A DNA stretch of 64,000 nucleotides, taken from contig NZ_MSCJ01000001.1 in the NCBI RefSeq assembly GCF_002954615.1, positions 806,001 through 870,000 on the forward strand, in the 5' to 3' direction. This document shows positions 1 to 64,000 of the stretch, one piece after another. The notes under the pieces are model-generated. The model worked only from the letters and a program-made list of their open reading frames with translations, had not been told where the DNA came from and did not search any database. This stretch comes from Photobacterium angustum. GTDB lineage: Bacteria > Pseudomonadota > Gammaproteobacteria > Enterobacterales > Vibrionaceae. Made by a program: the position numbers and the translations under genes. Every line of letters begins with the position of its first letter. Within the stretch, counting starts at the first letter, position 1.

Positions 1-1638
1 TTTGTGTAATCGCTTAGATTCCCAATCTGGCAAAATAAAGGTAACGGCTAAAACGGCTAATAAACAGCCAATTAAGGTATCGCCTAAACGCGGCAGAATA
101 ACTGCATACCCTTCACCTAATTGGTTAAAACAGAACAAGACGAGTAAGGTAATAAATGCCGTTGCCCAGCCGTATTTCACCATTCTAAAGGCAAAGAAAA
201 GCACGCCTGCAGCAACCATCAATACCAGTTGGCCTTCTTGTCCTGGGAATAAATAAAGTAGCGGAATACCTGCGAAGATACCTGCCAAAGTGCCAATAAC
301 ACGTTGGCGTAGTTTTTGGCGAGTCGCGCTGTAGTTTGGCTGACAGACAAAAAGGGTGGTCAGCAATATCCAATAACCACGTTGCAGATCGAGTGCTTGA
401 ATACAGCCGTAGCCCACCGTTAACGCTATTGCCATACGTATCGCATGACGAAAAAGTATGGAGTCAGTATTGAACTGGGCGCTGATACGTTTACCTAATT
501 CTTTAAAACCATGCGCTTCGTTATCTGATAACTGAATTTCGTCACTGTCTTCGTTATAGGTTGCATCAGGGTTATTGATGTTCATTAACTGACGTTCAAC
601 CGTGGCGAGGTTGTTGAATAGGAAATCGAGTTGAATTAACAACATTTTCCATTCTGGTTTATTTTGGCTATGAAGGTACTGTAATGAATCTTGCAGTTCA
701 TTTAAGGCTTTCATGCTTTTTTCATCGTGGGTGTACGATTTCCCCATTGCTAATGCAGTTGAAATATCACGGCAAGCAACGGCTTGAGAACGTAATAAAC
801 GTTGGAAACGAAATAGCACATCACTACGGTTAAAGTTGGCTGCTAAATCTTGGTAACGATAATGCGAAGAGCTGGCACGTTCGTGAATATCTTGTGCCAT
901 AAAATAAATCGTTAAGAATTTATCGCCTGTCGTGTTGGGTTGTCCGCGTCTTGCTCGATGTAACAGGGTGGCTTTTGCTGAATTTAGCGCGTTAACAACT
1001 CGTGCGTTTTGGCTTGCTGCTTGCAAACGAAGAGGTTGTGGCACTAAGTCGGCAACAGGCTCAAAGAGTTGGCTTTTATGATCTAAATAATCGGCAAACT
1101 CGCTAAACACATTAGCAAGGCTACGTTGTACGGGTTGGTTAGGCCAAAGGATGTGCCATGTTAAGGATAAACAGCCATACCAAAATGCACCACCAAGTAA
1201 CAACATCGGCTGGGACCATAAATCGACACTATGATCAGCACCTAGCATGGTGTAAACCGCCAGCAATAATGAAGCAAATGCAATACTTGCGTAGCGTGAT
1301 CCCATTGCGCCTAACATGATGAAACAAAATGTTGACGTGAACAGTCCTAATGCAAAAAAGAGAGGATAAGGGAATAGGACTTCAATCGAAACAGATGCAA
1401 TTAAAAAACAAAGTAAAGTGAGCGAAAGCGCTTTAATTCTACCGATCAAATTGTCATCAGTTTCAGCTAGCGCAGCAGCAATAACCCCGAGTACTAACGG
1501 TGTTACCTCGTTATTTGAATTGTAATACCAGCAAGGTAGTACGACGCCAACTAACGCAATGAGAACACGAATTGAGTAGTTTATTCTATCGTTCACCCAG
1601 TAACGGCGAAAATTTAGATGTAACTTGTTAGTTTGCAT
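1..1638 (-). CDS. yccS: YccS-type FUSC family inner membrane protein (3' end outside window)
   Basis: The reading frame is open from an ATG at 1638 down to base 1, 546 codons, and runs off the window; E. coli YccS is about 720 residues, so roughly the last quarter is missing. Hydrophobic segments group at residues ~20-150 and ~400-530, separated by a long soluble loop, the FUSC/YccS plan. Strongly YccS-like words are visible: AQDIHERASSSH, DVLFRFQRLL, GYWILLTTLFVCQPNY, PSQEGQLVL-like PGQEGQLVL and LGEGYAVILPRLGDTLIGC. The molecular function of YccS is not established; the fold is related to fusaric-acid and aromatic-acid efflux proteins. It is divergent from helD. No clear ribosome binding site is seen before the ATG, so the exact start is less certain than the identity. 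Confidence 0.9.
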   Translation of the reverse strand, partial: MQTNKLHLNFRRYWVNDRINYSIRVLIALVGVVLPCWYYNSNNEVTPLVLGVIAAALAETDDNLIGRIKALSLTLLCFLIASVSIEVLFPYPLFFALGLFTSTFCFIMLGAMGSRYASIAFASLLLAVYTMLGADHSVDLWSQPMLLLGGAFWYGCLSLTWHILWPNQPVQRSLANVFSEFADYLDHKSQLFEPVADLVPQPLRLQAASQNARVVNALNSAKATLLHRARRGQPNTTGDKFLTIYFMAQDIHERASSSHYRYQDLAANFNRSDVLFRFQRLLRSQAVACRDISTALAMGKSYTHDEKSMKALNELQDSLQYLHSQNKPEWKMLLIQLDFLFNNLATVERQLMNINNPDATYNEDSDEIQLSDNEAHGFKELGKRISAQFNTDSILFRHAIRMAIALTVGYGCIQALDLQRGYWILLTTLFVCQPNYSATRQKLRQRVIGTLAGIFAGIPLLYLFPGQEGQLVLMVAAGVLFFAFRMVKYGWATAFITLLVLFCFNQLGEGYAVILPRLGDTLIGCLLAVLAVTFILPDWESKRLHK

Positions 1639-2107
1639 ATAGATATTAACAATCTTCTGATAAATAATTGCAGAGAACGTCTAGAATAACCTTGTCGTAA
1701 ATTTGATCCAATTGAAGTTATATAAAGACTTAAATTATTGGGTTATCTAGCTTAGAAATCGGCTTAAAGATAACAGAGTTTGGTTATAGATACTGTATCG
1801 ACATCTCATGAAAGAACATTCGTTTGATAAAAGCGAGCAAGTTTTGTTCATTGGTTGAACTTTACTATTGAAGCAGAATCCAAAAATACATTTGTTTGTT
1901 CTGCTAGTGGAATTAATAAGCAAATAAATCCTAGAACGCTATGGCATAACAGGAGTTATTGGTACTCTATAGCGATATAAACCCAAGAAACTTGGGTAGA
2001 CATCCGATCATAGGGTGATTGGACCTTTTCTATTTTAGCTGCATGTTTTTTACGCGGCTATGTTCAATATTACGCCCATATAAGAATATGGAAAAGTTGG
2101 TGAGATA
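1639..2107. promoter_or_regulatory. yccS-helD divergent intergenic region with a run of hairpins before helD
   Basis: This 469-base gap holds no convincing gene. Five consecutive inverted repeats fill its helD-proximal third: CGCTAT/ATAGCG (1937-1942 with 1969-1974) enclosing ATAAC/GTTAT; ACCCAAG/CTTGGGT (1981-1997); TCCGATCA/TGATTGGA with one G-U (2003-2023), followed by a T-rich stretch; TAGCTGC/GCGGCTA (2036-2060); CCATAT/ATATGG (2076-2091). The helD ribosome site GGTGAG follows directly. The arrangement suggests a structured leader or a small RNA ending at the T-rich stretch near 2025-2036; this is inference from pairing alone. Confidence 0.45.
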
Positions 2108-4189
2108 ATGCAATTAAGTGCCAGTTGGTTAGCACAATGGTTAGTGCAGGGTGATTATTACAGTATCGCTTTAGATGACAATTCATTGGTTTTAGATAGC
2201 CAAGTTGGCTCAGAAGTGATCTCGTTTGACGATTGGGATGGCTCAATTGAAATACATCGCGGTGTGTTATGGGGAGCGTTAGAGCTAACCTCTTCTGATC
2301 AGCAATATTGCTGGACTATTCATGGTTTGCCTTGGAGCGAATGTAAGCCGTTCGCCGCTTTTCTTATCCGCACGTATCAAGATTGGGCAAGAAATCGCGT
2401 TGATAAATTAGATGCTGTTTTACCTGAAATCTTACAGCGTATTGGCAAATTTTCATCACAGCCGGGCTATTTACGTGGCTCTGAGCATGAGTCGTTACAT
2501 ACTTTCCTTCATCAATCGCTTGCTGATACAGATTTAACACCAGAGTTAGCGGCATCATTCCGCCCTCGTAGCTTTGAAAAAATTTCGCCTTGGTTAGAAG
2601 AACATCAGGATTGGGTTGAAGAACACAATAAGACTTGGATTAAACAGCAATCTGAAAAATGGGGCTCATGGTTTGATAGTTTTGAGCGCTCACCATTAAA
2701 TGATTCTCAACGAGAAGCGGCGTTAATCAACCAAGATCATAACTTAGTACTTGCCGGTGCTGGTACGGGTAAAACCAGTGTTTTAGTGGCTCGTGCAGGT
2801 TACTTAATTGCGAGTCAGCAAGCCGTACCTGAAGATATTTTGATGCTGGCATTTGGCCGTAAAGCGGCAGAAGAAATGTCTGAGCGTATGTGTGAGAAAG
2901 TCAGTGATCGCGTTAAGGTTGCTACGTTCCATAGCTTGGGCTCGCAAATCATCGCAGAAGTAGAAAAAGAAAAGCCTAATGTCGCCGGTATCGCTATTGA
3001 TGCGCGTGTTCGTTCAGCATGGATTGCCCGTATGTTGATTGAACAATGGAATAAATCAGCGTCAGCGAGCAAATGGCAACGTCACCTTACGCAATGGCGA
3101 GTTCCGGGGTTTAGCAAAGAAAACACGATGGAACAACAGGCTGAAAATGAGCAATTGCAAGCTTGGGTTTGGCGCCATATTGAATTATTAGGTCAATCGA
3201 CATTGTCGAAAGAAGCGCTAATAGAAGAAATTCAAAATAACAATAACCCAGCGATGCGCCCACGTATGAAGAGCGAATTAGAGTTATTGTGGCCTTGCTA
3301 TCAAGCTTATCTGCAGTATTTAAAATCAAAGAAACAAATCGACTTTAACAGCATGATTGATGTGGCAACTGAATATGTTAAAGAAGGTAAGTTCGTGTCA
3401 CCTTGGCGTTTTATTATGGTAGATGAATACCAAGATATTTCGCCACAACGTTTAGCGCTTATTGAAGCGTTATGCGGCCAGAAAATAGAAGGGAAGTCGT
3501 CCCCAACCTTGTTTGCTGTTGGTGATGATTGGCAGGCTATTTACCGTTTTGCTGGTGCTGATGTTAACTTAACGACTGACTTTGAAGGACGTTTTGGTTC
3601 ATCTCATATCACTGAGCTATCAACGACTTATCGCTTTAATAGCATGATTGGTGAAGTGGCAAACTTGTTTATTCAACAAAACCCAAGCCAAATTAAAAAG
3701 CAGTTAACTAGCTTTACGAAACAAAGTAAGAAAGCGGTTACCTTGCTTGATAGTGATTTAATGCTGCAAGATTTAACTCGTTTAGCCAAACTTTATGATA
3801 ATAAAGAAACGAGCGTGATGATCTTGGGTCGTAACAATAAGCAGAAACCAGCAAAGTTTGATGACTGGAAAGCACAGTGGCCACAACTTAACTTGGAATA
3901 CATGACATGTCACGCGAGTAAAGGGCGTGAAGCTGATTATGTATTTATTGTTGATGTTAACAAAGGTATTTTCCCGTCTCCAGATCGTGAAACAGGTTTA
4001 GCTGCTGTGATGCAACCACGTACTGAAAACTATACTGATGCTGAAGAGCGCCGTTTGTTCTATGTTGCGTTAACACGTGCGCGTAAACATGTATGGGTAT
4101 GTGCTGGTTCACACAATACATCTTCTTTTATCAATGAGTTAATCGAAGATAAGTACCCTGTAAATAATAAGATTAAACGCATTAAGTAA
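2108..4189 (+). CDS. helD: DNA helicase IV
   Basis: A 693-residue UvrD/Rep-family superfamily 1 helicase, close in length to E. coli HelD (684). It unwinds DNA 3' to 5' using ATP and is linked to recombination and repair. The N-terminal ~190 residues are the HelD-specific region; Walker A GAGTGKTS lies at about 216-223, Walker B as VDEYQDIS near 440, GDDWQAIYRFAGAD near 470, and the C-terminal helicase motifs MTCHASKGREAD and RRLFYVALTRA near 600-660. GGTGAG stands five bases before the ATG. It faces glpD across a shared terminator. Neighbouring yccS and nearby mgsA preserve the enterobacterial gene neighbourhood. Confidence 0.96.
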   Translation: MQLSASWLAQWLVQGDYYSIALDDNSLVLDSQVGSEVISFDDWDGSIEIHRGVLWGALELTSSDQQYCWTIHGLPWSECKPFAAFLIRTYQDWARNRVDKLDAVLPEILQRIGKFSSQPGYLRGSEHESLHTFLHQSLADTDLTPELAASFRPRSFEKISPWLEEHQDWVEEHNKTWIKQQSEKWGSWFDSFERSPLNDSQREAALINQDHNLVLAGAGTGKTSVLVARAGYLIASQQAVPEDILMLAFGRKAAEEMSERMCEKVSDRVKVATFHSLGSQIIAEVEKEKPNVAGIAIDARVRSAWIARMLIEQWNKSASASKWQRHLTQWRVPGFSKENTMEQQAENEQLQAWVWRHIELLGQSTLSKEALIEEIQNNNNPAMRPRMKSELELLWPCYQAYLQYLKSKKQIDFNSMIDVATEYVKEGKFVSPWRFIMVDEYQDISPQRLALIEALCGQKIEGKSSPTLFAVGDDWQAIYRFAGADVNLTTDFEGRFGSSHITELSTTYRFNSMIGEVANLFIQQNPSQIKKQLTSFTKQSKKAVTLLDSDLMLQDLTRLAKLYDNKETSVMILGRNNKQKPAKFDDWKAQWPQLNLEYMTCHASKGREADYVFIVDVNKGIFPSPDRETGLAAVMQPRTENYTDAEERRLFYVALTRARKHVWVCAGSHNTSSFINELIEDKYPVNNKIKRIK

Positions 4190-4202
4190 TTGTATGCTTA
4201 TG

Positions 4203-4235
4203 AAAAAACCGACCTATTAAAGGTCGGTTTTTTTA
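4203..4235. terminator. bidirectional terminator between helD and glpD
   Basis: The stem AAAACCGACC/GGTCGGTTTT with a seven-base loop is followed by T on both strands. It lies between convergent helD and glpD and can serve both. Confidence 0.9.
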
Positions 4236-4269
4236 TTTCTGTAAAAGTAAGTTATGGGCTTTATTGTTA

Positions 4270-5814
4270 TTAGCCGGCTTTATGAAAACTAACGATGTTG
4301 TTTGATGGAGCATTAGCATCGATGTACTCTTTGACCTGTAATTGCTGCTCATCGGTTAGGTATAGGCCTAATTTGGTTCGGCGCCACAAGAAGTCTTCGA
4401 CCGTTTTCACATGTTCATGTGCGATAACATAATCAATTTCTTTTTGGTAAACACCATCAGCAAATTGAATGCCCATATCTTCAATACAAGTTACGTCTGC
4501 CAACATCTTATAGCAGTAACTTCCAAATTGTTTTACATAGCGTAATGCTTGTTTATCACTTAGCCATGGGTAACGGTTCTGTAAGCTATCAGCAAGTTGT
4601 TTTCGTGAACAGCTGAAGTTTCCACCCGGTAGGGCTTGATTGGCTGTCCATGGTTTTCCCATTTGTGGGAAGAAAGGTTCTAGGTGCTTCATCGCTGATT
4701 CTGACAGCTTTCTGTAGGTCGTTAATTTGCCACCAAAAATAGAAAGCAAAGGTGCTTGGTCTAGTTCTTGCTCAAGTTCTAATGTGTAATCACGTGTGAT
4801 TGCTTGTGGTGAATTTGATTCATCATCACACAGTGGACGAACGCCACTAAACGTCCACACCACATCTTCTCGACCGAGTTGATCAACAAAGTGTTGATTT
4901 ACAATATCAATTAAGTAATCGATTTCGGTCTCATCAATCGCCACATGACGAGGATCGCCTTTGTATTCTAGATCTGTCGTGCCAATGATTGAGAAGTCAT
5001 CAAGGTAGGGAATGACAAAAACAATTCGGTTATCTTTGTTCTGAAGAATATAGGCTTGCTCTTCATTATGAATTTTTGGCACTACAATGTGTGAGCCTTT
5101 GATCAAACGAATATTACGTGGCGACGACGTTTCTAAACCGTTATCAAAAAATTGCTTAACCCAAGGTCCTGCCGCATTAACAAGCGCTTTTGTTCGTCGT
5201 TCAAAGCGTTCACCTGTACGTTGATCAACCATGGTTACGCGCCAAATGTCACCTTCTCTTACCGCATTTTCAACTTTGCAGTAGTTGGCAACTTCGCCAC
5301 CATTTTCTTCGATAGCCATAATGTTTAATAGCACTAAACGCGCGTCATCAACCCAACAATCAGAATACTCAAAACCAACTTTCATTTCTGGTTTAAGTAA
5401 ACCAGATTGCGCTAGGTTAATTTTTTTACTCGCAGGTAAGGTGGTTCGTTTGCCTAAATTATCATAAAGAAAGAGACCACAGCGGATCATCCAAGCTGGA
5501 CGTAAAAAAGGACGATGAGGCAGACGGAATCGCATAGGCTCGGCAACATGAGGCGCTTTATTTAAGATCACTTCACGTTCAGCGAGTGCTTCGGAAACAA
5601 GGCGAAACTCATAATGTTCAAGGTAGCGTAGACCACCATGAATGAGTTTTGAACTTGCAGATGACGTGGCAGAGGCAAAATCATTTGCTTCGTATAAAGC
5701 AACATTTAATCCTCGACCAGCCGCATCTGCAGCAATACCTGCACCATTAATACCGCCACCTATGACGATGATATCGAGAAGAGGGGTTGCGCTATTGTTT
5801 TTAGTGATATCCAT
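4270..5814 (-). CDS. glpD: aerobic glycerol-3-phosphate dehydrogenase
   Basis: A 514-residue FAD-dependent dehydrogenase that oxidises sn-glycerol 3-phosphate to dihydroxyacetone phosphate at the inner membrane and passes electrons to quinone. The N-terminal dinucleotide-binding motif IGGGINGAG is at about 17-25 and GlpD signatures SSKLIHGGLRYLE and VNAAGPWV follow; the C-terminal cap domain is present and the length is normal (E. coli 501). The upstream gap of about 170 bases to glpR carries GlpR-like operator sequences. It belongs with glpR, glpK and glpF on the same strand as one glycerol catabolic block, but is probably its own transcription unit. Confidence 0.97.
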   Translation of the reverse strand: MDITKNNSATPLLDIIVIGGGINGAGIAADAAGRGLNVALYEANDFASATSSASSKLIHGGLRYLEHYEFRLVSEALAEREVILNKAPHVAEPMRFRLPHRPFLRPAWMIRCGLFLYDNLGKRTTLPASKKINLAQSGLLKPEMKVGFEYSDCWVDDARLVLLNIMAIEENGGEVANYCKVENAVREGDIWRVTMVDQRTGERFERRTKALVNAAGPWVKQFFDNGLETSSPRNIRLIKGSHIVVPKIHNEEQAYILQNKDNRIVFVIPYLDDFSIIGTTDLEYKGDPRHVAIDETEIDYLIDIVNQHFVDQLGREDVVWTFSGVRPLCDDESNSPQAITRDYTLELEQELDQAPLLSIFGGKLTTYRKLSESAMKHLEPFFPQMGKPWTANQALPGGNFSCSRKQLADSLQNRYPWLSDKQALRYVKQFGSYCYKMLADVTCIEDMGIQFADGVYQKEIDYVIAHEHVKTVEDFLWRRTKLGLYLTDEQQLQVKEYIDANAPSNNIVSFHKAG

Positions 5815-5829
5815 AAAACGACCTTAAAA

Positions 5830-5930
5830 ATGAGCAAACGAACATAAGAGAGCATAATGTAAGCATAACTTAAGTTTCGTTTGTGATCATTTGTTGTTTT
5901 CGTTTATTGTTCGTTTTTGCTCGTTTATGT
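5830..5930. promoter_or_regulatory. putative GlpR operators upstream of glpD
   Basis: Two stretches resemble the E. coli GlpR operator built from ATGTTCG/CGAACAT half sites: ATGAGCAAACGAACAT at 5830-5845 with one perfect half site, and TTGTTCGTTTTTGCTCGTTT at about 5907-5926. The block between is unusually rich in TCGTTT words. The adjacent glpR gene makes regulation by GlpR the natural reading. The assignment is by similarity to the known half site only. Confidence 0.55.
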
Positions 5931-5988
5931 GATTTGTATAAAAAAATGCGCTTTTTTATTGAATTAGTTTTACGATTGTTAGCATGTT

Positions 5989-6771
5989 TTACTCATTATG
6001 GTCATGCTCGGATACCACCTCAATTTGTAATTGATGTTCATTAATAATTGAAAGAATATTTTCAGGTGGTTGCTGATCGGTAAACAGTGCATCCACTTGC
6101 GAAATACAGCCCAGTTTTACCATTGCATTACGACCAAATTTAGAATGATCCACTGCAAGAAATACTCGGCGACTATTTTCAATAATGGCTTGTTTTACAC
6201 GTACTTCATGATAATCAAAATCAAGTAACGAGCCGTCATTATCGATACCACTGATCCCTAAGATGCCAAAATCTAGGCGAAATTGTTGAATGAAATCGAG
6301 CGTGGCTTCTCCAATGATACCGCCATCATGATCACGAACTTCACCACCGGCGAGAATCACTTTAATTTCTGGGTTTGATAACAAAATTGTGGCAGCATTT
6401 AAGTTGTTGGTTACAACACGTAGTTGTTTGTGTTGGACACACAGTGCACGTGCGACAGCTTCAGGTGTGGTGCCTATATCAATAAACAGTGATGCCCCAT
6501 CAGGGATATGTTTAACAAGACTTGCGGCTATTAAGTCTTTCTCGCTGAAATTAAGTGACTTACGGGTAATGTAAGAGGTATTTTCAGAGCTAAGTGGTGT
6601 TGTTGCTCCACCGTGATAGCGACGAATTTTATTGGTGTCGGCGAGTTCGTTAAGATCGCGGCGAATCGTTTGAGGGCTGACGTTAAAACGTTCGACTAAC
6701 TCTTCTGTACTGACATAGCCCTGTTTTTTCACCAACTCTATAATTTCTTGGTGTCTTGGTATTTGTTTCAC
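5989..6771 (-). CDS. glpR: DeoR-family glycerol-3-phosphate regulon repressor
   Basis: Repressor of glycerol and glycerol-3-phosphate genes, released by glycerol 3-phosphate. An N-terminal DeoR helix-turn-helix (GYVSTEELVERFNVSPQTIR) is followed by the sugar-phosphate sensor domain with FIDIGTTPEAVARAL, AGGEVRDHDGGIIGEAT and LDFGILGISGIDNDGSLL, nearly identical to E. coli GlpR. The frame opens at an ATG at 6798, but AGGG stands at a good distance before a GTG at 6771, which gives VKQIPRHQ, matching the usual MKQTQRH start; I chose the GTG (260 residues). The last residues differ from E. coli. The gene sits between glpD and glpK, all on the same strand. Confidence 0.93.
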   Translation of the reverse strand: MKQIPRHQEIIELVKKQGYVSTEELVERFNVSPQTIRRDLNELADTNKIRRYHGGATTPLSSENTSYITRKSLNFSEKDLIAASLVKHIPDGASLFIDIGTTPEAVARALCVQHKQLRVVTNNLNAATILLSNPEIKVILAGGEVRDHDGGIIGEATLDFIQQFRLDFGILGISGIDNDGSLLDFDYHEVRVKQAIIENSRRVFLAVDHSKFGRNAMVKLGCISQVDALFTDQQPPENILSIINEHQLQIEVVSEHDHNE

Positions 6772-6890
6772 TAAAAATTTCCCTGTCTTACTTGGCATTG
6801 CCAGATATACATTTAAATATAATGATATCTATTGTGCTTTAATTTTCCTTTCCATAGAAGTGATTCAATTCTCTTATCTGTATTCAAATA

Positions 6891-6920
6891 AAAAAGAGCG
6901 TTACAAAGAACGCTCTTTTT
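6891..6920 (-). terminator. terminator after glpK
   Basis: AAAAAGAGCG pairs with CGCTCTTTTT around a ten-base loop just downstream of the glpK stop, with a T-rich tail on the minus strand, separating glpFK from glpR. Confidence 0.85.
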
Positions 6921-6944
6921 CTCTTTTATTCGTTTTATGAATAA

Positions 6945-8462
6945 TTAATCTTCGCAATCATGCATTTCTGCCCATGTTTGCGCGCATTTAACTGCGCGTT
7001 TCCAACCTTTATAGCGTCGCTCACGCTTATCATCACAAGCGTGGGGATTGAAAGTGCGGTTAATTACGGCTTTATCTTTTAGCTCATCAATATTATTCCA
7101 GAATCCGACAGCTAAGCCAGCAAGGTAAGCAGCACCTAGTGCGGTGACTTCAGTGACCTCTGGACGCTGAACTTCAGTATCTAACACATCAGACTGGAAC
7201 TGCATTAAGAAGTTATTAGCAACGGCGCCACCATCAACTTTCAATGCGGCAAGCTGTATACCAGAATCCGCTTTCATGGCGTCAATGACATCACGGGTTT
7301 GATAAGCAATACTTTCAAGCGTTGCGCGAATAATATGGTTCGAGTTCACGCCGCGGGTTAAACCAACAATTGTACCGCGTGCGTAAGCATCCCAATATGG
7401 TGCACCTAACCCCGTAAAGGCTGGAACGACATAAACACCGTTTGAAGTATCAACTTTAGTGGCAAAGTACTCGGAGTCTTTGGCATCGGCTAATAGCTTC
7501 ATTTCATCACGTAGCCATTGAATCGATGCGCCACCCATAAAGACAGCACCTTCAAGTGCGTAGGATGCTTCACCCGATGGTCCACAGGCTAATGTAGTGA
7601 GTAGGCCATGAGTTGATGATACTTTTTCTTGTCCTGTGTTCATTAACAAGAAACAGCCCGTTCCGTAAGTGTTTTTAGCTTGCCCTGGCTCGACACACAT
7701 TTGACCGTATAAAGCGGCTTGTTGATCGCCGGCAATGCCCGCAATTGGAATACGTGTACCGCCTTTACCACCAATATTGGTTTTACCGTAAACTTCCGAT
7801 GAGCGTTTTACTTCTGGCATCATTGAAGCAGGAATACCTAACTCATCGAGAAGTTTTTGATCCCATTCAAGGGTGTTGATATTAAATAACATGGTACGAG
7901 AGGCGTTGGTGTAATCTGTTACATGAACGCGGCCTTGAGTCATTTTCCATACTAGCCAAGTATCAACAGTACCAAACAGTAATTTACCAGCCTCTGCATC
8001 TTCTCGCGCGCCATCAACATTATCTAAAATCCATTTTACTTTGGTACCAGAGAAATAAGGGTCAAGGACAAGACCTGTATTCTCGCGTACATATTCTTCT
8101 AATCCACGTTGTTTTAATTCTTCACAGATCTCTGCGGTACGACGACACTGCCATACAATGGCGTTATAAACTGGCTTACCTGTTTCTTTATTCCAAACAA
8201 TAGTGGTTTCACGTTGGTTTGTAATACCGATCGCTGCAATTTGATCGCTACGTATACCTGATTGGCCTAGTACTTCGACTAAGGTTGAACTTTGGGTGGC
8301 ATAGATCTCTAGTGGATCATGTTCAACCCAACCCGCTTGAGGATAAATTTGGGTAAATTCTCTTTGAGCGACACTTACGATATTGGCATCGTGGTCAAGA
8401 ATAACTGCACGAGAGCTTGTTGTGCCTTGGTCTAACGCTACGATGTATTTTGGATCGTTCAT
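6945..8462 (-). CDS. glpK: glycerol kinase
   Basis: A 505-residue FGGY-family kinase that phosphorylates glycerol to sn-glycerol 3-phosphate in the cytoplasm. The N-terminal ATP-binding motif [12 protein letters not shown], the substrate-site words [33 protein letters not shown] and the C-terminal [16 protein letters not shown] are all present, and the length equals that of E. coli GlpK (502) within a few residues. It lies 49 bases after glpF and is almost certainly co-transcribed with it as glpFK. A terminator follows the stop codon. Expression probably depends on GlpR through sites upstream of glpF. Confidence 0.98.
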
Positions 8463-8511
8463 GTTTTTGTCCTTTGTTTCAAACTATTATAATTATACTA
8501 GGAAGTAGAGG

Positions 8512-9369
8512 TTAAGCTTGCGTGCGAGCTTCTTCTTCTGTGTTTTTGTCACATTGATTTGGAATTGTACAACCTTGTCCTTGTTGAGGCAGATGCGCTG
8601 CAACAACTTTAGGGTATAACCAGCCACCAAAACAGGCGCCAGCAATGGGAGCAAAAATCGGCACAATAAAGTAAGGAATATCAAGACCACCTGTTAGTGC
8701 TTTATCCCAACCTGCGAAATAGGCGAACAACTTAGGGCCAAAATCACGCGCTGGATTCATAGCAAAGCCTGTTAGTGGACCTAAAGAGCTACCAATTACG
8801 GCAATTAAAATCCCGATAAGTAGTGGATTTAAAGCACCACGGGATGCGCCATTGTTTTCATCACCAAGGGCTAAGATGGCGAACATCAATACTGCTGTGA
8901 TCACAAACTCTACAGCAAATGCGCCGAAAAATGACAGACTGGCATGTGGGTAAGTCGAGAAGATCCCTGCGGTTGCCAATGCTTCATTACTGCTTCGTAC
9001 AAATTGATGGGTTATTTCATATTGGGTAAAGAGGTTGCTATATAGGGCATAGATAAGCGCAGCAGAGCAGAAAGCCCCAAGAAGTTGACTAATAATGTAG
9101 GGAGCGACTTTCTTTTTATCAAAACCGTGAAATGCAGCAAGAGCGATAGTAACAGCTGGGTTAATATGTGCACCAGACACGCCTGCGGTACAATATATGG
9201 CAATAGTAACACCTAATCCCCAGATTATACTGACTTCCCATTGCCCAAAATCAGCTCCTGTTAATACTAAAGCAGCGACACAGCCGACACCAAAAAAGAT
9301 TAACAATCCTGTGCCGATAAATTCAGCGATACATTCGCCGAGTAGGGAGGGGTGTTTCGTTATTGTCAT
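8512..9369 (-). CDS. glpF: glycerol uptake facilitator (aquaglyceroporin)
   Basis: A 285-residue MIP-family channel for passive glycerol entry. Six membrane segments and both half-helix motifs are visible: SGAHINPAVTIA (first NPA) and GFAMNPARDFGPK (second NPA followed by R-D, the glycerol-channel signature, in contrast to the NTSVNPARS of the aqpZ gene at 50 kb). The C-terminal tail is hydrophilic and Thr/Glu-rich. It is the first gene of glpFK; glycerol entering here is trapped by the kinase. The upstream region carries several GlpR-like words. Confidence 0.97.
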   Translation of the reverse strand: MTITKHPSLLGECIAEFIGTGLLIFFGVGCVAALVLTGADFGQWEVSIIWGLGVTIAIYCTAGVSGAHINPAVTIALAAFHGFDKKKVAPYIISQLLGAFCSAALIYALYSNLFTQYEITHQFVRSSNEALATAGIFSTYPHASLSFFGAFAVEFVITAVLMFAILALGDENNGASRGALNPLLIGILIAVIGSSLGPLTGFAMNPARDFGPKLFAYFAGWDKALTGGLDIPYFIVPIFAPIAGACFGGWLYPKVVAAHLPQQGQGCTIPNQCDKNTEEEARTQA

Positions 9370-9632
9370 TTTAATTATCCTTATTATTCACGTCGAAGGT
9401 TATTGGCTGGGAGCACGGCATATCTTCTACAATATTCGACATTGCGAAAACAAAGAAACATTAAAAATGCGCGTTCGAGCATTAAATGAAAATAAAATGT
9501 ATTTATTTTGTTAAATGGCTCATGTTTTTTAAACGAATAAATTAATGAAAAAACATAAAAGGAAAGACGTTATGCGTATTTATATCTTTTATTAAGGTAT
9601 GAAGTGGCGGGTATTGATGAGTTTTCGTAATA
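9370..9632. promoter_or_regulatory. glpFK promoter region with putative GlpR operators
   Basis: No gene is visible in this gap between glpF and the next terminator. GlpR-like elements are the palindrome AATGCGCGTTCGAGCATT at 9466-9483, ATATTCGACATTGCGAAAAC at about 9432-9451, and CATGTTTTTTAAACGAAT at 9521-9538. They resemble the E. coli operator only in its half sites, so individual calls are tentative, but three in one promoter region with glpR nearby is suggestive. Confidence 0.5.
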
Positions 9633-9664
9633 AAAAAGGACTCATATGAGTCCTTCGTTTTTGT
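9633..9664 (-). terminator. terminator after the MDR oxidoreductase gene
   Basis: On the minus strand AAGGACTCAT/ATGAGTCCTT forms a self-complementary stem followed by a run of T, placed just after the stop codon at 9682. Confidence 0.85.
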
Positions 9665-9681
9665 TCTATTTAAAAGCTTAG

Positions 9682-10662
9682 TTAGGGATTAACATAAACA
9701 ATCACTTTACCGCTATGTTTTTTGTTTTGAATACCAATCAATGCGTCAGGAAGTTTGGTAAAGGGGACGATTTTTTCAACCATACTTTTAAGCTCACCAT
9801 CAGCGACAAGCTCACTGAGTTTGTTGCCAATATCTGCAAGATGAGCAATATGTTCTGGTGCTCCGTGGGCATAGGTGCCATGTAAAGCCACTTCATGGAT
9901 ACTTAATGCTTTAGTCGTCGCTAATAGCGGCACTTGAGTGAACTGATCGGCGACCATCACAATATGTCCGTTATAACGGATTAGCGCGCTCATAAGGCTA
10001 CCGGAACGTGCTGAGACACAGTCTATGACGCCATGCAGCATTTGATCTTCTGTTAGGTTGATTATTTCGAGGGCAACATTTTGTTCAGGCGAAAGTACCG
10101 CATCAAGTCCATAACTTAATAAACGTTGGTGATGTTGACGTTCGGCAATCGCATAAACCGTAGCCCCTGCTTTTTTGGCGAGTTGCGCTGCAAATCCACC
10201 GACTCCACCACCAGCTCCTGTGATCGCTATACGTTGACCTTTCTGGACTTGTAATTTGTCGTGAACGGCTATCCATGCACTGTATCCAGCACAGGGTAAA
10301 GCGGCTGCATCAGTGAAAGATAAGGTAAGAGGAATACGACTTGCGGCGGAGGCTTTCACGCAGGCATATTCAGCAAATCCACCTGCAGTACGAGGATCTG
10401 CAAAGAAGATGACTCTATCACCGATTGAAAATTGTTTTACATTCTCGCCTATACTTTCAACCGTTCCTGCAACATCTAATCCGATGATTTGAGGGTAATT
10501 CCATGTTGCGTAACCCCATTCTGTTAATTTGTAATCCATGGGGTTTAGCCCTACAGCCGCGACTTTAATGCAAATTTCGTCTGCGCTAGGGGTGGGCGTA
10601 TCGGTTTCTTCGAGAGATAGTGCGCTTATTCCATTTGGCTGTTTTAACATCCACGCTTTCAT
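9682..10662 (-). CDS. MDR-superfamily quinone oxidoreductase-like protein
   Basis: A medium-chain reductase/dehydrogenase with the GroES-like N-terminal half (LNPMDYKL, GLDVAGTVESIG, GDRVIFF) and a Rossmann half with ITGAGGGVGGFAAQLAKKAG near residue 150, typical of NADPH-binding quinone or enone reductases. The zinc ligands of alcohol dehydrogenases are not evident. Substrate cannot be told. AGGA stands eight bases before the ATG at 10662, which I prefer to a TTG two codons upstream. Its own terminator follows. It lies between the glp block and mgsA, and a role in detoxifying reactive carbonyls would fit but is only inference. Confidence 0.88.
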   Translation of the reverse strand: MKAWMLKQPNGISALSLEETDTPTPSADEICIKVAAVGLNPMDYKLTEWGYATWNYPQIIGLDVAGTVESIGENVKQFSIGDRVIFFADPRTAGGFAEYACVKASAASRIPLTLSFTDAAALPCAGYSAWIAVHDKLQVQKGQRIAITGAGGGVGGFAAQLAKKAGATVYAIAERQHHQRLLSYGLDAVLSPEQNVALEIINLTEDQMLHGVIDCVSARSGSLMSALIRYNGHIVMVADQFTQVPLLATTKALSIHEVALHGTYAHGAPEHIAHLADIGNKLSELVADGELKSMVEKIVPFTKLPDALIGIQNKKHSGKVIVYVNP

Positions 10663-10844
10663 TGGCAACTTCCTCTACTACATATAATCTATTTAACAAT
10701 ATAACGCATTACATGTATTTTCATAATTTAGTTGTAGTAATTGTGCCATAACGGAAGGGATTTCAATTAATTGTTACTTTCTCGCAAAGGTGAGGCTATT
10801 TGAGCCTTTCGCTATGAATGCAAAAGGCTAAAAATAACTAAGTA

Positions 10845-11303
10845 CTAATTTATGCGTTCTGCTAGGTAGGCATCGTAATCAGGAACTTCAATACTTACTT
10901 TTTGATCGAGAAGTGGTGAGGTGATCATGAAGTTTGCGCTAGCACGGTTAGTCGCAACGGGGATATTCCATACTGCTGAAATGCGGAGTAACGCTTTTAC
11001 ATCAGGGTCATGAGGAACGGCGTTGAGTGGGTCCCAGAAGAAAATCATCATATCGATTTTACCTTCTGAAATCAGAGCGCCTAATTGTTGATCACCTCCC
11101 ATTGGACCACTGATTAAGCAAGTGATCGGTAAGCCTATTTCTTTTGATAAGAGGTGTCCTGTTGTACCTGTAGCGTATAGCTTGTGAGATGCCAGTTTAT
11201 CTTTATGTTCTTTAACCCAACGAAGTAGATCAACTTTACAGTTATCGTGTGCAACGAGGGCGATATGTTTAGAGGATGCCATTGTGCGGGTTGTTCTGTG
11301 CAT
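10845..11303 (-). CDS. mgsA: methylglyoxal synthase
   Basis: A 152-residue enzyme that converts dihydroxyacetone phosphate to methylglyoxal and phosphate. It is nearly collinear with E. coli Mgs[13 protein letters not shown] at the N-terminus, [28 protein letters not shown] with the catalytic Asp region, [20 protein letters not shown] and WNIPVATN. The start at 11303 (the second of two adjacent ATG codons) aligns with E. coli and lies six bases after AAGGA. Closeness to glycerol genes is meaningful because glycerol catabolism produces its substrate. In E. coli mgsA follows helD. Confidence 0.97.
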
Positions 11304-11430
11304 CATATTTCCTTGCTAAGATGTTCTGATCGTAATTATGAAATAATAGATATCAGAACCTTATAAATGAGTAAAACACAATAATCTAATTATTAGCGGT
11401 GACACAAATATTATATTTGAGAACAAAATA

Positions 11431-11459
11431 TCCTGCGTCAAAGAACCTAGGACGCAGGA
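11431..11459 (-). terminator. probable terminator after torT
   Basis: TCCTGCGTC pairs with GACGCAGGA (nine base pairs, eleven-base loop) just beyond the torT stop; on the minus strand a moderately T-rich stretch follows. Confidence 0.65.
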
Positions 11460-11466
11460 CAAAGCA

Positions 11467-12537
11467 TTATTGTTTTACATGGTGGTCTTTAACATAAAAA
11501 GAAGGGCGGAACTCAGCGGGTGATAACGACTCTGCAATCACTTTTTTAGGTAAATATTCTGGTGTGAGATTGACAATTGAAGGTGCAATATCGAGTACGA
11601 CTGGCTTATGTTCAAGATAACGAACAGCTTGGTCGATAGATAGCATGGCTTGTTCCGCCATTTTATCGGTAGGGGCAAATAATATGCGATGACGTCTTAA
11701 GCCTCGATAAACACCATGACTGAGGTAAGTTGATACAATTTTTATGTTGTGAATATCATGAGTACGTAACTCACTTATTGCTACTTCTGCCGCCACAGCG
11801 CCACCAACAATGTAGTTAATATCTTCTTTTGATCCGAGGATTTGCTGAATCAAATTTCGTTGTAATTCTTTACTGTTATCGGCCCATAAGGTTGTCACAA
11901 TTTCTACATCGCTGTTTTTAATCGCGTCTTTAAAACCACGAGATACAGGTTTAGTACCACCTTGGAGTTGAGGGCCTGGTAGCCAAGCGACTTTTACCAC
12001 ACCTGAACCTTTCGGGTGACGTTTAGCCAGGTATTCACCTGCAGCTTTACCCATGTCATACCAATTTACACCTACTTTGGCTTTCACATGTTGGCGAATA
12101 TCAGGATCGGTAAAATCAATATTGTTCGTCATTAAAAATACAGGCGTATTACCAATAAGTTTAGAAAGTATTCCGTTATAGGCTTCGTCATCTACCGTGC
12201 CTAGAATAATCGCATCTGCACCCCATTGATGGCATTTTTGTAGCTGCAATGTTTGCTTATCTAAATTGGGATAACCGCCAGCTTCCATCACTTTTAATGT
12301 AATGCCTAATTTTTTTGCTTGTTTAACCATTCCATAATTGATCGATAACCAATATGAATCTTTTAAATGTGGGTAAACTGCACAGACTTTCCATGGCTTA
12401 GTAACGGAAGTTAAAAAATCATATTGGACTTCAGTTGCTTTTTTATCTGCCTGAAAAGGAGGTTGATAGGAGATCACTTCTTGTGCAGAAGCTGTTTGGA
12501 TGGAAAGTAAAAACAAAACAAAACAAAAAATGCGCAT
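11467..12537 (-). CDS. torT: periplasmic TMAO-binding protein TorT
   Basis: A 356-residue periplasmic protein of the LacI/ribose-binding type that presents trimethylamine N-oxide status to the sensor TorS. A signal peptide (hydrophobic FCFVLFLLSIQTASA with cleavage after ASA at about 18) precedes the binding domain. TorT-like words include KPWKVCAVYPHLKDSYWLSINYG, split here as KVCAVYPHLKDSYW and SINYGMV, then GADAIILGTVDDEAYN, and WLPGPQLQGGTKPVSRGF. It is divergent from torS, the usual partner. No torR response regulator or torCA reductase genes occur in the window, so the rest of the system lies elsewhere. Confidence 0.93.
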   Translation of the reverse strand: MRIFCFVLFLLSIQTASAQEVISYQPPFQADKKATEVQYDFLTSVTKPWKVCAVYPHLKDSYWLSINYGMVKQAKKLGITLKVMEAGGYPNLDKQTLQLQKCHQWGADAIILGTVDDEAYNGILSKLIGNTPVFLMTNNIDFTDPDIRQHVKAKVGVNWYDMGKAAGEYLAKRHPKGSGVVKVAWLPGPQLQGGTKPVSRGFKDAIKNSDVEIVTTLWADNSKELQRNLIQQILGSKEDINYIVGGAVAAEVAISELRTHDIHNIKIVSTYLSHGVYRGLRRHRILFAPTDKMAEQAMLSIDQAVRYLEHKPVVLDIAPSIVNLTPEYLPKKVIAESLSPAEFRPSFYVKDHHVKQ

Positions 12538-12648
12538 TTATACCAACATTATTTTAGGTTTAAAGTCATATCGCTGGCAAAATAGTAGCGCTTTATTTTC
12601 TCTTGTGAAATAGCGAGCATACTGAGCAACGACAGATATACGATATTA

Positions 12649-12723
12649 TATACCTAAGTAACCTTGAGATGTTTAATTGAGTGACAACACGCGGCATTAA
12701 ATGCTTGAAGTCACTTTGGTATA
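12649..12723. repeat. imperfect palindromic repeat of Vibrionaceae type between torT and torS
   Basis: The left arm 12649-12677 begins TATACCTAAGTAACCTTGAG and the right arm 12696-12723, read on the other strand, begins TATACCAAAGTGACTTCAAG; both arms end in TTTAAT, around an 18-base centre. The words resemble TATACC-AAGTGAC-TCAAGATG palindromes that I recall as dispersed in many Vibrio and Photobacterium genomes. A degenerate single arm is at 41481-41503. It lies in the divergent torT-torS promoter region. Confidence 0.65.
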
Positions 12724-12758
12724 TATGGGTTGCAAACATTTTGATGTAGAGATTATTT

Positions 12759-15674
12759 ATGACGTTTACCCTAAAAGGTATCGGAACGAAATTGTTAATA
12801 GCCTTTTCAGCAATGGCTAGCTTGATGATTATTGCAGTAATGATTGGTGTCGCAGGTTTTTCATTAGTGGCTAAAACTGAGCGTACGGTAATTAATTCTG
12901 CTGTACCTGCATTAGCAGAAGCGCGTCAGTTATCCGATTTAAGTTCTCGTATTATTTTTAATGCACAAGTATTGGCAAAATCTAAAGCAGAATCTGAACG
13001 TATGCGACAAGGGCGTGCGTTAACCATTCATATTGAAGCATTAAATCGAAGCTTGCATTCACTTGAACAATTTTCTTTTGATCAACCGTTAATGGTGAAA
13101 TTAGAAGAAGATGTAAAGCGGATTGTTGATAATTTAGCATTATTAGGTTTACTTGTAGGGCGTCAGATCGATCTTCAAAGTCAGTTAGATAAGCTAACGA
13201 CAGAGATGACGAAAGCCACCCATCAAATTGATAATTTATCTCAATCTCAGGTTTCAAATGCCAATACCATTGCGGTGGCTAACGTGTCTCGCATCTATGA
13301 TTTAGTCGCAGATGGAAATAAACCTGCTGTCTATAAAGCATTAGATAGTCTCGTTGAAGTGGATATGGACTTATCTGAGCGTTTATTTGAATTGCGTTTT
13401 TTATCGCTACAAGTGATCAATATGCTGGATGATTCTAGTCGTATTGCTGATATTAAATCCCTCGTGGCACTCAAAAAACGCTATAACGATGCGGTAGGCA
13501 TCATGAGTCAGCGAGTGAAATCAGTTGAAGATCCTAGCCGTTCAGAACAATTAGTCGAGTTAACAGCTCAGCTTAATCGTGGTCGTTTATTGTTTGGGGT
13601 TATTGAGCAGCTTATTTATGCAAAGCAAGATGTTGAGCGCCTTGATCAACAAAATTTGGTGTTATTCCAGCAGTTAAATCATACCGTTGATGACATTATT
13701 GATGTTGCTAATGTGAATACTCAGCAAGCGGTTAAACGTGTTGATCATACTTTAACACTTGCCCGAAATACGTTAATAGTGATCTCTGCAATTGGTTTAT
13801 TGGCGTTAGTACTCATTATGTGGCGATTTGTTTATGCGCGAGTGATTTGCCGTATTAACGAATATAGCCGTGCATTATCAGCTTTAACCCGAGGCGATTT
13901 AGGGGTCAGAATTAACGTCAAAGGGGATGATGAATTAGCGCAAATGGGGCGAGCTATTTTAGTGGCTCGTGACACCGCTAATGAGCGATATCGTTTGGCG
14001 CAAGCTGAGTCAAAGGCGCGGCAAGAATTACAAGAGCACAAAGCTAGCCTTGAACGATTAGTCGCAAAACGTACTGGCGAGCTTGAGAAAATAAACAGTC
14101 GCTTAAATGAAGAAGTTTATAATCATTATAAAGCGCGTGATGAAGCCGAAAAAGCAAACCGCGCGAAGTCTTCATTTCTTGCAACTATGAGCCATGAGAT
14201 CCGAACACCAATGAATGGTGTCTTAGGTACTGCATCGTTATTAGCAGATACACAATTAACATCACAACAGAAACGCTATCTCGATGTGATAAACCGCAGT
14301 GGTGAAACCTTACTTGATATTTTAAATGACATTCTTGATTACTCGAAAATTGAAGCTGGGCATTTAGATATAAGGCCAAGTAACTTTTCCGTTGTTCGGA
14401 TGGTTACTGATGTGTCTAATATGTTAGAAGGGCGTGCGTTTGCAAAACGTATTGGTCTTGAGTGCCATATTTCACCACAAGTTGAAGGAATATGGTTTGG
14501 TGACGAGAGTCGCATACGTCAAGTGCTAGTAAATCTCGTAGGTAATGCGATTAAGTTTACAGATACGGGCAAAGTTTCAATTTTTGTAGAGCCTCATCCA
14601 GACATGCCAGATGAATTGCTGTTTTCTGTAAAAGATACGGGTATTGGTATTGATGAAGAAGAGCAAAACCTCTTATTCAGTGCTTTCCAGCAAGCAGAAG
14701 CAGGACGAAAATCCATTGAAGGCACAGGTTTAGGCTTAGCAATTAGTAAACATATTGTAGCGGCAATGGATGGTGAAATTGGATTAGAGTCAGTTGTTGG
14801 TGAAGGGAGTTGTTTTTGGTTTGCATTGCCTCTTGAACACGGCGAAGGGAGTTTAGAAACCGATGATAAAAGAGTGATTATGCGCTCTGCTCATATTTTG
14901 TTGGTGGAAGATAATCCAGTAAATAGTATGGTTGCGGAAGGTTTCTTAACTCGTTTAGGCCATACTGTTGTCACGGCTTTCGATGGTGCTGAAGCTGAAG
15001 AAATATTCAAAAATCAACGTTTTGATATCGCGTTATTAGATATCAACTTACCAGATACTGACGGTGTTCAGTTACTCAGTCGTTTACGTCGGCTAGAAGA
15101 TAATAACCACGAAGCATGGGAAGAGCCGACGCCTATGGTTGCGTTTTCTGCTCATGTTTTTCGTGAAGAAGTTGAATTATATTTAAATGCTGGTTTTGCA
15201 GGGTTCTTACCTAAGCCGTTAGTAGAAAAGCAGTTGATTGATACAATGAGCAGTATCTTAAAAGGTGAGAAGCGTGTGATTATTGAAAAAGGCATTGGAG
15301 AAGAGAGTGTGGAAGTTAAGCAAACAGAGAGTACGATTCCACTGTTAAAAGAATCTGTTTTAGGTAGTGATCTCCAAGTATTGGGTGAAGCCCAAGTGAA
15401 GCAGCTTATTCACTTATTTGGAGAATCATCGAACTTAACGTTATCAAAGCTTCATCAGGCTATTGATGATGAAAATTTATCAGAAGTGGCTAAACAAGCG
15501 CATACATTAAAAGGTGCTGCTGGAACCATGGGGTTAATGCAACTTCATCATATTTGCTCAGAATTTGAAAAAAATGCGAAAGAAGGTTCGATTAATGGCT
15601 TAGAAGTGAGCTCACTACAATTAGTGTTTGATCAATCTGTCGCGATATTAGAAACAACCTTTATCAGTGCATAA
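12759..15674 (+). CDS. torS: TMAO hybrid sensor histidine kinase TorS
   Basis: A 971-residue unorthodox kinase (E. coli TorS 914) that senses TMAO through TorT and phosphorylates TorR by a four-step relay. Membrane segment 1 is at about 12-34, the periplasmic helical sensor follows to ~335, membrane segment 2 is ~338-358, then HAMP. The HisKA motif MSHEIRTPMNG places the phospho-acceptor at His479; the ATPase boxes include LVNLVGNAIKFT, VKDTGIGID and EGTGLGLAI. The receiver has LLVEDNPVNS and Asp761 in LLDINLPD, and the C-terminal HPt carries His915 in HTLKGAAG. All relay residues are intact. A terminator follows. The cognate torR is absent from the window. Confidence 0.95.
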   Translation: MTFTLKGIGTKLLIAFSAMASLMIIAVMIGVAGFSLVAKTERTVINSAVPALAEARQLSDLSSRIIFNAQVLAKSKAESERMRQGRALTIHIEALNRSLHSLEQFSFDQPLMVKLEEDVKRIVDNLALLGLLVGRQIDLQSQLDKLTTEMTKATHQIDNLSQSQVSNANTIAVANVSRIYDLVADGNKPAVYKALDSLVEVDMDLSERLFELRFLSLQVINMLDDSSRIADIKSLVALKKRYNDAVGIMSQRVKSVEDPSRSEQLVELTAQLNRGRLLFGVIEQLIYAKQDVERLDQQNLVLFQQLNHTVDDIIDVANVNTQQAVKRVDHTLTLARNTLIVISAIGLLALVLIMWRFVYARVICRINEYSRALSALTRGDLGVRINVKGDDELAQMGRAILVARDTANERYRLAQAESKARQELQEHKASLERLVAKRTGELEKINSRLNEEVYNHYKARDEAEKANRAKSSFLATMSHEIRTPMNGVLGTASLLADTQLTSQQKRYLDVINRSGETLLDILNDILDYSKIEAGHLDIRPSNFSVVRMVTDVSNMLEGRAFAKRIGLECHISPQVEGIWFGDESRIRQVLVNLVGNAIKFTDTGKVSIFVEPHPDMPDELLFSVKDTGIGIDEEEQNLLFSAFQQAEAGRKSIEGTGLGLAISKHIVAAMDGEIGLESVVGEGSCFWFALPLEHGEGSLETDDKRVIMRSAHILLVEDNPVNSMVAEGFLTRLGHTVVTAFDGAEAEEIFKNQRFDIALLDINLPDTDGVQLLSRLRRLEDNNHEAWEEPTPMVAFSAHVFREEVELYLNAGFAGFLPKPLVEKQLIDTMSSILKGEKRVIIEKGIGEESVEVKQTESTIPLLKESVLGSDLQVLGEAQVKQLIHLFGESSNLTLSKLHQAIDDENLSEVAKQAHTLKGAAGTMGLMQLHHICSEFEKNAKEGSINGLEVSSLQLVFDQSVAILETTFISA

Positions 15675-15693
15675 CCAAAGCCATTAAGATAAG

Positions 15694-15719
15694 AAAGGGT
15701 CACATAGTGCCCTTTTTTA
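15694..15719 (+). terminator. terminator after torS
   Basis: AAAGGG-CAC pairs with GTG-CCCTTT with one bulged T, followed by TTTT, 20 bases after the torS stop. Confidence 0.75.
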
Positions 15720-15963
15720 TTATCTGTAAAACCGTTTAGCACCATTAGCATTTGCTTGAAACGATATTGACATCAGAAGAGATCGCAGTGCTACCTGATC
15801 AGCATCTTTAACAAAGGTAGACTGACTGTTGATACCTATAGCAACATTATTCAGCACAGCAGTTCGTTCCTGCATCATCGGCAATAAATCTCAAGCAGCG
15901 ATGATGGCGAGAATAAGGGTAATGATTTCAATTAGAGCAATTCATTATATCGCTATTTTTCAT
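15720..15963 (-). pseudogene. decayed type IV pilin-like gene
   Basis: On the minus strand a frame reads IALIEIITLILAIIAA, an in-frame TGA (15893-15891), then LLPMMQERTAVLNNVAIGIN, SQSTFVKDADQ and a stop at 15722-15720. This matches the layout of MshA-like prepilins: the conserved TLIEI hydrophobic N-terminus, followed at the right distance by a D/E-ARtAtLNgV helix. An ATG giving MKNS at 15963 fits a prepilin leader but is in another frame, and the Gly before the processing site is lost. So there is at least one frameshift and one stop. The rest of a pilin is missing. I infer a remnant, not an expressed gene. Confidence 0.55.
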
Positions 15964-16095
15964 ACATCAGTAATTGTGATTGTTATCAATAGCGTTGGGT
16001 AAGTGTGTGCAAGGTAAACAACGTGAGACTAAAAAGATGAAATGATAGGAGGTGAGGTATGGTGATATGGAATGATTTTTACTTGATAAAAAAAT

Positions 16096-16122
16096 AACCC
16101 CGAGAGCAAAGCCCTCGGGGTT
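16096..16122 (-). terminator. terminator after fusA2
   Basis: AACCCCGAG pairs with CTCGGGGTT around a nine-base loop, with a T-run on the minus strand, just past the EF-G stop. Confidence 0.9.
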
Positions 16123-16149
16123 AAAAAGATTACTTAGAGTAATTAAAAA

Positions 16150-18237
16150 TTACTTCTTAGCGTTCTTTTCTTTCTGCTCAGCGATTACTTTTTCAGCAAC
16201 GTTTGCAGGACATGGTGCGTAGTGTGCGAACTCCATAGAGAACTGACCACGACCAGAAGTCATTGTACGTAGAGAACCGATGTAACCAAACATTTCTGAA
16301 AGAGGTACATCAGCCTTGATACGAACGCCAGTTGTACCAGCCATTTGGTCTTTGATCATACCACGACGACGGTTAAGGTCACCGATAACATCACCAACGT
16401 GATCTTCAGGAGTGAACACGTCAACGTGCATGATTGGCTCAAGAAGCTGTGCGCCAGCTTTAGGCATAGATTGACGGAATGCACCTTTCGCTGCGATTTC
16501 AAATGCTACAGCAGATGAATCGACTGCGTGGAATGCACCATCAACAAGCTCAACTTCAACATCAAGAACAGGGAAACCAGCAAGAACACCAGTATCCATC
16601 ATGCCTTTGAAGCCTTTCTCGATTGCAGGCCAGAATTCTTTAGGAACGTTACCACCGATTACAGATGATGAGAACGTAAAGCCTGAACCTACTTCACCTG
16701 GTTTCATGATGTAGTCGATCTTACCGAACTGACCAGAACCACCAGACTGTTTCTTATGCGTGTAGCTATCTTCAACAGGCTTAGTGATAGTTTCACGGTA
16801 AGCAACCTGAGGTTGACCAACGACTAGGTCTACACCGTATGTACGCTTAAGGATATCAACCTTAATGTCTAGGTGAAGTTCACCCATACCTTTAAGGATT
16901 GTTTCACCTGAATCTTCATCAGTCTCAACTTGGAATGATGGATCTTCTGCAACCATCTTACCGATCGCGATACCCATTTTCTCAGAACCGCCTTTATCTT
17001 TTGGAGATACAGCGATTGAGATAACTGGTGTTGGGAAGATCATTGGCTCAAGAGTACACTCGTGCTTAACATCACATAGAGTGTGACCAGTTTGAACGTT
17101 CTTCATACCAACGATAGCGATGATGTCACCAGCTTGCGCGTAAGTAAGTTCGTTACGATCGTTAGCTTGCATCTCAACCATACGGCCGATACGCTCAGTC
17201 TTACCAGTTGCACTGTTAAGAACTGTGTCACCTTTGTTCAGTTTACCAGAGTAAATACGAACGAAAGTTAGGGCACCAAAACGGTCATCCATGATTTTGA
17301 ATGCTAGCGCTTTGAATGGTTCGTCAACAGATACTGTTGCAACTTCACCAGTTGGCTCACCAGTTTCTGGATCTGTTAGTGGCTGTGGATCTACTTCTGT
17401 TGGAGAAGGTAGGTAATCAACAACAGCATCTAGTACAAGCTGCATACCTTTGTTTTTGAATGCAGAACCACAGAATGTTGGGAAGAAATCACAAGTACGA
17501 GTACCTTTACGGATACAACGCTTGATGTCTTCGATAGAAGGCTCTTCACCTTCCATGTAAGCTTCCATTAGGTCGTCATCTTGCTCAACAGCAGTTTCAA
17601 CAAGCTCTTCACGGTAAGCTTCAACATCATCAACCATGTCAGCTGGGATGTCTGTAATTTCGTAGTTTTCTGGAAGACCAGTGTCATCCCAAACGTATGC
17701 TTGACGGTTTAGAACGTCAACAACACCAACGAAATCATCTTCACGACCGATTGGAAGTGTCATGATTAGTGGAGTTGCGCCAAGTACATTTTTAACTTGG
17801 TCTGTAACGCGGAAGAAATCTGCGCCCATACGGTCTAGTTTGTTAACGAAGATGATACGTGCAACTTCAGATTCGTTAGCGTAACGCCAGTTTGTTTCAG
17901 ACTGAGGCTCAACACCACCAGAACCACAGAATACACCGATACCACCATCAAGTACTTTAAGAGAACGGTAAACTTCAACTGTGAAGTCAACGTGTCCAGG
18001 AGTATCGATAACGTTGAAACGGTGATCTTTCCAGAAACAACTTACAGCTGCAGACTGGATAGTAATACCGCGCTCAGCTTCCTGTTCCATGAAGTCAGTA
18101 GTAGATTCACCATCGTGAACCTCACCAGTTTTATGGATTTGACCAGTTAGCTTAAGGATACGCTCGGTAGTAGTAGTTTTACCCGCATCAACGTGGGCGA
18201 AAATACCAATGTTTCTGTATTTAGATAAATCTGTCAT
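16150..18237 (-). CDS. fusA: second translation elongation factor G (EF-G 2)
   Basis: A 695-residue ribosomal translocase GTPase. G1 [12 protein letters not shown] is at about 14-25, the switch region [12 protein letters not shown]3 DTPGHVDF and G4 NKLDRMG follow, then EF-G domains II-V with [11 protein letters not shown] and the C-terminal [18 protein letters not shown]. It stands alone with its own promoter and terminator, not in an rpsL-rpsG-fusA-tuf operon, and is three to nine residues shorter than the usual str-operon EF-G. Vibrio cholerae also carries a second, stand-alone EF-G of this size, so this is most likely that copy. Whether it specialises in elongation, recycling or stress cannot be told from sequence. 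Confidence 0.93.
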
Positions 18238-18653
18238 TGTTTTTCTCTATCAACAATTACGGTCACATGTGAGGTCGCGGATTATAGCACTACTTATATC
18301 AACCAGAACATAGCTATGCGTAATAAAATCGTTATTCGCTTGCTTTTTACTCTAGCTGTTAGGCTTGTTGCCCATTTACACAGCAAATCAAGCTACAAAA
18401 AACAAGGTTAGTTCAGGTTTTTAGGAATTGTAAGTTGCTAAAGTTATATTTTTGTCATGTTTTTTGGGATGAGATTATTATCCTTTATTTTATTTTCTTT
18501 CAGAATTTGTGAACATTTAGATCTTTACTATCAATGATTTTTATCAACTTTTTACGAAGTACTGTTCTATTCGCTCATTTTTTTCCTTCATATTGTAATG
18601 TGGGGTAGAATTAGAAATATATTCCTTTTTATTCTCTTATTTGAGTTATCGAC
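18238..18653. promoter_or_regulatory. fusA2 / S4-protein divergent intergenic region
   Basis: A 416-base AT-rich stretch between divergent genes. It must hold both promoters, but I see no distinctive operator, hairpin or small gene in it. Confidence 0.4.
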
Positions 18654-19103
18654 ATGTCTGAAGAAATTGAAGTTGAAGCAATTGGTGTTGAAGTTTCAGC
18701 TCAACCTATCGAATTATATAAAGTGTTAAAGATAGCTAACTTAGTCAGTGGTGGCGGTGAAGCAAAATATGCCATCTCTGAAGGTTATGTTGCAGTAAAC
18801 GGTGAGCTTGAATTACGTAAACGTTGCAAGATATATGACGGTGATGTGATTGAGTTTAATGGTGAGTTTTACGTTGTATTGTGCGACCAGCCAGTACAAG
18901 AAAAAATGACGCGTGTTGCAGAGGAAAAACCAAAAGTATCTCCTAAAGCGGCGTCAAAAAAAGCAAATAAAGCTGCTGATAAGAAAAAGAGTACTAGCAA
19001 ACCGAATATTGCAGGAAATCGTTCTGTTACGAAAAAAGCGGCTAACAAAGCTGCTGATGTAAAACCAGATACAGCGACTGGTCGTAAGCCAATTAGTTTT
19101 TAA
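18654..19103 (+). CDS. S4-domain RNA-binding protein (YbcJ-like) with Lys-rich tail
   Basis: A 149-residue protein. Residues ~18-85 form an S4-type RNA-binding domain like YbcJ: LYKVLKIANLVSGGGEAKYA, then EGYVAVNGELELRKRCKIYD and GDVIEFNGEFYVV. The remaining ~60 residues are a Lys/Ala-rich basic tail (KKANKAADKKK and similar), longer than in E. coli YbcJ, likely disordered and RNA-binding. Probable role is in binding structured RNA, by analogy with S4 proteins of the ribosome; no specific target is known to me. A terminator follows 20 bases after the stop. It is divergent from fusA2. Confidence 0.85.
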   Translation: MSEEIEVEAIGVEVSAQPIELYKVLKIANLVSGGGEAKYAISEGYVAVNGELELRKRCKIYDGDVIEFNGEFYVVLCDQPVQEKMTRVAEEKPKVSPKAASKKANKAADKKKSTSKPNIAGNRSVTKKAANKAADVKPDTATGRKPISF

Positions 19104-19124
19104 ACTAAAACATTATTATAAACA

Positions 19125-19149
19125 AGGCGCGCAATGACGCGTCTTTTTC
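19125..19149 (+). terminator. terminator after the S4 gene
   Basis: AGGCGCG pairs with CGCGTCT (one G-U) around CAATGA, followed by TTTTTC. Confidence 0.75.
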
Positions 19150-19173
19150 TTGCCTGATTAATGAGAAGGGATG

Positions 19174-20091
19174 ATGAATAAACAATTTATTACACTAGGT
19201 TTAGTGATTAGTTTTAGCTGTTTTAGTGGAAGTGTGTTGGCTGCAACTGTTTCATCGCTAACAACAGCTGAATGTCAGGCAATGTCAAAAGTTGGCGTGA
19301 TGTCGAGCTCGGCACCAGTACAGTGCCAACGTTTGAAAAAAGTGACATTTAAATATCGTGATTTTTCTAATCGTGTTCACACTAATGGTCAAATTATTGT
19401 AATGGATGCAACAGCGCCTTATGTGGGTAAAATTTTCGATGAATTATATCAACAAGGATTTCCAATTCATAAAGCGGTTCCGATTGAAAAATATCGTGGT
19501 GATGACACTACATCGATGACAGATAACAATACATCTGCTTTTAACTATCGCCCAGTAGAAGGGACGAGTAGTTTATCGCTTCACGCTTATGGTGCAGCGA
19601 TTGATTTAAATCCGGTGCAAAATCCATTTGTGACTTTTGCACGTGCAGGTCAGGCAAAATATAGCCCCGTAGAAGGGACAAAATATGCTAATCGTGAAAT
19701 TTATCGTTATGGTAAACCAGATAGAAAAGGGATGGCTGAAACAGTCGTAGATATTTTTGCACGTAATGGCTTTTTATATTGGGGTGGTTTTTGGAATTCG
19801 CCAATTGATTATCAGCATTTCCAATTATCTAAAGATATGGCAGTAATGATGTCGCAGATGACAGCACAGCAAGCAACACTGTTCTTTAAACGTTATGTTG
19901 AGTGGTATAACAGTTGTAGTCGTATGTACCCCAAAGCCTATAGCCAGTATAAGTTTAATGATTACACTAATTATCTGAAACATAAGCTGGGTGTGTCTTC
20001 GATAAGTAAAGCGTATCAGGCGAACCCAAGTAAGGTTATGGCGCAGATTGAGCAAGTCCCTTTGCGTTCAGAGATTTGTGTTAAACGTTAA
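19174..20091 (+). CDS. exported M15-family D-Ala-D-Ala carboxypeptidase-like protein
   Basis: A 305-residue exported protein. A signal peptide (LGLVISFSCFSGSVLAA, cleavage about residue 24) precedes a zinc peptidase domain of the M15 family (VanY / Ply500-like). Metal-site motifs are visible: SLHAYGAAIDLNP (His and Asp of HxxGxAxD) near 138-150 and IDYQHFQL (second His) near 212. Members cut peptide cross-links in peptidoglycan or, in some phage relatives, act as lysins. GAGAAGGG lies just before two consecutive ATG codons; I took the second for spacing. The last 11 bases overlap a small gene on the opposite strand. Confidence 0.85.
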   Translation: MNKQFITLGLVISFSCFSGSVLAATVSSLTTAECQAMSKVGVMSSSAPVQCQRLKKVTFKYRDFSNRVHTNGQIIVMDATAPYVGKIFDELYQQGFPIHKAVPIEKYRGDDTTSMTDNNTSAFNYRPVEGTSSLSLHAYGAAIDLNPVQNPFVTFARAGQAKYSPVEGTKYANREIYRYGKPDRKGMAETVVDIFARNGFLYWGGFWNSPIDYQHFQLSKDMAVMMSQMTAQQATLFFKRYVEWYNSCSRMYPKAYSQYKFNDYTNYLKHKLGVSSISKAYQANPSKVMAQIEQVPLRSEICVKR

Positions 20092-20299
20092 TATTAATCG
20101 TACAGCCTTTAGTTGGCGCTTTAGGCTGTATTTCTCCACGATTATCGTAACCACTGAAAGTCATAATGGTAGAGATTTTTTTCTCTGAGTTTTCTTGGTT
20201 AACCCGAGGTTGGGTCGCCGGTATTTCGGCTTGCGCATAACGCATTTTTTTTGCGTTATTATTTACTAAATATACGGGAGCGATAGTAAACGTTGACAT
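20081..20299 (-). CDS. small hypothetical protein, 72 residues
   Basis: A 72-codon frame with an excellent ribosome site, GGAGG six bases before the ATG, which is the main reason to accept it. The protein has no membrane segment or recognised domain; it is rich in Asn, Lys and Thr and contains TFSGYDNRGE, a word that looks conserved in style. The 3' end overlaps the end of the convergent M15 peptidase gene by 11 bases. Codon use looks like its neighbours. Function unknown. It could be spurious, but the strong ribosome site argues against that. Confidence 0.6.
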   Translation of the reverse strand: MSTFTIAPVYLVNNNAKKMRYAQAEIPATQPRVNQENSEKKISTIMTFSGYDNRGEIQPKAPTKGCTININV

Positions 20300-20533
20300 A
20301 TGGCCTCCACAACTTAGTTTTATTTAAGATGTGCAAGGTTAATAGGTGGTTAGATGTCATTCAACGTAGTGGCTGTTAGGATATGGTCATTTGTTGGTCA
20401 GAGGAATGTTAGCTTCTTGTTCTTTAAGTAAATTAGTTTAACTTTGTGAAGGTCATTAAAGCTTGAAGAAGTAAACGGCAGCTAAGAGTTACCGTTTTAT
20501 GACAGAACTTTTTATGACAGAGCTTTAACAATG
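20300..20533. other. intergenic region downstream of ynjE
   Basis: A 234-base gap holding the upstream region of the 72-residue gene. Visible are an imperfect inverted repeat AAACGG/CCGTTT (20473-20497), and a short direct repeat of TTTATGACAGA-CTTT at about 20495-20525. Neither gives a clear terminator. Confidence 0.35.
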
Positions 20534-21850
20534 TTATTTAGGCACGCCTTCAGCGATAGGATTGTTTTTATCTGCGCTCCATTGATACCACCCGCCATCA
20601 AAGACACTGATATCTTTCCATCCCATAACATAAGCATAGAAAAATGCCTCAGATGCTCGCCAACCAGTACCACAGAAAAAGGCGACTTGTTGGTTTGGCT
20701 TAATATTCCACTTCGCCCATTGTTTCGCGATGAGGTAACCACTTTTCATTGTGCCATCAGGGTTATTAAAATCTTGCATATGGTAAGAGTCACTACCAGC
20801 GTGTCCCCATTTTGCCCCTTCGATACGACCTTTAGGCTTGATGTAATCATAGCCACTGGTTTTTCCAATGTACTCTTGCCAAGTACGAATACTCACGAGT
20901 GAATGGGTACTTTGGGATTCTTGTAGTATTGTTTTTGCTTGCTGGAGATCCGTCAGGTACTGAGGGTTTACTGGAATCGTTTTACCAAAACTCACATCGT
21001 CGTGGTTTTCATTAATGAAAGCTTGGGTAGGGTAATGCGCGTTTTCCCACGCATTCCAGCCACCATTGAGTAGACGTACATCTTCAACGCCAGCATACAT
21101 TAGAAAGTTAGCAAAGCGTGCTGCTGACATATTGTTACGAGCATAAACAATAACAGTGGTGTTATAACGAATACCTAAATCAGTAATGACTTTTTTAAGA
21201 TCATTATCACTGACTTTATTCCACCAAGGCTTGCTTTCAATATCATTAGTATTGACGTATAGCGAGCTGGGGATATGTGAAAGCAAATAAGTGGACGGTG
21301 GACCCCATTCAACTTCAACAATTTTATAACCGTGTTGTGGTGCATATAATGGTTGCTGGTGATTGATTAGCTGATCTAACCATTGTGCAGATACTAAATG
21401 TTTAAAGTTTTTAAGTGTTTTAAGTTTGCCTACATAGTCAGTAACGGGCTGATTAATTGTAGATATAGTGCTAAAACCTTGTTGCTTGAGTGCTTCACTC
21501 ATTGCCGTCGTTGAGGTTTTATCACCATACAGTACGGTTGGTACTTTCGGAGATAGCTGACGATTTTTAAGTAAGCTTGATAGTTGGGGCGGCGTTAAAA
21601 GAGTGAGCCATTGACTATCAATATTGACGGCATGAGGGATATGACCACCTCGGGTAGCATCTCCCTTTGGCCAACCGTTGAAGTAATTGCTGTCTCGACA
21701 ATCAATAATTTGTATTGCTTGTTTCGTCTGTTGAACCTGAGCAAGTTGCTCAAAGGTTTGAATAGGAGGTGTGACAGTTTTTGCTGCCGCTAAACATGGC
21801 ATGCTAATCACAAAAAGGCATGTAATAAAAAGTTGAATTAAAGAACGCAT
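20534..21850 (-). CDS. ynjE: YnjE-type exported three-domain rhodanese
   Basis: A 438-residue exported sulfurtransferase (E. coli YnjE 435). A signal peptide ends near AAA at ~24. Three rhodanese domains can be traced: ~35-145 (IIDCRDSNYFNGWPKG), ~155-285 (IVYARNNMSAARF) and ~300-430. Only the third has the catalytic loop CGTGWRAS, at about 390; the first two have no Cys in the equivalent loop, exactly as in YnjE. It transfers sulfane sulfur from thiosulfate or a persulfide to an acceptor in the periplasm; the physiological acceptor is not known. The ATG has no strong ribosome site. It stands alone. Confidence 0.9.
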   Translation of the reverse strand: MRSLIQLFITCLFVISMPCLAAAKTVTPPIQTFEQLAQVQQTKQAIQIIDCRDSNYFNGWPKGDATRGGHIPHAVNIDSQWLTLLTPPQLSSLLKNRQLSPKVPTVLYGDKTSTTAMSEALKQQGFSTISTINQPVTDYVGKLKTLKNFKHLVSAQWLDQLINHQQPLYAPQHGYKIVEVEWGPPSTYLLSHIPSSLYVNTNDIESKPWWNKVSDNDLKKVITDLGIRYNTTVIVYARNNMSAARFANFLMYAGVEDVRLLNGGWNAWENAHYPTQAFINENHDDVSFGKTIPVNPQYLTDLQQAKTILQESQSTHSLVSIRTWQEYIGKTSGYDYIKPKGRIEGAKWGHAGSDSYHMQDFNNPDGTMKSGYLIAKQWAKWNIKPNQQVAFFCGTGWRASEAFFYAYVMGWKDISVFDGGWYQWSADKNNPIAEGVPK

Positions 21851-22193
21851 ATAGAACCTGTTTGATCTGCCATCAAGGCAAACGAGGCAACATTCTAACG
21901 AAAATTATTTGTAATACAATTGATGGTGATTAATTAAATGATGAATTATTGCTATAACAAATAGATGCTGTTGGTAGAACAAAGTAAGTGAAAGTGAAGA
22001 TAAAGAGAATACATATCTCTCTATTTTAATAAAAGTCGTATAAATGGATTGTTTGGCTAGACGATAAACCGTTCCTGTCATAATTACTTGTTCAGTAACG
22101 TATAGGGTGTGGGAACTAATTAATAAAACGCTGGTCGAATTATTCCAGTAACTGTTTATATGATAACGGTAAGTGAAAAATAAAGGAATGAAG
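21851..22193. other. ynjE / LprI-META divergent intergenic region
   Basis: About 340 AT-rich bases between divergent genes. No operator-like palindrome or RNA gene stands out; an overlapping minus-strand reading frame here has low-complexity residues and no ribosome site. Confidence 0.35.
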
Positions 22194-23405
22194 ATGAGAT
22201 GTTTGGTGCTCTTATTTGTAGGAGCTATCGCGACATTCAGTACAACGCTGATGGCTGCAAATAATGATGGCTCATACTGCCATTCCGTAACCTCCAATAT
22301 TGATAAGTTGATTTGTAAAAACCCTAAACTAGTACTGTTACACAAGCAGATGTCAGAGATGTATCAGCAGGTGTTAACTCAGTCGTTGGTAAGCGAAGCT
22401 TCTGTGATAAAAGAAACACAGAAAAACTGGTTAGAATCAAGGACAGGTTGCTTAAATCAACCTGATGTTCAACGTTGCTTAGTGTTAACTTATGACTCTC
22501 GCTTAGATAATCTTACTGCTATTAATGACACCATACTGGCACCACTCGCAACCTACAGTTTTCATGATTTAAAAGAAGCCCGCTACAGTGGTATAGAAGA
22601 TATAGGCACGCCGATTAAATTACAGCATGGTTTATGGGCAGGTGAACCGTATCAACCTGGTGGCTCAGTCATGCCACAAGTCATACTTCTGGATGATATC
22701 AAAGCTGTGGGCTCACTGACGGACAGTAATAAAAAAATGGCCGTGGTTTTATTAAATTATTCACCAGGCGGAACAGGGCAATATTTGTATATAGCTGTTG
22801 TTGATAAAGAAAGTGGTCATTTAAAAAATATTGCGACGCAATTTGTCGGCGATCGTTTTCGAGTTAAAGATCTTAAAATAGTGAATCAGAAAATTATTCT
22901 AGATGTTATTCAGCCGAGTAAAAAAGATTCAGCTTGTTGTCCTGGTGATGTAGTTCAGCATGTTTGGCATTTAGATAGTAATAATCAATTAATTGAAGAG
23001 CCAAATACACGAAAAATTGTTCGTTTAACGCCAGATATTTTATCTAATACTGAATGGAGACTAGAAAGCTGGCGCTATGGCGATCCGGTAAGTGCCGAGA
23101 ACGATATTCGATTGCGTTATATTAATGGACATTTTACTGGTTCAGTCGCCTGTAATAATTATACGGTTACCGTAAAGTCAGAGCCGCGTCCGGGCTTTAT
23201 TAATGTATTAAAACAGCATACTTCAGTGACTGAAAAACAGTGCAATAACCCTTTAGCCGCAGAGCAACAACAACGATATTTAGAGCAGTTAGGTGGGGTG
23301 AGTCAATTTACTTATTTCGCCGGTAAATTAGCGCTTTCATATCAAGTCAACGGTCAGTTAGGGGTCATGATATTTTCCCGAGAACCAGACTCGTATGATC
23401 AATAA
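22194..23405 (+). CDS. exported LprI-like / META-domain fusion protein
   Basis: A 403-residue exported protein joining two envelope-stress-type domains. After a signal peptide (CLVLLFVGAIATFSTTLMAA) residues ~28-110 form an LprI/DUF1311 domain: paired Cys, IDKLICKNPKL, and QKNWLESRTGC, as in lysozyme-inhibitor-like proteins. A middle region (~125-285) is unassigned and has ACCPGDVVQHVW. Residues ~290-400 resemble the META/HslJ domain: LSNTEWRLESW and GSVACNNYTV. I chose the ATG at 22194, for spacing from AAAGGA and a cleaner signal peptide, over one at 22173. A protective role against lysozyme or envelope damage is inference. Confidence 0.78.
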   Translation: MRCLVLLFVGAIATFSTTLMAANNDGSYCHSVTSNIDKLICKNPKLVLLHKQMSEMYQQVLTQSLVSEASVIKETQKNWLESRTGCLNQPDVQRCLVLTYDSRLDNLTAINDTILAPLATYSFHDLKEARYSGIEDIGTPIKLQHGLWAGEPYQPGGSVMPQVILLDDIKAVGSLTDSNKKMAVVLLNYSPGGTGQYLYIAVVDKESGHLKNIATQFVGDRFRVKDLKIVNQKIILDVIQPSKKDSACCPGDVVQHVWHLDSNNQLIEEPNTRKIVRLTPDILSNTEWRLESWRYGDPVSAENDIRLRYINGHFTGSVACNNYTVTVKSEPRPGFINVLKQHTSVTEKQCNNPLAAEQQQRYLEQLGGVSQFTYFAGKLALSYQVNGQLGVMIFSREPDSYDQ

Positions 23406-23421
23406 TATTTTGTAACGCATA

Positions 23422-23457
23422 AATAAGAAGTATCAATAGACATTGATACTTCTTATT
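23422..23457. terminator. bidirectional terminator between the LprI-META and NUDIX genes
   Basis: AATAAGAAGTATCAAT pairs perfectly with ATTGATACTTCTTATT around a four-base loop; T-rich in the plus direction. It lies between convergent genes. Confidence 0.85.
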
Positions 23458-23464
23458 TTATAAC

Positions 23465-23995
23465 TTATTGATTATTTAACCATAACTCAACAGCGCGTTG
23501 CGTTGAGGGAAAAGCAAAGTTCTCTAGTTTGATATCTTGTTTTTTTACCCACAGAATTTCAGCAACATCATCCTGTGCGGTTAATATCGGTTTATCTAAT
23601 AATTGATGACTAAAAAAACTATCACAGGTTTTATATTCAATATTTTTGTAGCAATACGTGTTACTGAATGAGCCTTGGTATGTAAAATCAGTCAGCGTTA
23701 AGTTGAGTTCTTCCTGTATTTCTCGTATTACTGCTTGCTCTAATGATTCATTATGATCAACAAATCCGCCTGGCAAATCCCATAATCCTAATCCTGGGTT
23801 TCTACCTCTTATTGCTACTAGCAACTCATCTTCATATGACAGTGCAACCATAACAGCCGCCGCTGGGTTGTGAAAATATGTAAAATCACAGGCGTTACAA
23901 GTAAATTGCTTATCGGTTAAACGGGCTAGGCTTGATTTTCCACATTGTGGACAAAAACGGGCTTTATCTATACTCATCATCTTTCTACTGACCAT
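23465..23995 (-). CDS. NUDIX hydrolase with N-terminal zinc ribbon
   Basis: A 176-residue hydrolase. Residues ~13-38 are a four-Cys zinc ribbon (FCPQCGKSS and FTCNACDFTY), then comes the NUDIX fold with the box GGFVDHNESLEQAVIREIQE near 75-97, matching GX5EX7REUXEE. Such proteins cleave nucleoside diphosphates linked to another moiety, for example ADP-ribose or NADH; the actual substrate is not visible. Its first ATG overlaps the end of mobB by 11 bases, so the two are translated as one unit; an ATG pair five to eight bases after the mobB stop is an alternative start. A strong terminator follows. Confidence 0.88.
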   Translation of the reverse strand: MVSRKMMSIDKARFCPQCGKSSLARLTDKQFTCNACDFTYFHNPAAAVMVALSYEDELLVAIRGRNPGLGLWDLPGGFVDHNESLEQAVIREIQEELNLTLTDFTYQGSFSNTYCYKNIEYKTCDSFFSHQLLDKPILTAQDDVAEILWVKKQDIKLENFAFPSTQRAVELWLNNQ

Positions 23996-24521
23996 TCTCT
24001 ACTAACCAAGTAAGAATAAATTGTGCAATAGACTCAGGATCATTGATATCTAACCGGGGTAGCGGACACAGTTGAGTGTCTGCGTCAGTAGCAAATGCGA
24101 TAATATAAGGATCGTTAGGATACAATAAGGGTTTATTGTAAGACGGACGATGAATTTCTATTTTAGGAAAAGCCTGCTCTCTAAATCCCTCTATTAACAC
24201 AAGATCGAGTTTGCTGTGATCGAGTTGTTCTAAACAGTCATTGAGCTCAGGGTCTTTACGCTCATCTTCTGGATATTCAAAATAAAGCATGTGGCGTGAT
24301 TTTGTTGCTAGTAAGGTTTGCCCGCAACCCGCATGACGTAATCGATAAGAGTCCTTGCCAGGTACATCGGGTTCAATGTCATGATGACTATGTTTTATTA
24401 AACCTAATCGAATACCACGTTGTTTGAGTAACGGGATTACCTTTTCTAATAACGTTGTTTTTCCTGAGCCACTAAAGCCCGCAAAACCAATCAGAGGAGT
24501 GGGAGAAGTAATCATGGTCAT
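23985..24521 (-). CDS. mobB: molybdopterin-guanine dinucleotide biosynthesis protein B
   Basis: A 178-residue GTP-binding adaptor that assists MobA in attaching GMP to molybdopterin, forming the cofactor of DMSO/TMAO-type reductases. The P-loop GFSGSGKTTLLEKVI is at about 14-28, and MobB words GLIKHSHHD, DVPGKDSYRLRHAG and LVLIEGFR follow. The length is normal (E. coli 175). It overlaps the NUDIX gene by 11 bases. The function fits the TMAO sensing genes seen elsewhere in the window, because TMAO reductase needs this cofactor. mobA is not in the window. Confidence 0.94.
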   Translation of the reverse strand: MTMITSPTPLIGFAGFSGSGKTTLLEKVIPLLKQRGIRLGLIKHSHHDIEPDVPGKDSYRLRHAGCGQTLLATKSRHMLYFEYPEDERKDPELNDCLEQLDHSKLDLVLIEGFREQAFPKIEIHRPSYNKPLLYPNDPYIIAFATDADTQLCPLPRLDINDPESIAQFILTWLVENGQ

Positions 24522-24801
24522 TTTTAGGTAAGAATACAGTGCTAGTGATTATATCTTTAAATCATGCGCAAATGCAGCGATACGCGGTATTTGATTAATG
24601 AAGTATTAAGGTAAGTTTCTTATTACTTATATATGGAGTGTCTTAAAAGTAATCTTTATCGGTGAAAGTTTTGTTGTGTTAAGAGTGACAGTCTAAAGTT
24701 AAAAAGTAATGAGTAACTGATTAAATATTTTGTTGAGTCGTTGTTGTCATGGCAGGGAAGTTGATGATTAACAGCATAGGTATAAAGACAGGGAGTGTGT
24801 A

Positions 24802-25293
24802 ATGTGGGCAATACTTGATTTTGAGGCTTCAGGTTTATCTGAACATTCTTATCCGATTGAGGTTGGGTATTCTTTACCAGATGGAACAAACAACAGCATG
24901 TTAATTAATCCGTTATCTGCATCTGATAACTGGTCTCACTGGGATAAAGATGTTCAACACAACATCCATAAGATATCTCGGTCAATGATTGAAGAGACAG
25001 GTATGCAAGTAATGGATGTTTGCCAACATTTAAATACAACGTTAGGTCAATATGAATTGGTTTTATGTGACAGTGAATGGGATCTATTCTGGCTTGGACG
25101 TTTGTACCATGCTGCACATATGCGACCATCTTTTGTGCTTACAGAGGTAAGCCACTGGTTAAAACATCAAAAGGGACTTGGTCAGGTACATTTTAAATTG
25201 GCTTTAGATAATTTAGGGTCAATGAGGCATCAAGCTGGATATGATGCAAAACAAATTCGGTTAGCAATAGATACGTTGGTTAAGTCATCTTAA
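24802..25293 (+). CDS. DEDDh-type 3'-5' exonuclease-like protein
   Basis: A 163-residue protein with the RNase T / DnaQ exonuclease fold. Motif I is ILDFEASG (Asp6, Glu8), a central Asp lies in VLCDSEWDLFWL, and the last motif has MRHQAGYDA (His and Asp). The set agrees with DEDDh nucleases, which trim 3' ends of RNA or DNA with two metal ions. It is shorter than DnaQ epsilon. Substrate unknown. The region before it (24522-24801) carries no other feature I can support. The next gene follows after about 100 bases and also resembles a nuclease/phosphodiesterase. Confidence 0.8.
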   Translation: MWAILDFEASGLSEHSYPIEVGYSLPDGTNNSMLINPLSASDNWSHWDKDVQHNIHKISRSMIEETGMQVMDVCQHLNTTLGQYELVLCDSEWDLFWLGRLYHAAHMRPSFVLTEVSHWLKHQKGLGQVHFKLALDNLGSMRHQAGYDAKQIRLAIDTLVKSS

Positions 25294-25396
25294 TTAATGT
25301 TTTATATTTAGAAAAATTAAGTTACGTGGTTTGTATTTGTAAACATGGGTGTGATGTTTACAATGCCGTTTTCAATTATTGATAACGAGATAACGT

Positions 25397-26536
25397 GTGG
25401 CAGAGTTTTTACCAACCGTTTTAGAAAAAAAACAATCTTTACGTGTAGCCATGTTTAATGTCGCGATGTCTGAGTCAGAACAAGGGCGTATTTTGCAGCA
25501 GACATCGAGTTTGACTAATAAAAGATTTCAGCGACTCGCAGCTATTATTCAACATGCTAATGCTGATGTCTTATTACTGTGTGAATTTGATCACCCTGGT
25601 AATGGGGGGGATGACGGCAGCCTTGATAATTTCTGTCAGCATTATTTATCTCATTCTCAATATCAACAATCGGTGATCGATTACCCTTATCGTTATTGTC
25701 CGTCATCCAATACTGGCCTATTAACCGAAATAGATCTAAATGGCGATGGTGTCTGCACGTTACCAGAAGATGCCCAAGGTTACGGTGAATTTCATGGTCA
25801 TTTTGGCTTTGTTATTTTATCTAAATACCCACTGCAGCAAGAGAATATTCGAACATGGCAGCATTTCCTTTGGAAGGATATGCCGAATAACTTGATGCCT
25901 GTCGATTATTATTCAAAAGAAGCTCAGCATATATTACGTTTATCTTCTAAAAATCATGTTGTTGTGCCTATTGTCGTTGAAGATAAAGAAATTAATTTAC
26001 TGTGCTGTCATCCAACCCCTCCAGTGTTTGACGGTAACGAACGTCGAAATGCAAAACGTAATCATGATGAAATCCAGTTATTAATCGACATCATTAATGA
26101 TGAATCCTATTTAGTTGATGATAATGATCAAGTTGGTGGATTAAAACCTGATGATGCCTTTATTGTAATGGGGGATTTAAATGCTGATATAGATGATGGC
26201 GACGGATTGAAAGGTGCGATTAAACACCTACTGAAACTCGATAAAATAAATACAAGGGTTAGTAGTGGTAAGCAGACGCCTAAAAGTGAAGGTGCAAGAC
26301 ATTATTATCCTTGGCAAAAGCGTAGTGGACGTAAAAATGAGTGGACACATTTAGCAGGATTACGGTTAGATTACGTGTTGCCGTCAAGAAATTTAGATGT
26401 GATAAAAACAGGAGTTTTTTGGCCGGATAAACATGATTCATTACGTGAACTTATTTTAGATTGTAAAGGTAGAGAAAAGCCTTCTGCAGGATCAGATCAT
26501 CGAATGGTGTGGGTTGATATTAATATTGCGGACTAA
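25397..26536 (+). CDS. endonuclease/exonuclease/phosphatase (EEP) family protein
   Basis: A 379-residue hydrolase with the EEP fold: FNVAM at the N-terminus, VLLLCEFDHPGNGG (catalytic Glu), a central ICC-like LLCCHPTPP, VMGDLNADIDDG (Asp-x-Asn) and the last motif AGSDHRMVW (Asp-His). Related proteins are often exported phosphodiesterases or alkaline-phosphatase-cluster genes, but no signal peptide is evident here, so location is uncertain. There is a calcium-loop-like DLNGDGVCT insertion near residue 115. The frame starts at a GTG with no strong ribosome site. Confidence 0.82.
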   Translation: MAEFLPTVLEKKQSLRVAMFNVAMSESEQGRILQQTSSLTNKRFQRLAAIIQHANADVLLLCEFDHPGNGGDDGSLDNFCQHYLSHSQYQQSVIDYPYRYCPSSNTGLLTEIDLNGDGVCTLPEDAQGYGEFHGHFGFVILSKYPLQQENIRTWQHFLWKDMPNNLMPVDYYSKEAQHILRLSSKNHVVVPIVVEDKEINLLCCHPTPPVFDGNERRNAKRNHDEIQLLIDIINDESYLVDDNDQVGGLKPDDAFIVMGDLNADIDDGDGLKGAIKHLLKLDKINTRVSSGKQTPKSEGARHYYPWQKRSGRKNEWTHLAGLRLDYVLPSRNLDVIKTGVFWPDKHDSLRELILDCKGREKPSAGSDHRMVWVDINIAD

Positions 26537-26657
26537 ATGACGATGTGATCACGTTGGCATATTTATATTATAACAATTACTCATAGGTAAAAGTTAACAG
26601 AGATAGTAATACCTAATGTTACTCTTCATGCTCGTTATTTTTCGGGGAGTAGTCATT

Positions 26658-27737
26658 ATGCGTTTGGTACTTAGCCGCTATTGGTTTTTCTGTCTTTTAT
26701 TTTGTTGGTCTGTTGCGGCAAATAGTTTACAGCTTAATCCGACATATCAACAAAGCGCTAATCAGATCCGCCAAACCTTTGAGCCTCAGTTATATACATT
26801 TCCTGCTTATACTGCGGGGCATTATGGCTTACGTATGTATCGACAGTCATTAGATCCTAAATACGCAGCAGCGATATGGATGGATATGGCGCGTGTAGTG
26901 AGTAACTTAAATCGTTATTCGACAGAAGTTGTGACACCTGAACAAGTACAGCAATACAGTTTAACGCGATTAGAGAATTATAAAACATCACCTAAAGAGC
27001 GTAGCCAACGTCGATATAAAGCGACTAAAACGATGCCTGAATATATATATTTAGGCGTTGGGTTGCTTGGTTCAATGGCGCGTGCCGATGAATATGGTCT
27101 AAAACATCAAAATGATACGCAACTAAGACAGGTTCTTCGCCGTTATGATTTTAAAAAATATGTTACTGATCCGGAAATGATCCAAGCATGGGCAGCACAA
27201 CTTGCAAATCAAGTCTATTGGTTAAGACAACTAGGTGAACAAGATGTGGTGAATGATTTTATTATCGCTTTTCGTGAAACTTACCCTGATAGTCATGACA
27301 GTCAATTATCTTCTCAGCAATACAGTAATAAAATTTATGGGTTAACGCATATTATTTTTGCAGCATCGAAATATTATCAATTACCGATCCATGAAAAAGA
27401 TTACCAATGGATTTTTGATTACTATCGTAAAAATATAGATAAGATTATTGCTGAAACAAAAGAGGATGTTATTGCAGAAGTTGGGATTAATTTTTTATTG
27501 GCTGGGTTAGATACAGATCCGGTAGTAGATAAAACCCGCAATGTTATTCAGAAAGCAATAAATACCCAGTATGGAATGATCCCATCAGTAACGGGTGATA
27601 TAGATTTAGTTTCAGGTGAGCACCGAAATGTACTTGCGATAATGTTATTAGATTGGAAAGGAACGCATTTAGCGCCGACGATAAGCCTGCATCCTCAAAT
27701 CTTCAAAAGTATACCGTATGGATTGATGGCGAAATAG
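26658..27737 (+). CDS. exported protein of unknown function (possibly DUF3541)
   Basis: A 359-residue protein with a signal peptide (RYWFFCLLFCWSVAANS). The mature part is helical and hydrophilic; it has no motif that I can tie to an enzyme, although the general pattern reminds me of the Vibrio DUF3541 family. GGGGAG eight bases before the ATG at 26658 decides the start against an ATG 14 codons upstream. The last ~70 residues mention GEHRNVLAIMLLDWKG. It stands alone between the EEP hydrolase and the convergent AMMECR1 gene. Confidence 0.65.
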   Translation: MRLVLSRYWFFCLLFCWSVAANSLQLNPTYQQSANQIRQTFEPQLYTFPAYTAGHYGLRMYRQSLDPKYAAAIWMDMARVVSNLNRYSTEVVTPEQVQQYSLTRLENYKTSPKERSQRRYKATKTMPEYIYLGVGLLGSMARADEYGLKHQNDTQLRQVLRRYDFKKYVTDPEMIQAWAAQLANQVYWLRQLGEQDVVNDFIIAFRETYPDSHDSQLSSQQYSNKIYGLTHIIFAASKYYQLPIHEKDYQWIFDYYRKNIDKIIAETKEDVIAEVGINFLLAGLDTDPVVDKTRNVIQKAINTQYGMIPSVTGDIDLVSGEHRNVLAIMLLDWKGTHLAPTISLHPQIFKSIPYGLMAK

Positions 27738-27842
27738 TACAATAGAAAAAGGTGAAAGGTATATTTACTCATAATGGGATTGATTGATAATTAAACAATA
27801 TGAATCAAATGTTATGACAAAAGTGCCGGAAAGGTTTGAATG

Positions 27843-27872
27843 AGCAAGCAACAGTATTGACTGTTGCTTGCT
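27843..27872. terminator. strong hairpin between convergent genes, probable terminator
   Basis: AGCAAGCAACAG pairs perfectly with CTGTTGCTTGCT around a six-base loop. The T-tract is short on both strands, so termination is likely but not certain. Confidence 0.6.
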
Positions 27873-27879
27873 TTGACGG

Positions 27880-28497
27880 TTAGAAATATTTACTACGAAT
27901 TTTGGCGTATTTTTCTTTCAGTGCGCTAGTTGTAAAGGTTTTAACAATCATATTGGGTGACCAATAGGTAGGTGACCACCCCGCTTTTTGCTTTAATTGC
28001 TGAATAAAATGGTCCGGTGTGATGCCTTTTCTCCACGCACTTGGCAGCATTATTGATTGCGTGTAGCGATCAATTAATACAATACCTTGGCGATTATTAG
28101 GTATTTGTAAGTGCTCTACCAAGGCCTGATGAGAGTGAATAACCAGCGTTTCAAGTGACGATAACACTTCGACTTCGATTGTTAATTCATCCAGTTGCTC
28201 TTCAGAAAGAGGCATAAAGCGACGATCTTCGTATGCACTAGCCACTGCTTTATTGTGTACTTCAATGACTAATGGGCGCGAAGCAATAGTTGTTCCCATT
28301 GAGCCTTGTAGTACATTATTCACTTCTAAAGTAACAAAACACGCCGCATGTTGTTGCATCTTTCGAGTGTAATGATTAAGGCGAGGTGCATTTATTGGAC
28401 GATCGGAAAAATGGTCTTGAATAGCATTACGTGCAATATCAAGTAACTGAGTTAACTCACCTTTATTATATGTTTGTGGTGTAGTTATGATATCCAC
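27880..28497 (-). CDS. AMMECR1-domain protein (AmrA-like)
   Basis: A 205-residue protein covering nearly only an AMMECR1 domain: AACFVTLEVN, PLVIEVHNKAVASAYEDRRF, ELTIEVEVLSSLE and GIVLIDRYTQSIMLPSAW. The family normally has a strongly conserved LRGCIG; here the equivalent is LQGSMG, so the Cys is lost. In other organisms the gene goes with amrB (Memo) and amrS (radical SAM); neither is nearby. It starts at a GTG with GGAG six bases before it. Function of the family is not settled. Confidence 0.82.
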   Translation of the reverse strand: MDIITTPQTYNKGELTQLLDIARNAIQDHFSDRPINAPRLNHYTRKMQQHAACFVTLEVNNVLQGSMGTTIASRPLVIEVHNKAVASAYEDRRFMPLSEEQLDELTIEVEVLSSLETLVIHSHQALVEHLQIPNNRQGIVLIDRYTQSIMLPSAWRKGITPDHFIQQLKQKAGWSPTYWSPNMIVKTFTTSALKEKYAKIRSKYF

Positions 28498-28942
28498 ATT
28501 TCTCTCCTTAACTCTGTAATGACAGAGCAGTTAAATTCCGTGATAAAAGCGATTTATTATTGTTCATTTTGCTGCTTTTGATTATCCGTTAGTGTTTGAA
28601 TGCAAAAGGACTGACGAAACAGTTAACGGCAGTGAGGTAATTAATATCATCTATTTTCGATGAATGTTCAATACGTGAAAGGTTAAAAATTGTTAACTTT
28701 TCCGCCGTCAATTTATTTAATGGTTGTGCTTTTATTTCTTATAAAACAAATTGTTATGTTTTATTTGCCGAGAGCTGATTTTTAACAATTGGTTAGCGAT
28801 GAGTAATTGCGAATAGAAAGTGAACAGTGCAACTAAAATTAAATATTGTTTAGATAGTAAACAGGCGTGAAGTAGATGTTTTACTATTCAGCAAGTTTCA
28901 ATTATCTTGACCAACTTACATTATAGAAGAAGTGGCATTGTG
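28498..28942. other. intergenic region between AMMECR1 and glutaredoxin genes
   Basis: About 445 AT-rich bases. An inverted repeat GAAAGGTTAA/TTAACTTTTC (about 28677-28702, one G-U) is the only structure seen; no T-tract follows. Confidence 0.35.
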
Positions 28943-29260
28943 ATGACTGAAGTAAAAAATCTGACAATCGAACAACTTGAGCAATACGACAATTTAGTAA
29001 TTACACAGCCGAATTGTCCGTTTTGTGTGAAAGCAAAAGCATTACTTGACGAGCGTGGTATCGAGTACACAACACTTGTTTTAGGGCTAAATTTATCAAA
29101 AGTAGTGATGGTTGATTTCATCGAGCAAAAGACAGGGCAAACGGTTCGTACGGTACCTCAAATTATTTTAGATGATAAATATATTGGCGGTCATGACGAT
29201 TTAGTCGCTTTTCTTGAGCGCCAAGTTGAATCGACTGAATTTGATGATTTCGAATTATAA
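28943..29260 (+). CDS. glutaredoxin
   Basis: A 105-residue thioredoxin-fold disulfide reductase that uses glutathione. The redox site is NCPFCVKAK (dithiol C-x-x-C) near residue 25; the cis-Pro motif TVPQIILDDKYIGGHDDL follows, as in glutaredoxins of the GrxA/GrxC sort. The C-terminal tail is acidic (DDFEL). The reading frame extends 12 codons upstream to a TTG, but the ATG at 28943 is the better start. A terminator and then a small Cys-rich gene follow. Confidence 0.9.
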   Translation: MTEVKNLTIEQLEQYDNLVITQPNCPFCVKAKALLDERGIEYTTLVLGLNLSKVVMVDFIEQKTGQTVRTVPQIILDDKYIGGHDDLVAFLERQVESTEFDDFEL

Positions 29261-29264
29261 AAAT

Positions 29265-29284
29265 GGGCTGAAAAGCCCTTTTTT
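29265..29284 (+). terminator. terminator after glutaredoxin
   Basis: GGGCT/AGCCC stem with GAAA loop followed by TTTTTT. Confidence 0.85.
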
Positions 29285-29318
29285 ATATCTATTAATATTA
29301 TATGTATGAGCTGCTTTT

Positions 29319-29525
29319 ATGAAACTCGATTTTTCTCAATTAAATAAACAGGCTAAACAATCGTTTGGTGACCAACAAGCCATTATTAAAAAAGTAATGC
29401 AAGGTAAAGTGGTTAACTGTAAAGAATGCGATCAATCATTATTCTTAGTTCCACCTGAAAAAAGCGAACAACCAGGTATTGCATGTAAAAAAGGGTGTAC
29501 TCATATCCATTTAGATTTCGCGTAG
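29319..29525 (+). CDS. small Cys-rich protein, possible zinc ribbon, 68 residues
   Basis: A 68-residue protein, lysine-rich at the N-terminal half, with NCKECDQ near 33 and ACKKGC near 55: four Cys arranged as two pairs, plus HIH near the C-terminus. The pattern suggests a zinc-binding ribbon. No named family comes to mind. It is preceded by a terminator at 29265-29284, so it probably has its own promoter or depends on readthrough. Confidence 0.7.
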   Translation: MKLDFSQLNKQAKQSFGDQQAIIKKVMQGKVVNCKECDQSLFLVPPEKSEQPGIACKKGCTHIHLDFA

Positions 29526-30081
29526 TTACAGATGCTGTTTTAAATTGTCGATATGTATAAAAAAAAAGCACCGAATTGTTTTTTAAGAAAATATTATTTC
29601 TTTGTTTATAAATAATAATTAAAAAGAGAACATCATACCCTTCCTTCGTTGTATGTTTATTAACCTGTTTTTTCGTAGTTATATTATGTTAATAACAAAG
29701 TAGAAGCCTTATGGTTTTAAAGAGCCATAAATTTGACGATTGATGGGGTTTTAAATAGGACGTTCAGTTATAAGATTATGAATAAAAAGAGAAACAGATT
29801 GATTAGTGATAATCTTATATTTATCTGTCAACGATAAAAAAATAGTCTAAAGTTGAGATAGAAGTGGTTAGAGTACAATGCAAATTCCACTGATTTTTCT
29901 TACGGATGCCACTGTCTTTTTGTAGTACATGTTGTTTTTTTATAATAAATGAATTGTTTTTAGACGATTAAGCCATCTATTGACAGTTATAATGATCAAA
30001 TGGTTATATATTGCGGCTCAAATTTTATTTACAGGACTAAGTATTGATGATTTGAGTTGTAATCATAACGGGACTTTATAA
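29526..30081. other. long AT-rich region upstream of the BCCT gene
   Basis: About 556 bases with no coding or RNA feature that I can support. Long upstream regions are usual for osmotically controlled transporters, and the promoter presumably lies here, but no clear operator is visible. Confidence 0.35.
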
Positions 30082-31656
30082 ATGAGTAAGCACGATAAAT
30101 ATAGTATTAATAATACCGACTATACAATCGGACAAGATAATGTCCAAAAATGGGGCTTTGATGTCCATAATGCGGTATTTGGCGTCAGTGCAGGATTAAT
30201 TGTTCTCTTTTTAGCAGCAATTCTTATCAGCGATCCAGCAACAGCAAAAGCAACATTAGATAGCGTAAAGAGCGCGATTGTTAATAAATTCGATTCAATG
30301 TTCATCTTAGCTGGTAACTTTTTCGTTGTTTTCTGTCTAGGATTGATAATCTCTCCATACGGTCGCATCCGTTTGGGGGGTAAAGACGCAGAAGCTGAGC
30401 ATTCCACCATGTCTTGGTTAGCGATGCTCTTTGCTGCAGGGATGGGGATTGGTTTAATGTTCTGGAGTGTAGCCGAACCAGCTGGCTACTACACAGGTTC
30501 TGGTGGTTTAACACCGCTAAGTGTGACGCCTGAAACGCCAGAAGCGTTTAAAGTCGCAATGGGCGCAACTATGTACCATTGGGGTTTACACCCATGGGCT
30601 ATTTACGGTGTTGTTGCTCTTTCAATGGCATTTTTTGCTTATAATAAAGGCTTACCTCTTTCTATTCGATCGGTGTTTTATCCTATCCTTGGCGATCGTA
30701 CTTGGGGCTGGGCTGGACATATCATTGATATCCTTGCTGTCCTTGCAACACTATTTGGTTTAGCGACATCACTAGGGCTTGGTGCTCAGCAAGCAGCAAG
30801 TGGTATTAACCATATATTTGGTACACATGGTGGGTTAGGGTTACAAATTGGTATTATTGTCGGTGTAACAATCATTACCATTTACTCTGTTGCTCAAGGC
30901 ATTGACTCTGGTGTTAAACTGCTAAGTAATATCAATATGCTGGTAGCATTAGTTCTTCTTGTTTTTGTAGGTGCTGTTGGTTTTGCAGTTTCTATGCATA
31001 CGATCCCAACAACGATTGTGGGTTATGTAGAAAACTTTATTCCATTAAGTAATCCATTTGGTCGAACAGATCAGGCTTGGCTACATGGTTGGACTGTAGT
31101 GTACTGGGCGTGGTGGATTTCATGGTCACCATTTGTTGGTTCATTCATTGCACGTATCTCAAAAGGTCGTACAGTTCGTGAATTCTTAATTGCTGTTTTA
31201 ATTGTACCTACTGTGGTTACAACTGTTTGGATGTCTGTATTTGGTGGTCAAGCAATTCACCAAATCATGGACGGTATTGGTTCATTAGGTAAGAATGGTA
31301 TTACTGATGTTTCACTTGCTATGTTCCAAATGTTTGATGCTTTACCACTCGGTACTATTTTATCTTTTATTGGTATTTGTTTAGTCTTAGTATTCTTTAT
31401 TACTTCATCAGATTCAGGTTCTCTGGTTATCGATAGTATTACCGCAGGTGGTAAAGTTGATAATCCAGTAACGCAACGCGTATTTTGGGCTGTTATTGAA
31501 GGTTTAATTGCGATTGCATTGTTGTGGGTAGGAGGTACCCAAGCAATTCAAGCGCTTCAAGCGGGTACTATTTCAACGGCTCTTCCGTTTACCATTATAT
31601 TGTTGCTGATGTGTGTTAGCTTAATGCTTGGCTTTAGAACAGAAAAGTACAAGTAA
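30082..31656 (+). CDS. BCCT-family betaine/choline-type osmolyte transporter
   Basis: A 524-residue sodium- or proton-coupled transporter with twelve membrane segments. The BCCT signature is clear: GMGIGLMFWSVAEP in the first half, MYHWGLHPWAIY, and WTVVYWAWWISWSPFVGSFI near 335-355 with the aromatic substrate-binding Trp cluster, followed by ARISKGRTVREF. GGGA lies nine bases before the ATG. The C-terminal tail after the last segment is only about 10 residues, unlike the long regulatory tails of BetP, so osmotic activation by tail is doubtful. Substrate among betaine, choline and similar compounds is not decidable here. Confidence 0.93.
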   Translation: MSKHDKYSINNTDYTIGQDNVQKWGFDVHNAVFGVSAGLIVLFLAAILISDPATAKATLDSVKSAIVNKFDSMFILAGNFFVVFCLGLIISPYGRIRLGGKDAEAEHSTMSWLAMLFAAGMGIGLMFWSVAEPAGYYTGSGGLTPLSVTPETPEAFKVAMGATMYHWGLHPWAIYGVVALSMAFFAYNKGLPLSIRSVFYPILGDRTWGWAGHIIDILAVLATLFGLATSLGLGAQQAASGINHIFGTHGGLGLQIGIIVGVTIITIYSVAQGIDSGVKLLSNINMLVALVLLVFVGAVGFAVSMHTIPTTIVGYVENFIPLSNPFGRTDQAWLHGWTVVYWAWWISWSPFVGSFIARISKGRTVREFLIAVLIVPTVVTTVWMSVFGGQAIHQIMDGIGSLGKNGITDVSLAMFQMFDALPLGTILSFIGICLVLVFFITSSDSGSLVIDSITAGGKVDNPVTQRVFWAVIEGLIAIALLWVGGTQAIQALQAGTISTALPFTIILLLMCVSLMLGFRTEKYK

Positions 31657-31689
31657 TTATCAAGGGCGATTTAGCCTAAAATGGTAATA

Positions 31690-31722
31690 AAAAACCGCAG
31701 TGTTCGTACTGCGGTTTTTTTT
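31690..31722. terminator. bidirectional terminator between BCCT and exonuclease genes
   Basis: AAAAACCGCAGT pairs with ACTGCGGTTTTT around GTTCGT; T-runs on both strands. Confidence 0.9.
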
Positions 31723-32470
31723 ATTCCCAAATTTGATTAATTGGCGTATCGGGTGTGAAGTGATATGCGATTTGAGCTTGTAATAGCTCAGCTGTCGCTA
31801 ATGCATCTGTTAACGCGTGGTGAGGTTGGTAAGCTGGTAATCCATATCGAATTCTACATTTTCCTAATCGAACTGATCCTGGCTTTTTCCCTTTCAATCT
31901 TGCTAAAAAACCACTGTATTGCTGGGTTTGGATATGTGATTCAAGTGCTAAAGTATCAACAACAGGAAATTGGATACCTTCGTTTAATCGCACTCTTAAT
32001 GCCTTATCCATAAACTGCCGTTCGATGGCTTTGTAATGCACTACCACGACTTTACCAGCTAATGAATCTAATACAGCTTCTAAAATTCGACGTATATCTG
32101 GCGCAGTTTGTACATCTGAGTGTGTAATACCATGAATGATGACGGAGTCTTCATCTAGTTTTGCTTTTGGCTTTACAACCCAATGCTGTGACTGTTTGCA
32201 AAAAATACGATTAATGGTGAAGGGAACAAGCCCGACACTAATAATGTCATCTTTGTTAGCATTAAGCCCTGTTGTTTCAAAATCTAATGCAACAAACTCA
32301 ATGTCTTTTAATGGGGTGTCACCACTAAAAATACCATGTTGGTAATATTGTTTAATGCGTTGATCGTTAGCATCATGAGCTAGTACTTTAAATCTTTTCT
32401 GCCAATCCACTATTGGAGTATTACGAATGAAATGGGCTGATGATGTTTTTTTGAATACTTCTCTAAACAT
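31721..32470 (-). CDS. DnaQ-like DEDDh 3'-5' exonuclease
   Basis: A 249-residue exonuclease. Motif I is ALDFETTGL (Asp, Glu) near 62, the middle motif contains VVVHYKAIERQFMD, and motif III is HHALTDALATAEL (His, Asp) near 217. These are the DEDDh residues of the DnaQ family. It follows the cNMP/CBS/nucleotidyltransferase gene after 12 bases and is probably translated from the same transcript; this pairing recurs in many gammaproteobacteria. It may act on a product or a partner RNA/DNA of the neighbour, but that is inference. Confidence 0.88.
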   Translation of the reverse strand: MFREVFKKTSSAHFIRNTPIVDWQKRFKVLAHDANDQRIKQYYQHGIFSGDTPLKDIEFVALDFETTGLNANKDDIISVGLVPFTINRIFCKQSQHWVVKPKAKLDEDSVIIHGITHSDVQTAPDIRRILEAVLDSLAGKVVVVHYKAIERQFMDKALRVRLNEGIQFPVVDTLALESHIQTQQYSGFLARLKGKKPGSVRLGKCRIRYGLPAYQPHHALTDALATAELLQAQIAYHFTPDTPINQIWE

Positions 32471-32482
32471 GCTTATTTACCC

Positions 32483-34360
32483 TTATCGTGTTGCTTGATA
32501 GCGATATTTCACGAAATTTTGGGCTTTGCTTAAAATTTGGAAAGCATCTTTAAGGTTACGACGTTCAAAATCAGACATATTTTCAGGTTCAATACTATTA
32601 TCAGGCTCCTGTCCTTCTTCTACATCCAATGCTTGGTGGCGAATACGGACTAATGAAATATATTCCATCGCATCGCGAAGATCTTGAGCACGTCCAGGTG
32701 GTAAAATTCCACTTTCAATAATATCATCCAAACGCTCGAGTGAATTCTGAGAACGAGAGCCTACCGCAAGGGCATGGACTCGAATTAAATCTGCTAATGG
32801 CGCTGTACCACGACGTTTTAGATTAATCGAGTTATTGTGGCGACCATCTTTTTCCATTACGAAATCTTTAAAGAAGCCTAATGGCGGCGTGCGATTGATT
32901 GCGTTGCGTGCAAGGCAAGCTAAAAAGCGAGGGCTGTTACGGGCACGACGAACGATAAAACCATTAAGTTGTTTAGCCCAACGTAATCTGCCCCAAACAC
33001 CACCTAAGTCAAAAAAGATAGAGCTATTTAATAACGCTTGAGGTTTTGGGTTATCAATCCAGTCAGCAAAACATTGCTCCCATTCATGGCGGGTTTTACG
33101 CCATTCTGGGTTTGTCGCCATAATGCCACCAGTACAATAGGTGTAGCCACATGCAGCAAGGCCATCACAAACAAAAGTCGCAAGCGCTTCAAAGTACGCA
33201 TTATGTTTATCATGATCGTATGAGTTATCAAGAATAATGGCATTATCTTGGTCTGTGACGATTAATTGTTCATCACGTGCCATAGAGCCTAAGGCTAAGA
33301 AACAGTATTGAATAGGTGGTGGACCGAGCTTTTCTTCTGCTAATTCTAATAAACGCTGTTTAAAGCTACGCCCAATTTCTGCCATTGCGCTGCCAATCAT
33401 ATGCGAGTTAGCGTCTTCATTAACCATGCGGACAAAGCAGTCTTTAACTTGTGCTGATAATTGAATGAGCTCTTCAACAGATTGTTGCTGATAAATACTA
33501 CTAACCAGTAGTAAGCTATTTTGCGATTCATAGCGAACAATATCAGAAACGCTAATAACACCTATAGGTTGTTTGTTTCTAAGCACCGGCAAATGATGAA
33601 TGTTATAACGCAGCATAGTCAGCATGGCTTCAAACACATAGGCATTATGATCGAGCGTAATAGGCTCTGCTGTCATGACTGAAGAAACAGGATTTGAGGT
33701 TGAAATTCCTTCTGCTAATACACGGGTACATAAATCACGATCGGTAATAATACCCGTGACATAATCGTTATCATCATCGTCATCGGTAGCATTACTATCA
33801 CTGAGTAATAATGCAGAAACGCCTTCTTCAGCCATTGTTTGTGCTGCTGTTTGAATGGTTTCGTTTTGATCAATGATGACGGCATCGCGAGTGATTAAGG
33901 TTCTTAGTTTTGATGTCGTCAGATCATTTTCATCATGTTGGCTTGATACGGCATGACGTAAACGTGCCCCGTCTTCAACTTCAACGAAATCAGCAAAGCT
34001 ATCGTATTTATCGCAAAGTTCAATAAACAGAGTATTGGGAATACAGTAGAGTAGAGTATCTTCAAGCGCTTTTGCAGGCATTCGGACTCGGTTGTTCATT
34101 AACAAGCCCATTTGTCCGAAAATATCGCCTTCATCAAGGCGATTATAGAGTTCGCCTTTGCGACGGTATATTTCAACAGCACCACTTCGAATTAAATACA
34201 GATCATGAATGCTATCGCCAGTATTCAATATCATGGTGTTCGCACGGTAATAAGCAACTTCGATTTCAAGAGCAAGTTGATGAAGTTGATCTTCTGGCAA
34301 AGTATCAAAAGGCGGATACTGTGAGATAAAATTTAGAATTTCTATTTGTTCCGCTTCCAT
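32483..34360 (-). CDS. cNMP-binding, CBS-pair and DUF294 nucleotidyltransferase protein
   Basis: A 625-residue signalling-type protein. Residues ~10-125 form a cyclic-nucleotide-binding beta barrel (GDSIHDLYLIRSGAVEIYRR, then GDIFGQMGLL), ~165-285 a CBS pair (EEGVSALLLSD, GIITDRDLCTRVLAEG, PIGVISVSDIVRYE), ~320-445 a DUF294 nucleotidyltransferase with GSMARDEQ and TDQDNA, and the remainder the DUF294 C-terminal helical domain. The arrangement resembles GlnD-like protein modifiers, so nucleotide-controlled nucleotidyl transfer is likely; the target is unknown. GGAAG precedes the ATG. It leads an operon with the exonuclease gene 12 bases downstream. Confidence 0.9.
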   Translation of the reverse strand: MEAEQIEILNFISQYPPFDTLPEDQLHQLALEIEVAYYRANTMILNTGDSIHDLYLIRSGAVEIYRRKGELYNRLDEGDIFGQMGLLMNNRVRMPAKALEDTLLYCIPNTLFIELCDKYDSFADFVEVEDGARLRHAVSSQHDENDLTTSKLRTLITRDAVIIDQNETIQTAAQTMAEEGVSALLLSDSNATDDDDDNDYVTGIITDRDLCTRVLAEGISTSNPVSSVMTAEPITLDHNAYVFEAMLTMLRYNIHHLPVLRNKQPIGVISVSDIVRYESQNSLLLVSSIYQQQSVEELIQLSAQVKDCFVRMVNEDANSHMIGSAMAEIGRSFKQRLLELAEEKLGPPPIQYCFLALGSMARDEQLIVTDQDNAIILDNSYDHDKHNAYFEALATFVCDGLAACGYTYCTGGIMATNPEWRKTRHEWEQCFADWIDNPKPQALLNSSIFFDLGGVWGRLRWAKQLNGFIVRRARNSPRFLACLARNAINRTPPLGFFKDFVMEKDGRHNNSINLKRRGTAPLADLIRVHALAVGSRSQNSLERLDDIIESGILPPGRAQDLRDAMEYISLVRIRHQALDVEEGQEPDNSIEPENMSDFERRNLKDAFQILSKAQNFVKYRYQATR

Positions 34361-34503
34361 TACATCTTCCGTTATTTAAGGCAAATATTTAGTTGGTGTT
34401 GTGCTATTCAATGTTCTATTGCTCATTAAAGCTAAACGATGAGTAATAGATAGATGAAAGTTTAACGTATAAATGAGGTTAAAGCATACGAAAGAGGAAT
34501 TAA

Positions 34504-34526
34504 ACGCTTGTCACGGTGACAAGCGT
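34504..34526. terminator. perfect 11-bp palindrome downstream of the 66-residue gene
   Basis: ACGCTTGTCAC and GTGACAAGCGT flank a single G, so the stem closes on a small loop. It lies 33 bases after the small gene's stop on the minus strand; the T-tract is weak. Probable terminator, though an operator is possible. Confidence 0.5.
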
Positions 34527-34558
34527 AAAAGATTGGTCAAATTATTCTGAAAGTTGAA

Positions 34559-34759
34559 TTACATCAAGAGATAAGCGATAAAGCCGCTACCGATAAGGCA
34601 TGCCCCGGAGAAAAAACTCGCTTCAATTTTGCTTTCAACTACATTATCAACCTCATCATGTTTTACCGTTAGAAACGAAACTGCAAAACCTGCTGACATT
34701 GCAAAAAGAAGAGCGCCAAGGCCAAATAAAATGGCTTGAATAAAATATAACACTTCCAT
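34559..34759 (-). CDS. small two-segment membrane protein, 66 residues
   Basis: A 66-residue protein with two hydrophobic segments, about 5-28 (IQAILFGLGALLFAMSAGFAV) and about 47-66, linked by an acidic loop with HDEVDNVVESK. AAGGGA lies about ten bases before the ATG. I do not recognise the family. It stands upstream of the DUF294 gene on the same strand but is set apart from it by ~200 bases with a strong hairpin. Function unknown. Confidence 0.6.
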   Translation of the reverse strand: MEVLYFIQAILFGLGALLFAMSAGFAVSFLTVKHDEVDNVVESKIEASFFSGACLIGSGFIAYLLM

Positions 34760-35149
34760 GTAAGTTAAATCCCTTAGCTAAACAACGTAATAACAAATAA
34801 ATATCATACTTTTTGGGTTAGGTATCGCAATAAAAACATATAAAGATAAGATTTTGCTGACAAAAAATAGCATAGATAATTACCCATATTTTTGACGTTT
34901 TATTTTAAATAATGAGACAGAAATATCTTCGCAGTAGTTATCTATTTCCATCTATGAGAGCTGATAAAATGTTATTAATAAGAGTAATAATGGAGATTAC
35001 GTTTATTCCATATAATGAGCTAAAAATACTTTAAATCTAGATGATTGTATTATCAATATTTGTAGTATTTGTATTAGGCTTTAATAAACAACATAACGAT
35101 GAGTATGAATGGAAGCATAATCTTAGATATCTGACGATGGGGTATCAGT
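34760..35149. other. AT-rich region before the PfkB-like gene
   Basis: About 390 bases; I see no gene, RNA or clear operator. Confidence 0.35.
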
Positions 35150-36064
35150 GTGAGAATTGTTTTCTTTGGTGAAGCGCTTGTTGAAATAAATAATACGACT
35201 AAGTATGCAACCTATGGTGGAGATGTATCCAATACAGCCTTGTATTTGTCTCGGCTTGGACAGTCTCGTGCTATTTCTGTCAGTTACGCGACAGCTGTAG
35301 GAACTGATAAGTTATCGCTATCATTATTATCTTGCTGGCAGCAAGAGGGTATTGATACGAGTTTGGTTCGGTATCTATCGACTAAATTCCCTGATCTTTG
35401 TTATATAGAGACAGATAGAGAAGGGCATTGTTATCGCCACTTTTGGAATAAAGATAATGCTGCTCGTTATTACTTTTCAAGGGAGTCATCGCCACTTGAA
35501 ATAGCATTAAGCAACTATAACTATCATGCTATTTATATCAGTGCAGTGAGCTTTGCATTATTAACCGATGAAGCAAAAGCAACGTTATTGGTACTATTAG
35601 AAAAATATAAAATAGATGGCGGAAAAGTCTATTTTGATAATCGATATCGCCCTCATATGTGGACACCACAACAAGCAAGATACTGGATATGTCAGTTATT
35701 ACCTTACATAGACATTGCTTTCATTGAGATAAAAGACGAACAACGAATCTGGGGGACTAGCCTTGGTATTATTGAACGTTATGGTCACTCAAACTGTTGT
35801 GAATTAGTTATCAAACAATATAGCGACCACCCGATAAGTGATCTTAAAGCCCTCCATACCCAGATGAAGATATCTGTGATCCAACCAATAGGGCAGACGA
35901 CTGATTATATTGCTGATAATGCGTTTATTGCCGGATATCTTGCTGGAAGGATCAGCGGTAAAAGCATTCGTCATGCACTTAATCTTGGAAAAGAGCTAAC
36001 GTTAAAAGTACAAAACCATTCTAAAGCAGTGATCCCTGCAGCAGCAATGCGAGATATGATGTAG
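35150..36064 (+). CDS. PfkB/ribokinase-fold protein, KdgK-like, likely catalytically impaired
   Basis: A 304-residue protein with the ribokinase fold: FFGEALVEINN at the N-terminus, GGDVSNTALYLSRLGQ (sugar-binding region), VYFDNRYRPHMW as in 2-keto-3-deoxygluconate kinases, and a C-terminal FIAGYLAGR. The ATP/catalytic motif normally reads DTT-(A/G)AGDSF; here it reads QTTDYIADNAF, so the GAGD element is altered and the catalytic Asp seems replaced by Asn, with two extra residues. Activity is therefore doubtful. It stands alone without the usual KDG or pectin genes. GTG start with GGGG seven bases upstream. Base composition is AT-rich, like its flanks. Confidence 0.75.
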   Translation: MRIVFFGEALVEINNTTKYATYGGDVSNTALYLSRLGQSRAISVSYATAVGTDKLSLSLLSCWQQEGIDTSLVRYLSTKFPDLCYIETDREGHCYRHFWNKDNAARYYFSRESSPLEIALSNYNYHAIYISAVSFALLTDEAKATLLVLLEKYKIDGGKVYFDNRYRPHMWTPQQARYWICQLLPYIDIAFIEIKDEQRIWGTSLGIIERYGHSNCCELVIKQYSDHPISDLKALHTQMKISVIQPIGQTTDYIADNAFIAGYLAGRISGKSIRHALNLGKELTLKVQNHSKAVIPAAAMRDMM

Positions 36065-36164
36065 CGCAATCATATTTTTACATCTCATGATGACTAAATC
36101 ACAGGCTGAATTATATAATTTGGTTGTAAAATAATCGCTTAGCATTATTTTTTAAAAAATAGTA

Positions 36165-36192
36165 TTGACTCAAAAGCTACATTACGTAGAAT
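36165..36192 (+). promoter_or_regulatory. promoter of the tRNA operon
   Basis: TTGACT (36165-36170) and TAGAAT (36187-36192) are 16 bases apart, followed by a C-rich stretch GCACCCC that resembles the GC-rich discriminator of stringently controlled stable RNA promoters. Confidence 0.75.
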
Positions 36193-36236
36193 GCACCCCA
36201 TACCGAAGAGCAACTCACTTCTCGGTGTGAAAAAAT

Positions 36237-36310
36237 GGCGCGTTGGCAGAGTGGCTATGCAGCGGATTGCAAATCCGTGGACCTCGGTTCGACTCCGGGA
36301 CGCGCCTCCA
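36237..36310 (+). tRNA. tRNA-Cys (anticodon GCA)
   Basis: A 74-base cloverleaf with acceptor GGCGCGT/ACGCGCC, encoded CCA, anticodon loop TTGCAAA, and T-arm GGTTCGACTCC. First gene of a four-tRNA operon; E. coli has the comparable glyW-cysT-leuZ operon. Confidence 0.97.
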
Positions 36311-36330
36311 TTCTCTTTTGAGAATATTAT

Positions 36331-36406
36331 GCGACACTAGCTCAGCTGGTAGAGCGCAACCTTGCCAAGGTTGAGGTCACGAGTTCGAACCTCGTGTGTC
36401 GCTCCA
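36331..36406 (+). tRNA. tRNA-Gly (anticodon GCC)
   Basis: A 76-base cloverleaf with acceptor GCGACAC/GTGTCGC, encoded CCA, anticodon loop TTGCCAA and T-arm GAGTTCGAACCTC. Confidence 0.97.
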
Positions 36407-36563
36407 AATTAAAAGATATGGCTAATAAGCGGTATCTACAGATGGTGTCTTACCCATCGCAAGAAATTGCGTGCCCTGGTGGTGGAATTGGTAGACACAA
36501 GGGATTTAAAATCCCTCGGCGTTCGCGCTGTGCCGGTTCAAGTCCGGCCCGGGGCACCATCTT
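36407..36563 (+). repeat. tandem duplication, copy 1 (spacer plus tRNA-Leu)
   Basis: The 157 bases here recur at 36596-36752 with a single difference (G36432, A36621). The repeat includes the tRNA-Leu gene and its whole upstream spacer; 32 unrelated bases separate the copies. Confidence 0.95.
36473..36559 (+). tRNA. tRNA-Leu (anticodon TAA), copy 1
   Basis: An 87-base class II tRNA with long variable arm; acceptor GCCCTGG/CCGGGGC, anticodon loop TTTAAAA, encoded CCA. Very close to E. coli leuZ. Confidence 0.97.
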
Positions 36564-36595
36564 TACTTTACCTAATAGGTAAAAAAGAAAAATAG

Positions 36596-36752
36596 AATTA
36601 AAAGATATGGCTAATAAGCGATATCTACAGATGGTGTCTTACCCATCGCAAGAAATTGCGTGCCCTGGTGGTGGAATTGGTAGACACAAGGGATTTAAAA
36701 TCCCTCGGCGTTCGCGCTGTGCCGGTTCAAGTCCGGCCCGGGGCACCATCTA
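36596..36752 (+). repeat. tandem duplication, copy 2 (spacer plus tRNA-Leu)
   Basis: Second copy of the unit at 36407-36563, offset by 189 bases. Confidence 0.95.
36662..36748 (+). tRNA. tRNA-Leu (anticodon TAA), copy 2
   Basis: Identical in all 87 bases to the copy at 36473-36559. Last gene of the operon; a terminator follows within 40 bases. Confidence 0.97.
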
Positions 36753-36758
36753 TAAAAG

Positions 36759-36785
36759 AAGCTCATCATTAGATGAGCTTTTTTT
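36759..36785 (+). terminator. terminator of the tRNA operon
   Basis: AAGCTCATC pairs with GATGAGCTT around ATTA and is followed by a run of T. Confidence 0.9.
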
Positions 36786-36810
36786 CGTCTGTAATGTGAG
36801 TACATCAAAT

Positions 36811-36836
36811 AAAAAAGAGCCGAATGGCTCTTTTTT
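36811..36836. terminator. terminator after the DUF3012 lipoprotein gene
   Basis: AAAAAAGAGCC pairs with GGCTCTTTTTT around GAAT; just past the stop of the minus-strand lipoprotein gene and usable on both strands. Confidence 0.88.
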
Positions 36837-36837
36837 G

Positions 36838-37020
36838 TTATTTATCGCTATCAGTACCGAAGCGAATGATGCAACTTTTAGCAAATTCGGTTGCTTCGTT
36901 CGCTGTCCAATCACCTTTTGGTTTTTCTTTTAATTGGTTACACCAATCTTCACTGCCCACTTCCGGTGTACATGCAGAAAGTAATGTTACAGCGCCTAAT
37001 AAAATAAATAACTTCTTCAT
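36838..37020 (-). CDS. small DUF3012-type lipoprotein
   Basis: A 60-residue lipoprotein. MKKLFILLGAVTLLSAC gives a signal peptide with the lipobox LSAC (lipid-modified Cys at residue 17). The mature part has EVGSEDWCNQLKEKPKGDWT and ANEATEFAKSC, words characteristic of DUF3012 proteins. AAAGG spacing favours the ATG at 37020 over an ATG two codons upstream. Function unknown; envelope location is sure from the lipobox. It faces the tRNA operon across two terminators. Confidence 0.85.
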   Translation of the reverse strand: MKKLFILLGAVTLLSACTPEVGSEDWCNQLKEKPKGDWTANEATEFAKSCIIRFGTDSDK

Positions 37021-37211
37021 AAACATCCTTTATTACTGATTAATTATCAGCTTTAGCTTTAAAATTTTGCGATTACTCACAATGCTGCAAGAATGGCTGA
37101 AAGGTCACGTATTAGCAAATTTTAAAAAGTGTTTTATGTGAGAATTATGTAAGATTTCAATAACAAAGGAAAAGACAGGTTTGCTAAATACAATACTCTG
37201 ATGCATCGGAG

Positions 37212-37245
37212 GGCTAAGATAATTATTGATAGCCAGTGATCTGGC
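37212..37245 (+). promoter_or_regulatory. two mutually exclusive hairpins before pxpA
   Basis: GGCTA (37212-37216) can pair with TAGCC (37230-37234), while GCCAG (37232-37236) can pair with CTGGC (37241-37245) around TGAT. The two stems share GCC and cannot coexist. They end about 10 bases before the pxpA ribosome site GGGAGAGC. Possible translational switch; pairing is short, so this is tentative. Confidence 0.35.
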
Positions 37246-37265
37246 ATGATTGCAGGGAGAGCATG

Positions 37266-38021
37266 ATGAAATTAAATTGTGATATGGGCGAAAGTTTTGG
37301 TGCTTGGAATATGGGGGATGATGCAGCAGTGATGCCATGGATCAATATGGCGAATATTGCGTGCGGTTTTCATGCATCCGATCCTACGGTGATGGCTAGA
37401 ACGATTGCTTTAGCTAAACATCATGATGTGATCATAGGTGCTCACCCTGGGTATAACGATAAAGAAGGATTTGGACGACGACATATTCCTCATACGTTGG
37501 ATGAAATCAGTCATAGTGTGGCTTACCAAGTCGGGGCATTAGATGCCTTATGTCGTCTGAATGCTGTGACTATTACGTATGTGAAGCCTCATGGCGCGTT
37601 ATATAACCAAATGATGCAAGATCCTGAAATTTTCGAAGTCATTGTTGCTACTATCGCAAAACTTAATACTTCCCGTGCACTTCCTCTTTCTCTTATGATC
37701 CTGTCACGAGCAAATAATGAGGCATATATTCAAATAGCCGAACAAAAGGGGGTGTCTTTACTTTTTGAAGCGTTTGCAGATAGGGCTTACACAACAGAAG
37801 GGTTATTGGTTCCACGACATGAAACTGGTGCAGTTCATCACCATCCTGATTTGATAAAAGCGCAAGCATTACAACTCGCTCAAGGTAAAGTGAAAACCCT
37901 GAGCGGGAAATTATTAACATTACAGGTTGATACCATTTGTGTGCATGGTGATAACCCTGAATCAATTGCGACAATTAAAGAGATCGCCCTGTTATTAAAG
38001 TCAGCAAATGATAATAAATAG
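37266..38021 (+). CDS. pxpA: 5-oxoprolinase subunit A (LamB/YcsF family)
   Basis: A 251-residue subunit of the ATP-dependent prokaryotic 5-oxoprolinase, which opens 5-oxoproline (pyroglutamate) to glutamate. Family words at the N-terminus are LNCDMGESFGAW, then MPWINMANIACGFHASDP, VIIGAHPGYNDKEGFGRR, and YVKPHGALYNQM. The C-terminus has VDTICVHGDNPESIA. GGGAGAGC precedes two adjacent ATG codons; the second gives the standard MKLNCDMGE start. First gene of an operon with pxpB, pxpC and a gamma-glutamylcyclotransferase-like gene, all closely spaced. Confidence 0.95.
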   Translation: MKLNCDMGESFGAWNMGDDAAVMPWINMANIACGFHASDPTVMARTIALAKHHDVIIGAHPGYNDKEGFGRRHIPHTLDEISHSVAYQVGALDALCRLNAVTITYVKPHGALYNQMMQDPEIFEVIVATIAKLNTSRALPLSLMILSRANNEAYIQIAEQKGVSLLFEAFADRAYTTEGLLVPRHETGAVHHHPDLIKAQALQLAQGKVKTLSGKLLTLQVDTICVHGDNPESIATIKEIALLLKSANDNK

Positions 38022-38030
38022 GACGTTATT

Positions 38031-38729
38031 ATGCTTATTAGTCGGTTAACTGAATCAGCCATGATGGTGGAATTTGGGCAGCAAATTACCGCTGAAACAA
38101 CATCCATGATTGCTGACTACGTGACGTTTATTAAAACACAATATAGTCGTGAATTAATCGATGTTACTCCCTCGTATACTAAAGTGATGCTACATTTTCG
38201 GCTGGACTGTAATTGTTATTCTTTATTGGTTGCGACAAGCGAACAATGGTTTGCTGATCATCAGCAAAGTCATAAAGGCTCTTGCCATTTAACATCAAAA
38301 CTGCATCAATTACCTGTTTATTATCATTCAGATGTTGCGCCAGATTTAGCTACTGTTGCCGAGCATAGCCAGCTAACAGAGCAACAAGTCATTACTCGAC
38401 ATAGCGATAAAATCTATCAAGTCGGTGCGATTGGTTTTACTGCTGGGTTTGCTTTTTTATCTACGGTGGATGATAAAATCGCAATGCCTAGATTGTCATC
38501 ACCTCGACTTCAAATACCAGCAGGAAGCGTCGGTATTGCCGATAACCAAACCGCAATATATCCCGATCAAAGTCCTGGAGGCTGGCATATTATTGGTAAT
38601 TGTCCGCAATCCTTATTTTTAGCTGATCAGTACCCGTTATCTATTTTTTCAATTGGCGATCAGGTGCAATTTTTTGCGATCACCAAACAAGAATTCTTAG
38701 ATCTAGGAGGGCAGTTATGGAAGCGTTAG
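38031..38729 (+). CDS. pxpB: 5-oxoprolinase subunit B (KipI-type)
   Basis: A 232-residue subunit of 5-oxoprolinase, of the family also called allophanate hydrolase subunit 1 or KipI. Characteristic words are LPVYYHSDVAPDL, the motif YQVGAIGFTAGFAFL, and RLSSPRLQIPAGSVGIADNQTAIYP split as PRLQIPAGSVGIAD and QTAIYPDQSPGGWHIIG. It begins nine bases after pxpA and overlaps pxpC by 13 bases, so translation is coupled. It works with PxpC as the ATP-dependent part. Confidence 0.94.
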   Translation: MLISRLTESAMMVEFGQQITAETTSMIADYVTFIKTQYSRELIDVTPSYTKVMLHFRLDCNCYSLLVATSEQWFADHQQSHKGSCHLTSKLHQLPVYYHSDVAPDLATVAEHSQLTEQQVITRHSDKIYQVGAIGFTAGFAFLSTVDDKIAMPRLSSPRLQIPAGSVGIADNQTAIYPDQSPGGWHIIGNCPQSLFLADQYPLSIFSIGDQVQFFAITKQEFLDLGGQLWKR

Positions 38730-39682
38730 AGATCATTGAATCAGGTATGCTAATGCAGTTGCAAGATCTTGGTCGTTATGGTGTTGCAGAGCATGGATTA
38801 AGTCAAGGTGGCGCAATGGATCTTCATGCTTTCTGCTGGGGGAATTTATTGTTAAATAATGATCCTAATGCGGCTCAAATAGAGATCACATTAGGACAAG
38901 TCAGTTTTAACGTTCTCACCGATTGTACTATCGCTCTCACTGGGGCTGATATGCAAGCCAAGGTTGATGGAAGAAAGATCATGCCTTGGCAAACGGTACG
39001 CTTATTGCGTGGGCAAGTATTGCAATTGGGTTATGCACGGCAGGGATTAAGAGCATATTTGGCAATTGACGGTGGATTTTGTGTTAAAGAAAGTCTAGGT
39101 AGTGTATCGACAGTAGCTAGGAATCATCTAGGTGGTTTGGATGGTACGGGTCAGTCACTAAAAGAGGGGCAACGACTTTCTAAATATGGTGGAAATAACG
39201 TTTATCATTTTCAAGCAGTACCCGCACGCTATATACCCAATTATGCGGAAAAGTTAACGGTATCTATTATTGAATCATATCAAGCAGAGTGGTTTTCTCC
39301 ACAGCAAAAGCAGCAGTTTTATCAGTCAGAATATCAAGTGAGTCAACATAGTGATCGCATGGGTTATCGGCTTGTAGGGGAAAAGATCCTCCCAAATAAG
39401 GCAACATTGATCTCTCAACCCATAGCAAAGGGAGCGGTTCAATTTCCAGCGGCAGGAGAGCCCATTATTTTGCTTAATGATCGACAAACGTTGGGGGGAT
39501 ATCCTATTTTAGGTTGCATTACTCAGCGCGATCTTAGTTTGGTTAGCCAATTAAAACCGGGGGATTCAATCCAATTTTCACCATTAAGCCCAGAGCTATT
39601 TGAACTTGAGTTACAGAAATGGTTTACTTTCTGTCGATTCTTTAATGTTTTCAATTGTGGTAACGAAAAGAAAGAAAGGTGA
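38717..39682 (+). CDS. pxpC: 5-oxoprolinase subunit C (biotin-dependent carboxyltransferase fold, KipA-type)
   Basis: A 321-residue protein of the PxpC/KipA family. IIESGMLMQLQDLGRYGVAE at the N-terminus, GLSQGGAMDLHAFCWGNLLL, RAYLAIDGGF, SDRMGYRLVG and GAVQFPAAGEPIILLNDRQT, split here, match the family throughout. AGGAGGG stands before the ATG, within the end of pxpB. The C-terminal tail runs past the usual end with WFTFCRFFNVFNC. Four bases separate its stop from the start of the cyclotransferase-like gene. Confidence 0.93.
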   Translation: MEALEIIESGMLMQLQDLGRYGVAEHGLSQGGAMDLHAFCWGNLLLNNDPNAAQIEITLGQVSFNVLTDCTIALTGADMQAKVDGRKIMPWQTVRLLRGQVLQLGYARQGLRAYLAIDGGFCVKESLGSVSTVARNHLGGLDGTGQSLKEGQRLSKYGGNNVYHFQAVPARYIPNYAEKLTVSIIESYQAEWFSPQQKQQFYQSEYQVSQHSDRMGYRLVGEKILPNKATLISQPIAKGAVQFPAAGEPIILLNDRQTLGGYPILGCITQRDLSLVSQLKPGDSIQFSPLSPELFELELQKWFTFCRFFNVFNCGNEKKER

Positions 39683-39686
39683 TTGG

Positions 39687-40253
39687 ATGTATATTTTTGG
39701 CTATGGAAGCCTGATCAATAAATACTCGCGAAACCGTACAGGTAATACAGGTAAATCTTATCCTGCATTAGTGCATGGTTTACAGCGTTCATGGGGTAAT
39801 GTTGATGGCAGCTATCCTATCGCACCTTTAGTCGTAAAGCCGGGACAAGGTGTCTGTAATGGCGTGTTAATTGAAGTTGATGAAAAAGGTTTGAGAGACT
39901 TTGATCAAAGAGAACATGGTTATCAACGTATTCAAATTACCGCACAACAAATTGAATTATTAGAAAATACGCAGCTCACATTATCAGAACCAGTTTGGGT
40001 ATATATCAATAATAGCGCCTTACCGCCTTGTCAGCAGTTTCCTATTACACAAACCTATGTTGATACGGTTTTAGCGGGATGTTTATCTATTTCACATCAG
40101 TTTGCAGAGATGTTCGTCGCAACGACGACTGGTTGGCAATACCCTTATCAAAATGATCGTCATGCGCCCAAATATGGCAACTTAGCTGGCGTTTATGATA
40201 CTGATAGAAAGCAGATTGATATACTCATTGAAAATACGATTTCAGGTAATTAA
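39687..40253 (+). CDS. gamma-glutamylcyclotransferase-like protein
   Basis: A 188-residue protein with the cyclotransferase fold: YIFGYGSLINKYSRN (YGSL substrate-binding loop), VHGLQRSWGN, and the region LRDFDQREHGYQRI holding the probable catalytic Glu. Such enzymes release 5-oxoproline from gamma-glutamyl peptides or amines. Placed four bases after pxpC, it would make the substrate for PxpABC, so the operon reads as a complete route from gamma-glutamyl compound to glutamate. AAGG precedes the ATG at 39687; an upstream in-frame ATG inside pxpC has no such site. The exact substrate is not visible. Confidence 0.85.
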   Translation: MYIFGYGSLINKYSRNRTGNTGKSYPALVHGLQRSWGNVDGSYPIAPLVVKPGQGVCNGVLIEVDEKGLRDFDQREHGYQRIQITAQQIELLENTQLTLSEPVWVYINNSALPPCQQFPITQTYVDTVLAGCLSISHQFAEMFVATTTGWQYPYQNDRHAPKYGNLAGVYDTDRKQIDILIENTISGN

Positions 40254-40290
40254 CGATCTGCTCATCGTCATAATTTAAGCGAGATCAACG

Positions 40291-40542
40291 GTGGCAAAAC
40301 CGAATAAAAAAGGACCGACAAAAACAGTCGATATCTTTTGTGCTAAATGTAAAACGCTCTTATTTAAATATCGAAAAGGTGGAAAAGGGGCGTTAGTAAA
40401 ATGCTTTAAAGAAAGAATTGTAAAAGATTTTACGATTGAGCCTGCAACATGCCCTGAATGTGGTGTGGTATTTGGACGCGATACATTAGTAAGAGGTACG
40501 CCTGCATTTAAAATCATTGGTGGCAAAGTGACGATGAAGTAA
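40291..40542 (+). CDS. small zinc-ribbon-like protein, 83 residues
   Basis: An 83-residue basic protein with two Cys pairs, FCAKCKT near 16-22 and TCPECGV near 53-60, spaced as in a zinc ribbon. GTG start; the ribosome site is weak. A terminator follows at once, which supports it being a gene end on this strand. A minus-strand frame covers the same bases, but its residues look random. The role is unknown; RNA or ribosome association would be in keeping with its basic character, but this is inference. Confidence 0.7.
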   Translation: MAKPNKKGPTKTVDIFCAKCKTLLFKYRKGGKGALVKCFKERIVKDFTIEPATCPECGVVFGRDTLVRGTPAFKIIGGKVTMK

Positions 40543-40544
40543 AT

Positions 40545-40575
40545 AAAAAGCCGAGTTATAATTAACTCGGCTTTT
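40545..40575. terminator. bidirectional terminator between convergent genes
   Basis: AAAAAGCCGAGTTA pairs with TAACTCGGCTTTTT around a short AT loop; T-runs on both strands. Confidence 0.9.
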
Positions 40576-40597
40576 TGATGCTAGATGCTAGTGATTA

Positions 40598-41392
40598 TTA
40601 CTTTTTGAATAACTGCTTTGGTGGGCAATCCATCTTTTTACTCATAAGTACCGCTTCTAAATCGACAATTTTACGGTGATAGGTTGCCTTTACGAGTTGA
40701 TAATCAAGTGACGGCGCAAACCATAATGAAAGTTGGCGATCGCTCTTTCTCGTTTGATTAACCCTAATAGTATTTAGAGTACCAAAGTTAGTATTGATTG
40801 TTTCATTACCCGCTACTGTAAAGTAGTAGTGGCTAGTTTCGTCACTGTTTTGCATAATAAAATCGAAGTTCTTTTTACCTTCAATTAAATCAAGACGCAT
40901 CTGACTACCAATTGTGTCACCATCAAGAATAGGCGCTAACGCATTGGTATATTTCTGCGTTTTTCCATCTTCAGTCACTGTTGAGTTATGACCATCGTTA
41001 CTAAAAGTGACACTGACATTACCAGCCATTAGTCCAGTGATAGTTCGTTGAAATTTATCTGTGACAAAGCGTTGAGCAGCATCTGACCAATGTAATTGAG
41101 TATGAGAGTTCATTTTTGATTTGGTAATTAGAACATCAACTTCACTATTAGTATAAATATCAGCGCTATCGCCTTTCCAAACTATGTGACGTTGATAATG
41201 ACCAATTTTCTGACCTTTAAAAAATACATTGTAATTTAATGTCTTTTTGCATTGATGGAATTGGTTCGGAAAAGAATAGGTGGCATGATTCTCTTTTTGT
41301 AGTGCCGTTGAAGTATTACTTGTCGGAGCTGCAATGGCAGTCACGCTCAATAAAGATAAAACCGACGTAGTAAATAAAGACAATAAACGCAC
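40598..41392 (-). CDS. exported DUF3108-type protein
   Basis: A 264-residue exported protein. The signal peptide (LLSLFTTSVLSLLSVTAIAA) and mature N-terminus are followed by a beta-rich domain with LNYNVFFKGQKIGHYQRHI, DTIGSQMRLDLIEGKK and FGTLNTIRVNQTR, ending LWFAPSLDYQLVKATY, as in DUF3108 proteins. AGGAG stands five bases before a GTG at 41392, which I take as the start; a longer frame from 41467 lacks a site and spoils the signal peptide. Its role is unknown; family members are thought to be periplasmic. Confidence 0.82.
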   Translation of the reverse strand: MRLLSLFTTSVLSLLSVTAIAAPTSNTSTALQKENHATYSFPNQFHQCKKTLNYNVFFKGQKIGHYQRHIVWKGDSADIYTNSEVDVLITKSKMNSHTQLHWSDAAQRFVTDKFQRTITGLMAGNVSVTFSNDGHNSTVTEDGKTQKYTNALAPILDGDTIGSQMRLDLIEGKKNFDFIMQNSDETSHYYFTVAGNETINTNFGTLNTIRVNQTRKSDRQLSLWFAPSLDYQLVKATYHRKIVDLEAVLMSKKMDCPPKQLFKK

Positions 41393-41792
41393 AGGTACTC
41401 CTAAACATTTAGATATAACGAACAATAGCGTCTTATAGTTTAACAGGTTTGCTAACAAGATGATCAAGTCGCATCTGTTTTATACCCGAAGTCACTCCGA
41501 TGATATGGCTCATTCCCTAAGTGTATTTTTACATGTAATTATTAATAATAGGACTGAAATGAAATAAAAAATTAATCTATTATTATTCCCTTTTAAATCA
41601 TGTGGTTATATTTTAAATCATAATCGATAGTAACGCTTTTATTTTAATAAAAAAATAACGTGTTGTTATTTAAGATATTTTATTTAGAGGTACTTACCTG
41701 ACTGTTATGACATTAGTAATACAGTTATTTGACGTTTAGTGTTGTCGCGCCTATTTTTTATACGTTTATGTCTAACGAAAGAGGAGTGTGTG
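41393..41792. other. AT-rich intergenic region with a degenerate repeat arm
   Basis: Four hundred bases between divergent genes. At 41481-41503 the sequence TATACCCGAAGTCACTCCGA resembles one arm of the palindromic repeat at 12649-12723. The remainder is very AT-rich and shows no gene. Confidence 0.4.
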
Positions 41793-42014
41793 ATGAAAAA
41801 AATGAACTCGTCATATCGATTACAAATTATCAAAGAAGTTGCAACTCGGCATCAAATGAAATCGACAGGTGATCCTATGGCGATGCATATATCACAACTA
41901 CTAGAAAGTCATAATAATGAAAATCCCATAAAGCCAATAACAACATTTGATGATAGTCACTACGATGACAATGCGGGCGGTTGGGTGAGTAACCTATGGG
42001 GTGATGAAAAGTAA
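41793..42014 (+). CDS. hypothetical protein, 73 residues
   Basis: A 73-residue protein starting MKKMNSSYRLQ. GAGGAG six bases before the ATG at 41793 is a strong ribosome site and decides the start against an ATG 18 codons upstream. The first half is basic and helical; the C-terminal half is acidic with DDSHYDDNAGGWVSNLW. No domain recognised. A good terminator follows 35 bases after the stop. Function unknown. Confidence 0.65.
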   Translation: MKKMNSSYRLQIIKEVATRHQMKSTGDPMAMHISQLLESHNNENPIKPITTFDDSHYDDNAGGWVSNLWGDEK

Positions 42015-42049
42015 AACCGGATAATTATAATCACGGGAAGTGATGGATG

Positions 42050-42076
42050 AGGTACGATTATGATCGTACCTTTTTT
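42050..42076 (+). terminator. terminator after the 73-residue gene
   Basis: AGGTACGAT pairs with ATCGTACCT around TATG, followed by T. Confidence 0.88.
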
Positions 42077-42181
42077 GATACATTGAGATAAGAGATGAAG
42101 AATGCTTTTTCTTAGCCTGTAACTGGAACAAATTTTGTGTCTGATGTACATTGCGGTGTCATTATATATTTAGGCTAATTG

Positions 42182-42658
42182 ATGAATTACACCGAACTTG
42201 ATAATTACACGCGTAAGTGGATTTTTACCCATGCTTCGATGCCTGTTCCTACGGCAGATCTTGAGCAAATAAAACCGTTAACCCAAGCGCGTTCTTCGCA
42301 ATTGTGGCAGGAACATATTAGTAAACAGAGTCCGGATTCTGATCACTTTGAGCATGGTGATTGGGCTGCAGATACAAAAATCTGGTCAGAGCCTGAAGAC
42401 TGGCAAGATGCTTGGGATAACGATGATGATGCATCATTGCCAGCTGCTATTTTGGCAGCTTTGCAATGGGAAGATAATACAACGATTTATTTTTGCTACG
42501 AAAAGTACAATATTGTAGAAACTAAATGGGGTGTATTTAAACGTAACTGGAAAAACTTTTTGTTTTTTGATGATGGTCCAATTCTATTGGGTCGCAAACA
42601 AAAACAAGCGCTATGGTTTCAATCCAATGGCACTTATCAGTTAGCATTACGTCCATAA
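42182..42658 (+). CDS. DUF2947-like protein
   Basis: A 158-residue acidic cytoplasmic protein with no signal or membrane segment. Words such as DWAADTKIWSEPEDWQDAW and YFCYEKYNIVETKWGVFKRN recall the DUF2947 family of Vibrio and relatives, recalled from memory and not verified. ATG at 42182 directly follows an in-frame TTG. No catalytic motif is visible. A hairpin terminator separates it from the convergent pirin-like gene. Function unknown. Confidence 0.65.
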   Translation: MNYTELDNYTRKWIFTHASMPVPTADLEQIKPLTQARSSQLWQEHISKQSPDSDHFEHGDWAADTKIWSEPEDWQDAWDNDDDASLPAAILAALQWEDNTTIYFCYEKYNIVETKWGVFKRNWKNFLFFDDGPILLGRKQKQALWFQSNGTYQLALRP

Positions 42659-42664
42659 TTTTCT

Positions 42665-42705
42665 AACGCCCTGTAATATTATTTCTTTTTAAATTACAGG
42701 GCGTT
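42665..42705. terminator. long-stem terminator between convergent genes
   Basis: AACGCCCTGTAAT pairs perfectly with ATTACAGGGCGTT (13 base pairs, 15-base AT loop) between the DUF2947-like and pirin-like genes. Confidence 0.8.
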
Positions 42706-42710
42706 GTTAT

Positions 42711-43550
42711 TTATGTTTTTTCTTCAATGGGCTGTAATTGTTTTATGATCTGTTGAATGTTTTTTAATGCGATGTCTAGATTATTGCTTGAAGAATGAAC
42801 CGAACCTTCTTTTGTTATTAAAGGTTGGTTTAATGGCTCGCCTAACGCAATAAAAAAACGTGCACTGTGGTTTGTGGTTGTGACGGTAATGGGTAGTTGT
42901 GAGTGAGCAAAAATTCCCATTTGATTCGGATGCAGTTGATTATTTGCGATATAGGCGTGCCCTGAGCGTAAATAAATAAAACCCGCAACATGGGTCTCTG
43001 GTGGTGTAAACGTCCAACTACCGTATGACGTGACAATAATATCAAGATAGATAATATTGCAGTTGTGTTTTATTGGGCTTTCAACACCATTGTAGTGACC
43101 AATGAGTACTTTTGTTGTCGCGTGTGTGCCTTCAATGAGAGGCAGTTTTTCACTGGCAATATGCGTGCTTGATGGCGCAGTCATTTCACCTTCTTTTTCT
43201 GAAGGCGAAGCGGTCCACATTTGAAATGCTTCTGCGATCCCATTGTGTGGTTTCATCAGTGATTTATGTGCCATACCATAACCACAAGTGGTGAGGTGAA
43301 TATCACCCGTTTGAATGTGATTTTTACCGTTAATACTGTCATCGTTTTGGATTGATCCGACAACGGGATAGCTGACAGCATCGATACCGGAATGGCCATG
43401 AAAGCCTAGTTCATTATGTGCTCGGGTAGTGGATAAGTAATGATCCCAAAGGATAAAGGGGTTGGTATCAGGAAGATGCGGGGTATCGATATAGGTGACG
43501 ATGGCACCGTGTTTTATACCGTGCCGAATTACTGCAATTTTTCTAGTCAT
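42711..43550 (-). CDS. pirin-like cupin protein with an altered metal site
   Basis: A 279-residue bicupin of the pirin family. The N-terminal cupin has FHGHSGIDAVSYPVVGS in place of the usual HPHRGFETVTY and DIHLTTCGYGMAHKSLMKP in place of the usual GRGIVHSEMP. Pirins bind iron by three His and one Glu; here the His residues remain (HGH and AHKS), but the Glu two residues after the third His is Ser. So metal binding may be changed. Length is normal. Pirins are linked to redox sensing or quercetinase-type chemistry; this one cannot be assigned. It is divergent from gabD. Confidence 0.82.
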   Translation of the reverse strand: MTRKIAVIRHGIKHGAIVTYIDTPHLPDTNPFILWDHYLSTTRAHNELGFHGHSGIDAVSYPVVGSIQNDDSINGKNHIQTGDIHLTTCGYGMAHKSLMKPHNGIAEAFQMWTASPSEKEGEMTAPSSTHIASEKLPLIEGTHATTKVLIGHYNGVESPIKHNCNIIYLDIIVTSYGSWTFTPPETHVAGFIYLRSGHAYIANNQLHPNQMGIFAHSQLPITVTTTNHSARFFIALGEPLNQPLITKEGSVHSSSNNLDIALKNIQQIIKQLQPIEEKT

Positions 43551-43789
43551 TGCTATTGTTACCTGTTTTCGTAAGGCTAGAAAACAAGCCTATGTATCAT
43601 GCCATTACAAATTAATATTCAACTCTTCTTTAGCCTAGTTGCTTACTCGCTGATCTGCCGCATTATTAGCAACAAAAATTTGGCTACTGATAAAATGAAA
43701 ACTGAATACTAAACGTTTAATACTTATTTGTATTACAATATTAAAGATTAAATATATACTCAATATTTGCGAAATAATAGGAAACACGA

Positions 43790-45238
43790 ATGACTTTTTC
43801 TTTTGGTGGCTTGTTTAAACAGCAAGCATTTATTAATGGCCAATGGAGTGACGCCTTTTCTGGTAAAACGTTAAATATTACTAATCCGGCGACAAATGAA
43901 GTTATTGGTCATGTTCCACTTATGGGTGTAGAAGAAACAAATATCGCGATTGATGCGGCAGATAAAGCGTATCGATTGTGGTCAAAAACAACAGCGAAAC
44001 ACCGCTCGATGATCTTACGTCAGTGGTATGAGTTAATTGTTTCACACAGTGATGAATTAGCTCATATTCTTACTGCCGAGCAAGGTAAACCATTGGCTGA
44101 AGCGAAAGGTGAAATTGCCTATGCGGCGAGTTTTGTTGAATGGTATGCAGAAGAAGCTAAGCGTCTTAACGGCGAGATCATTCCAAGCCATAAAGAAGAT
44201 GCCCGTATTTTAGTCTCTCGCCAGCCTGTTGGTGTGGTTGCTGCCATAACACCATGGAACTTTCCTGCTGCAATGATCACTCGTAAATGTGGTCCAGCTT
44301 TTGCTGCGGGTTGCTCTGTTGTATTAAAACCAGCCCCAGATACCCCTTATACTGCATTTGCCCTAGCAGAACTCGCGCATCGAGCGGGTATTCCTGCTGG
44401 GTTGTTTAATGTTATTACGGGAGATGCCGTCAAAATTGGCGCAGAGCTTATGAGTAATAAGCGAGTCCGCAAAGTTTCATTCACAGGCTCTACTGCAATC
44501 GGTAAGCTTTTGATGGCACAGTCAGCAGCAACGGTTAAGAAAGTGTCATTAGAGTTAGGTGGTAACGCGCCATTTATTGTGTTTGATGATTCCGATTTAT
44601 CTCGAGCGATTGATGGGGTGATGGTTTCTAAGTTTCGTAATGCAGGTCAGACATGCGTGTGTACTAACCGTATTTATGTTCATAGTGATGTGTACCAGCA
44701 ATTTGTAGAAAAGCTATCTGAAAGAGTATCAGCACTAACGGTTGGCAATGGTGTTGATAATGGCGTAACCATTGGCCCGTTGATAAACCGAGTTGCGGTT
44801 GAGAAAGTCGAAAAACACATTAACGACGCTATGATGAAAGGGGCAAACTTAGTTATAGGTACACGAGAGCCTTCAACAAGCTGCTTTGTTCAACCAACGG
44901 TACTCAGTAATGTAACCGATAATATGTTAGTGGCGAGTGAAGAAACCTTTGGCCCGTTAGCTGCAGTGTTTAAGTTTACTGATGAGCAAGATGTTATTGC
45001 ACGCGCTAATAATACCGATTCAGGCCTTGCTGCTTACGTTTATACCCAATCATTATCACGAGCTTTTCGTGTTAGTGAGGCACTGGAGTATGGCATGGTA
45101 GGAGTCAATGAAGGGCTAATTTCTACTGAACTCGCGCCATTTGGTGGCATAAAAGAATCGGGTATTGGTCGAGAAGGTGCACATCAAGGTTTAGAAGAAT
45201 ATACTGAGATGAAATACACCTTGATGGGTGGCTTATAG
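43790..45238 (+). CDS. gabD: succinate-semialdehyde dehydrogenase (NADP+)
   Basis: A 482-residue aldehyde dehydrogenase identical in length to E. coli GabD. It oxidises succinate semialdehyde to succinate, the last step of GABA breakdown. Visible are ITPWNFPAAMITRKCGPA, the coenzyme loop SFTGSTAIGKLL, the catalytic Glu in LELGGNAPF, and the catalytic Cys in FRNAGQTCVCTNR near 288, with the second Cys two residues on as in GabD. The C-terminus has PFGGIKESGIGREG. No gabT or gabP is adjacent. A probable terminator follows. Confidence 0.95.
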   Translation: MTFSFGGLFKQQAFINGQWSDAFSGKTLNITNPATNEVIGHVPLMGVEETNIAIDAADKAYRLWSKTTAKHRSMILRQWYELIVSHSDELAHILTAEQGKPLAEAKGEIAYAASFVEWYAEEAKRLNGEIIPSHKEDARILVSRQPVGVVAAITPWNFPAAMITRKCGPAFAAGCSVVLKPAPDTPYTAFALAELAHRAGIPAGLFNVITGDAVKIGAELMSNKRVRKVSFTGSTAIGKLLMAQSAATVKKVSLELGGNAPFIVFDDSDLSRAIDGVMVSKFRNAGQTCVCTNRIYVHSDVYQQFVEKLSERVSALTVGNGVDNGVTIGPLINRVAVEKVEKHINDAMMKGANLVIGTREPSTSCFVQPTVLSNVTDNMLVASEETFGPLAAVFKFTDEQDVIARANNTDSGLAAYVYTQSLSRAFRVSEALEYGMVGVNEGLISTELAPFGGIKESGIGREGAHQGLEEYTEMKYTLMGGL

Positions 45239-45271
45239 CGTTTTGTTATTATTTTAGCGTTATGTATAGCG

Positions 45272-45309
45272 AGCTGAGTTACACTGTGTTTCTCAGCTTT
45301 CTTATTTCT
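45272..45309 (+). terminator. probable terminator after gabD
   Basis: AGCTGAG pairs with CTCAGCT around a 13-base loop; a T-rich stretch follows. Confidence 0.6.
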
Positions 45310-45320
45310 ATTCTTCTTGG

Positions 45321-46844
45321 ATGCTATTTTCCATGGTACGTATTAGTACGCCTTCACTTTCCGAAATAAAGTCTTACAGGGCTATATTCACGCTATTTTT
45401 TATTATCTTTTTTACTTTACCTGCTCAGGCAATTCCATTGGTTGGCTCAGCTTGTTTGATCCGTCACGGTGATAAAGTCGTCGTTATAAAAGAAGAAATA
45501 TCAAATAAATTAGCCTTACCTGGTGGGCAGATTGTTCCTGAAGATTCTCCTGAGCAAGCGGCTGTACGTGAAGTTTATGAAGAAACTGGTATTCATGTTG
45601 ATGCGGTGAAATTGCTAAAATTACGAGGTAACACAACGTTATTTGCGTGCGTTGCGAAACATCCCATTCCAACGACAGTGATCTCGTCTTATACCCAACC
45701 GTTAACAACGACAGAAAGTGATGATTTGCTAATTAGTACTTGGCAAGCGAAGCATTTTACCAAAGAAGTGAAGCGTGCATATTTACTGTCAGTTGAAAAT
45801 ATTACGCCAAAAGATTATCGCTACCCTAATGATGTTCCATTGATCCAACACTTATTATCACAAGTGCCCAATAGTGAAATTACTACCAATGCTGCAGATT
45901 ACCATGCGGTGAGTAGGTTACATCAATGGGAGTTGACACATATTAAGGTGTTTCAACAAGAAATTAAATCGATGCCTAACAGTTACCAATCATTTTTTCA
46001 ACGAGTGATATCTGTGTTTAACTTACCTGGTGAAAAGTTGTTTATTGGTTTGTTATTACTCGTTGTTACCGTCGGCTTTGGTGTCACAGCAATGTTGTAT
46101 TTATCAAGTGTGCTCGTGTCTGTCACTTTTATTGCTTCGGTAATGAAATTAGCATTAGCATCACCTCGTCCATTTTATATTTGGCCTGAGTTACAACAAA
46201 CAGCAGCCAGTGGTTTTGGTTTGCCGAGCGGCCATACACTAATGGCAACGGTACTATGGGGACTACTTTGGTACAATTTACCGTTGCTGATTCATCGCTA
46301 TCGACCTCACTTTACTTCAAACCTAATAGCGTTTCGCTTAAAGACACTGCCGCTGTTGATTATTGCGATTAGTTTACAAGCTATCGCAAGGGTTTGGCTC
46401 GGTGTGCATTTTATCTCAGATACGTTACTTGGCTTGGGGGTTGGGATAGTGCTTTTAGTCTTGCTTATTTGGTGGCAACGTTCAGGCTTAGCCTATCAGC
46501 TCGTTCGTAATTGGCGGTTTTGGGCACTGCTTAGCGTGATAATCGCTCTTGGTGTGAGCTATTTTCAAGTTCCTCAGCAAGTGTATTTATTGGCCTGTAC
46601 GCTTGCAATGAGTACCGCGGTCTTTATTGATAGAGGCCGATCACGACAAACAATTACTTACCCTCAAAAAATAAAATTAGCAGTGGTGCTACTAGGCTCT
46701 GTAATGGCGATTGGATTTTTGAGCTCATTATGTGTAGAGCTCGTGATAAGTACAGTCGCTATATTATTGATAAAAACATTAACTATTATCGTCATGGTTA
46801 TGGCGTGCGTACTGATGACAGTGCATAGCTACCGTTTGAAATAA
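45321..46844 (+). CDS. exported NUDIX hydrolase - PAP2 phosphatase fusion
   Basis: A 507-residue two-domain membrane enzyme. An N-terminal hydrophobic segment (~20-37, AIFTLFFIIFFTLPAQAIP) looks like a cleavable signal ending AQA. Residues ~40-170 are a NUDIX domain with the box GGQIVPEDSPEQAAVREVYE followed by ETG; the first Glu of GX5EX7REUXEE is Asp. A linker to ~235 leads to five or six membrane segments bearing the PAP2 motifs KLALASPRP, LPSGHTLMA and ARVWLGVHFISD. Both active sites would then face the periplasm. Substrates may be lipid-linked diphosphates or extracellular nucleotide derivatives; this is inference. Stand-alone gene before ydiJ. Confidence 0.87.
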   Translation: MLFSMVRISTPSLSEIKSYRAIFTLFFIIFFTLPAQAIPLVGSACLIRHGDKVVVIKEEISNKLALPGGQIVPEDSPEQAAVREVYEETGIHVDAVKLLKLRGNTTLFACVAKHPIPTTVISSYTQPLTTTESDDLLISTWQAKHFTKEVKRAYLLSVENITPKDYRYPNDVPLIQHLLSQVPNSEITTNAADYHAVSRLHQWELTHIKVFQQEIKSMPNSYQSFFQRVISVFNLPGEKLFIGLLLLVVTVGFGVTAMLYLSSVLVSVTFIASVMKLALASPRPFYIWPELQQTAASGFGLPSGHTLMATVLWGLLWYNLPLLIHRYRPHFTSNLIAFRLKTLPLLIIAISLQAIARVWLGVHFISDTLLGLGVGIVLLVLLIWWQRSGLAYQLVRNWRFWALLSVIIALGVSYFQVPQQVYLLACTLAMSTAVFIDRGRSRQTITYPQKIKLAVVLLGSVMAIGFLSSLCVELVISTVAILLIKTLTIIVMVMACVLMTVHSYRLK

Positions 46845-46939
46845 GTACTTTCAAGGTGGAAGTGGCAGTGACAAGCAATGATTGTTTGTTTTGTTCTATC
46901 GCGTTGTAAGGTAAAGTAAAGTGATAATAATATCTAAAA

Positions 46940-46967
46940 TTGATTTGCCGATGATCGAATTTATAAC
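46940..46967 (+). promoter_or_regulatory. putative ydiJ promoter
   Basis: TTGATT (46940-46945) and TATAAC (46962-46967) are 16 bases apart. A start near 46974 would give a leader of about 85 bases that includes the three-way junction. Confidence 0.45.
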
Positions 46968-46998
46968 GATCAGGCTATAAATATTAAATGAGAGAAGG

Positions 46999-47058
46999 CC
47001 AGTAGTCGTAGGACACGACTCCGCTATAAGTGATAGCGTACACTGGAGAAGGAGCACA
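46999..47058 (+). promoter_or_regulatory. structured ydiJ leader: three-way junction next to the ribosome site
   Basis: Stem P1 is CCAGT (46999-47003) with ACTGG (47042-47046). Inside it P2 is AGTCGT (47004-47009) with ACGACT (47015-47020), loop AGGAC; P3 is CGCTAT (47022-47027) with ATAGCG (47033-47038), loop AAGTG. All 17 pairs are Watson-Crick, and junction strands are 0, 1 and 3 bases. The Shine-Dalgarno AGAAGGAG (47047-47054) touches P1. CTCC at 47019-47022, partly inside P2/P3, could instead pair with GGAG of the ribosome site, giving an alternative off state. Looks like a small cis-regulatory RNA; the ligand or protein is unknown. Confidence 0.55.
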
Positions 47059-50000
47059 ATGTTACCAGCATTAACCCATCAGCACAGTATCGAGCAACTG
47101 GTGCTGTCATTCCTTGACGATTTATCCGCGGCAGGTTTTCGAGGCGAGATAGAGAAAACCTATGCGAGTCGACTCGCTGTTGCGACAGATAATAGCGTCT
47201 ATCAAGTTATTCCTCAGGCCGTTATCTTACCTAAAGATATCGATGATCTGGTGTTAATTGGTCAAATTGGTCAACAGAAAAACTATCAAAAAATCACCTT
47301 TTCTCCTCGTGGGGGCGGTACGGGAACCAATGGCCAATCATTGACTCCTGGTGTAGTAGTCGATATTTCACGCCATATGAATAAGGTACTGGAAGTTAAT
47401 CCTGAACAAGGTTGGGTTCGAGTACAAACAGGTGTCGTAAAAGATCAACTTAACGATGCGTTACGTCCTCATGGCTATTTTTTCTCTCCTGATTTATCAA
47501 CCAGTAACCGCGCTACCGTGGGCGGTATGATCAACACTGATGCTTCGGGTCAAGGGTCGTTAAAATACGGAAAAACGTCTGATCATGTATTGTCGTTAAC
47601 GGCAGTCCTTGTTGATGGCTCAGTATTAAAAACTGAAGCATTAGATGAGACGCAAATAGAGTCGATATCAGGTGATGACCTTGCTGCAAAAGTGGTTAAA
47701 ACCTCTGCGCAAATATGTCGTGAAAAACGCCAACAAATTATCGATAAGTTTCCCCCTCTTAACCGCTTTTTAACGGGTTATGATTTAAAAAATGTTTATG
47801 ACGATGGACTAACACAATTTGATATTGGTCGTTTGTTGTGTGGTGCAGAAGGTTCGCTTGCGTTTATTGCAGAAGCGAAACTGAATATTACGCCGATCCC
47901 GAAATCACGAACGCTTGTGAATATTAAATACGATAGCTTTGATTCAGCGCTACGTAATGCGCCAATGATGGTTGAAGCTAAAGCACTGTCGGTAGAAACC
48001 ATCGATTCCAAAGTATTGAATCTCGCAAAACAAGATATTGTTTGGAACACTGTTAGTGACTTATTAACCGATGTGCCTGGCAAAGAAATGCTTGGGATTA
48101 ATATGGTTGAGTATGCAAGCAACGATATTGCCGAGAACCAACAACAAGTAAAAGCACTGTGTGAGCGACTCGATGCCATGATAACGGCAAATGAAGCAGG
48201 CATTATTGGCTATCAAGTTTGTGAAGAGTTGGCGAGCATCCAAAAAATTTACACTATGCGTAAAAAAGCCGTGGGTTTATTGGGTGCAGCAAAAGGTAGT
48301 CAAAAACCTATCGCATTTGCTGAAGATACCTGTGTACCTCCTGAAAACTTAGCTGATTTTATTGCTGAATTCCGTCAGTTACTTGATGAAAAGCAATTAA
48401 ATTATGGCATGTTTGGTCACGTTGATGCGGGTGTTTTACACGTTCGCCCGGCACTTGATATGTGCGATCCAGAGCAAGAGCGCTTGATGAAAGAAGTCTC
48501 TGATCAAGTTGTTGAGCTGGTGGCAAAATATGGCGGATTGATGTGGGGCGAGCACGGTAAAGGCTTCCGCTCTGAATATGGCCCGGCTTTCTTTGGTGAT
48601 GAGTTATTCACAGAATTACGTCGAATAAAATCTGCGTTTGATCCACACAACCGTTTAAACCCGGGTAAAATTTGTACGCCATTAGAGAGCGATGATCAAT
48701 TAGTGAAGGTTGATGATCGTAAACGTGGTTTTTATGATCGTCAGATCCCCGTAACAACGCGAGATAGTTTTAAACAAGCGATGGAATGTAATGGTAATGG
48801 CTTGTGTTTTAACTACGACACAAGCTCACCTATGTGTCCATCGATGAAGATCACCGCAGATCGTCGCCATTCTCCGAAAGGGCGAGCAGGACTGGTTCGC
48901 GAATGGCTACGTCAATTAGCAGAGCAGGGCGTTAATGCGGATGAGTTAGAACATAAGTTATTGACCACGACACCGACGATTAAACAGATTATTGATCGTC
49001 TAAAAAATACTTATGGGGAACGTCGTAAGCAGTATGATTACTCCCATGAAGTGATGGAAGCGATGAATGGCTGTTTGGCATGTAAAGCCTGCGCAAGCCA
49101 ATGTCCAATCAAAGTGGATGTTCCAAGCTTCCGCTCTCGCTTCATGAATATTTATTACAGCCGCTATCAACGCCCAGCGAAAGATTATTTAGTCGCGTAT
49201 GTTGAAAACTATTTACCGTTAATGGCTAAAGCACCTGGGGTGATGAATGCCTTAACACGTCCAGAGTGGTCGAAAAAGCTAACTGAAAAAGCGATTGGGT
49301 ATGTTGATATGCCGTTATTGTCATTGCCGACATTAACCGAGCAACTTGATGGACACCATGCGCTGCGTTTTGATCTGCAATGGTTACAAGCGCTATCAGA
49401 GCAAGAGCGTCAGAATTATGTACTGATTGTTCAAGATCCGTTTACCAGCTTCTATGATGCCGAAGTGGTAAAAGATTTCATTATTTTGACTGAAAAACTG
49501 GGTAAAAAGCCAATTTTGGTGCCATTTAAACCAAATGGTAAAGCGCAGCATGTAAAAGGTTTCTTGCGTCAGTTTGCGAAAACCGCTCGTAACACCGCTG
49601 ATTTCTTGAATCAATTAGCCGTGCTCAATATTCCAATGGTGGGCGTCGATCCAGCGCTTGTACTTTGTTACCGCGATGAATACGCTGAAGTATTAAAAGA
49701 AACCCGTGGTAACTTTGAAGTGTTAACCGCACATGAGTGGTTATTACCATTACTGCCAGAGTTAAAGCAATATCAAGCGACAGAAGAACAACCTTGGTAT
49801 TTATTTGCTCATTGTACTGAAAAAACCAAGATGCCTAATGCTGAAAAGCAATGGGGGACGATATTTAGTCACTTTGGTATAGCGCTTCAATCTGTTGCGG
49901 TTGGTTGCTGTGGTATGGCTGGAACATTCGGTCATGAAAAAGATAAGTTAGAGACCTCTAAAGGGGTGTATAACCTAAGCTGGAAACCGAATATCGATAA

Positions 50001-50121
50001 ATTAGACCCTGCACGTTGTTTGGCTACTGGATACTCTTGTCGAAGCCAAGTGAAGCGCTTTGAGCAAATTAAATTTAAGCATCCGGTACAGGCTTTATTA
50101 CAAGCAGTACAAAATGCTTAG
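47059..50121 (+). CDS. ydiJ: D-2-hydroxyglutarate dehydrogenase, FAD and Fe-S protein YdiJ
   Basis: A 1020-residue flavoprotein (E. coli YdiJ 1018) that oxidises D-2-hydroxyglutarate to 2-oxoglutarate. The N-terminal half is a FAD-binding PCMH domain (FSPRGGGTGTNGQSLTPGVV) and its FAD-oxidase cap (GMFGHVDAGVLHVRP, MWGEHGKGFRSE). The C-terminal half is a ferredoxin-like Fe-S module with CNGNGLCFNYDTSSPMCPS and CLACKACASQCPIKVD, then a CCG-type domain with VAVGCCGMAGTFGHE. AGAAGGAG lies five bases before the ATG. The leader carries a three-way-junction structure. A terminator follows. Its product feeds the citric acid cycle; D-2-hydroxyglutarate comes from side activity of SerA and similar enzymes. 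Confidence 0.95.
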   Translation: MLPALTHQHSIEQLVLSFLDDLSAAGFRGEIEKTYASRLAVATDNSVYQVIPQAVILPKDIDDLVLIGQIGQQKNYQKITFSPRGGGTGTNGQSLTPGVVVDISRHMNKVLEVNPEQGWVRVQTGVVKDQLNDALRPHGYFFSPDLSTSNRATVGGMINTDASGQGSLKYGKTSDHVLSLTAVLVDGSVLKTEALDETQIESISGDDLAAKVVKTSAQICREKRQQIIDKFPPLNRFLTGYDLKNVYDDGLTQFDIGRLLCGAEGSLAFIAEAKLNITPIPKSRTLVNIKYDSFDSALRNAPMMVEAKALSVETIDSKVLNLAKQDIVWNTVSDLLTDVPGKEMLGINMVEYASNDIAENQQQVKALCERLDAMITANEAGIIGYQVCEELASIQKIYTMRKKAVGLLGAAKGSQKPIAFAEDTCVPPENLADFIAEFRQLLDEKQLNYGMFGHVDAGVLHVRPALDMCDPEQERLMKEVSDQVVELVAKYGGLMWGEHGKGFRSEYGPAFFGDELFTELRRIKSAFDPHNRLNPGKICTPLESDDQLVKVDDRKRGFYDRQIPVTTRDSFKQAMECNGNGLCFNYDTSSPMCPSMKITADRRHSPKGRAGLVREWLRQLAEQGVNADELEHKLLTTTPTIKQIIDRLKNTYGERRKQYDYSHEVMEAMNGCLACKACASQCPIKVDVPSFRSRFMNIYYSRYQRPAKDYLVAYVENYLPLMAKAPGVMNALTRPEWSKKLTEKAIGYVDMPLLSLPTLTEQLDGHHALRFDLQWLQALSEQERQNYVLIVQDPFTSFYDAEVVKDFIILTEKLGKKPILVPFKPNGKAQHVKGFLRQFAKTARNTADFLNQLAVLNIPMVGVDPALVLCYRDEYAEVLKETRGNFEVLTAHEWLLPLLPELKQYQATEEQPWYLFAHCTEKTKMPNAEKQWGTIFSHFGIALQSVAVGCCGMAGTFGHEKDKLETSKGVYNLSWKPNIDKLDPARCLATGYSCRSQVKRFEQIKFKHPVQALLQAVQNA

Positions 50122-50144
50122 TTAACTTAAGTTTGTCTAGATAA

Positions 50145-50173
50145 TAAAAAAGCGAGCTAAGCTCGCTTTTTTT
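50145..50173 (+). terminator. terminator after ydiJ
   Basis: AAAAAAGCGAGC pairs with GCTCGCTTTTTT around TAA, with a long T-run. Confidence 0.92.
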
Positions 50174-50238
50174 GTCTTTATTCAACTCATTATTAGTTGA
50201 TATAAAGAGACATCTAAATGTAGATAATAACGGTATTA

Positions 50239-50931
50239 TTAATCGTTATTTGGCGCTAACCAACGGTAAACAAGGCCTGCTAGTACAGCACCAATAAGAG
50301 GCGCAACCCAGAACATCCAAAGTTGAGATGTTGCCCAGTCGCCAACAAACAAAGCTGGACCTGTACTACGAGCAGGGTTAACCGATGTGTTTGTTACAGG
50401 AATACTGATTAGGTGAATAAGTGTTAGCGCAAGACCAATAGCTAAACCAGCCATTTGTGGAGATGCTAGTTTGTGAGTCGCACCTAAAATCACAAATAGG
50501 AACATAAATGTCATCACTACTTCAGTAACGAAAGAAGATAATAATGAGTAGTGACCAGGTGAGTGCTCACCATAACCGTTCGATGCGAAACCGCCAGCTA
50601 GATCGAAACCAGCGTGACCACTTGCAATAACATAAAGAACAGCAGCACCAGCTATACCACCAAGTACCTGAGAAATAATATAAGGTACAACTTCACCAGT
50701 AGGGAAGCGATTACCAGCCCATAGACCAACAGTTACTGCCGGGTTTAAGTGGCAGCCAGAAATATGACCAATCGCGTATGCCATAGTTACAACAGTCAAA
50801 CCGAATGCTAGTGCTACACCGAGGAAACCGATGCCTAAATCAGGATAAGCAGCAGCCAGAACCGCACTACCACAACCACCTAGTACTAACCAGAATGTAC
50901 CGATAAACTCGGCAACCAATTTTCTCATCAT
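50239..50931 (-). CDS. aqpZ: aquaporin Z
   Basis: A 230-residue water channel in the inner membrane. [20 protein letters not shown] matches the AqpZ start; both half-helix motifs are present, [14 protein letters not shown] and [14 protein letters not shown], the latter with the Ar/R residues of a water-selective pore (NPARS, not the NPARD of GlpF). I start at the ATG of 50931, preceded by AAGGA, and not at an in-frame ATG 17 codons upstream. Stand-alone gene. A long upstream region (50932-51161) holds its promoter but no clear element. Confidence 0.96.
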
Positions 50932-51161
50932 ATTTCTTTTCCTTATTTTATAAAAACGACGCACATAATGGATTAAAAACACCGTTCAATCTAGCTATGT
51001 CCATATAATTTAAAGATAAATTATCATTATTTATCTTAATTCAGCTAAATTCACAGAAGTGAATAACTAACTATAAGCATAATAAGTGTAGCAATCGTTT
51101 TGTAATTGTCTGATGTAAATCCATAAATCAATAAGTTATGTGTTACTGGTCTCATTGATTA

Positions 51162-51977
51162 CTAGGCGACATTATTATTAAGTGGCTGTTTTTTATTCTG
51201 ATTAAATAAGTTACGACTATCTGCAATTAATTCACAATGGGTATCAGTCCAGTGTCGTAATTGAATTGCACCATCATGGGTTTCAGTTAAAAGGGTGCAA
51301 TTTTCGACCCAGTCACCGCAATTGGCATACATGATATCGTCACAATGTTGAAGATCTGGCTGGTGGATGTGGCCACATATAATCCCATCAACTTGATTAT
51401 CCTTAGCATGATCAATCGCAGCTTGACGAAAACGAGCAATAGCCTGATGTGCCTTATCGACTCGTTGCTTTAAGTATGTCGCTAAGGACCAATAAGGTTT
51501 ATTTAACTTGCGGCGAATATGGTGCAGCCAACGATTGAGAAAGAGTAGGAAGTCATAGCCTTTATCACCTAAATAACTATGGAAGCGATTAATGGTAACT
51601 AAATCATCAAATTCATCACCGTGTAACGCCAGTATTTTTTTTCCAGTCGCAGTGGTATGAGTGTATTGGCGTTCGAGTTGTATATGACCAAAATCGTAGT
51701 GAAGAAAGTCACGGATTTTTTCATCGTGATTGCCTGGAATGTAGATGATCTTACAACCGTGGTGTGCTTTATCAATTAATAGGTTTAGTAACGCATGATG
51801 GCTTTGAGGCCAATAAGAACGACTTTTTTGAGACCACAAATCGATAATATCACCAACTAAAATAATGGTTTCAGCTTGGTTATGTTCAAAAAAGTTGAGG
51901 AGATAATCAATTTTACAATCACGGTTACCTAAATGGAGATCAGATAGCCATAAGGTGCGATAGGTATTGATATTCAT
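51162..51977 (-). CDS. LpxH-like metallophosphoesterase
   Basis: A 271-residue calcineurin-like phosphoesterase. Metal ligands are visible in the order LSDLHLG (D-x-H), VGDIIDLW (Asp), PGNHDEK (Asn-His), ALHGDEFD (His) and GHIHQPDL (His-x-His). The arrangement is that of UDP-2,3-diacylglucosamine pyrophosphatases and their paralogues; the length (271) exceeds E. coli LpxH (240) and it has a basic helical insertion near 150-180, so it is more likely an LpxH-like paralogue than the essential lipid A enzyme. Located alone between aqpZ and the LysR gene on the same strand. Confidence 0.85.
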   Translation of the reverse strand: MNINTYRTLWLSDLHLGNRDCKIDYLLNFFEHNQAETIILVGDIIDLWSQKSRSYWPQSHHALLNLLIDKAHHGCKIIYIPGNHDEKIRDFLHYDFGHIQLERQYTHTTATGKKILALHGDEFDDLVTINRFHSYLGDKGYDFLLFLNRWLHHIRRKLNKPYWSLATYLKQRVDKAHQAIARFRQAAIDHAKDNQVDGIICGHIHQPDLQHCDDIMYANCGDWVENCTLLTETHDGAIQLRHWTDTHCELIADSRNLFNQNKKQPLNNNVA

Positions 51978-52078
51978 GATTCTTAAACACTCTGTTTAGG
52001 ATGAATTTTTACGCTATCGCGGTTTTATGACTTTTCAGTGGCTATTTGATTAACTTCTAATGTTGCTTTTTTATGCTT

Positions 52079-52963
52079 CTAATCACTTTCATCAAACAAG
52101 TAAGCTTCTATTTGCTCTGAAAGCCATTTAATGACAGGTGTTCGGCGTGATTCGCTTTCTACTACCTCACCATAAGCTTGCCAGTTCATCGCTCGGTTAT
52201 ACTTGATGACTTTAAGTGTGCCATCGCGCAAGTAATGATTAATTAGGATTGCAGGTAAATAAGACCAACCAGTTTGATCTAATACCGCATCACGGAGGTG
52301 CTCGTAAAACGATAATGCAATGTATTTACCGGCCTTAGGCGTAACAATTTTAAGATTTTCTTCGTCAATATAAGCAACGGCAATTTCCGTAAAACGCTCA
52401 AGATCGGCAGCTGTCACTTTACGTAGTTGACTAAGGGGGTGATCTTTATGGGCAACTGACATCATGCGAATTTGACCTAAATCAATCTGATTTACCCGTG
52501 AAAGTTGATGAGATTCTGGTAACAACCCATAGGCGACATCAACAAGATTTTGGGTCACCATTTCTTCTAGCTCTTGTGGTGGAGCGCTATAAATCGAAAC
52601 ACTGGTTTGTGGGAATTGTTTGCGAATATCGCGCAGTAGTTTACGCCATACAGATTCTGGTATTGAGTCATCACGTGCGATACGAATACTGGATTCAACA
52701 CCGGCTAAATGCTGATCACATCGGGTTTCAATATCACGTGCAATGAGTAACATTCTTTCGAAATCATTAGCAATCGCATCACCGATACCTGTGGGAATAA
52801 TTTGGTTTCCTGTACGATTTAAAAGCGCAATACCGAGCTCATCTTCCAGTGCACTTAAAGCGGCACTGACGGTAGTACGACTTTTTCCTAATTTTCGTGC
52901 AGCTTCTGCAATAGATCCTGTCTTAATTGCATACAAATACATCTCAATTTGATTAGTTCTCAT
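52079..52963 (-). CDS. LysR-family transcriptional regulator
   Basis: A 294-residue LysR regulator. The helix-turn-helix spans ~2-60 (YLYAIKTGSIAEAARKLGKS, RTTVSAALSALEDELGIALL), then comes the usual coiled linker and an effector domain with RIARDDSIPESVWRKLL, DVAYGLLPE and PKAGKYIALSFYEHL. The target set is not known. It is divergently placed against the CDF-like gene, with a 158-base gap, the classic LysR arrangement, so it probably regulates that gene. The gap holds an inverted repeat AGCGAC/GTCGCT at 53008-53028. Confidence 0.9.
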   Translation of the reverse strand: MRTNQIEMYLYAIKTGSIAEAARKLGKSRTTVSAALSALEDELGIALLNRTGNQIIPTGIGDAIANDFERMLLIARDIETRCDQHLAGVESSIRIARDDSIPESVWRKLLRDIRKQFPQTSVSIYSAPPQELEEMVTQNLVDVAYGLLPESHQLSRVNQIDLGQIRMMSVAHKDHPLSQLRKVTAADLERFTEIAVAYIDEENLKIVTPKAGKYIALSFYEHLRDAVLDQTGWSYLPAILINHYLRDGTLKVIKYNRAMNWQAYGEVVESESRRTPVIKWLSEQIEAYLFDESD

Positions 52964-53007
52964 GCAGATTTTTGCCTGTTAAATATACGAACCTATTTGC
53001 TCATATT

Positions 53008-53028
53008 AGCGACGAAAAAACTGTCGCT
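53008..53028. promoter_or_regulatory. inverted repeat in the LysR / CDF-like divergent promoter
   Basis: AGCGAC (53008-53013) and GTCGCT (53023-53028) are separated by nine A-rich bases. LysR sites are imperfect dyads of about this size, so it is a candidate operator. Confidence 0.4.
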
Positions 53029-53121
53029 CAGTGATTACATTATTAATCTAAGTCACAGTATTATGTACCTAGGATAATTCAACAACAAAAAACGACGAAT
53101 AATTTGTCGATTGAGGTATAT

Positions 53122-53802
53122 ATGTCTAGCAAGATACAACAAGAGCGTGGATTGCTATTGTTGTCAACAATATCATCATTTTCATTTGCGGTAATAGGGA
53201 TTGTTTTAGGGTCTATTGTTGGCTCGTTAGTAATTGTGTTTGATGGTGCCTATTCACTGGTCAGCCTAGCGTTAACAATGCTATCACTGGGCGCAGCGCA
53301 TTATATTCATAAGCCTGAAGTGGATAAGACAACCCCTCAATTTGCGATGATTGAACCTGCTGTTATTGCGATTAAAGGTTCTGTTATTGCCGTTATGTGT
53401 TTATGGTCTTTTTATTCAGCCGTTGAAGCAATTTTATCGGGTGGTCGTGATATCAATGCGGGCGTTGCTCTTGCATTTGGTATGGTAAGTGTTACCGGTT
53501 GTTATGCGACTTATCGGTACATTAAGTTGAAGAGCGAAAATATTGAATCAGCGTTAGCCGATGCTGAAGCAAAACAGTGGATTATGGATACGGTGATCAG
53601 TGTGGCTGTGCTAGCTGGTTTCTTTATCGCTAAATTATTAATGATGACGCAATATGCTGGGTATGCAGTGTATGCCGATCCAACAATGGTTGTATTAGCG
53701 TCGGTTTATTTCATTATTGTTCCTGTAAAAATGGTATGGCTTTCTGTACACGAACTATTAGAAATTCATGGTCAGCCAATGGCACATGTAATGAGTAAAT
53801 AA
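53122..53802 (+). CDS. CDF-like membrane protein lacking the canonical metal site
   Basis: A 226-residue protein with five or six membrane segments in the cation diffusion facilitator pattern, without the usual C-terminal metal-sensing domain. In FieF the metal-site helix 2 reads DSLVD; here the aligned word is YSLVS in FDGAYSLVSLA, so both Asp are missing. In helix 5 the motif is ADAEAKQWIMDTV, keeping one Asp and losing its His/Asp partner. So it is a CDF homologue that may not carry divalent metals. GAGG five bases before the ATG at 53122 decides the start. It is divergent from a LysR gene and followed by a good terminator. Confidence 0.8.
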   Translation: MSSKIQQERGLLLLSTISSFSFAVIGIVLGSIVGSLVIVFDGAYSLVSLALTMLSLGAAHYIHKPEVDKTTPQFAMIEPAVIAIKGSVIAVMCLWSFYSAVEAILSGGRDINAGVALAFGMVSVTGCYATYRYIKLKSENIESALADAEAKQWIMDTVISVAVLAGFFIAKLLMMTQYAGYAVYADPTMVVLASVYFIIVPVKMVWLSVHELLEIHGQPMAHVMSK

Positions 53803-53816
53803 AGAGAGTAAACGAG

Positions 53817-53854
53817 ATAAGGCCAGCTTTATTGTTTGATAGAGCTGGCCTTAT
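53817..53854. terminator. terminator after the CDF-like gene, shared with the NYN gene
   Basis: AAGGCCAGCT pairs with AGCTGGCCTT (flanked by ATA/TAT) around a 14-base loop between convergent genes. Confidence 0.8.
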
Positions 53855-53873
53855 TTATTATGGAATACAACGA

Positions 53874-54353
53874 CTAACGTCCAAGTAAAAGGGTATCTTC
53901 AATTTCGCGGTAATGTGTTGCGGTATTGATAAGTGATGTTGCCGTTAAGCCCGGTACGCCATACACTTCTACCTTGGTATTATATTTAGTCTGTACTTTA
54001 TCGACTAACAAATCAAAGTCACCATCGCCTGATAGTAAAATAATACGATCAGCATCTTGTGCATGCTCGATAACATCTAGCGTAATACCCACATCCCAAT
54101 CTCCTTTAGCAGAGCCATCACTGCGTTGGATAAATGGTTTTAGTTTTACTTCAAAGCCAATCGCTCGCAGAATATTTTGAAATTGTCTTTGCTTTTCATC
54201 TCCTTTGTGGATGGCATAAGCGTAAGCTGCGATGATTTCTCTATCTTGTGAAACTTCCGCCCAAAAAGCATTGTAGTCGAAGTTAGCGCGATACTTTTCT
54301 TTTACGGTATAGTAGATGTTTTGTACATCAACAAAGATTGCAACTTTTTCCAC
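53874..54353 (-). CDS. NYN-domain (LabA/DUF88-type) protein
   Basis: A 160-residue protein with the PIN-like NYN ribonuclease fold. KVAIFVDVQNIYYTV at the start, KGDWDVGITLDV in the middle, and LLSGDGDFDLLVDKV hold the four acidic residues expected at a metal-dependent nuclease site. The frame opens at 54413, but a GTG at 54353 gives the standard (M)EKVAIFVDVQN start of the family and is taken here. RNA cleavage is likely, by fold only. Convergent with the CDF-like gene. Confidence 0.85.
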   Translation of the reverse strand: MEKVAIFVDVQNIYYTVKEKYRANFDYNAFWAEVSQDREIIAAYAYAIHKGDEKQRQFQNILRAIGFEVKLKPFIQRSDGSAKGDWDVGITLDVIEHAQDADRIILLSGDGDFDLLVDKVQTKYNTKVEVYGVPGLTATSLINTATHYREIEDTLLLGR

Positions 54354-54574
54354 GAGAATTCCAAATTGGTTGAATTTAAAAGCTATGTTGAAGAAATGGC
54401 GGGGATAATTCAACTGTTATTGAACAATGTGCTGTTATTGTTGTTTTTTTATTCAAAGAAACACGACGAGTCGTTACAAGCAACAAATCGCGATAGAATA
54501 TGGAGTAAAATTAGAAAACTGTGGTCTTAATAAAAAGGCAATCACTCGCCTAGATGATTTCAAGAGATAAAGTG

Positions 54575-55318
54575 ATGAACAAGTTATTGATCGGCACACT
54601 GCTATTAAGTTCAAGCTCTGTATTTGCACAAAGTTGCCCTGTAGATGTGCCAAATCCTATTCACATTGATAAGGGTAATATTTCTGTTTATGAGCAAGGT
54701 AAACCTAAGTTATTGATTGATAATAATAACAACGTTTATATTAATGGTGAAAAAGTTGATTTAACGGCAATGCAGCAAAAAGCAGTTGAGGCCTATAGCC
54801 AGAATGTTCAGACTTACCTACCGCAGATGGCGCAACTAGCACAAGAAGGTGTTGGGATGGCAACAGATGTATTGGGTGAAGTTGCCAATAGTTTTGATTC
54901 ACAAGATGCTTTTAAAAACGTTGAAACGTTAATTGCTCAGTTTGGTCAGCAAGCTCATGAGAAATTTTATAATCAGCAAGGGGAGTTTGTTATGCCTGCT
55001 GATGTGTTTTCTAATATGGATACTAATTGGAAAACCGAGTTTGAATCGGCAATGCAACAAGTCAGTGTTCAATCGATAGCGAGCTTATTTGCGGCGCTTT
55101 CTGATGAAATGAAAAATGGTGATGTAGATTTTACGCAGCTTCAATCAAAATTTGCTGAATTAAAAACACGGTTAAGTGAACAAATGACCCAACGTAGTCA
55201 GCAAATGAAAGTAAAAGCAGATAGTTTATGTGGTTCTATTGAAGGTCTAGCTGAACAAGAGAAGCAACTTCAACAGGTGATACCGCAATTGAAAGGTATT
55301 CCAATGTTTGAGATTTAA
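54575..55318 (+). CDS. yggN: YggN-family (DUF2884) exported protein
   Basis: A 247-residue exported protein. A signal peptide (LLIGTLLLSSSSVFA) is cleaved near residue 18, followed by SCPVDVPNPIHIDKGNISVY, LLIDNNNNVYINGEKVDLT and a long helical region, ending in LCGSIEGLAEQEKQL, all as in YggN. Two Cys (mature N-terminus and near 220) could pair in the periplasm. I take the ATG at 54575 over one seven codons upstream because it leaves a normal signal peptide. Function unknown. Confidence 0.85.
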   Translation: MNKLLIGTLLLSSSSVFAQSCPVDVPNPIHIDKGNISVYEQGKPKLLIDNNNNVYINGEKVDLTAMQQKAVEAYSQNVQTYLPQMAQLAQEGVGMATDVLGEVANSFDSQDAFKNVETLIAQFGQQAHEKFYNQQGEFVMPADVFSNMDTNWKTEFESAMQQVSVQSIASLFAALSDEMKNGDVDFTQLQSKFAELKTRLSEQMTQRSQQMKVKADSLCGSIEGLAEQEKQLQQVIPQLKGIPMFEI

Positions 55319-55494
55319 TTCTCTCTTTTATTCACTGAAATAGCGCAGTTGTGCGCTATTTTTGTTTGAGCGTTTTTTGTCCTAAATATGAACTATGTGT
55401 TAAGCTAAAAAGAGGAAATAAGTAATAAGATCGTGTATTTAAAGGAAGATTTTTACATCATTAAAGAACGCACTTTGACCAATAGGGGATAAAT

Positions 55495-55650
55495 ATGTTG
55501 AAGATTGCTGTGATAATTGGTCTGTTACTGTTTGCTTATTGGGTTATGCGCTATATGTCGCCTACAAATCAAAGAAAGGTTGTTGTGGGTCTATTTTCCA
55601 TATTAGGTAGTGCTGCAATTATCTTTATGGGGTTTGAATTGTTTCGCTAG
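55495..55650 (+). CDS. small membrane protein, 51 residues
   Basis: A 51-residue frame with AGGGGAT, a strong ribosome site, six bases before the ATG. It encodes two hydrophobic segments, KIAVIIGLLLFAYWVMRYM near 3-21 and VVVGLFSILGSAAIIFMGF near 30-48, joined by a basic loop (SPTNQRK), so a hairpin in the inner membrane. The family is not recognised. It is convergent with pldA. A long inverted repeat ATGACGCTTA/TAAGCGTCAT (55658-55698, 21-base loop) lies directly after its stop and may end both genes. Function unknown. Confidence 0.65.
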   Translation: MLKIAVIIGLLLFAYWVMRYMSPTNQRKVVVGLFSILGSAAIIFMGFELFR

Positions 55651-55712
55651 AACAAGCATGACGCTTATATTTACTTAAATAAAAGCACTAAGCGTCATGA
55701 TAAGTTCAATGA

Positions 55713-56741
55713 TTACAGAATATCAGTTAGAGCAATACCCACACCAATACGTTGCTGCTTGTGGTTATAATCAATCAGATTTACGCCGTAACCTGTTGAA
55801 TATTTAGTATAGCCGCGCAGTTTACCCCAGAGTGGGAAAGTTAAACCAACTTCACCATAGCCTTTATGAGAGGCAAAGTTTTCACGTCCAATAAAGCTAA
55901 ATTCATAGTCATCCCATTTGTAAACCACACCGACTTGGTAATGCCCCATGTAATGTTCGATGTCAGGATTATCATCACCAGATGGAGAGAGAGGTTCTTT
56001 TTTCTTGTCTTCAGGTATACGCCACCATGGTCTAAATGAGAATGCTAAATTCCCTTTTTCAAAGATGAAGTCGGTATATACACGGTTCCAACTACGAGAT
56101 AACCCTTGAGTTCGCCCATTTGATTGATGTTCGATACCTATTGATGCCCATGTATTACCACCGAGAGGTTTCCATGGTGTAGGTGCGAAGTAAAACATTT
56201 CAGGGCGATAGTTGGTTTCTCTAAATGGGCGTGAAATGTCACTAGCGTATACCTGCCAGTAAGAATTTAATGTGAACGCAAGAAATACGCCATCGCCATC
56301 AATGAATAAATCATCGTAGTTTAATGGTGTTTTAAAACTTATCTGGAATTCAGCTTCAGCATTCTTTAAGTGATTATCCCATTCTGTTCCATTATAAGCA
56401 TCGCGATTAATGCTGTCAGTTAGGGTAACAGGAAGGAAGTAGTTCATTCGGTGAGGTGTAATAACAAACGGATCAAACGTAGTTTCACGTTCACGTTGTA
56501 AACGCTGTGAGATCATAGGTTCGTTACTGATTTTTTTAGCCTCAGCTATTAATTTTTCACAACGACTACGGATTTGGCTAAGTTTTAAATCACCACTTTG
56601 ACTTTTTACTGCATCGAATAAACATGCCTCATAGTCGTCATTAGGTGTAGCTGTCGCAACATTAGGGGCTGCAAACATCGCTAATAAACAGAAGTTATAT
56701 ACTGGTTTCACAAGTAATTGACGTCCCTGATATAAGTGCAC
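55713..56741 (-). CDS. pldA: outer membrane phospholipase A
   Basis: A 342-residue outer membrane phospholipase of the PldA family, which cuts misplaced phospholipids in the outer leaflet. A signal peptide (about 1-30, after NVATA) precedes a 12-strand barrel. The catalytic words IEHQSNGRT (His-Gln-Ser; E. coli HDSNGRS) and SRSWNRVYTDF are in place. Typical aromatic barrel-strand words FRPWWRIPE and GHYQVGVVYKWDDYEF follow. It starts at a GTG, with no strong ribosome site. Length slightly exceeds E. coli PldA (289) because of an N-terminal helical part. Calcium-dependent dimer activity is known for the family. Confidence 0.93.
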   Translation of the reverse strand: MHLYQGRQLLVKPVYNFCLLAMFAAPNVATATPNDDYEACLFDAVKSQSGDLKLSQIRSRCEKLIAEAKKISNEPMISQRLQRERETTFDPFVITPHRMNYFLPVTLTDSINRDAYNGTEWDNHLKNAEAEFQISFKTPLNYDDLFIDGDGVFLAFTLNSYWQVYASDISRPFRETNYRPEMFYFAPTPWKPLGGNTWASIGIEHQSNGRTQGLSRSWNRVYTDFIFEKGNLAFSFRPWWRIPEDKKKEPLSPSGDDNPDIEHYMGHYQVGVVYKWDDYEFSFIGRENFASHKGYGEVGLTFPLWGKLRGYTKYSTGYGVNLIDYNHKQQRIGVGIALTDIL

Positions 56742-56836
56742 GCAAGTTACATAATAGTTAGCGAGCTGATTTGAACAGTTTGTTTTGTATTAATAACTAT
56801 CTATTATACATGCCAAATGTCAATATTTGGTTAAAT

Positions 56837-56865
56837 AAAACGCCACATAGAAGTGGCGTTTTTTG
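56837..56865 (-). terminator. terminator after ygiQ
   Basis: AAAACGCCAC pairs with GTGGCGTTTT around a short loop; T-runs on both strands. It lies just beyond the ygiQ stop and upstream of pldA. Confidence 0.88.
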
Positions 56866-56887
56866 TAACGGGCTATGTTAATTAATA

Positions 56888-59254
56888 TTAAGCGCCAGCT
56901 CGACTGCGTGTCGGTTTATTTGGTCGACCCGCTTTTCCGTTGCGATTTGTATGGCCTGCAGGTTTGCCATTGCGGGCACCTGCATTATTGCCATTATGAG
57001 GACGCTTATTGCCGTTTGTCTCACTTCGGTTGCCAGTCCCAGTAGGTTTACCATTAGCCGTAGGTCTTCCATTGGCTGAAGGTTTACCTTTTACTGTTGG
57101 CTTTCCGTTACGTGTTGTTGGGCTGCGCTTTCCGTCTTTACGGATATCTGGTTGATTTGGATGCTTAGTCGCAAATCGCTTAGAGCCATGACGACCTGAG
57201 CCACGACGCTCTGCTGGGGTAAGCTCTGCTTCAGTTCCTGGTGGTGGAACTAAACAGCTTGAACGATTACCGATTAAGTGCTTTTTACCCATCGAAATTA
57301 GCGCATCACGGATCAATGCCCAGTTAGCTGGATCATGGTAACGTAATAGCGCTTTGTGTAAGCGACGTTGACGTTCACCTTTGGCAACAGATAAATCTTC
57401 GCGGCCTTTATATTTCACTTTTTTCAGTGGGTTTGTTTCAGAGTGATACATTGCCGTTGCATTACACATTGGTGACGGATAGAAGTTCTGAACCTGATCA
57501 CACTGGTAATCATTTTGCTTTAACCATAATGCAAGGTTAAGCATGTCTTCATCTGTGGAACCTGGGTGTGCTGAAATAAAGTAAGGGATCAGGTATTGCT
57601 TCTTGCCTGCTTCCTGACTGTATTGTTCAAACATTTCTTTAAAGCGATCAAAGGTACCCATGCCTGGCTTCATCATCAGATCAAGGGTGCCTTTTTCGGT
57701 ATGCTCAGGGGCAATTTTTAGGTAGCCACCAACGTGGTGAGTCACAAGTTCTCGAACATACTCTGGTGATTCAACGGCTAAGTCATAACGCACGCCTGAC
57801 GCAATCATAATCTTCTTAATGCCTTTTAGATTACGTGCTTCACGATACAGATCGATAGTGTGTTTATGGTCAGTATTCAGCTTTTCACAGATTTTAGGGA
57901 AGATACATGATGGACGACGACAGTTGGCTTCTGCACGTTCATCAGAACAACCTAAACGATACATGTTTGCTGTTGGGCCACCCAGATCAGAAATAGTACC
58001 TGTAAAGCCCGGCACTTTTTCTTGAATATCTTTAATTTCGTTCAAAATAGATTCTTTTGAACGGTTTTGGATGATTCGACCTTCGTGCTCTGTGATTGAA
58101 CAGAAAGAACAACCGCCAAAACAACCACGCATGATATTAACCGAGGTTTTGATCATGTCATAAGCTGGGATCTTTGCTTTGCCGTAGCTAGGGTGTGGTA
58201 CACGAGCAAACGGTAAGCCGAAAACAAAGTCCATTTCTTCCGTTGAGAGTGGGATCGGCGCACGGTTTACCCAAAGCTCACGATCAGCGTGTTTTTGAAT
58301 TAGAGCACGACCAGAGTAGGGGTTGGTTTCTAAATGCATCACACGACTAGCGTGGGCATAAAGAATACGGTCATTGGCTAATTTTTCATATGACGGTAAA
58401 CGAACAACCGTTGTTTTTGCATCGTGACGTGAAGGCTGTACACGTACTACTTTGGCTTCGTTTTTTTGTTCTTGTTTATTAGTGTCACAGTTTTCTTCGG
58501 TCGCGTATGGGTTTGGCATTACCATTGCGCGGCCGGGTTTTTCAATACGTGAAGAGTCAATTTCTTTATATTCTTCAGGAACTTCTTTCACCATTACCGC
58601 AGTACCAGCGATACGCGTTAATGATTTAATATCTTCGCCATTGCCTAAACGGTGCGCGACTTCAACCAGTGCACGCTCAGCGTTACCAAACAATAAAATG
58701 TCGGCTTTTGCGTCCATTAATACTGAACGACGGACTTTGTCAGACCAGTAATCATAGTGAGCAAGACGGCGAAGACTCGCTTCAATACCACCTAAGACAA
58801 TAGGAACGTCTTTAAATGCTTCACGGCAGCGCTGAGAATATACGAGTACTGCGCGATCGGGACGTTTGCCCCCTTCATTGTTCGGGGTGTAAGCATCATC
58901 GTGACGAAGCTTACGATCGGCGGTATAGCGGTTGATCATCGAATCCATGTTACCGGCGGTAATACCAAAAAATAGATTTGGTTTACCCAGTTTCATGAAC
59001 TCATCTTTATTGTCCCATTTAGGTTGGGAAATAATACCAACACGGAAACCTTGGGCTTCCAATAGGCGACCAATGACTGCCATACCAAAGCTAGGGTGGT
59101 CAACATAGGCATCACCAGTAACAATAATAATGTCACAGCTATCCCAACCCAAAGCATCCATTTCTTTACGAGATGTTGGTAAAAATGGCGCTGTGCCATA
59201 GCATTCAGCCCAATACTTAGGATAGCTATCAATAGGTGTTACTTTCGTGTGCAT
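56888..59254 (-). CDS. ygiQ: YgiQ-family radical SAM protein with a repetitive basic tail
   Basis: A 788-residue radical SAM protein. The start region [20 protein letters not shown] and the cluster motif [17 protein letters not shown] (CxxxCxxC, near 390) define YgiQ. It has an N-terminal B12-binding-like fold and a DUF3362-type C-terminal part ([16 protein letters not shown]). The last ~70 residues form a low-complexity tail of NGKP/NGRP-type repeats ([20 protein letters not shown]), strongly basic and rich in Asn, Gly and Lys, longer than the tails I know from E. coli. GAGG eight bases before the ATG at 59254 fixes the start. Substrate is not known. Confidence 0.92.
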
Positions 59255-59451
59255 GTTTTGACCTCTATATTTTGAGGCGGGAATTATAACGGTTAGCGGT
59301 ATCACTGACTAGCCCCTATAAAACCAGAGAATTTTTAAGGATAAATCATTACTGAAACATCATTTTTATAATAGCTAACTATGCTAAAAATATTTCATAT
59401 ACAGCGTTAAATTAGATGTATTAAAAGAACTGTGAATCATAAAACATAAAA

Positions 59452-59715
59452 ATGTTTACAATGGACGAAAAAAGAGAAGTGAGAAAATGGATGAAGAGTA
59501 ATGAGCAGGAGAATAAATCGCGACCGATATTAACAAGCTTTGCAGACAAGCATGCATATTGTGAGCAAGTAAAAATGGCTAACTTTACGCAAAGTATGCG
59601 GTTAGAAGGCTATGACATTAGTGTGCCTTCACAGATAAAAAATACTCGAGAGCGTAATGCATTGCGCCTGCAACTGATTAGGTATTATCAACAAGAGAAC
59701 ACTGAAAAGGTGTGA
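59452..59715 (+). CDS. ficA: YhfG/FicA-type antitoxin
   Basis: An 87-residue antitoxin for the downstream Fic enzyme. The word NFTQSMRLEGYDI matches E. coli YhfG NFQASRRLEGVEM and contains the class I inhibitory motif (S/T)xxxE(G/N): Ser48-MRL-Glu52-Gly53. The Glu blocks the gamma-phosphate position of ATP in the Fic pocket. It is longer than E. coli YhfG (55) through an N-terminal extension of about 25 residues; an internal Met could be the start. The stop codon overlaps the Fic start by four bases (GTGA), so translation is coupled. Confidence 0.9.
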   Translation: MFTMDEKREVRKWMKSNEQENKSRPILTSFADKHAYCEQVKMANFTQSMRLEGYDISVPSQIKNTRERNALRLQLIRYYQQENTEKV

Positions 59716-60308
59716 ATGTGGACGATAAGTACGGTACAGATCAAGATCCTTACACTTACGAAAATTCTGATGTATTGATTAATAAGCTCAATATTAGAGA
59801 TGAAGCTTTATTTGATGAGGCAGAAACTCAGTTTAATATATTGGCGGCGATGGGGATTGAGTTTGACTCGCCACCTTATGATTTTGCGTATTTTTGTCAG
59901 TTACACAAATGGCTTTTTGATGATTTGTTTGAGTGGGCGGGCCATTGTCGTACGATTGATATATCAAAAGATGATACACGTTTTTGCCACGTGAGTCGTT
60001 TACCACAAGAAGCAACTCGTTTATTTAACCAACTTGAAGCTGAACGTTATCTGGTCGGGCTACCATTTGATGAGTTGATTGAGAGACTGGCACAATATTA
60101 TTGCGATATTAATGTATTACATCCTTTTCGAGAGGGAAATGGCCGGACACAGCGGATACTGTTTGAGCACATAGTAATTAATTGTGGCTATAACATAAAT
60201 TTTAGTGGTGTAACCGCAGAGCAGTGGCTTAACGCTAATATTCAAGGGGTCGTGTGCAATTATAAGCCGATGCAGGATTTGTTTAGACGCTGTGTGACAA
60301 CTCCTTAA
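59712..60308 (+). CDS. fic: Fic-domain protein adenylyltransferase toxin
   Basis: A 198-residue Fic protein. The active-site motif HPFREGNGRT lies at 137-146 with catalytic His137, complete against HPFx(D/E)GNGR. The flap region WAGHCRTIDISKDDTRF is also typical. No inhibitory Glu motif lies inside the protein, in agreement with class I, where the small antitoxin supplies it. It likely AMPylates a cellular target such as a topoisomerase when released from FicA; that target is known only for other Fic toxins. GTG start overlapping ficA by four bases. Confidence 0.93.
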   Translation: MNVDDKYGTDQDPYTYENSDVLINKLNIRDEALFDEAETQFNILAAMGIEFDSPPYDFAYFCQLHKWLFDDLFEWAGHCRTIDISKDDTRFCHVSRLPQEATRLFNQLEAERYLVGLPFDELIERLAQYYCDINVLHPFREGNGRTQRILFEHIVINCGYNINFSGVTAEQWLNANIQGVVCNYKPMQDLFRRCVTTP

Positions 60309-60394
60309 TGCGCTAGCAACTGTTGGAGTAAAACAGCAAGCTATAAACGCTGAGTGCATAACGTTTTATCGCTTGCCATTTCTAAGTTCGATAA

Positions 60395-61654
60395 TTAAAA
60401 GTTTTGTTTTTCAGCGATGGTTTGTTGCTCCATTGCTGTAAGTGGTTGCAAACTTCTAATATCTGATGAAGCAGGGCTTTGGTAAACCGCCAGACCAAAC
60501 TTAGGGATCATTGCAAAGACATGGTCAAAAATATCTGATTGCACATCTTCATAAAAAGCCCATCGCGTATCATTCACAAAAACATAAATCTGGATCGGTA
60601 ATCCGTTAGGGGTCGGCTCTAATTCACGTACGAGAAAAGTCATATCTTGGCGTATTTGAGGATGTTGTTTGAGATATACATCAAGATAACCACGAAATAT
60701 CGCAACGTTGGTTAAGCCAGTATTTGGTGGTAGATTTTGTTTTTTCTTTGTCAAAATCGCAGGCACAAAATCTATTGTTGCTAGCTGTGCTTCATCATTG
60801 CTGTCGATAAACTTGATCGTATCAATATCGATTAGTACAGAGCGTTTAATGCGACGACCACCAGATTCTTGCATTTGACGCCAGTTAATAAAGGAATCTT
60901 GAACCAGCGCATAAGCGGGAATATTGGTTACGGTGTTATCCCAGTTTTTAACTTTTACCGTGGTTAATGAGACCTCTTCAATACTGCCATTAGCACCATA
61001 TTTATCCATTTGGATCCAGTCACCTACTTTTACCATTTGGTTTGCAGATAATTGGATACCAGCAACAAAGCCTAAGATAGTATCGCGGAAGACTAATAAC
61101 ACTAAACCTGTCGCAACACCTAAGCCACTTAAGAAATAAACGGGAGAGCGATTGGCGAGTACTGAAATAGCAATGATAAAACCAATTAAAAAGATGATTA
61201 ACTTAAATAATTGAACAAAACTTTTTATTGGTAGATCACGGCTCATTAATTTGATATCGGCAATATCATTACTGGCATCTAAAAAAGCATAACTACTTCG
61301 AATAAGAGCCAAAATAAGCCATAAACTTAGAAGACGGTCTATTAATCCACTAAGAATAATATGTTGATCAAGTACTAGTGGGATGAGTAAGTTAAGCACA
61401 ACGGCAGGAATGATCAGTGATAGTTTTTCAAATACCGCATGTTTGACGATCACTGAACCCCATGAGGCTTTTGAACGTCTCAGCATCGCGTTGACAATTT
61501 TCAGTAATCCCCAGCGAACGATCACATAAGAGAAAAAAGCGACGCCAGTACACAATACTAAGAAAAAGACCGTTGATATATTGTCATGTGGTTCAATATT
61601 GACACCAATTTCGGATAAAATGTGGGCGATATCTACTCTAATTTCTTTGCTCAC
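60395..61654 (-). CDS. ybdG: YbdG-type mechanosensitive channel (MscS family)
   Basis: A 419-residue small-conductance mechanosensitive channel close to E. coli YbdG (415). Five predicted membrane segments fill the first ~190 residues; the pore-lining helix and beta domain contain LSGLGVATGLVLLVFRD, LGFVAGIQLSANQMVKVGDW, and LTTVKVKNWDNTVTNIP, then SGGRRIKRSVLIDI. The C-terminal domain has DMTFLVRELEPTPNGLPIQI. It releases solutes under hypo-osmotic shock. Upstream gene on the plus strand is the RNase H gene, divergent; downstream (60309-60394) I see nothing notable. Confidence 0.93.
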   Translation of the reverse strand: MSKEIRVDIAHILSEIGVNIEPHDNISTVFFLVLCTGVAFFSYVIVRWGLLKIVNAMLRRSKASWGSVIVKHAVFEKLSLIIPAVVLNLLIPLVLDQHIILSGLIDRLLSLWLILALIRSSYAFLDASNDIADIKLMSRDLPIKSFVQLFKLIIFLIGFIIAISVLANRSPVYFLSGLGVATGLVLLVFRDTILGFVAGIQLSANQMVKVGDWIQMDKYGANGSIEEVSLTTVKVKNWDNTVTNIPAYALVQDSFINWRQMQESGGRRIKRSVLIDIDTIKFIDSNDEAQLATIDFVPAILTKKKQNLPPNTGLTNVAIFRGYLDVYLKQHPQIRQDMTFLVRELEPTPNGLPIQIYVFVNDTRWAFYEDVQSDIFDHVFAMIPKFGLAVYQSPASSDIRSLQPLTAMEQQTIAEKQNF

Positions 61655-61773
61655 AGGCTCACTCCACTTGATAGCGTTTAAACAATAAATTATTACCGCA
61701 TCATACCTGAAAAAAATAGCTAATGACTGTTAGTATATAACTGAATACTCAATGATATGTGCTGGAGACTGGC

Positions 61774-62541
61774 GTGGCGAAAAAGTTTTATGTTGTATGG
61801 CAAGGACGAGAGCCGGGAATATATACCGATTGGACGAGTTGTAAACAGCAAGTTGACAAGTTCGCTGGGGCTAAATACAAGTCATTTCCTAGCCAAGAAG
61901 AAGCACAAGCCGCTTTTGGTGGTAAAGTTCCCACATATCGGGCATCCGCTGCTACAAAAAACACCTCGAAAACAGTCAAAACCAGTAAAGGCTCTTTGAC
62001 CGCAGAGCAAGTACAAGCTGTAAAAGCTGAGATTAAAATCTTCACGGATGGAGGTTGTGATCCTAATCCCGGTAAAGCAGGTTCAGGTTTAGCTCTGTAT
62101 CGCGAAAACCAATTAAGTGAATTGTGGTTTGGTTTATATAACCCGCAAGGCACCAATAATACCGCTGAGCTAAATGCGTTATATCAAGCCTTACTTCAAG
62201 CTGAAAAGTATATTGCTGGTGGAATAAGTGTCGCGATATTTTGTGATTCAAGATACTCAATTCAGTGTATTACTCAATGGGCAGTATCTTGGAAAAAGAA
62301 TGGTTGGAAAAAAGCAGGGGGAGAGATCAAAAACCTAGATCTGATCCAACCAATGTTTGAGCGCTATCAGACAATTAAAGATATGATCCAAATTTACCAT
62401 GTGAATGGACATGTAGGCATCGAAGGTAATGAATTGGCTGATAGGATGTCTATTCTCGCAGTAGATGAACGAGAGGTTGCGTTCTCACTGTATCAGCACC
62501 CTTTAGATATTAAAGCGATTTTAGCCCTACGAGCAGGCTAA
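61774..62541 (+). CDS. RNase H with N-terminal Caulimovirus VI-type domain
   Basis: A 255-residue ribonuclease H. Residues ~3-50 (KKFYVVWQGREPGIYTDWTS) are the Caulimo_VI/hybrid-binding domain found in eukaryote-like RNase HI, and ~88-245 the catalytic domain: IFTDGGCDPNPGKAGSG (Asp), NNTAELNALYQAL (Glu), FCDSRYSIQ (Asp) and NGHVGIEGNELADRM (His, Asp). It degrades the RNA of RNA-DNA hybrids. GGAG six bases before a GTG at 61774 fixes the start; a GTG five codons upstream is weaker. Its terminator lies inside the 3' end of the convergent gene. Confidence 0.9.
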   Translation: MAKKFYVVWQGREPGIYTDWTSCKQQVDKFAGAKYKSFPSQEEAQAAFGGKVPTYRASAATKNTSKTVKTSKGSLTAEQVQAVKAEIKIFTDGGCDPNPGKAGSGLALYRENQLSELWFGLYNPQGTNNTAELNALYQALLQAEKYIAGGISVAIFCDSRYSIQCITQWAVSWKKNGWKKAGGEIKNLDLIQPMFERYQTIKDMIQIYHVNGHVGIEGNELADRMSILAVDEREVAFSLYQHPLDIKAILALRAG

Positions 62542-62554
62542 AATCGGTGATGCA

Positions 62555-62899
62555 TTATTCGTGATGGTTTAGTAAAGCGAGCATACGTTCAATGTTCGCT
62601 TTTTTATTTCCGTTATTTCCCATCATTTCTTGATTGCCTAACGCATAGAGCCAATCTTCAATCGCATCGCCATCAATATCATCACGAAAATTGATCAAAT
62701 TAGCCCACTGTTCAAGATCGTCATCATCAATCTCTAGTGTTAAGTATTTATTTAATACTTGAATTAGCAAAGATTTAGTGACAATAAATGGTGTGTCTTG
62801 GGCTAATGCTGCAGCATTGAGGTAAACAGAAAAGGCGCTGTCACGTTCAGGGCCAAAACTCATAATTTGATAAATAGCTTGTTGTTTATCCACTGTCAT
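62555..62899 (-). CDS. hypothetical protein, 114 residues
   Basis: A 114-residue acidic protein, helical, with no signal or membrane segment. It contains LTLEIDDDDLEQWANLINFR and DDIDGDAIEDWLYALGN, the latter reminiscent of an acidic loop. No family recognised. It lies convergent with the RNase H gene, 13 bases apart, and on the same strand as dcuC upstream of it. Its 3' coding end carries a hairpin that on the plus strand looks like the RNase H terminator. Function unknown. Confidence 0.7.
   Translation of the reverse strand: MTVDKQQAIYQIMSFGPERDSAFSVYLNAAALAQDTPFIVTKSLLIQVLNKYLTLEIDDDDLEQWANLINFRDDIDGDAIEDWLYALGNQEMMGNNGNKKANIERMLALLNHHE
62575..62606 (+). terminator. terminator of the RNase H gene, inside the convergent coding region
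   Basis: AAGCGAGCAT pairs with ATGTTCGCTT (one G-U) around ACGTTCA, followed by TTTTTA on the plus strand. It begins 34 bases after the RNase H stop and lies within the last codons of the 114-residue gene. Confidence 0.7.
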
Positions 62900-62951
62900 T
62901 ATCTTTAATTGATGATTGAGTGATTATTTTGCCGTTTTAGAAGCAATAAAA

Positions 62952-62979
62952 AAAGCCTGTAGATCGCTCTACAGGCTTT
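62952..62979 (-). terminator. terminator after dcuC
   Basis: AAAGCCTGTAGA pairs perfectly with TCTACAGGCTTT around TCGC; T-run on the minus strand, between dcuC and the 114-residue gene. Confidence 0.9.
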
Positions 62980-63001
62980 AGTTTTATAATGTCAGTTTCT
63001 A

Positions 63002-64000
63002 TTAAGCGTACATAGGTACAAGCACGACAGTACCTAAAATAACGGTGATTAAGCCACACACCACAGGTACAACAGTACGTTTAACCACATCGAATGGGCT
63101 GATTTTAGCCATACCAGAGGTTGCAACAATAACACCGGATACTGGTGAGATAGTACGACCTAAGTTTGATGCTTGAAGCATCGGGATGATAAGGAATGCA
63201 GGGCTTAAACCTAACTTACCTGCAAGTTGAGGTGCTAGTTCAACAAAGGCATAGAATGGTGCATTCCCCGAGCCTGTTGCAATTGCAGCAGCAACCGTTA
63301 GTGCTGTTAGTAGTAGCATTAGAGCAACACCACCCGCACCGGCTTTATCTGCTAATGCGAGTAGGTTATCAATGGCACCCACAGACATTAAGCCTTGCGC
63401 AAACACACCAGCTGCGACTAATAGCATCACTACGCCTTTGAATGCATCACCCATACCTGCGTAGCAAGATTCTAGGTTTTCAAGTGTAACCTTACCGTTT
63501 AAGCGATTAGTCAGAAAATCGACAATCGCACCAATAGTAATAGATAACACAACAATGGTGTAAATATCGATTTTCAGACCAGGAATAGTCTCACCATTGA
63601 ATAGGAATACACCAATGATTGGCATGAAAGGTAAAATTGAGTAATAGGCTGGCGCTGTTACTTCCATTTCAGAAATATCAACACGCTCCATTGGTGTGTT
63701 GTTTTTCTTATCAAGGTATTTATTCCAGAAGAATGCCGCCACAGCCATGACAATAATAGCGCTGATAGAAACAGGTAATACAGTTTCAACTGCAAACACG
63801 TGTAATGGTAAACCTGCTTTTTCTGCAGCAACCACTACATCACCTGACGTTGGCGAGAGAATGATTGCAGCTGGTGATGCACAGACTGCCGCTGCCGCAG
63901 GGCGAGAAATACCCATTGCAGTCATCATTGGGAATAGTGTCGCCATTAATAGCACGCCAAGGCCAGTTGCAGAGCTTACGGCAAGAGACATTAAACAAGC
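63002..64000 (-). CDS. dcuC: anaerobic C4-dicarboxylate transporter DcuC (5' end outside window)
   Basis: The frame is open to the window edge; 332 codons are visible, about residues 130-461 of E. coli DcuC. The match is close: CLMSLAVSSATGLGVLLMAT, CASPAAIILSPTSGDVV, FFWNKYLDKK, AAGVFAQGL, GSGNAPFYAFVELAPQLAG and ASNLGRTISPVSGV, then KISPFDVVKRTVVPV. An internal ATG at 63991 is not the start because upstream residues (ACL) also match. It moves succinate, fumarate and related acids, mainly exporting succinate in fermentation. A terminator follows the stop. Confidence 0.94.
   Translation of the reverse strand, partial: ACLMSLAVSSATGLGVLLMATLFPMMTAMGISRPAAAAVCASPAAIILSPTSGDVVVAAEKAGLPLHVFAVETVLPVSISAIIVMAVAAFFWNKYLDKKNNTPMERVDISEMEVTAPAYYSILPFMPIIGVFLFNGETIPGLKIDIYTIVVLSITIGAIVDFLTNRLNGKVTLENLESCYAGMGDAFKGVVMLLVAAGVFAQGLMSVGAIDNLLALADKAGAGGVALMLLLTALTVAAAIATGSGNAPFYAFVELAPQLAGKLGLSPAFLIIPMLQASNLGRTISPVSGVIVATSGMAKISPFDVVKRTVVPVVCGLITVILGTVVLVPMYA

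Follow-up and report, generated by a model that had tools for sequence, protein, structure and literature searches.

Immediately before the ribosome site of ydiJ in Photobacterium angustum lies a compact predicted RNA fold, and the question raised by this locus is whether the fold controls ydiJ and, if it does, what recognizes it. A preliminary description of the window (the whole stretch of 64,000 nucleotides that was analysed) read the fold as a perfect three-way junction and suggested a small riboswitch or a protein-binding leader. The identity given there for the target gene is borne out: the ydiJ product scores 1714.6 bits against NF049975, where the cut-off is 1350. D-2-hydroxyglutarate, the substrate of this dehydrogenase, arises as a by-product of SerA, an enzyme of serine synthesis (PMC9504171). 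The gene before ydiJ (window 45321-46844, + strand) encodes a NUDIX domain fused to a PAP2 phosphatase domain. From the comparisons reported here, the ydiJ leader element is real and conserved, and it is most likely a CsrA operator of a known kind; a riboswitch is not supported.

Predicted fold of the leader

The MFE fold matched the preliminary description in most respects: it contains three stems at the same positions (Table 1), of 5 (P1), 6 (P2) and 6 (P3) base pairs, Watson-Crick throughout, with two five-base loops, and the ribosome site starts on the very next base after the outer stem. The P3 strands occupy 47022-47027 and 47033-47038, around the loop AAGUG. The junction is not strictly “perfect”, since 47021 and 47039-47041 are unpaired.

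Table 1. Features of the ydiJ leader and gene, with positions counted from the first base of the window
Feature	Position	Strand	Basis or remark
Weak promoter-like match	46904..46931	+	Only + strand hit (2 hits in all); shuffled expectation 0.9
P1, 5' strand CCAGU	46999..47003	+	MFE fold; near-invariant in Photobacterium, CCC with matching GGG in Vibrio
P2, 5' strand	47004..47009	+	MFE fold; pairs change with compensation among relatives
P2 apical loop AGGAC; GGA at 47011-47013 is the proposed upstream CsrA site	47010..47014	+	Putative site; GGA kept in aligned leaders and predicted to be unpaired
P2, 3' strand	47015..47020	+	MFE fold; alignment of relatives
P3 hairpin CGCUAU/AUAGCG	47022..47038	+	Insertion in the angustum/lucens group; MFE fold
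P1, 3' strand ACUGG	47042..47046	+	Adjoins the ribosome site; MFE fold; alignment of relatives
Shine-Dalgarno AGAAGGAG; GGA at 47051-47053 is the proposed second CsrA site	47047..47054	+	Sequence
ydiJ, D-2-hydroxyglutarate dehydrogenase, 1020 aa	47059..50121	+	NF049975; Pfam FAD_binding_4, FAD-oxidase_C

Taken alone, the single-sequence fold is weak evidence, its stability being only slightly above chance. The MFE of the leader is -16.5, where shuffled versions average -11.95 (z -1.73), and 10 of 200 shuffles were equally good; for a wider segment of 181 nt, z was -1.05 and 26 of 200 shuffles did as well. It is the comparison among relatives, with its compensatory changes, its retained GGA loop and its linkage to ydiJ, that places the element beyond chance. 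Across five sequence contexts, predicted pair probabilities were about 0.8-1.0 for P2 and P3 and varied with context for P1 (about 0.3 to 0.99), and the GGA of the P2 loop was unpaired with a probability of at least 0.95. In the predicted ensemble, the 60-nt piece leaves the ribosome site open, and adding coding sequence pairs part of it; the Shine-Dalgarno GG is then unpaired with a probability of only 0.06-0.20. Since these bases are mostly paired in that setting, other structure may limit translation too.

Several further readings were tried and set aside. Transcription attenuation was rejected because a scan of positions 46800-47120 found nothing resembling a terminator. The promoter-like match in Table 1 is indistinguishable from chance. 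A phage origin was rejected, as none of 50,697 phage records matched the 461 bases searched. The preliminary description did not recognize a named RNA family, and the search agrees with it: window positions 46000-48000, compared with 4227 Rfam families, gave two matches (snoRNA, E 8.5 and 9.4), both off the element and below the gathering score, so that membership in an Rfam family was rejected.

Conservation and linkage to ydiJ

Among 247 Vibrionaceae genomes, 241 have a ydiJ match by protein search, and the region itself was recovered from 34 of 99 relatives by DNA search. The scan of ydiJ loci confirmed 147, of which 80 were retained; the closest among the retained loci come from Photobacterium sp. 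GB-56 and P. angustum. Two alignments were built from trimmed leaders. Alignment A1 holds 37 of 40 Photobacterium leaders, three exact repeats having been dropped, and alignment A2 holds 34 of 44 Vibrio-type leaders after removal of nine exact repeats and the mis-trimmed L136.

In A1, P1 (CCAGU/ACUGG) is kept, with 97.8% of cells paired and a nearly invariant sequence, and P2 with its GGA loop is kept with few exceptions. Under a structure that we specified, 95.4% of cells pair, compared with a shuffled mean of 92.3, and 15 cells are changed on both sides, compared with 1.1 in shuffles (compensation is counted throughout per sequence, not per evolutionary event). The both-side changes fall in three pairs (two of five in P2 and one of five in P1), and 7 of 500 shuffles did as well; further pair types show no excess (8 versus 8.8 in shuffles). 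RNAalifold, run unaided on A1, returned P1 only and not P2, and P2 in that alignment rests on the specified structure. The Vibrio-type leaders of A2 have the same architecture in other sequences: P1 is CCC/GGG and P2 mostly GCUGA-UNGGA-UCAGC. Here 98.7% of cells pair, both-side changes occur in five of nine pairs (0 of 500 shuffles), and RNAalifold recovers P1 and P2 unprompted. Compensatory changes among homologous leaders, which the preliminary description had proposed to look for, are present in both alignments. The stem sequences of Photobacterium and Vibrio are wholly different, and what the two have in common is the architecture and the loop GGA alone.

The alignments indicate that the conserved unit is smaller than the three-way junction, namely a short P1 beside the ribosome site that encloses one GGA-loop hairpin, P2. 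P3 has the window's form in 4 of the 37 A1 leaders (the angustum/lucens group) and a different, shorter form in six (the kishitanii/aquimaris group). The other 27 lack it, which argues against the junction as the functional unit that it had been taken for.

The loop triplet is retained while the stems around it change. GGA is present in the P2 loop columns of 36 of 37 Photobacterium leaders and 34 of 34 Vibrio-type leaders, 70 of 71 in total, from alignments out of which L096 (Photobacterium sp. JCM 19050) and the Salinivibrio leaders L094, L099 and L110, with MFE folds lacking a GGA loop, had been left beforehand. Among 88 distinct leaders, which come from 140 loci, 76 fold so that an apical loop ahead of the ribosome site contains GGA, compared with 334 of 4400 shuffles in which the last 18 bases were preserved. 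By a simpler stem rule, a GGA hairpin of at least 4 bp is found in 79 of the 88 and one of at least 5 bp in 74. With starts placed heuristically, ydiJ is the only one of 50 predicted genes in the window to have a GGA hairpin of at least 5 bp at -60 to -20; at 4 bp or more there are two.

Genome-wide searches tie the element to ydiJ. In the whole genome from which the window comes, the A1 covariance model found one strong site, at ydiJ (E 2.7e-10; the next, 4.4). The same model matched 50 of 52 Photobacterium genomes at E 0.01 or better, and in 49 of the 52 a comparison of coordinates placed the match directly before ydiJ; the genome G008 was matched and stood outside that comparison, its ydiJ position being absent among the matches listed. 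Two genomes, G037 and G044, have no ydiJ match; the model gave no hit in G044 and only E 0.2 or worse in G037. For the A2 model, a manual count gives matches at 1e-5 or below in 88 of 118 Vibrio genomes, and the best 10 loci in Vibrio all precede ydiJ. The ydiJ alignment at locus L192 covers the protein only from residue 65, and its frame agrees with a start 2 bases downstream of the motif.

Thirty Vibrio genomes had no A2-model match at 1e-5, and 28 of them have ydiJ. Ten of these 28 divergent leaders pass the GGA-hairpin rule (5 bp) and 18 fail it, with L212 and L215, which have little sequence upstream of the assumed start and were examined in part, counted as failing. Loss of the stems where ydiJ remains, which the preliminary description had named as grounds for rejection, is seen in this minority of Vibrio. 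In the Vibrio leaders L214, L216, L198, L203 and L209 the stem survives in place and the loop GGA is absent. Some Vibrio ydiJ frames (L197, L199, L200, L202, L206) apparently begin at an earlier ATG, which would give an N-terminal extension, and a GGA hairpin precedes that ATG. The Salinivibrio leaders (L094, L099, L110) carry a different hairpin before the ribosome site, with a GGCA loop in the MFE fold; L094 passes the looser stem rule through a GGA despite an MFE fold without a GGA loop. In other families of the order, no GGA hairpin, even at 4 bp, was found in any of 27 ydiJ leaders, which were drawn from 43 non-family genomes with a ydiJ match and whose starts were placed by tblastn. The proposal that the element is common to ydiJ across the order was rejected as far as these 27 leaders go. 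To judge from these leaders, the element is widespread in Vibrionaceae and has undergone loss or change in some Vibrio.

A candidate CsrA operator

The pairing of a GGA loop with a nearby Shine-Dalgarno that also contains GGA recalls the layout of glgC, and it points to a CsrA-type operator. Our analysis suggests that the ydiJ leader is probably such an operator, recognized by CsrA (RsmA), with CsrA repressing translation and CsrB relieving the repression. P1 and P2 together would display GGA in a hairpin loop shortly upstream of the Shine-Dalgarno. A CsrA dimer would dock on the P2 loop, bridge to the Shine-Dalgarno and exclude the 30S subunit, leaving ydiJ repressed; CsrB-type sRNAs would titrate CsrA, and ydiJ would then be translated. 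We infer the binding of CsrA, the repression and its direction, and the relief by CsrB. The GGA in the ydiJ Shine-Dalgarno is what predicts repression, although GGA is ordinary in a Shine-Dalgarno and the second site is for that reason weak evidence.

Components of the CsrA system are present in these genomes. CsrA was found in all 20 of the genomes searched, and the window's genome (G000) has four CsrB (RF00018) matches above the Rfam cut-off. Three of these lie in tandem at C1:2285902-2287701 (L149-L151) and one at C3:731967-732266 (L152). In one Vibrio genome (G101), GCUGAUAGGAU is common to a CsrB hairpin and the ydiJ hairpin. The two RNAs are alike in that CsrB has GGA-loop hairpins, some with a UAGGAU core, in the same genomes; they differ in that CsrB is a many-site decoy in which UUGGA loops are rare.

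In E. coli glgC, a loop GGA lies upstream of the Shine-Dalgarno, and bridging by CsrA is reported over 10 to 63 nt (PMC7652899). In the window, 37 nt separate the loop GGA of ydiJ from the Shine-Dalgarno GGA; the distance is shorter in the Photobacterium leader L076, which has no P3 (21 nt), and in the Vibrio leader L107 (17 nt), and all three values lie within that reported range. The ydiJ leader resembles glgC in having a hairpin-loop GGA just upstream of the Shine-Dalgarno, a second (here predicted) site on the latter, and a spacing that would allow bridging. However, glgC has four CsrA sites, whereas the ydiJ sites are predicted, with a loop that is mostly AGGAY or UNGGA and not ANGGAN, and the ydiJ hairpin is enclosed by the outer stem P1 (PMC7652899). 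A study of V. cholerae CsrA states that good binding requires two GGA on one strand (PMC11633198). The toxR 5' UTR treated there is from the same family and has several GGA and two-site CsrA binding, as predicted for ydiJ; in contrast, toxR is subject to activation and has no GGA in its Shine-Dalgarno, whereas that of ydiJ has it. In V. alginolyticus, respiratory and TCA genes are repressed by CsrA (PMC12298160, PMC8624728), and a target that is a flavoprotein dehydrogenase is in keeping with this.

The bases that flank the loop GGA fit this reading only in part. The CsrA loop consensus is given as A(N)GGA or ANGGAN in two papers (PMC4066749, PMC7652899). Among leaders that have a GGA hairpin, A(N)GGA is present in 28 of 34 from Photobacterium and 22 of 45 others, and two bases ahead of the loop GGA there is usually U instead of the consensus A. 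Of 48 distinct CsrB contexts in the window's genome, 9 have U at that position, as do 31 of 115 stem-loop GGA from 11 CsrB matches in five Vibrio genomes, so such loops do occur in natural decoys. UUGGA, common in Vibrio ydiJ loops, accounts for 2 of those 115. A flank profile made from the genome's own CsrB failed as support for CsrA: 75% of the 913 GGA in the window, on both strands, score as high as the P2 loop. The near-invariant P1 sequence in Photobacterium is not explained by CsrA.

A search of open-licence literature turned up no paper linking ydiJ with CsrA, and the passages searched in Vibrio CsrA studies and in a P. profundum RNA-seq study do not mention ydiJ or its dehydrogenase. 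If the CsrA reading is true, disposal of D-2-hydroxyglutarate would be placed under the carbon-storage regulator for many members of a large marine family. The leader's dozens of natural variants would also form a compact set in which to test what loop bases are tolerated by CsrA.

Other readings of the leader

A metabolite riboswitch, with D-2-hydroxyglutarate, 2-oxoglutarate or a similar ligand, is a tempting interpretation of a conserved structure that adjoins the ribosome site of a metabolic gene, and one that the CsrA reading, if true, would correct. The element is about 40 nt long with one conserved loop triplet, the A1 and A2 alignments contain no conserved aptamer core beyond P1, P2 and GGA, and no aptamer-like sequence is common to both genera. 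The switch proposed in the preliminary description, in which CTCC pairs with the GGAG of the ribosome site, was rejected because CTCC is present in only 3 of the 37 A1 leaders. With the missing terminator-like site and the 27 leaders of other families in which the element was not seen, these results make a riboswitch very improbable. Of the two options named in the preliminary description, a conserved cis-acting element of the protein-binding sort is thus favoured, and the riboswitch is not.

It is unlikely that a factor other than CsrA, whether another protein or an sRNA acting through the GGA loop, recognizes GGA and controls ydiJ translation. We know of no protein besides CsrA with a GGA-loop rule, which counts against such a binder, and the complete difference in stem sequence between the two genera disfavours a fixed sRNA seed. 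In favour of it are loop flanks that are not specially CsrB-like, the nearly invariant P1 of Photobacterium, and the listing of ydiJ among the targets of the GcvB sRNA in one source (PMC8534726). Put more broadly, the leader could be a dedicated Vibrionaceae regulatory RNA, read by a non-CsrA protein, an sRNA or a ligand, in which a (U)NGGA loop is framed by an outer stem, a third stem provides tuning in some lineages, and D-2-hydroxyglutarate oxidation is coupled to some signal; this we regard as unlikely. A passive hairpin, serving mRNA stability or the spacing of the ribosome site without any specific binder, is improbable given that the loop GGA is kept in 70 of 71 aligned leaders and is far more frequent in leader folds than in shuffles, even though some Vibrio keep the stem while GGA is absent. 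Such leaders (for example, L214 and L216) are natural variants missing the site.
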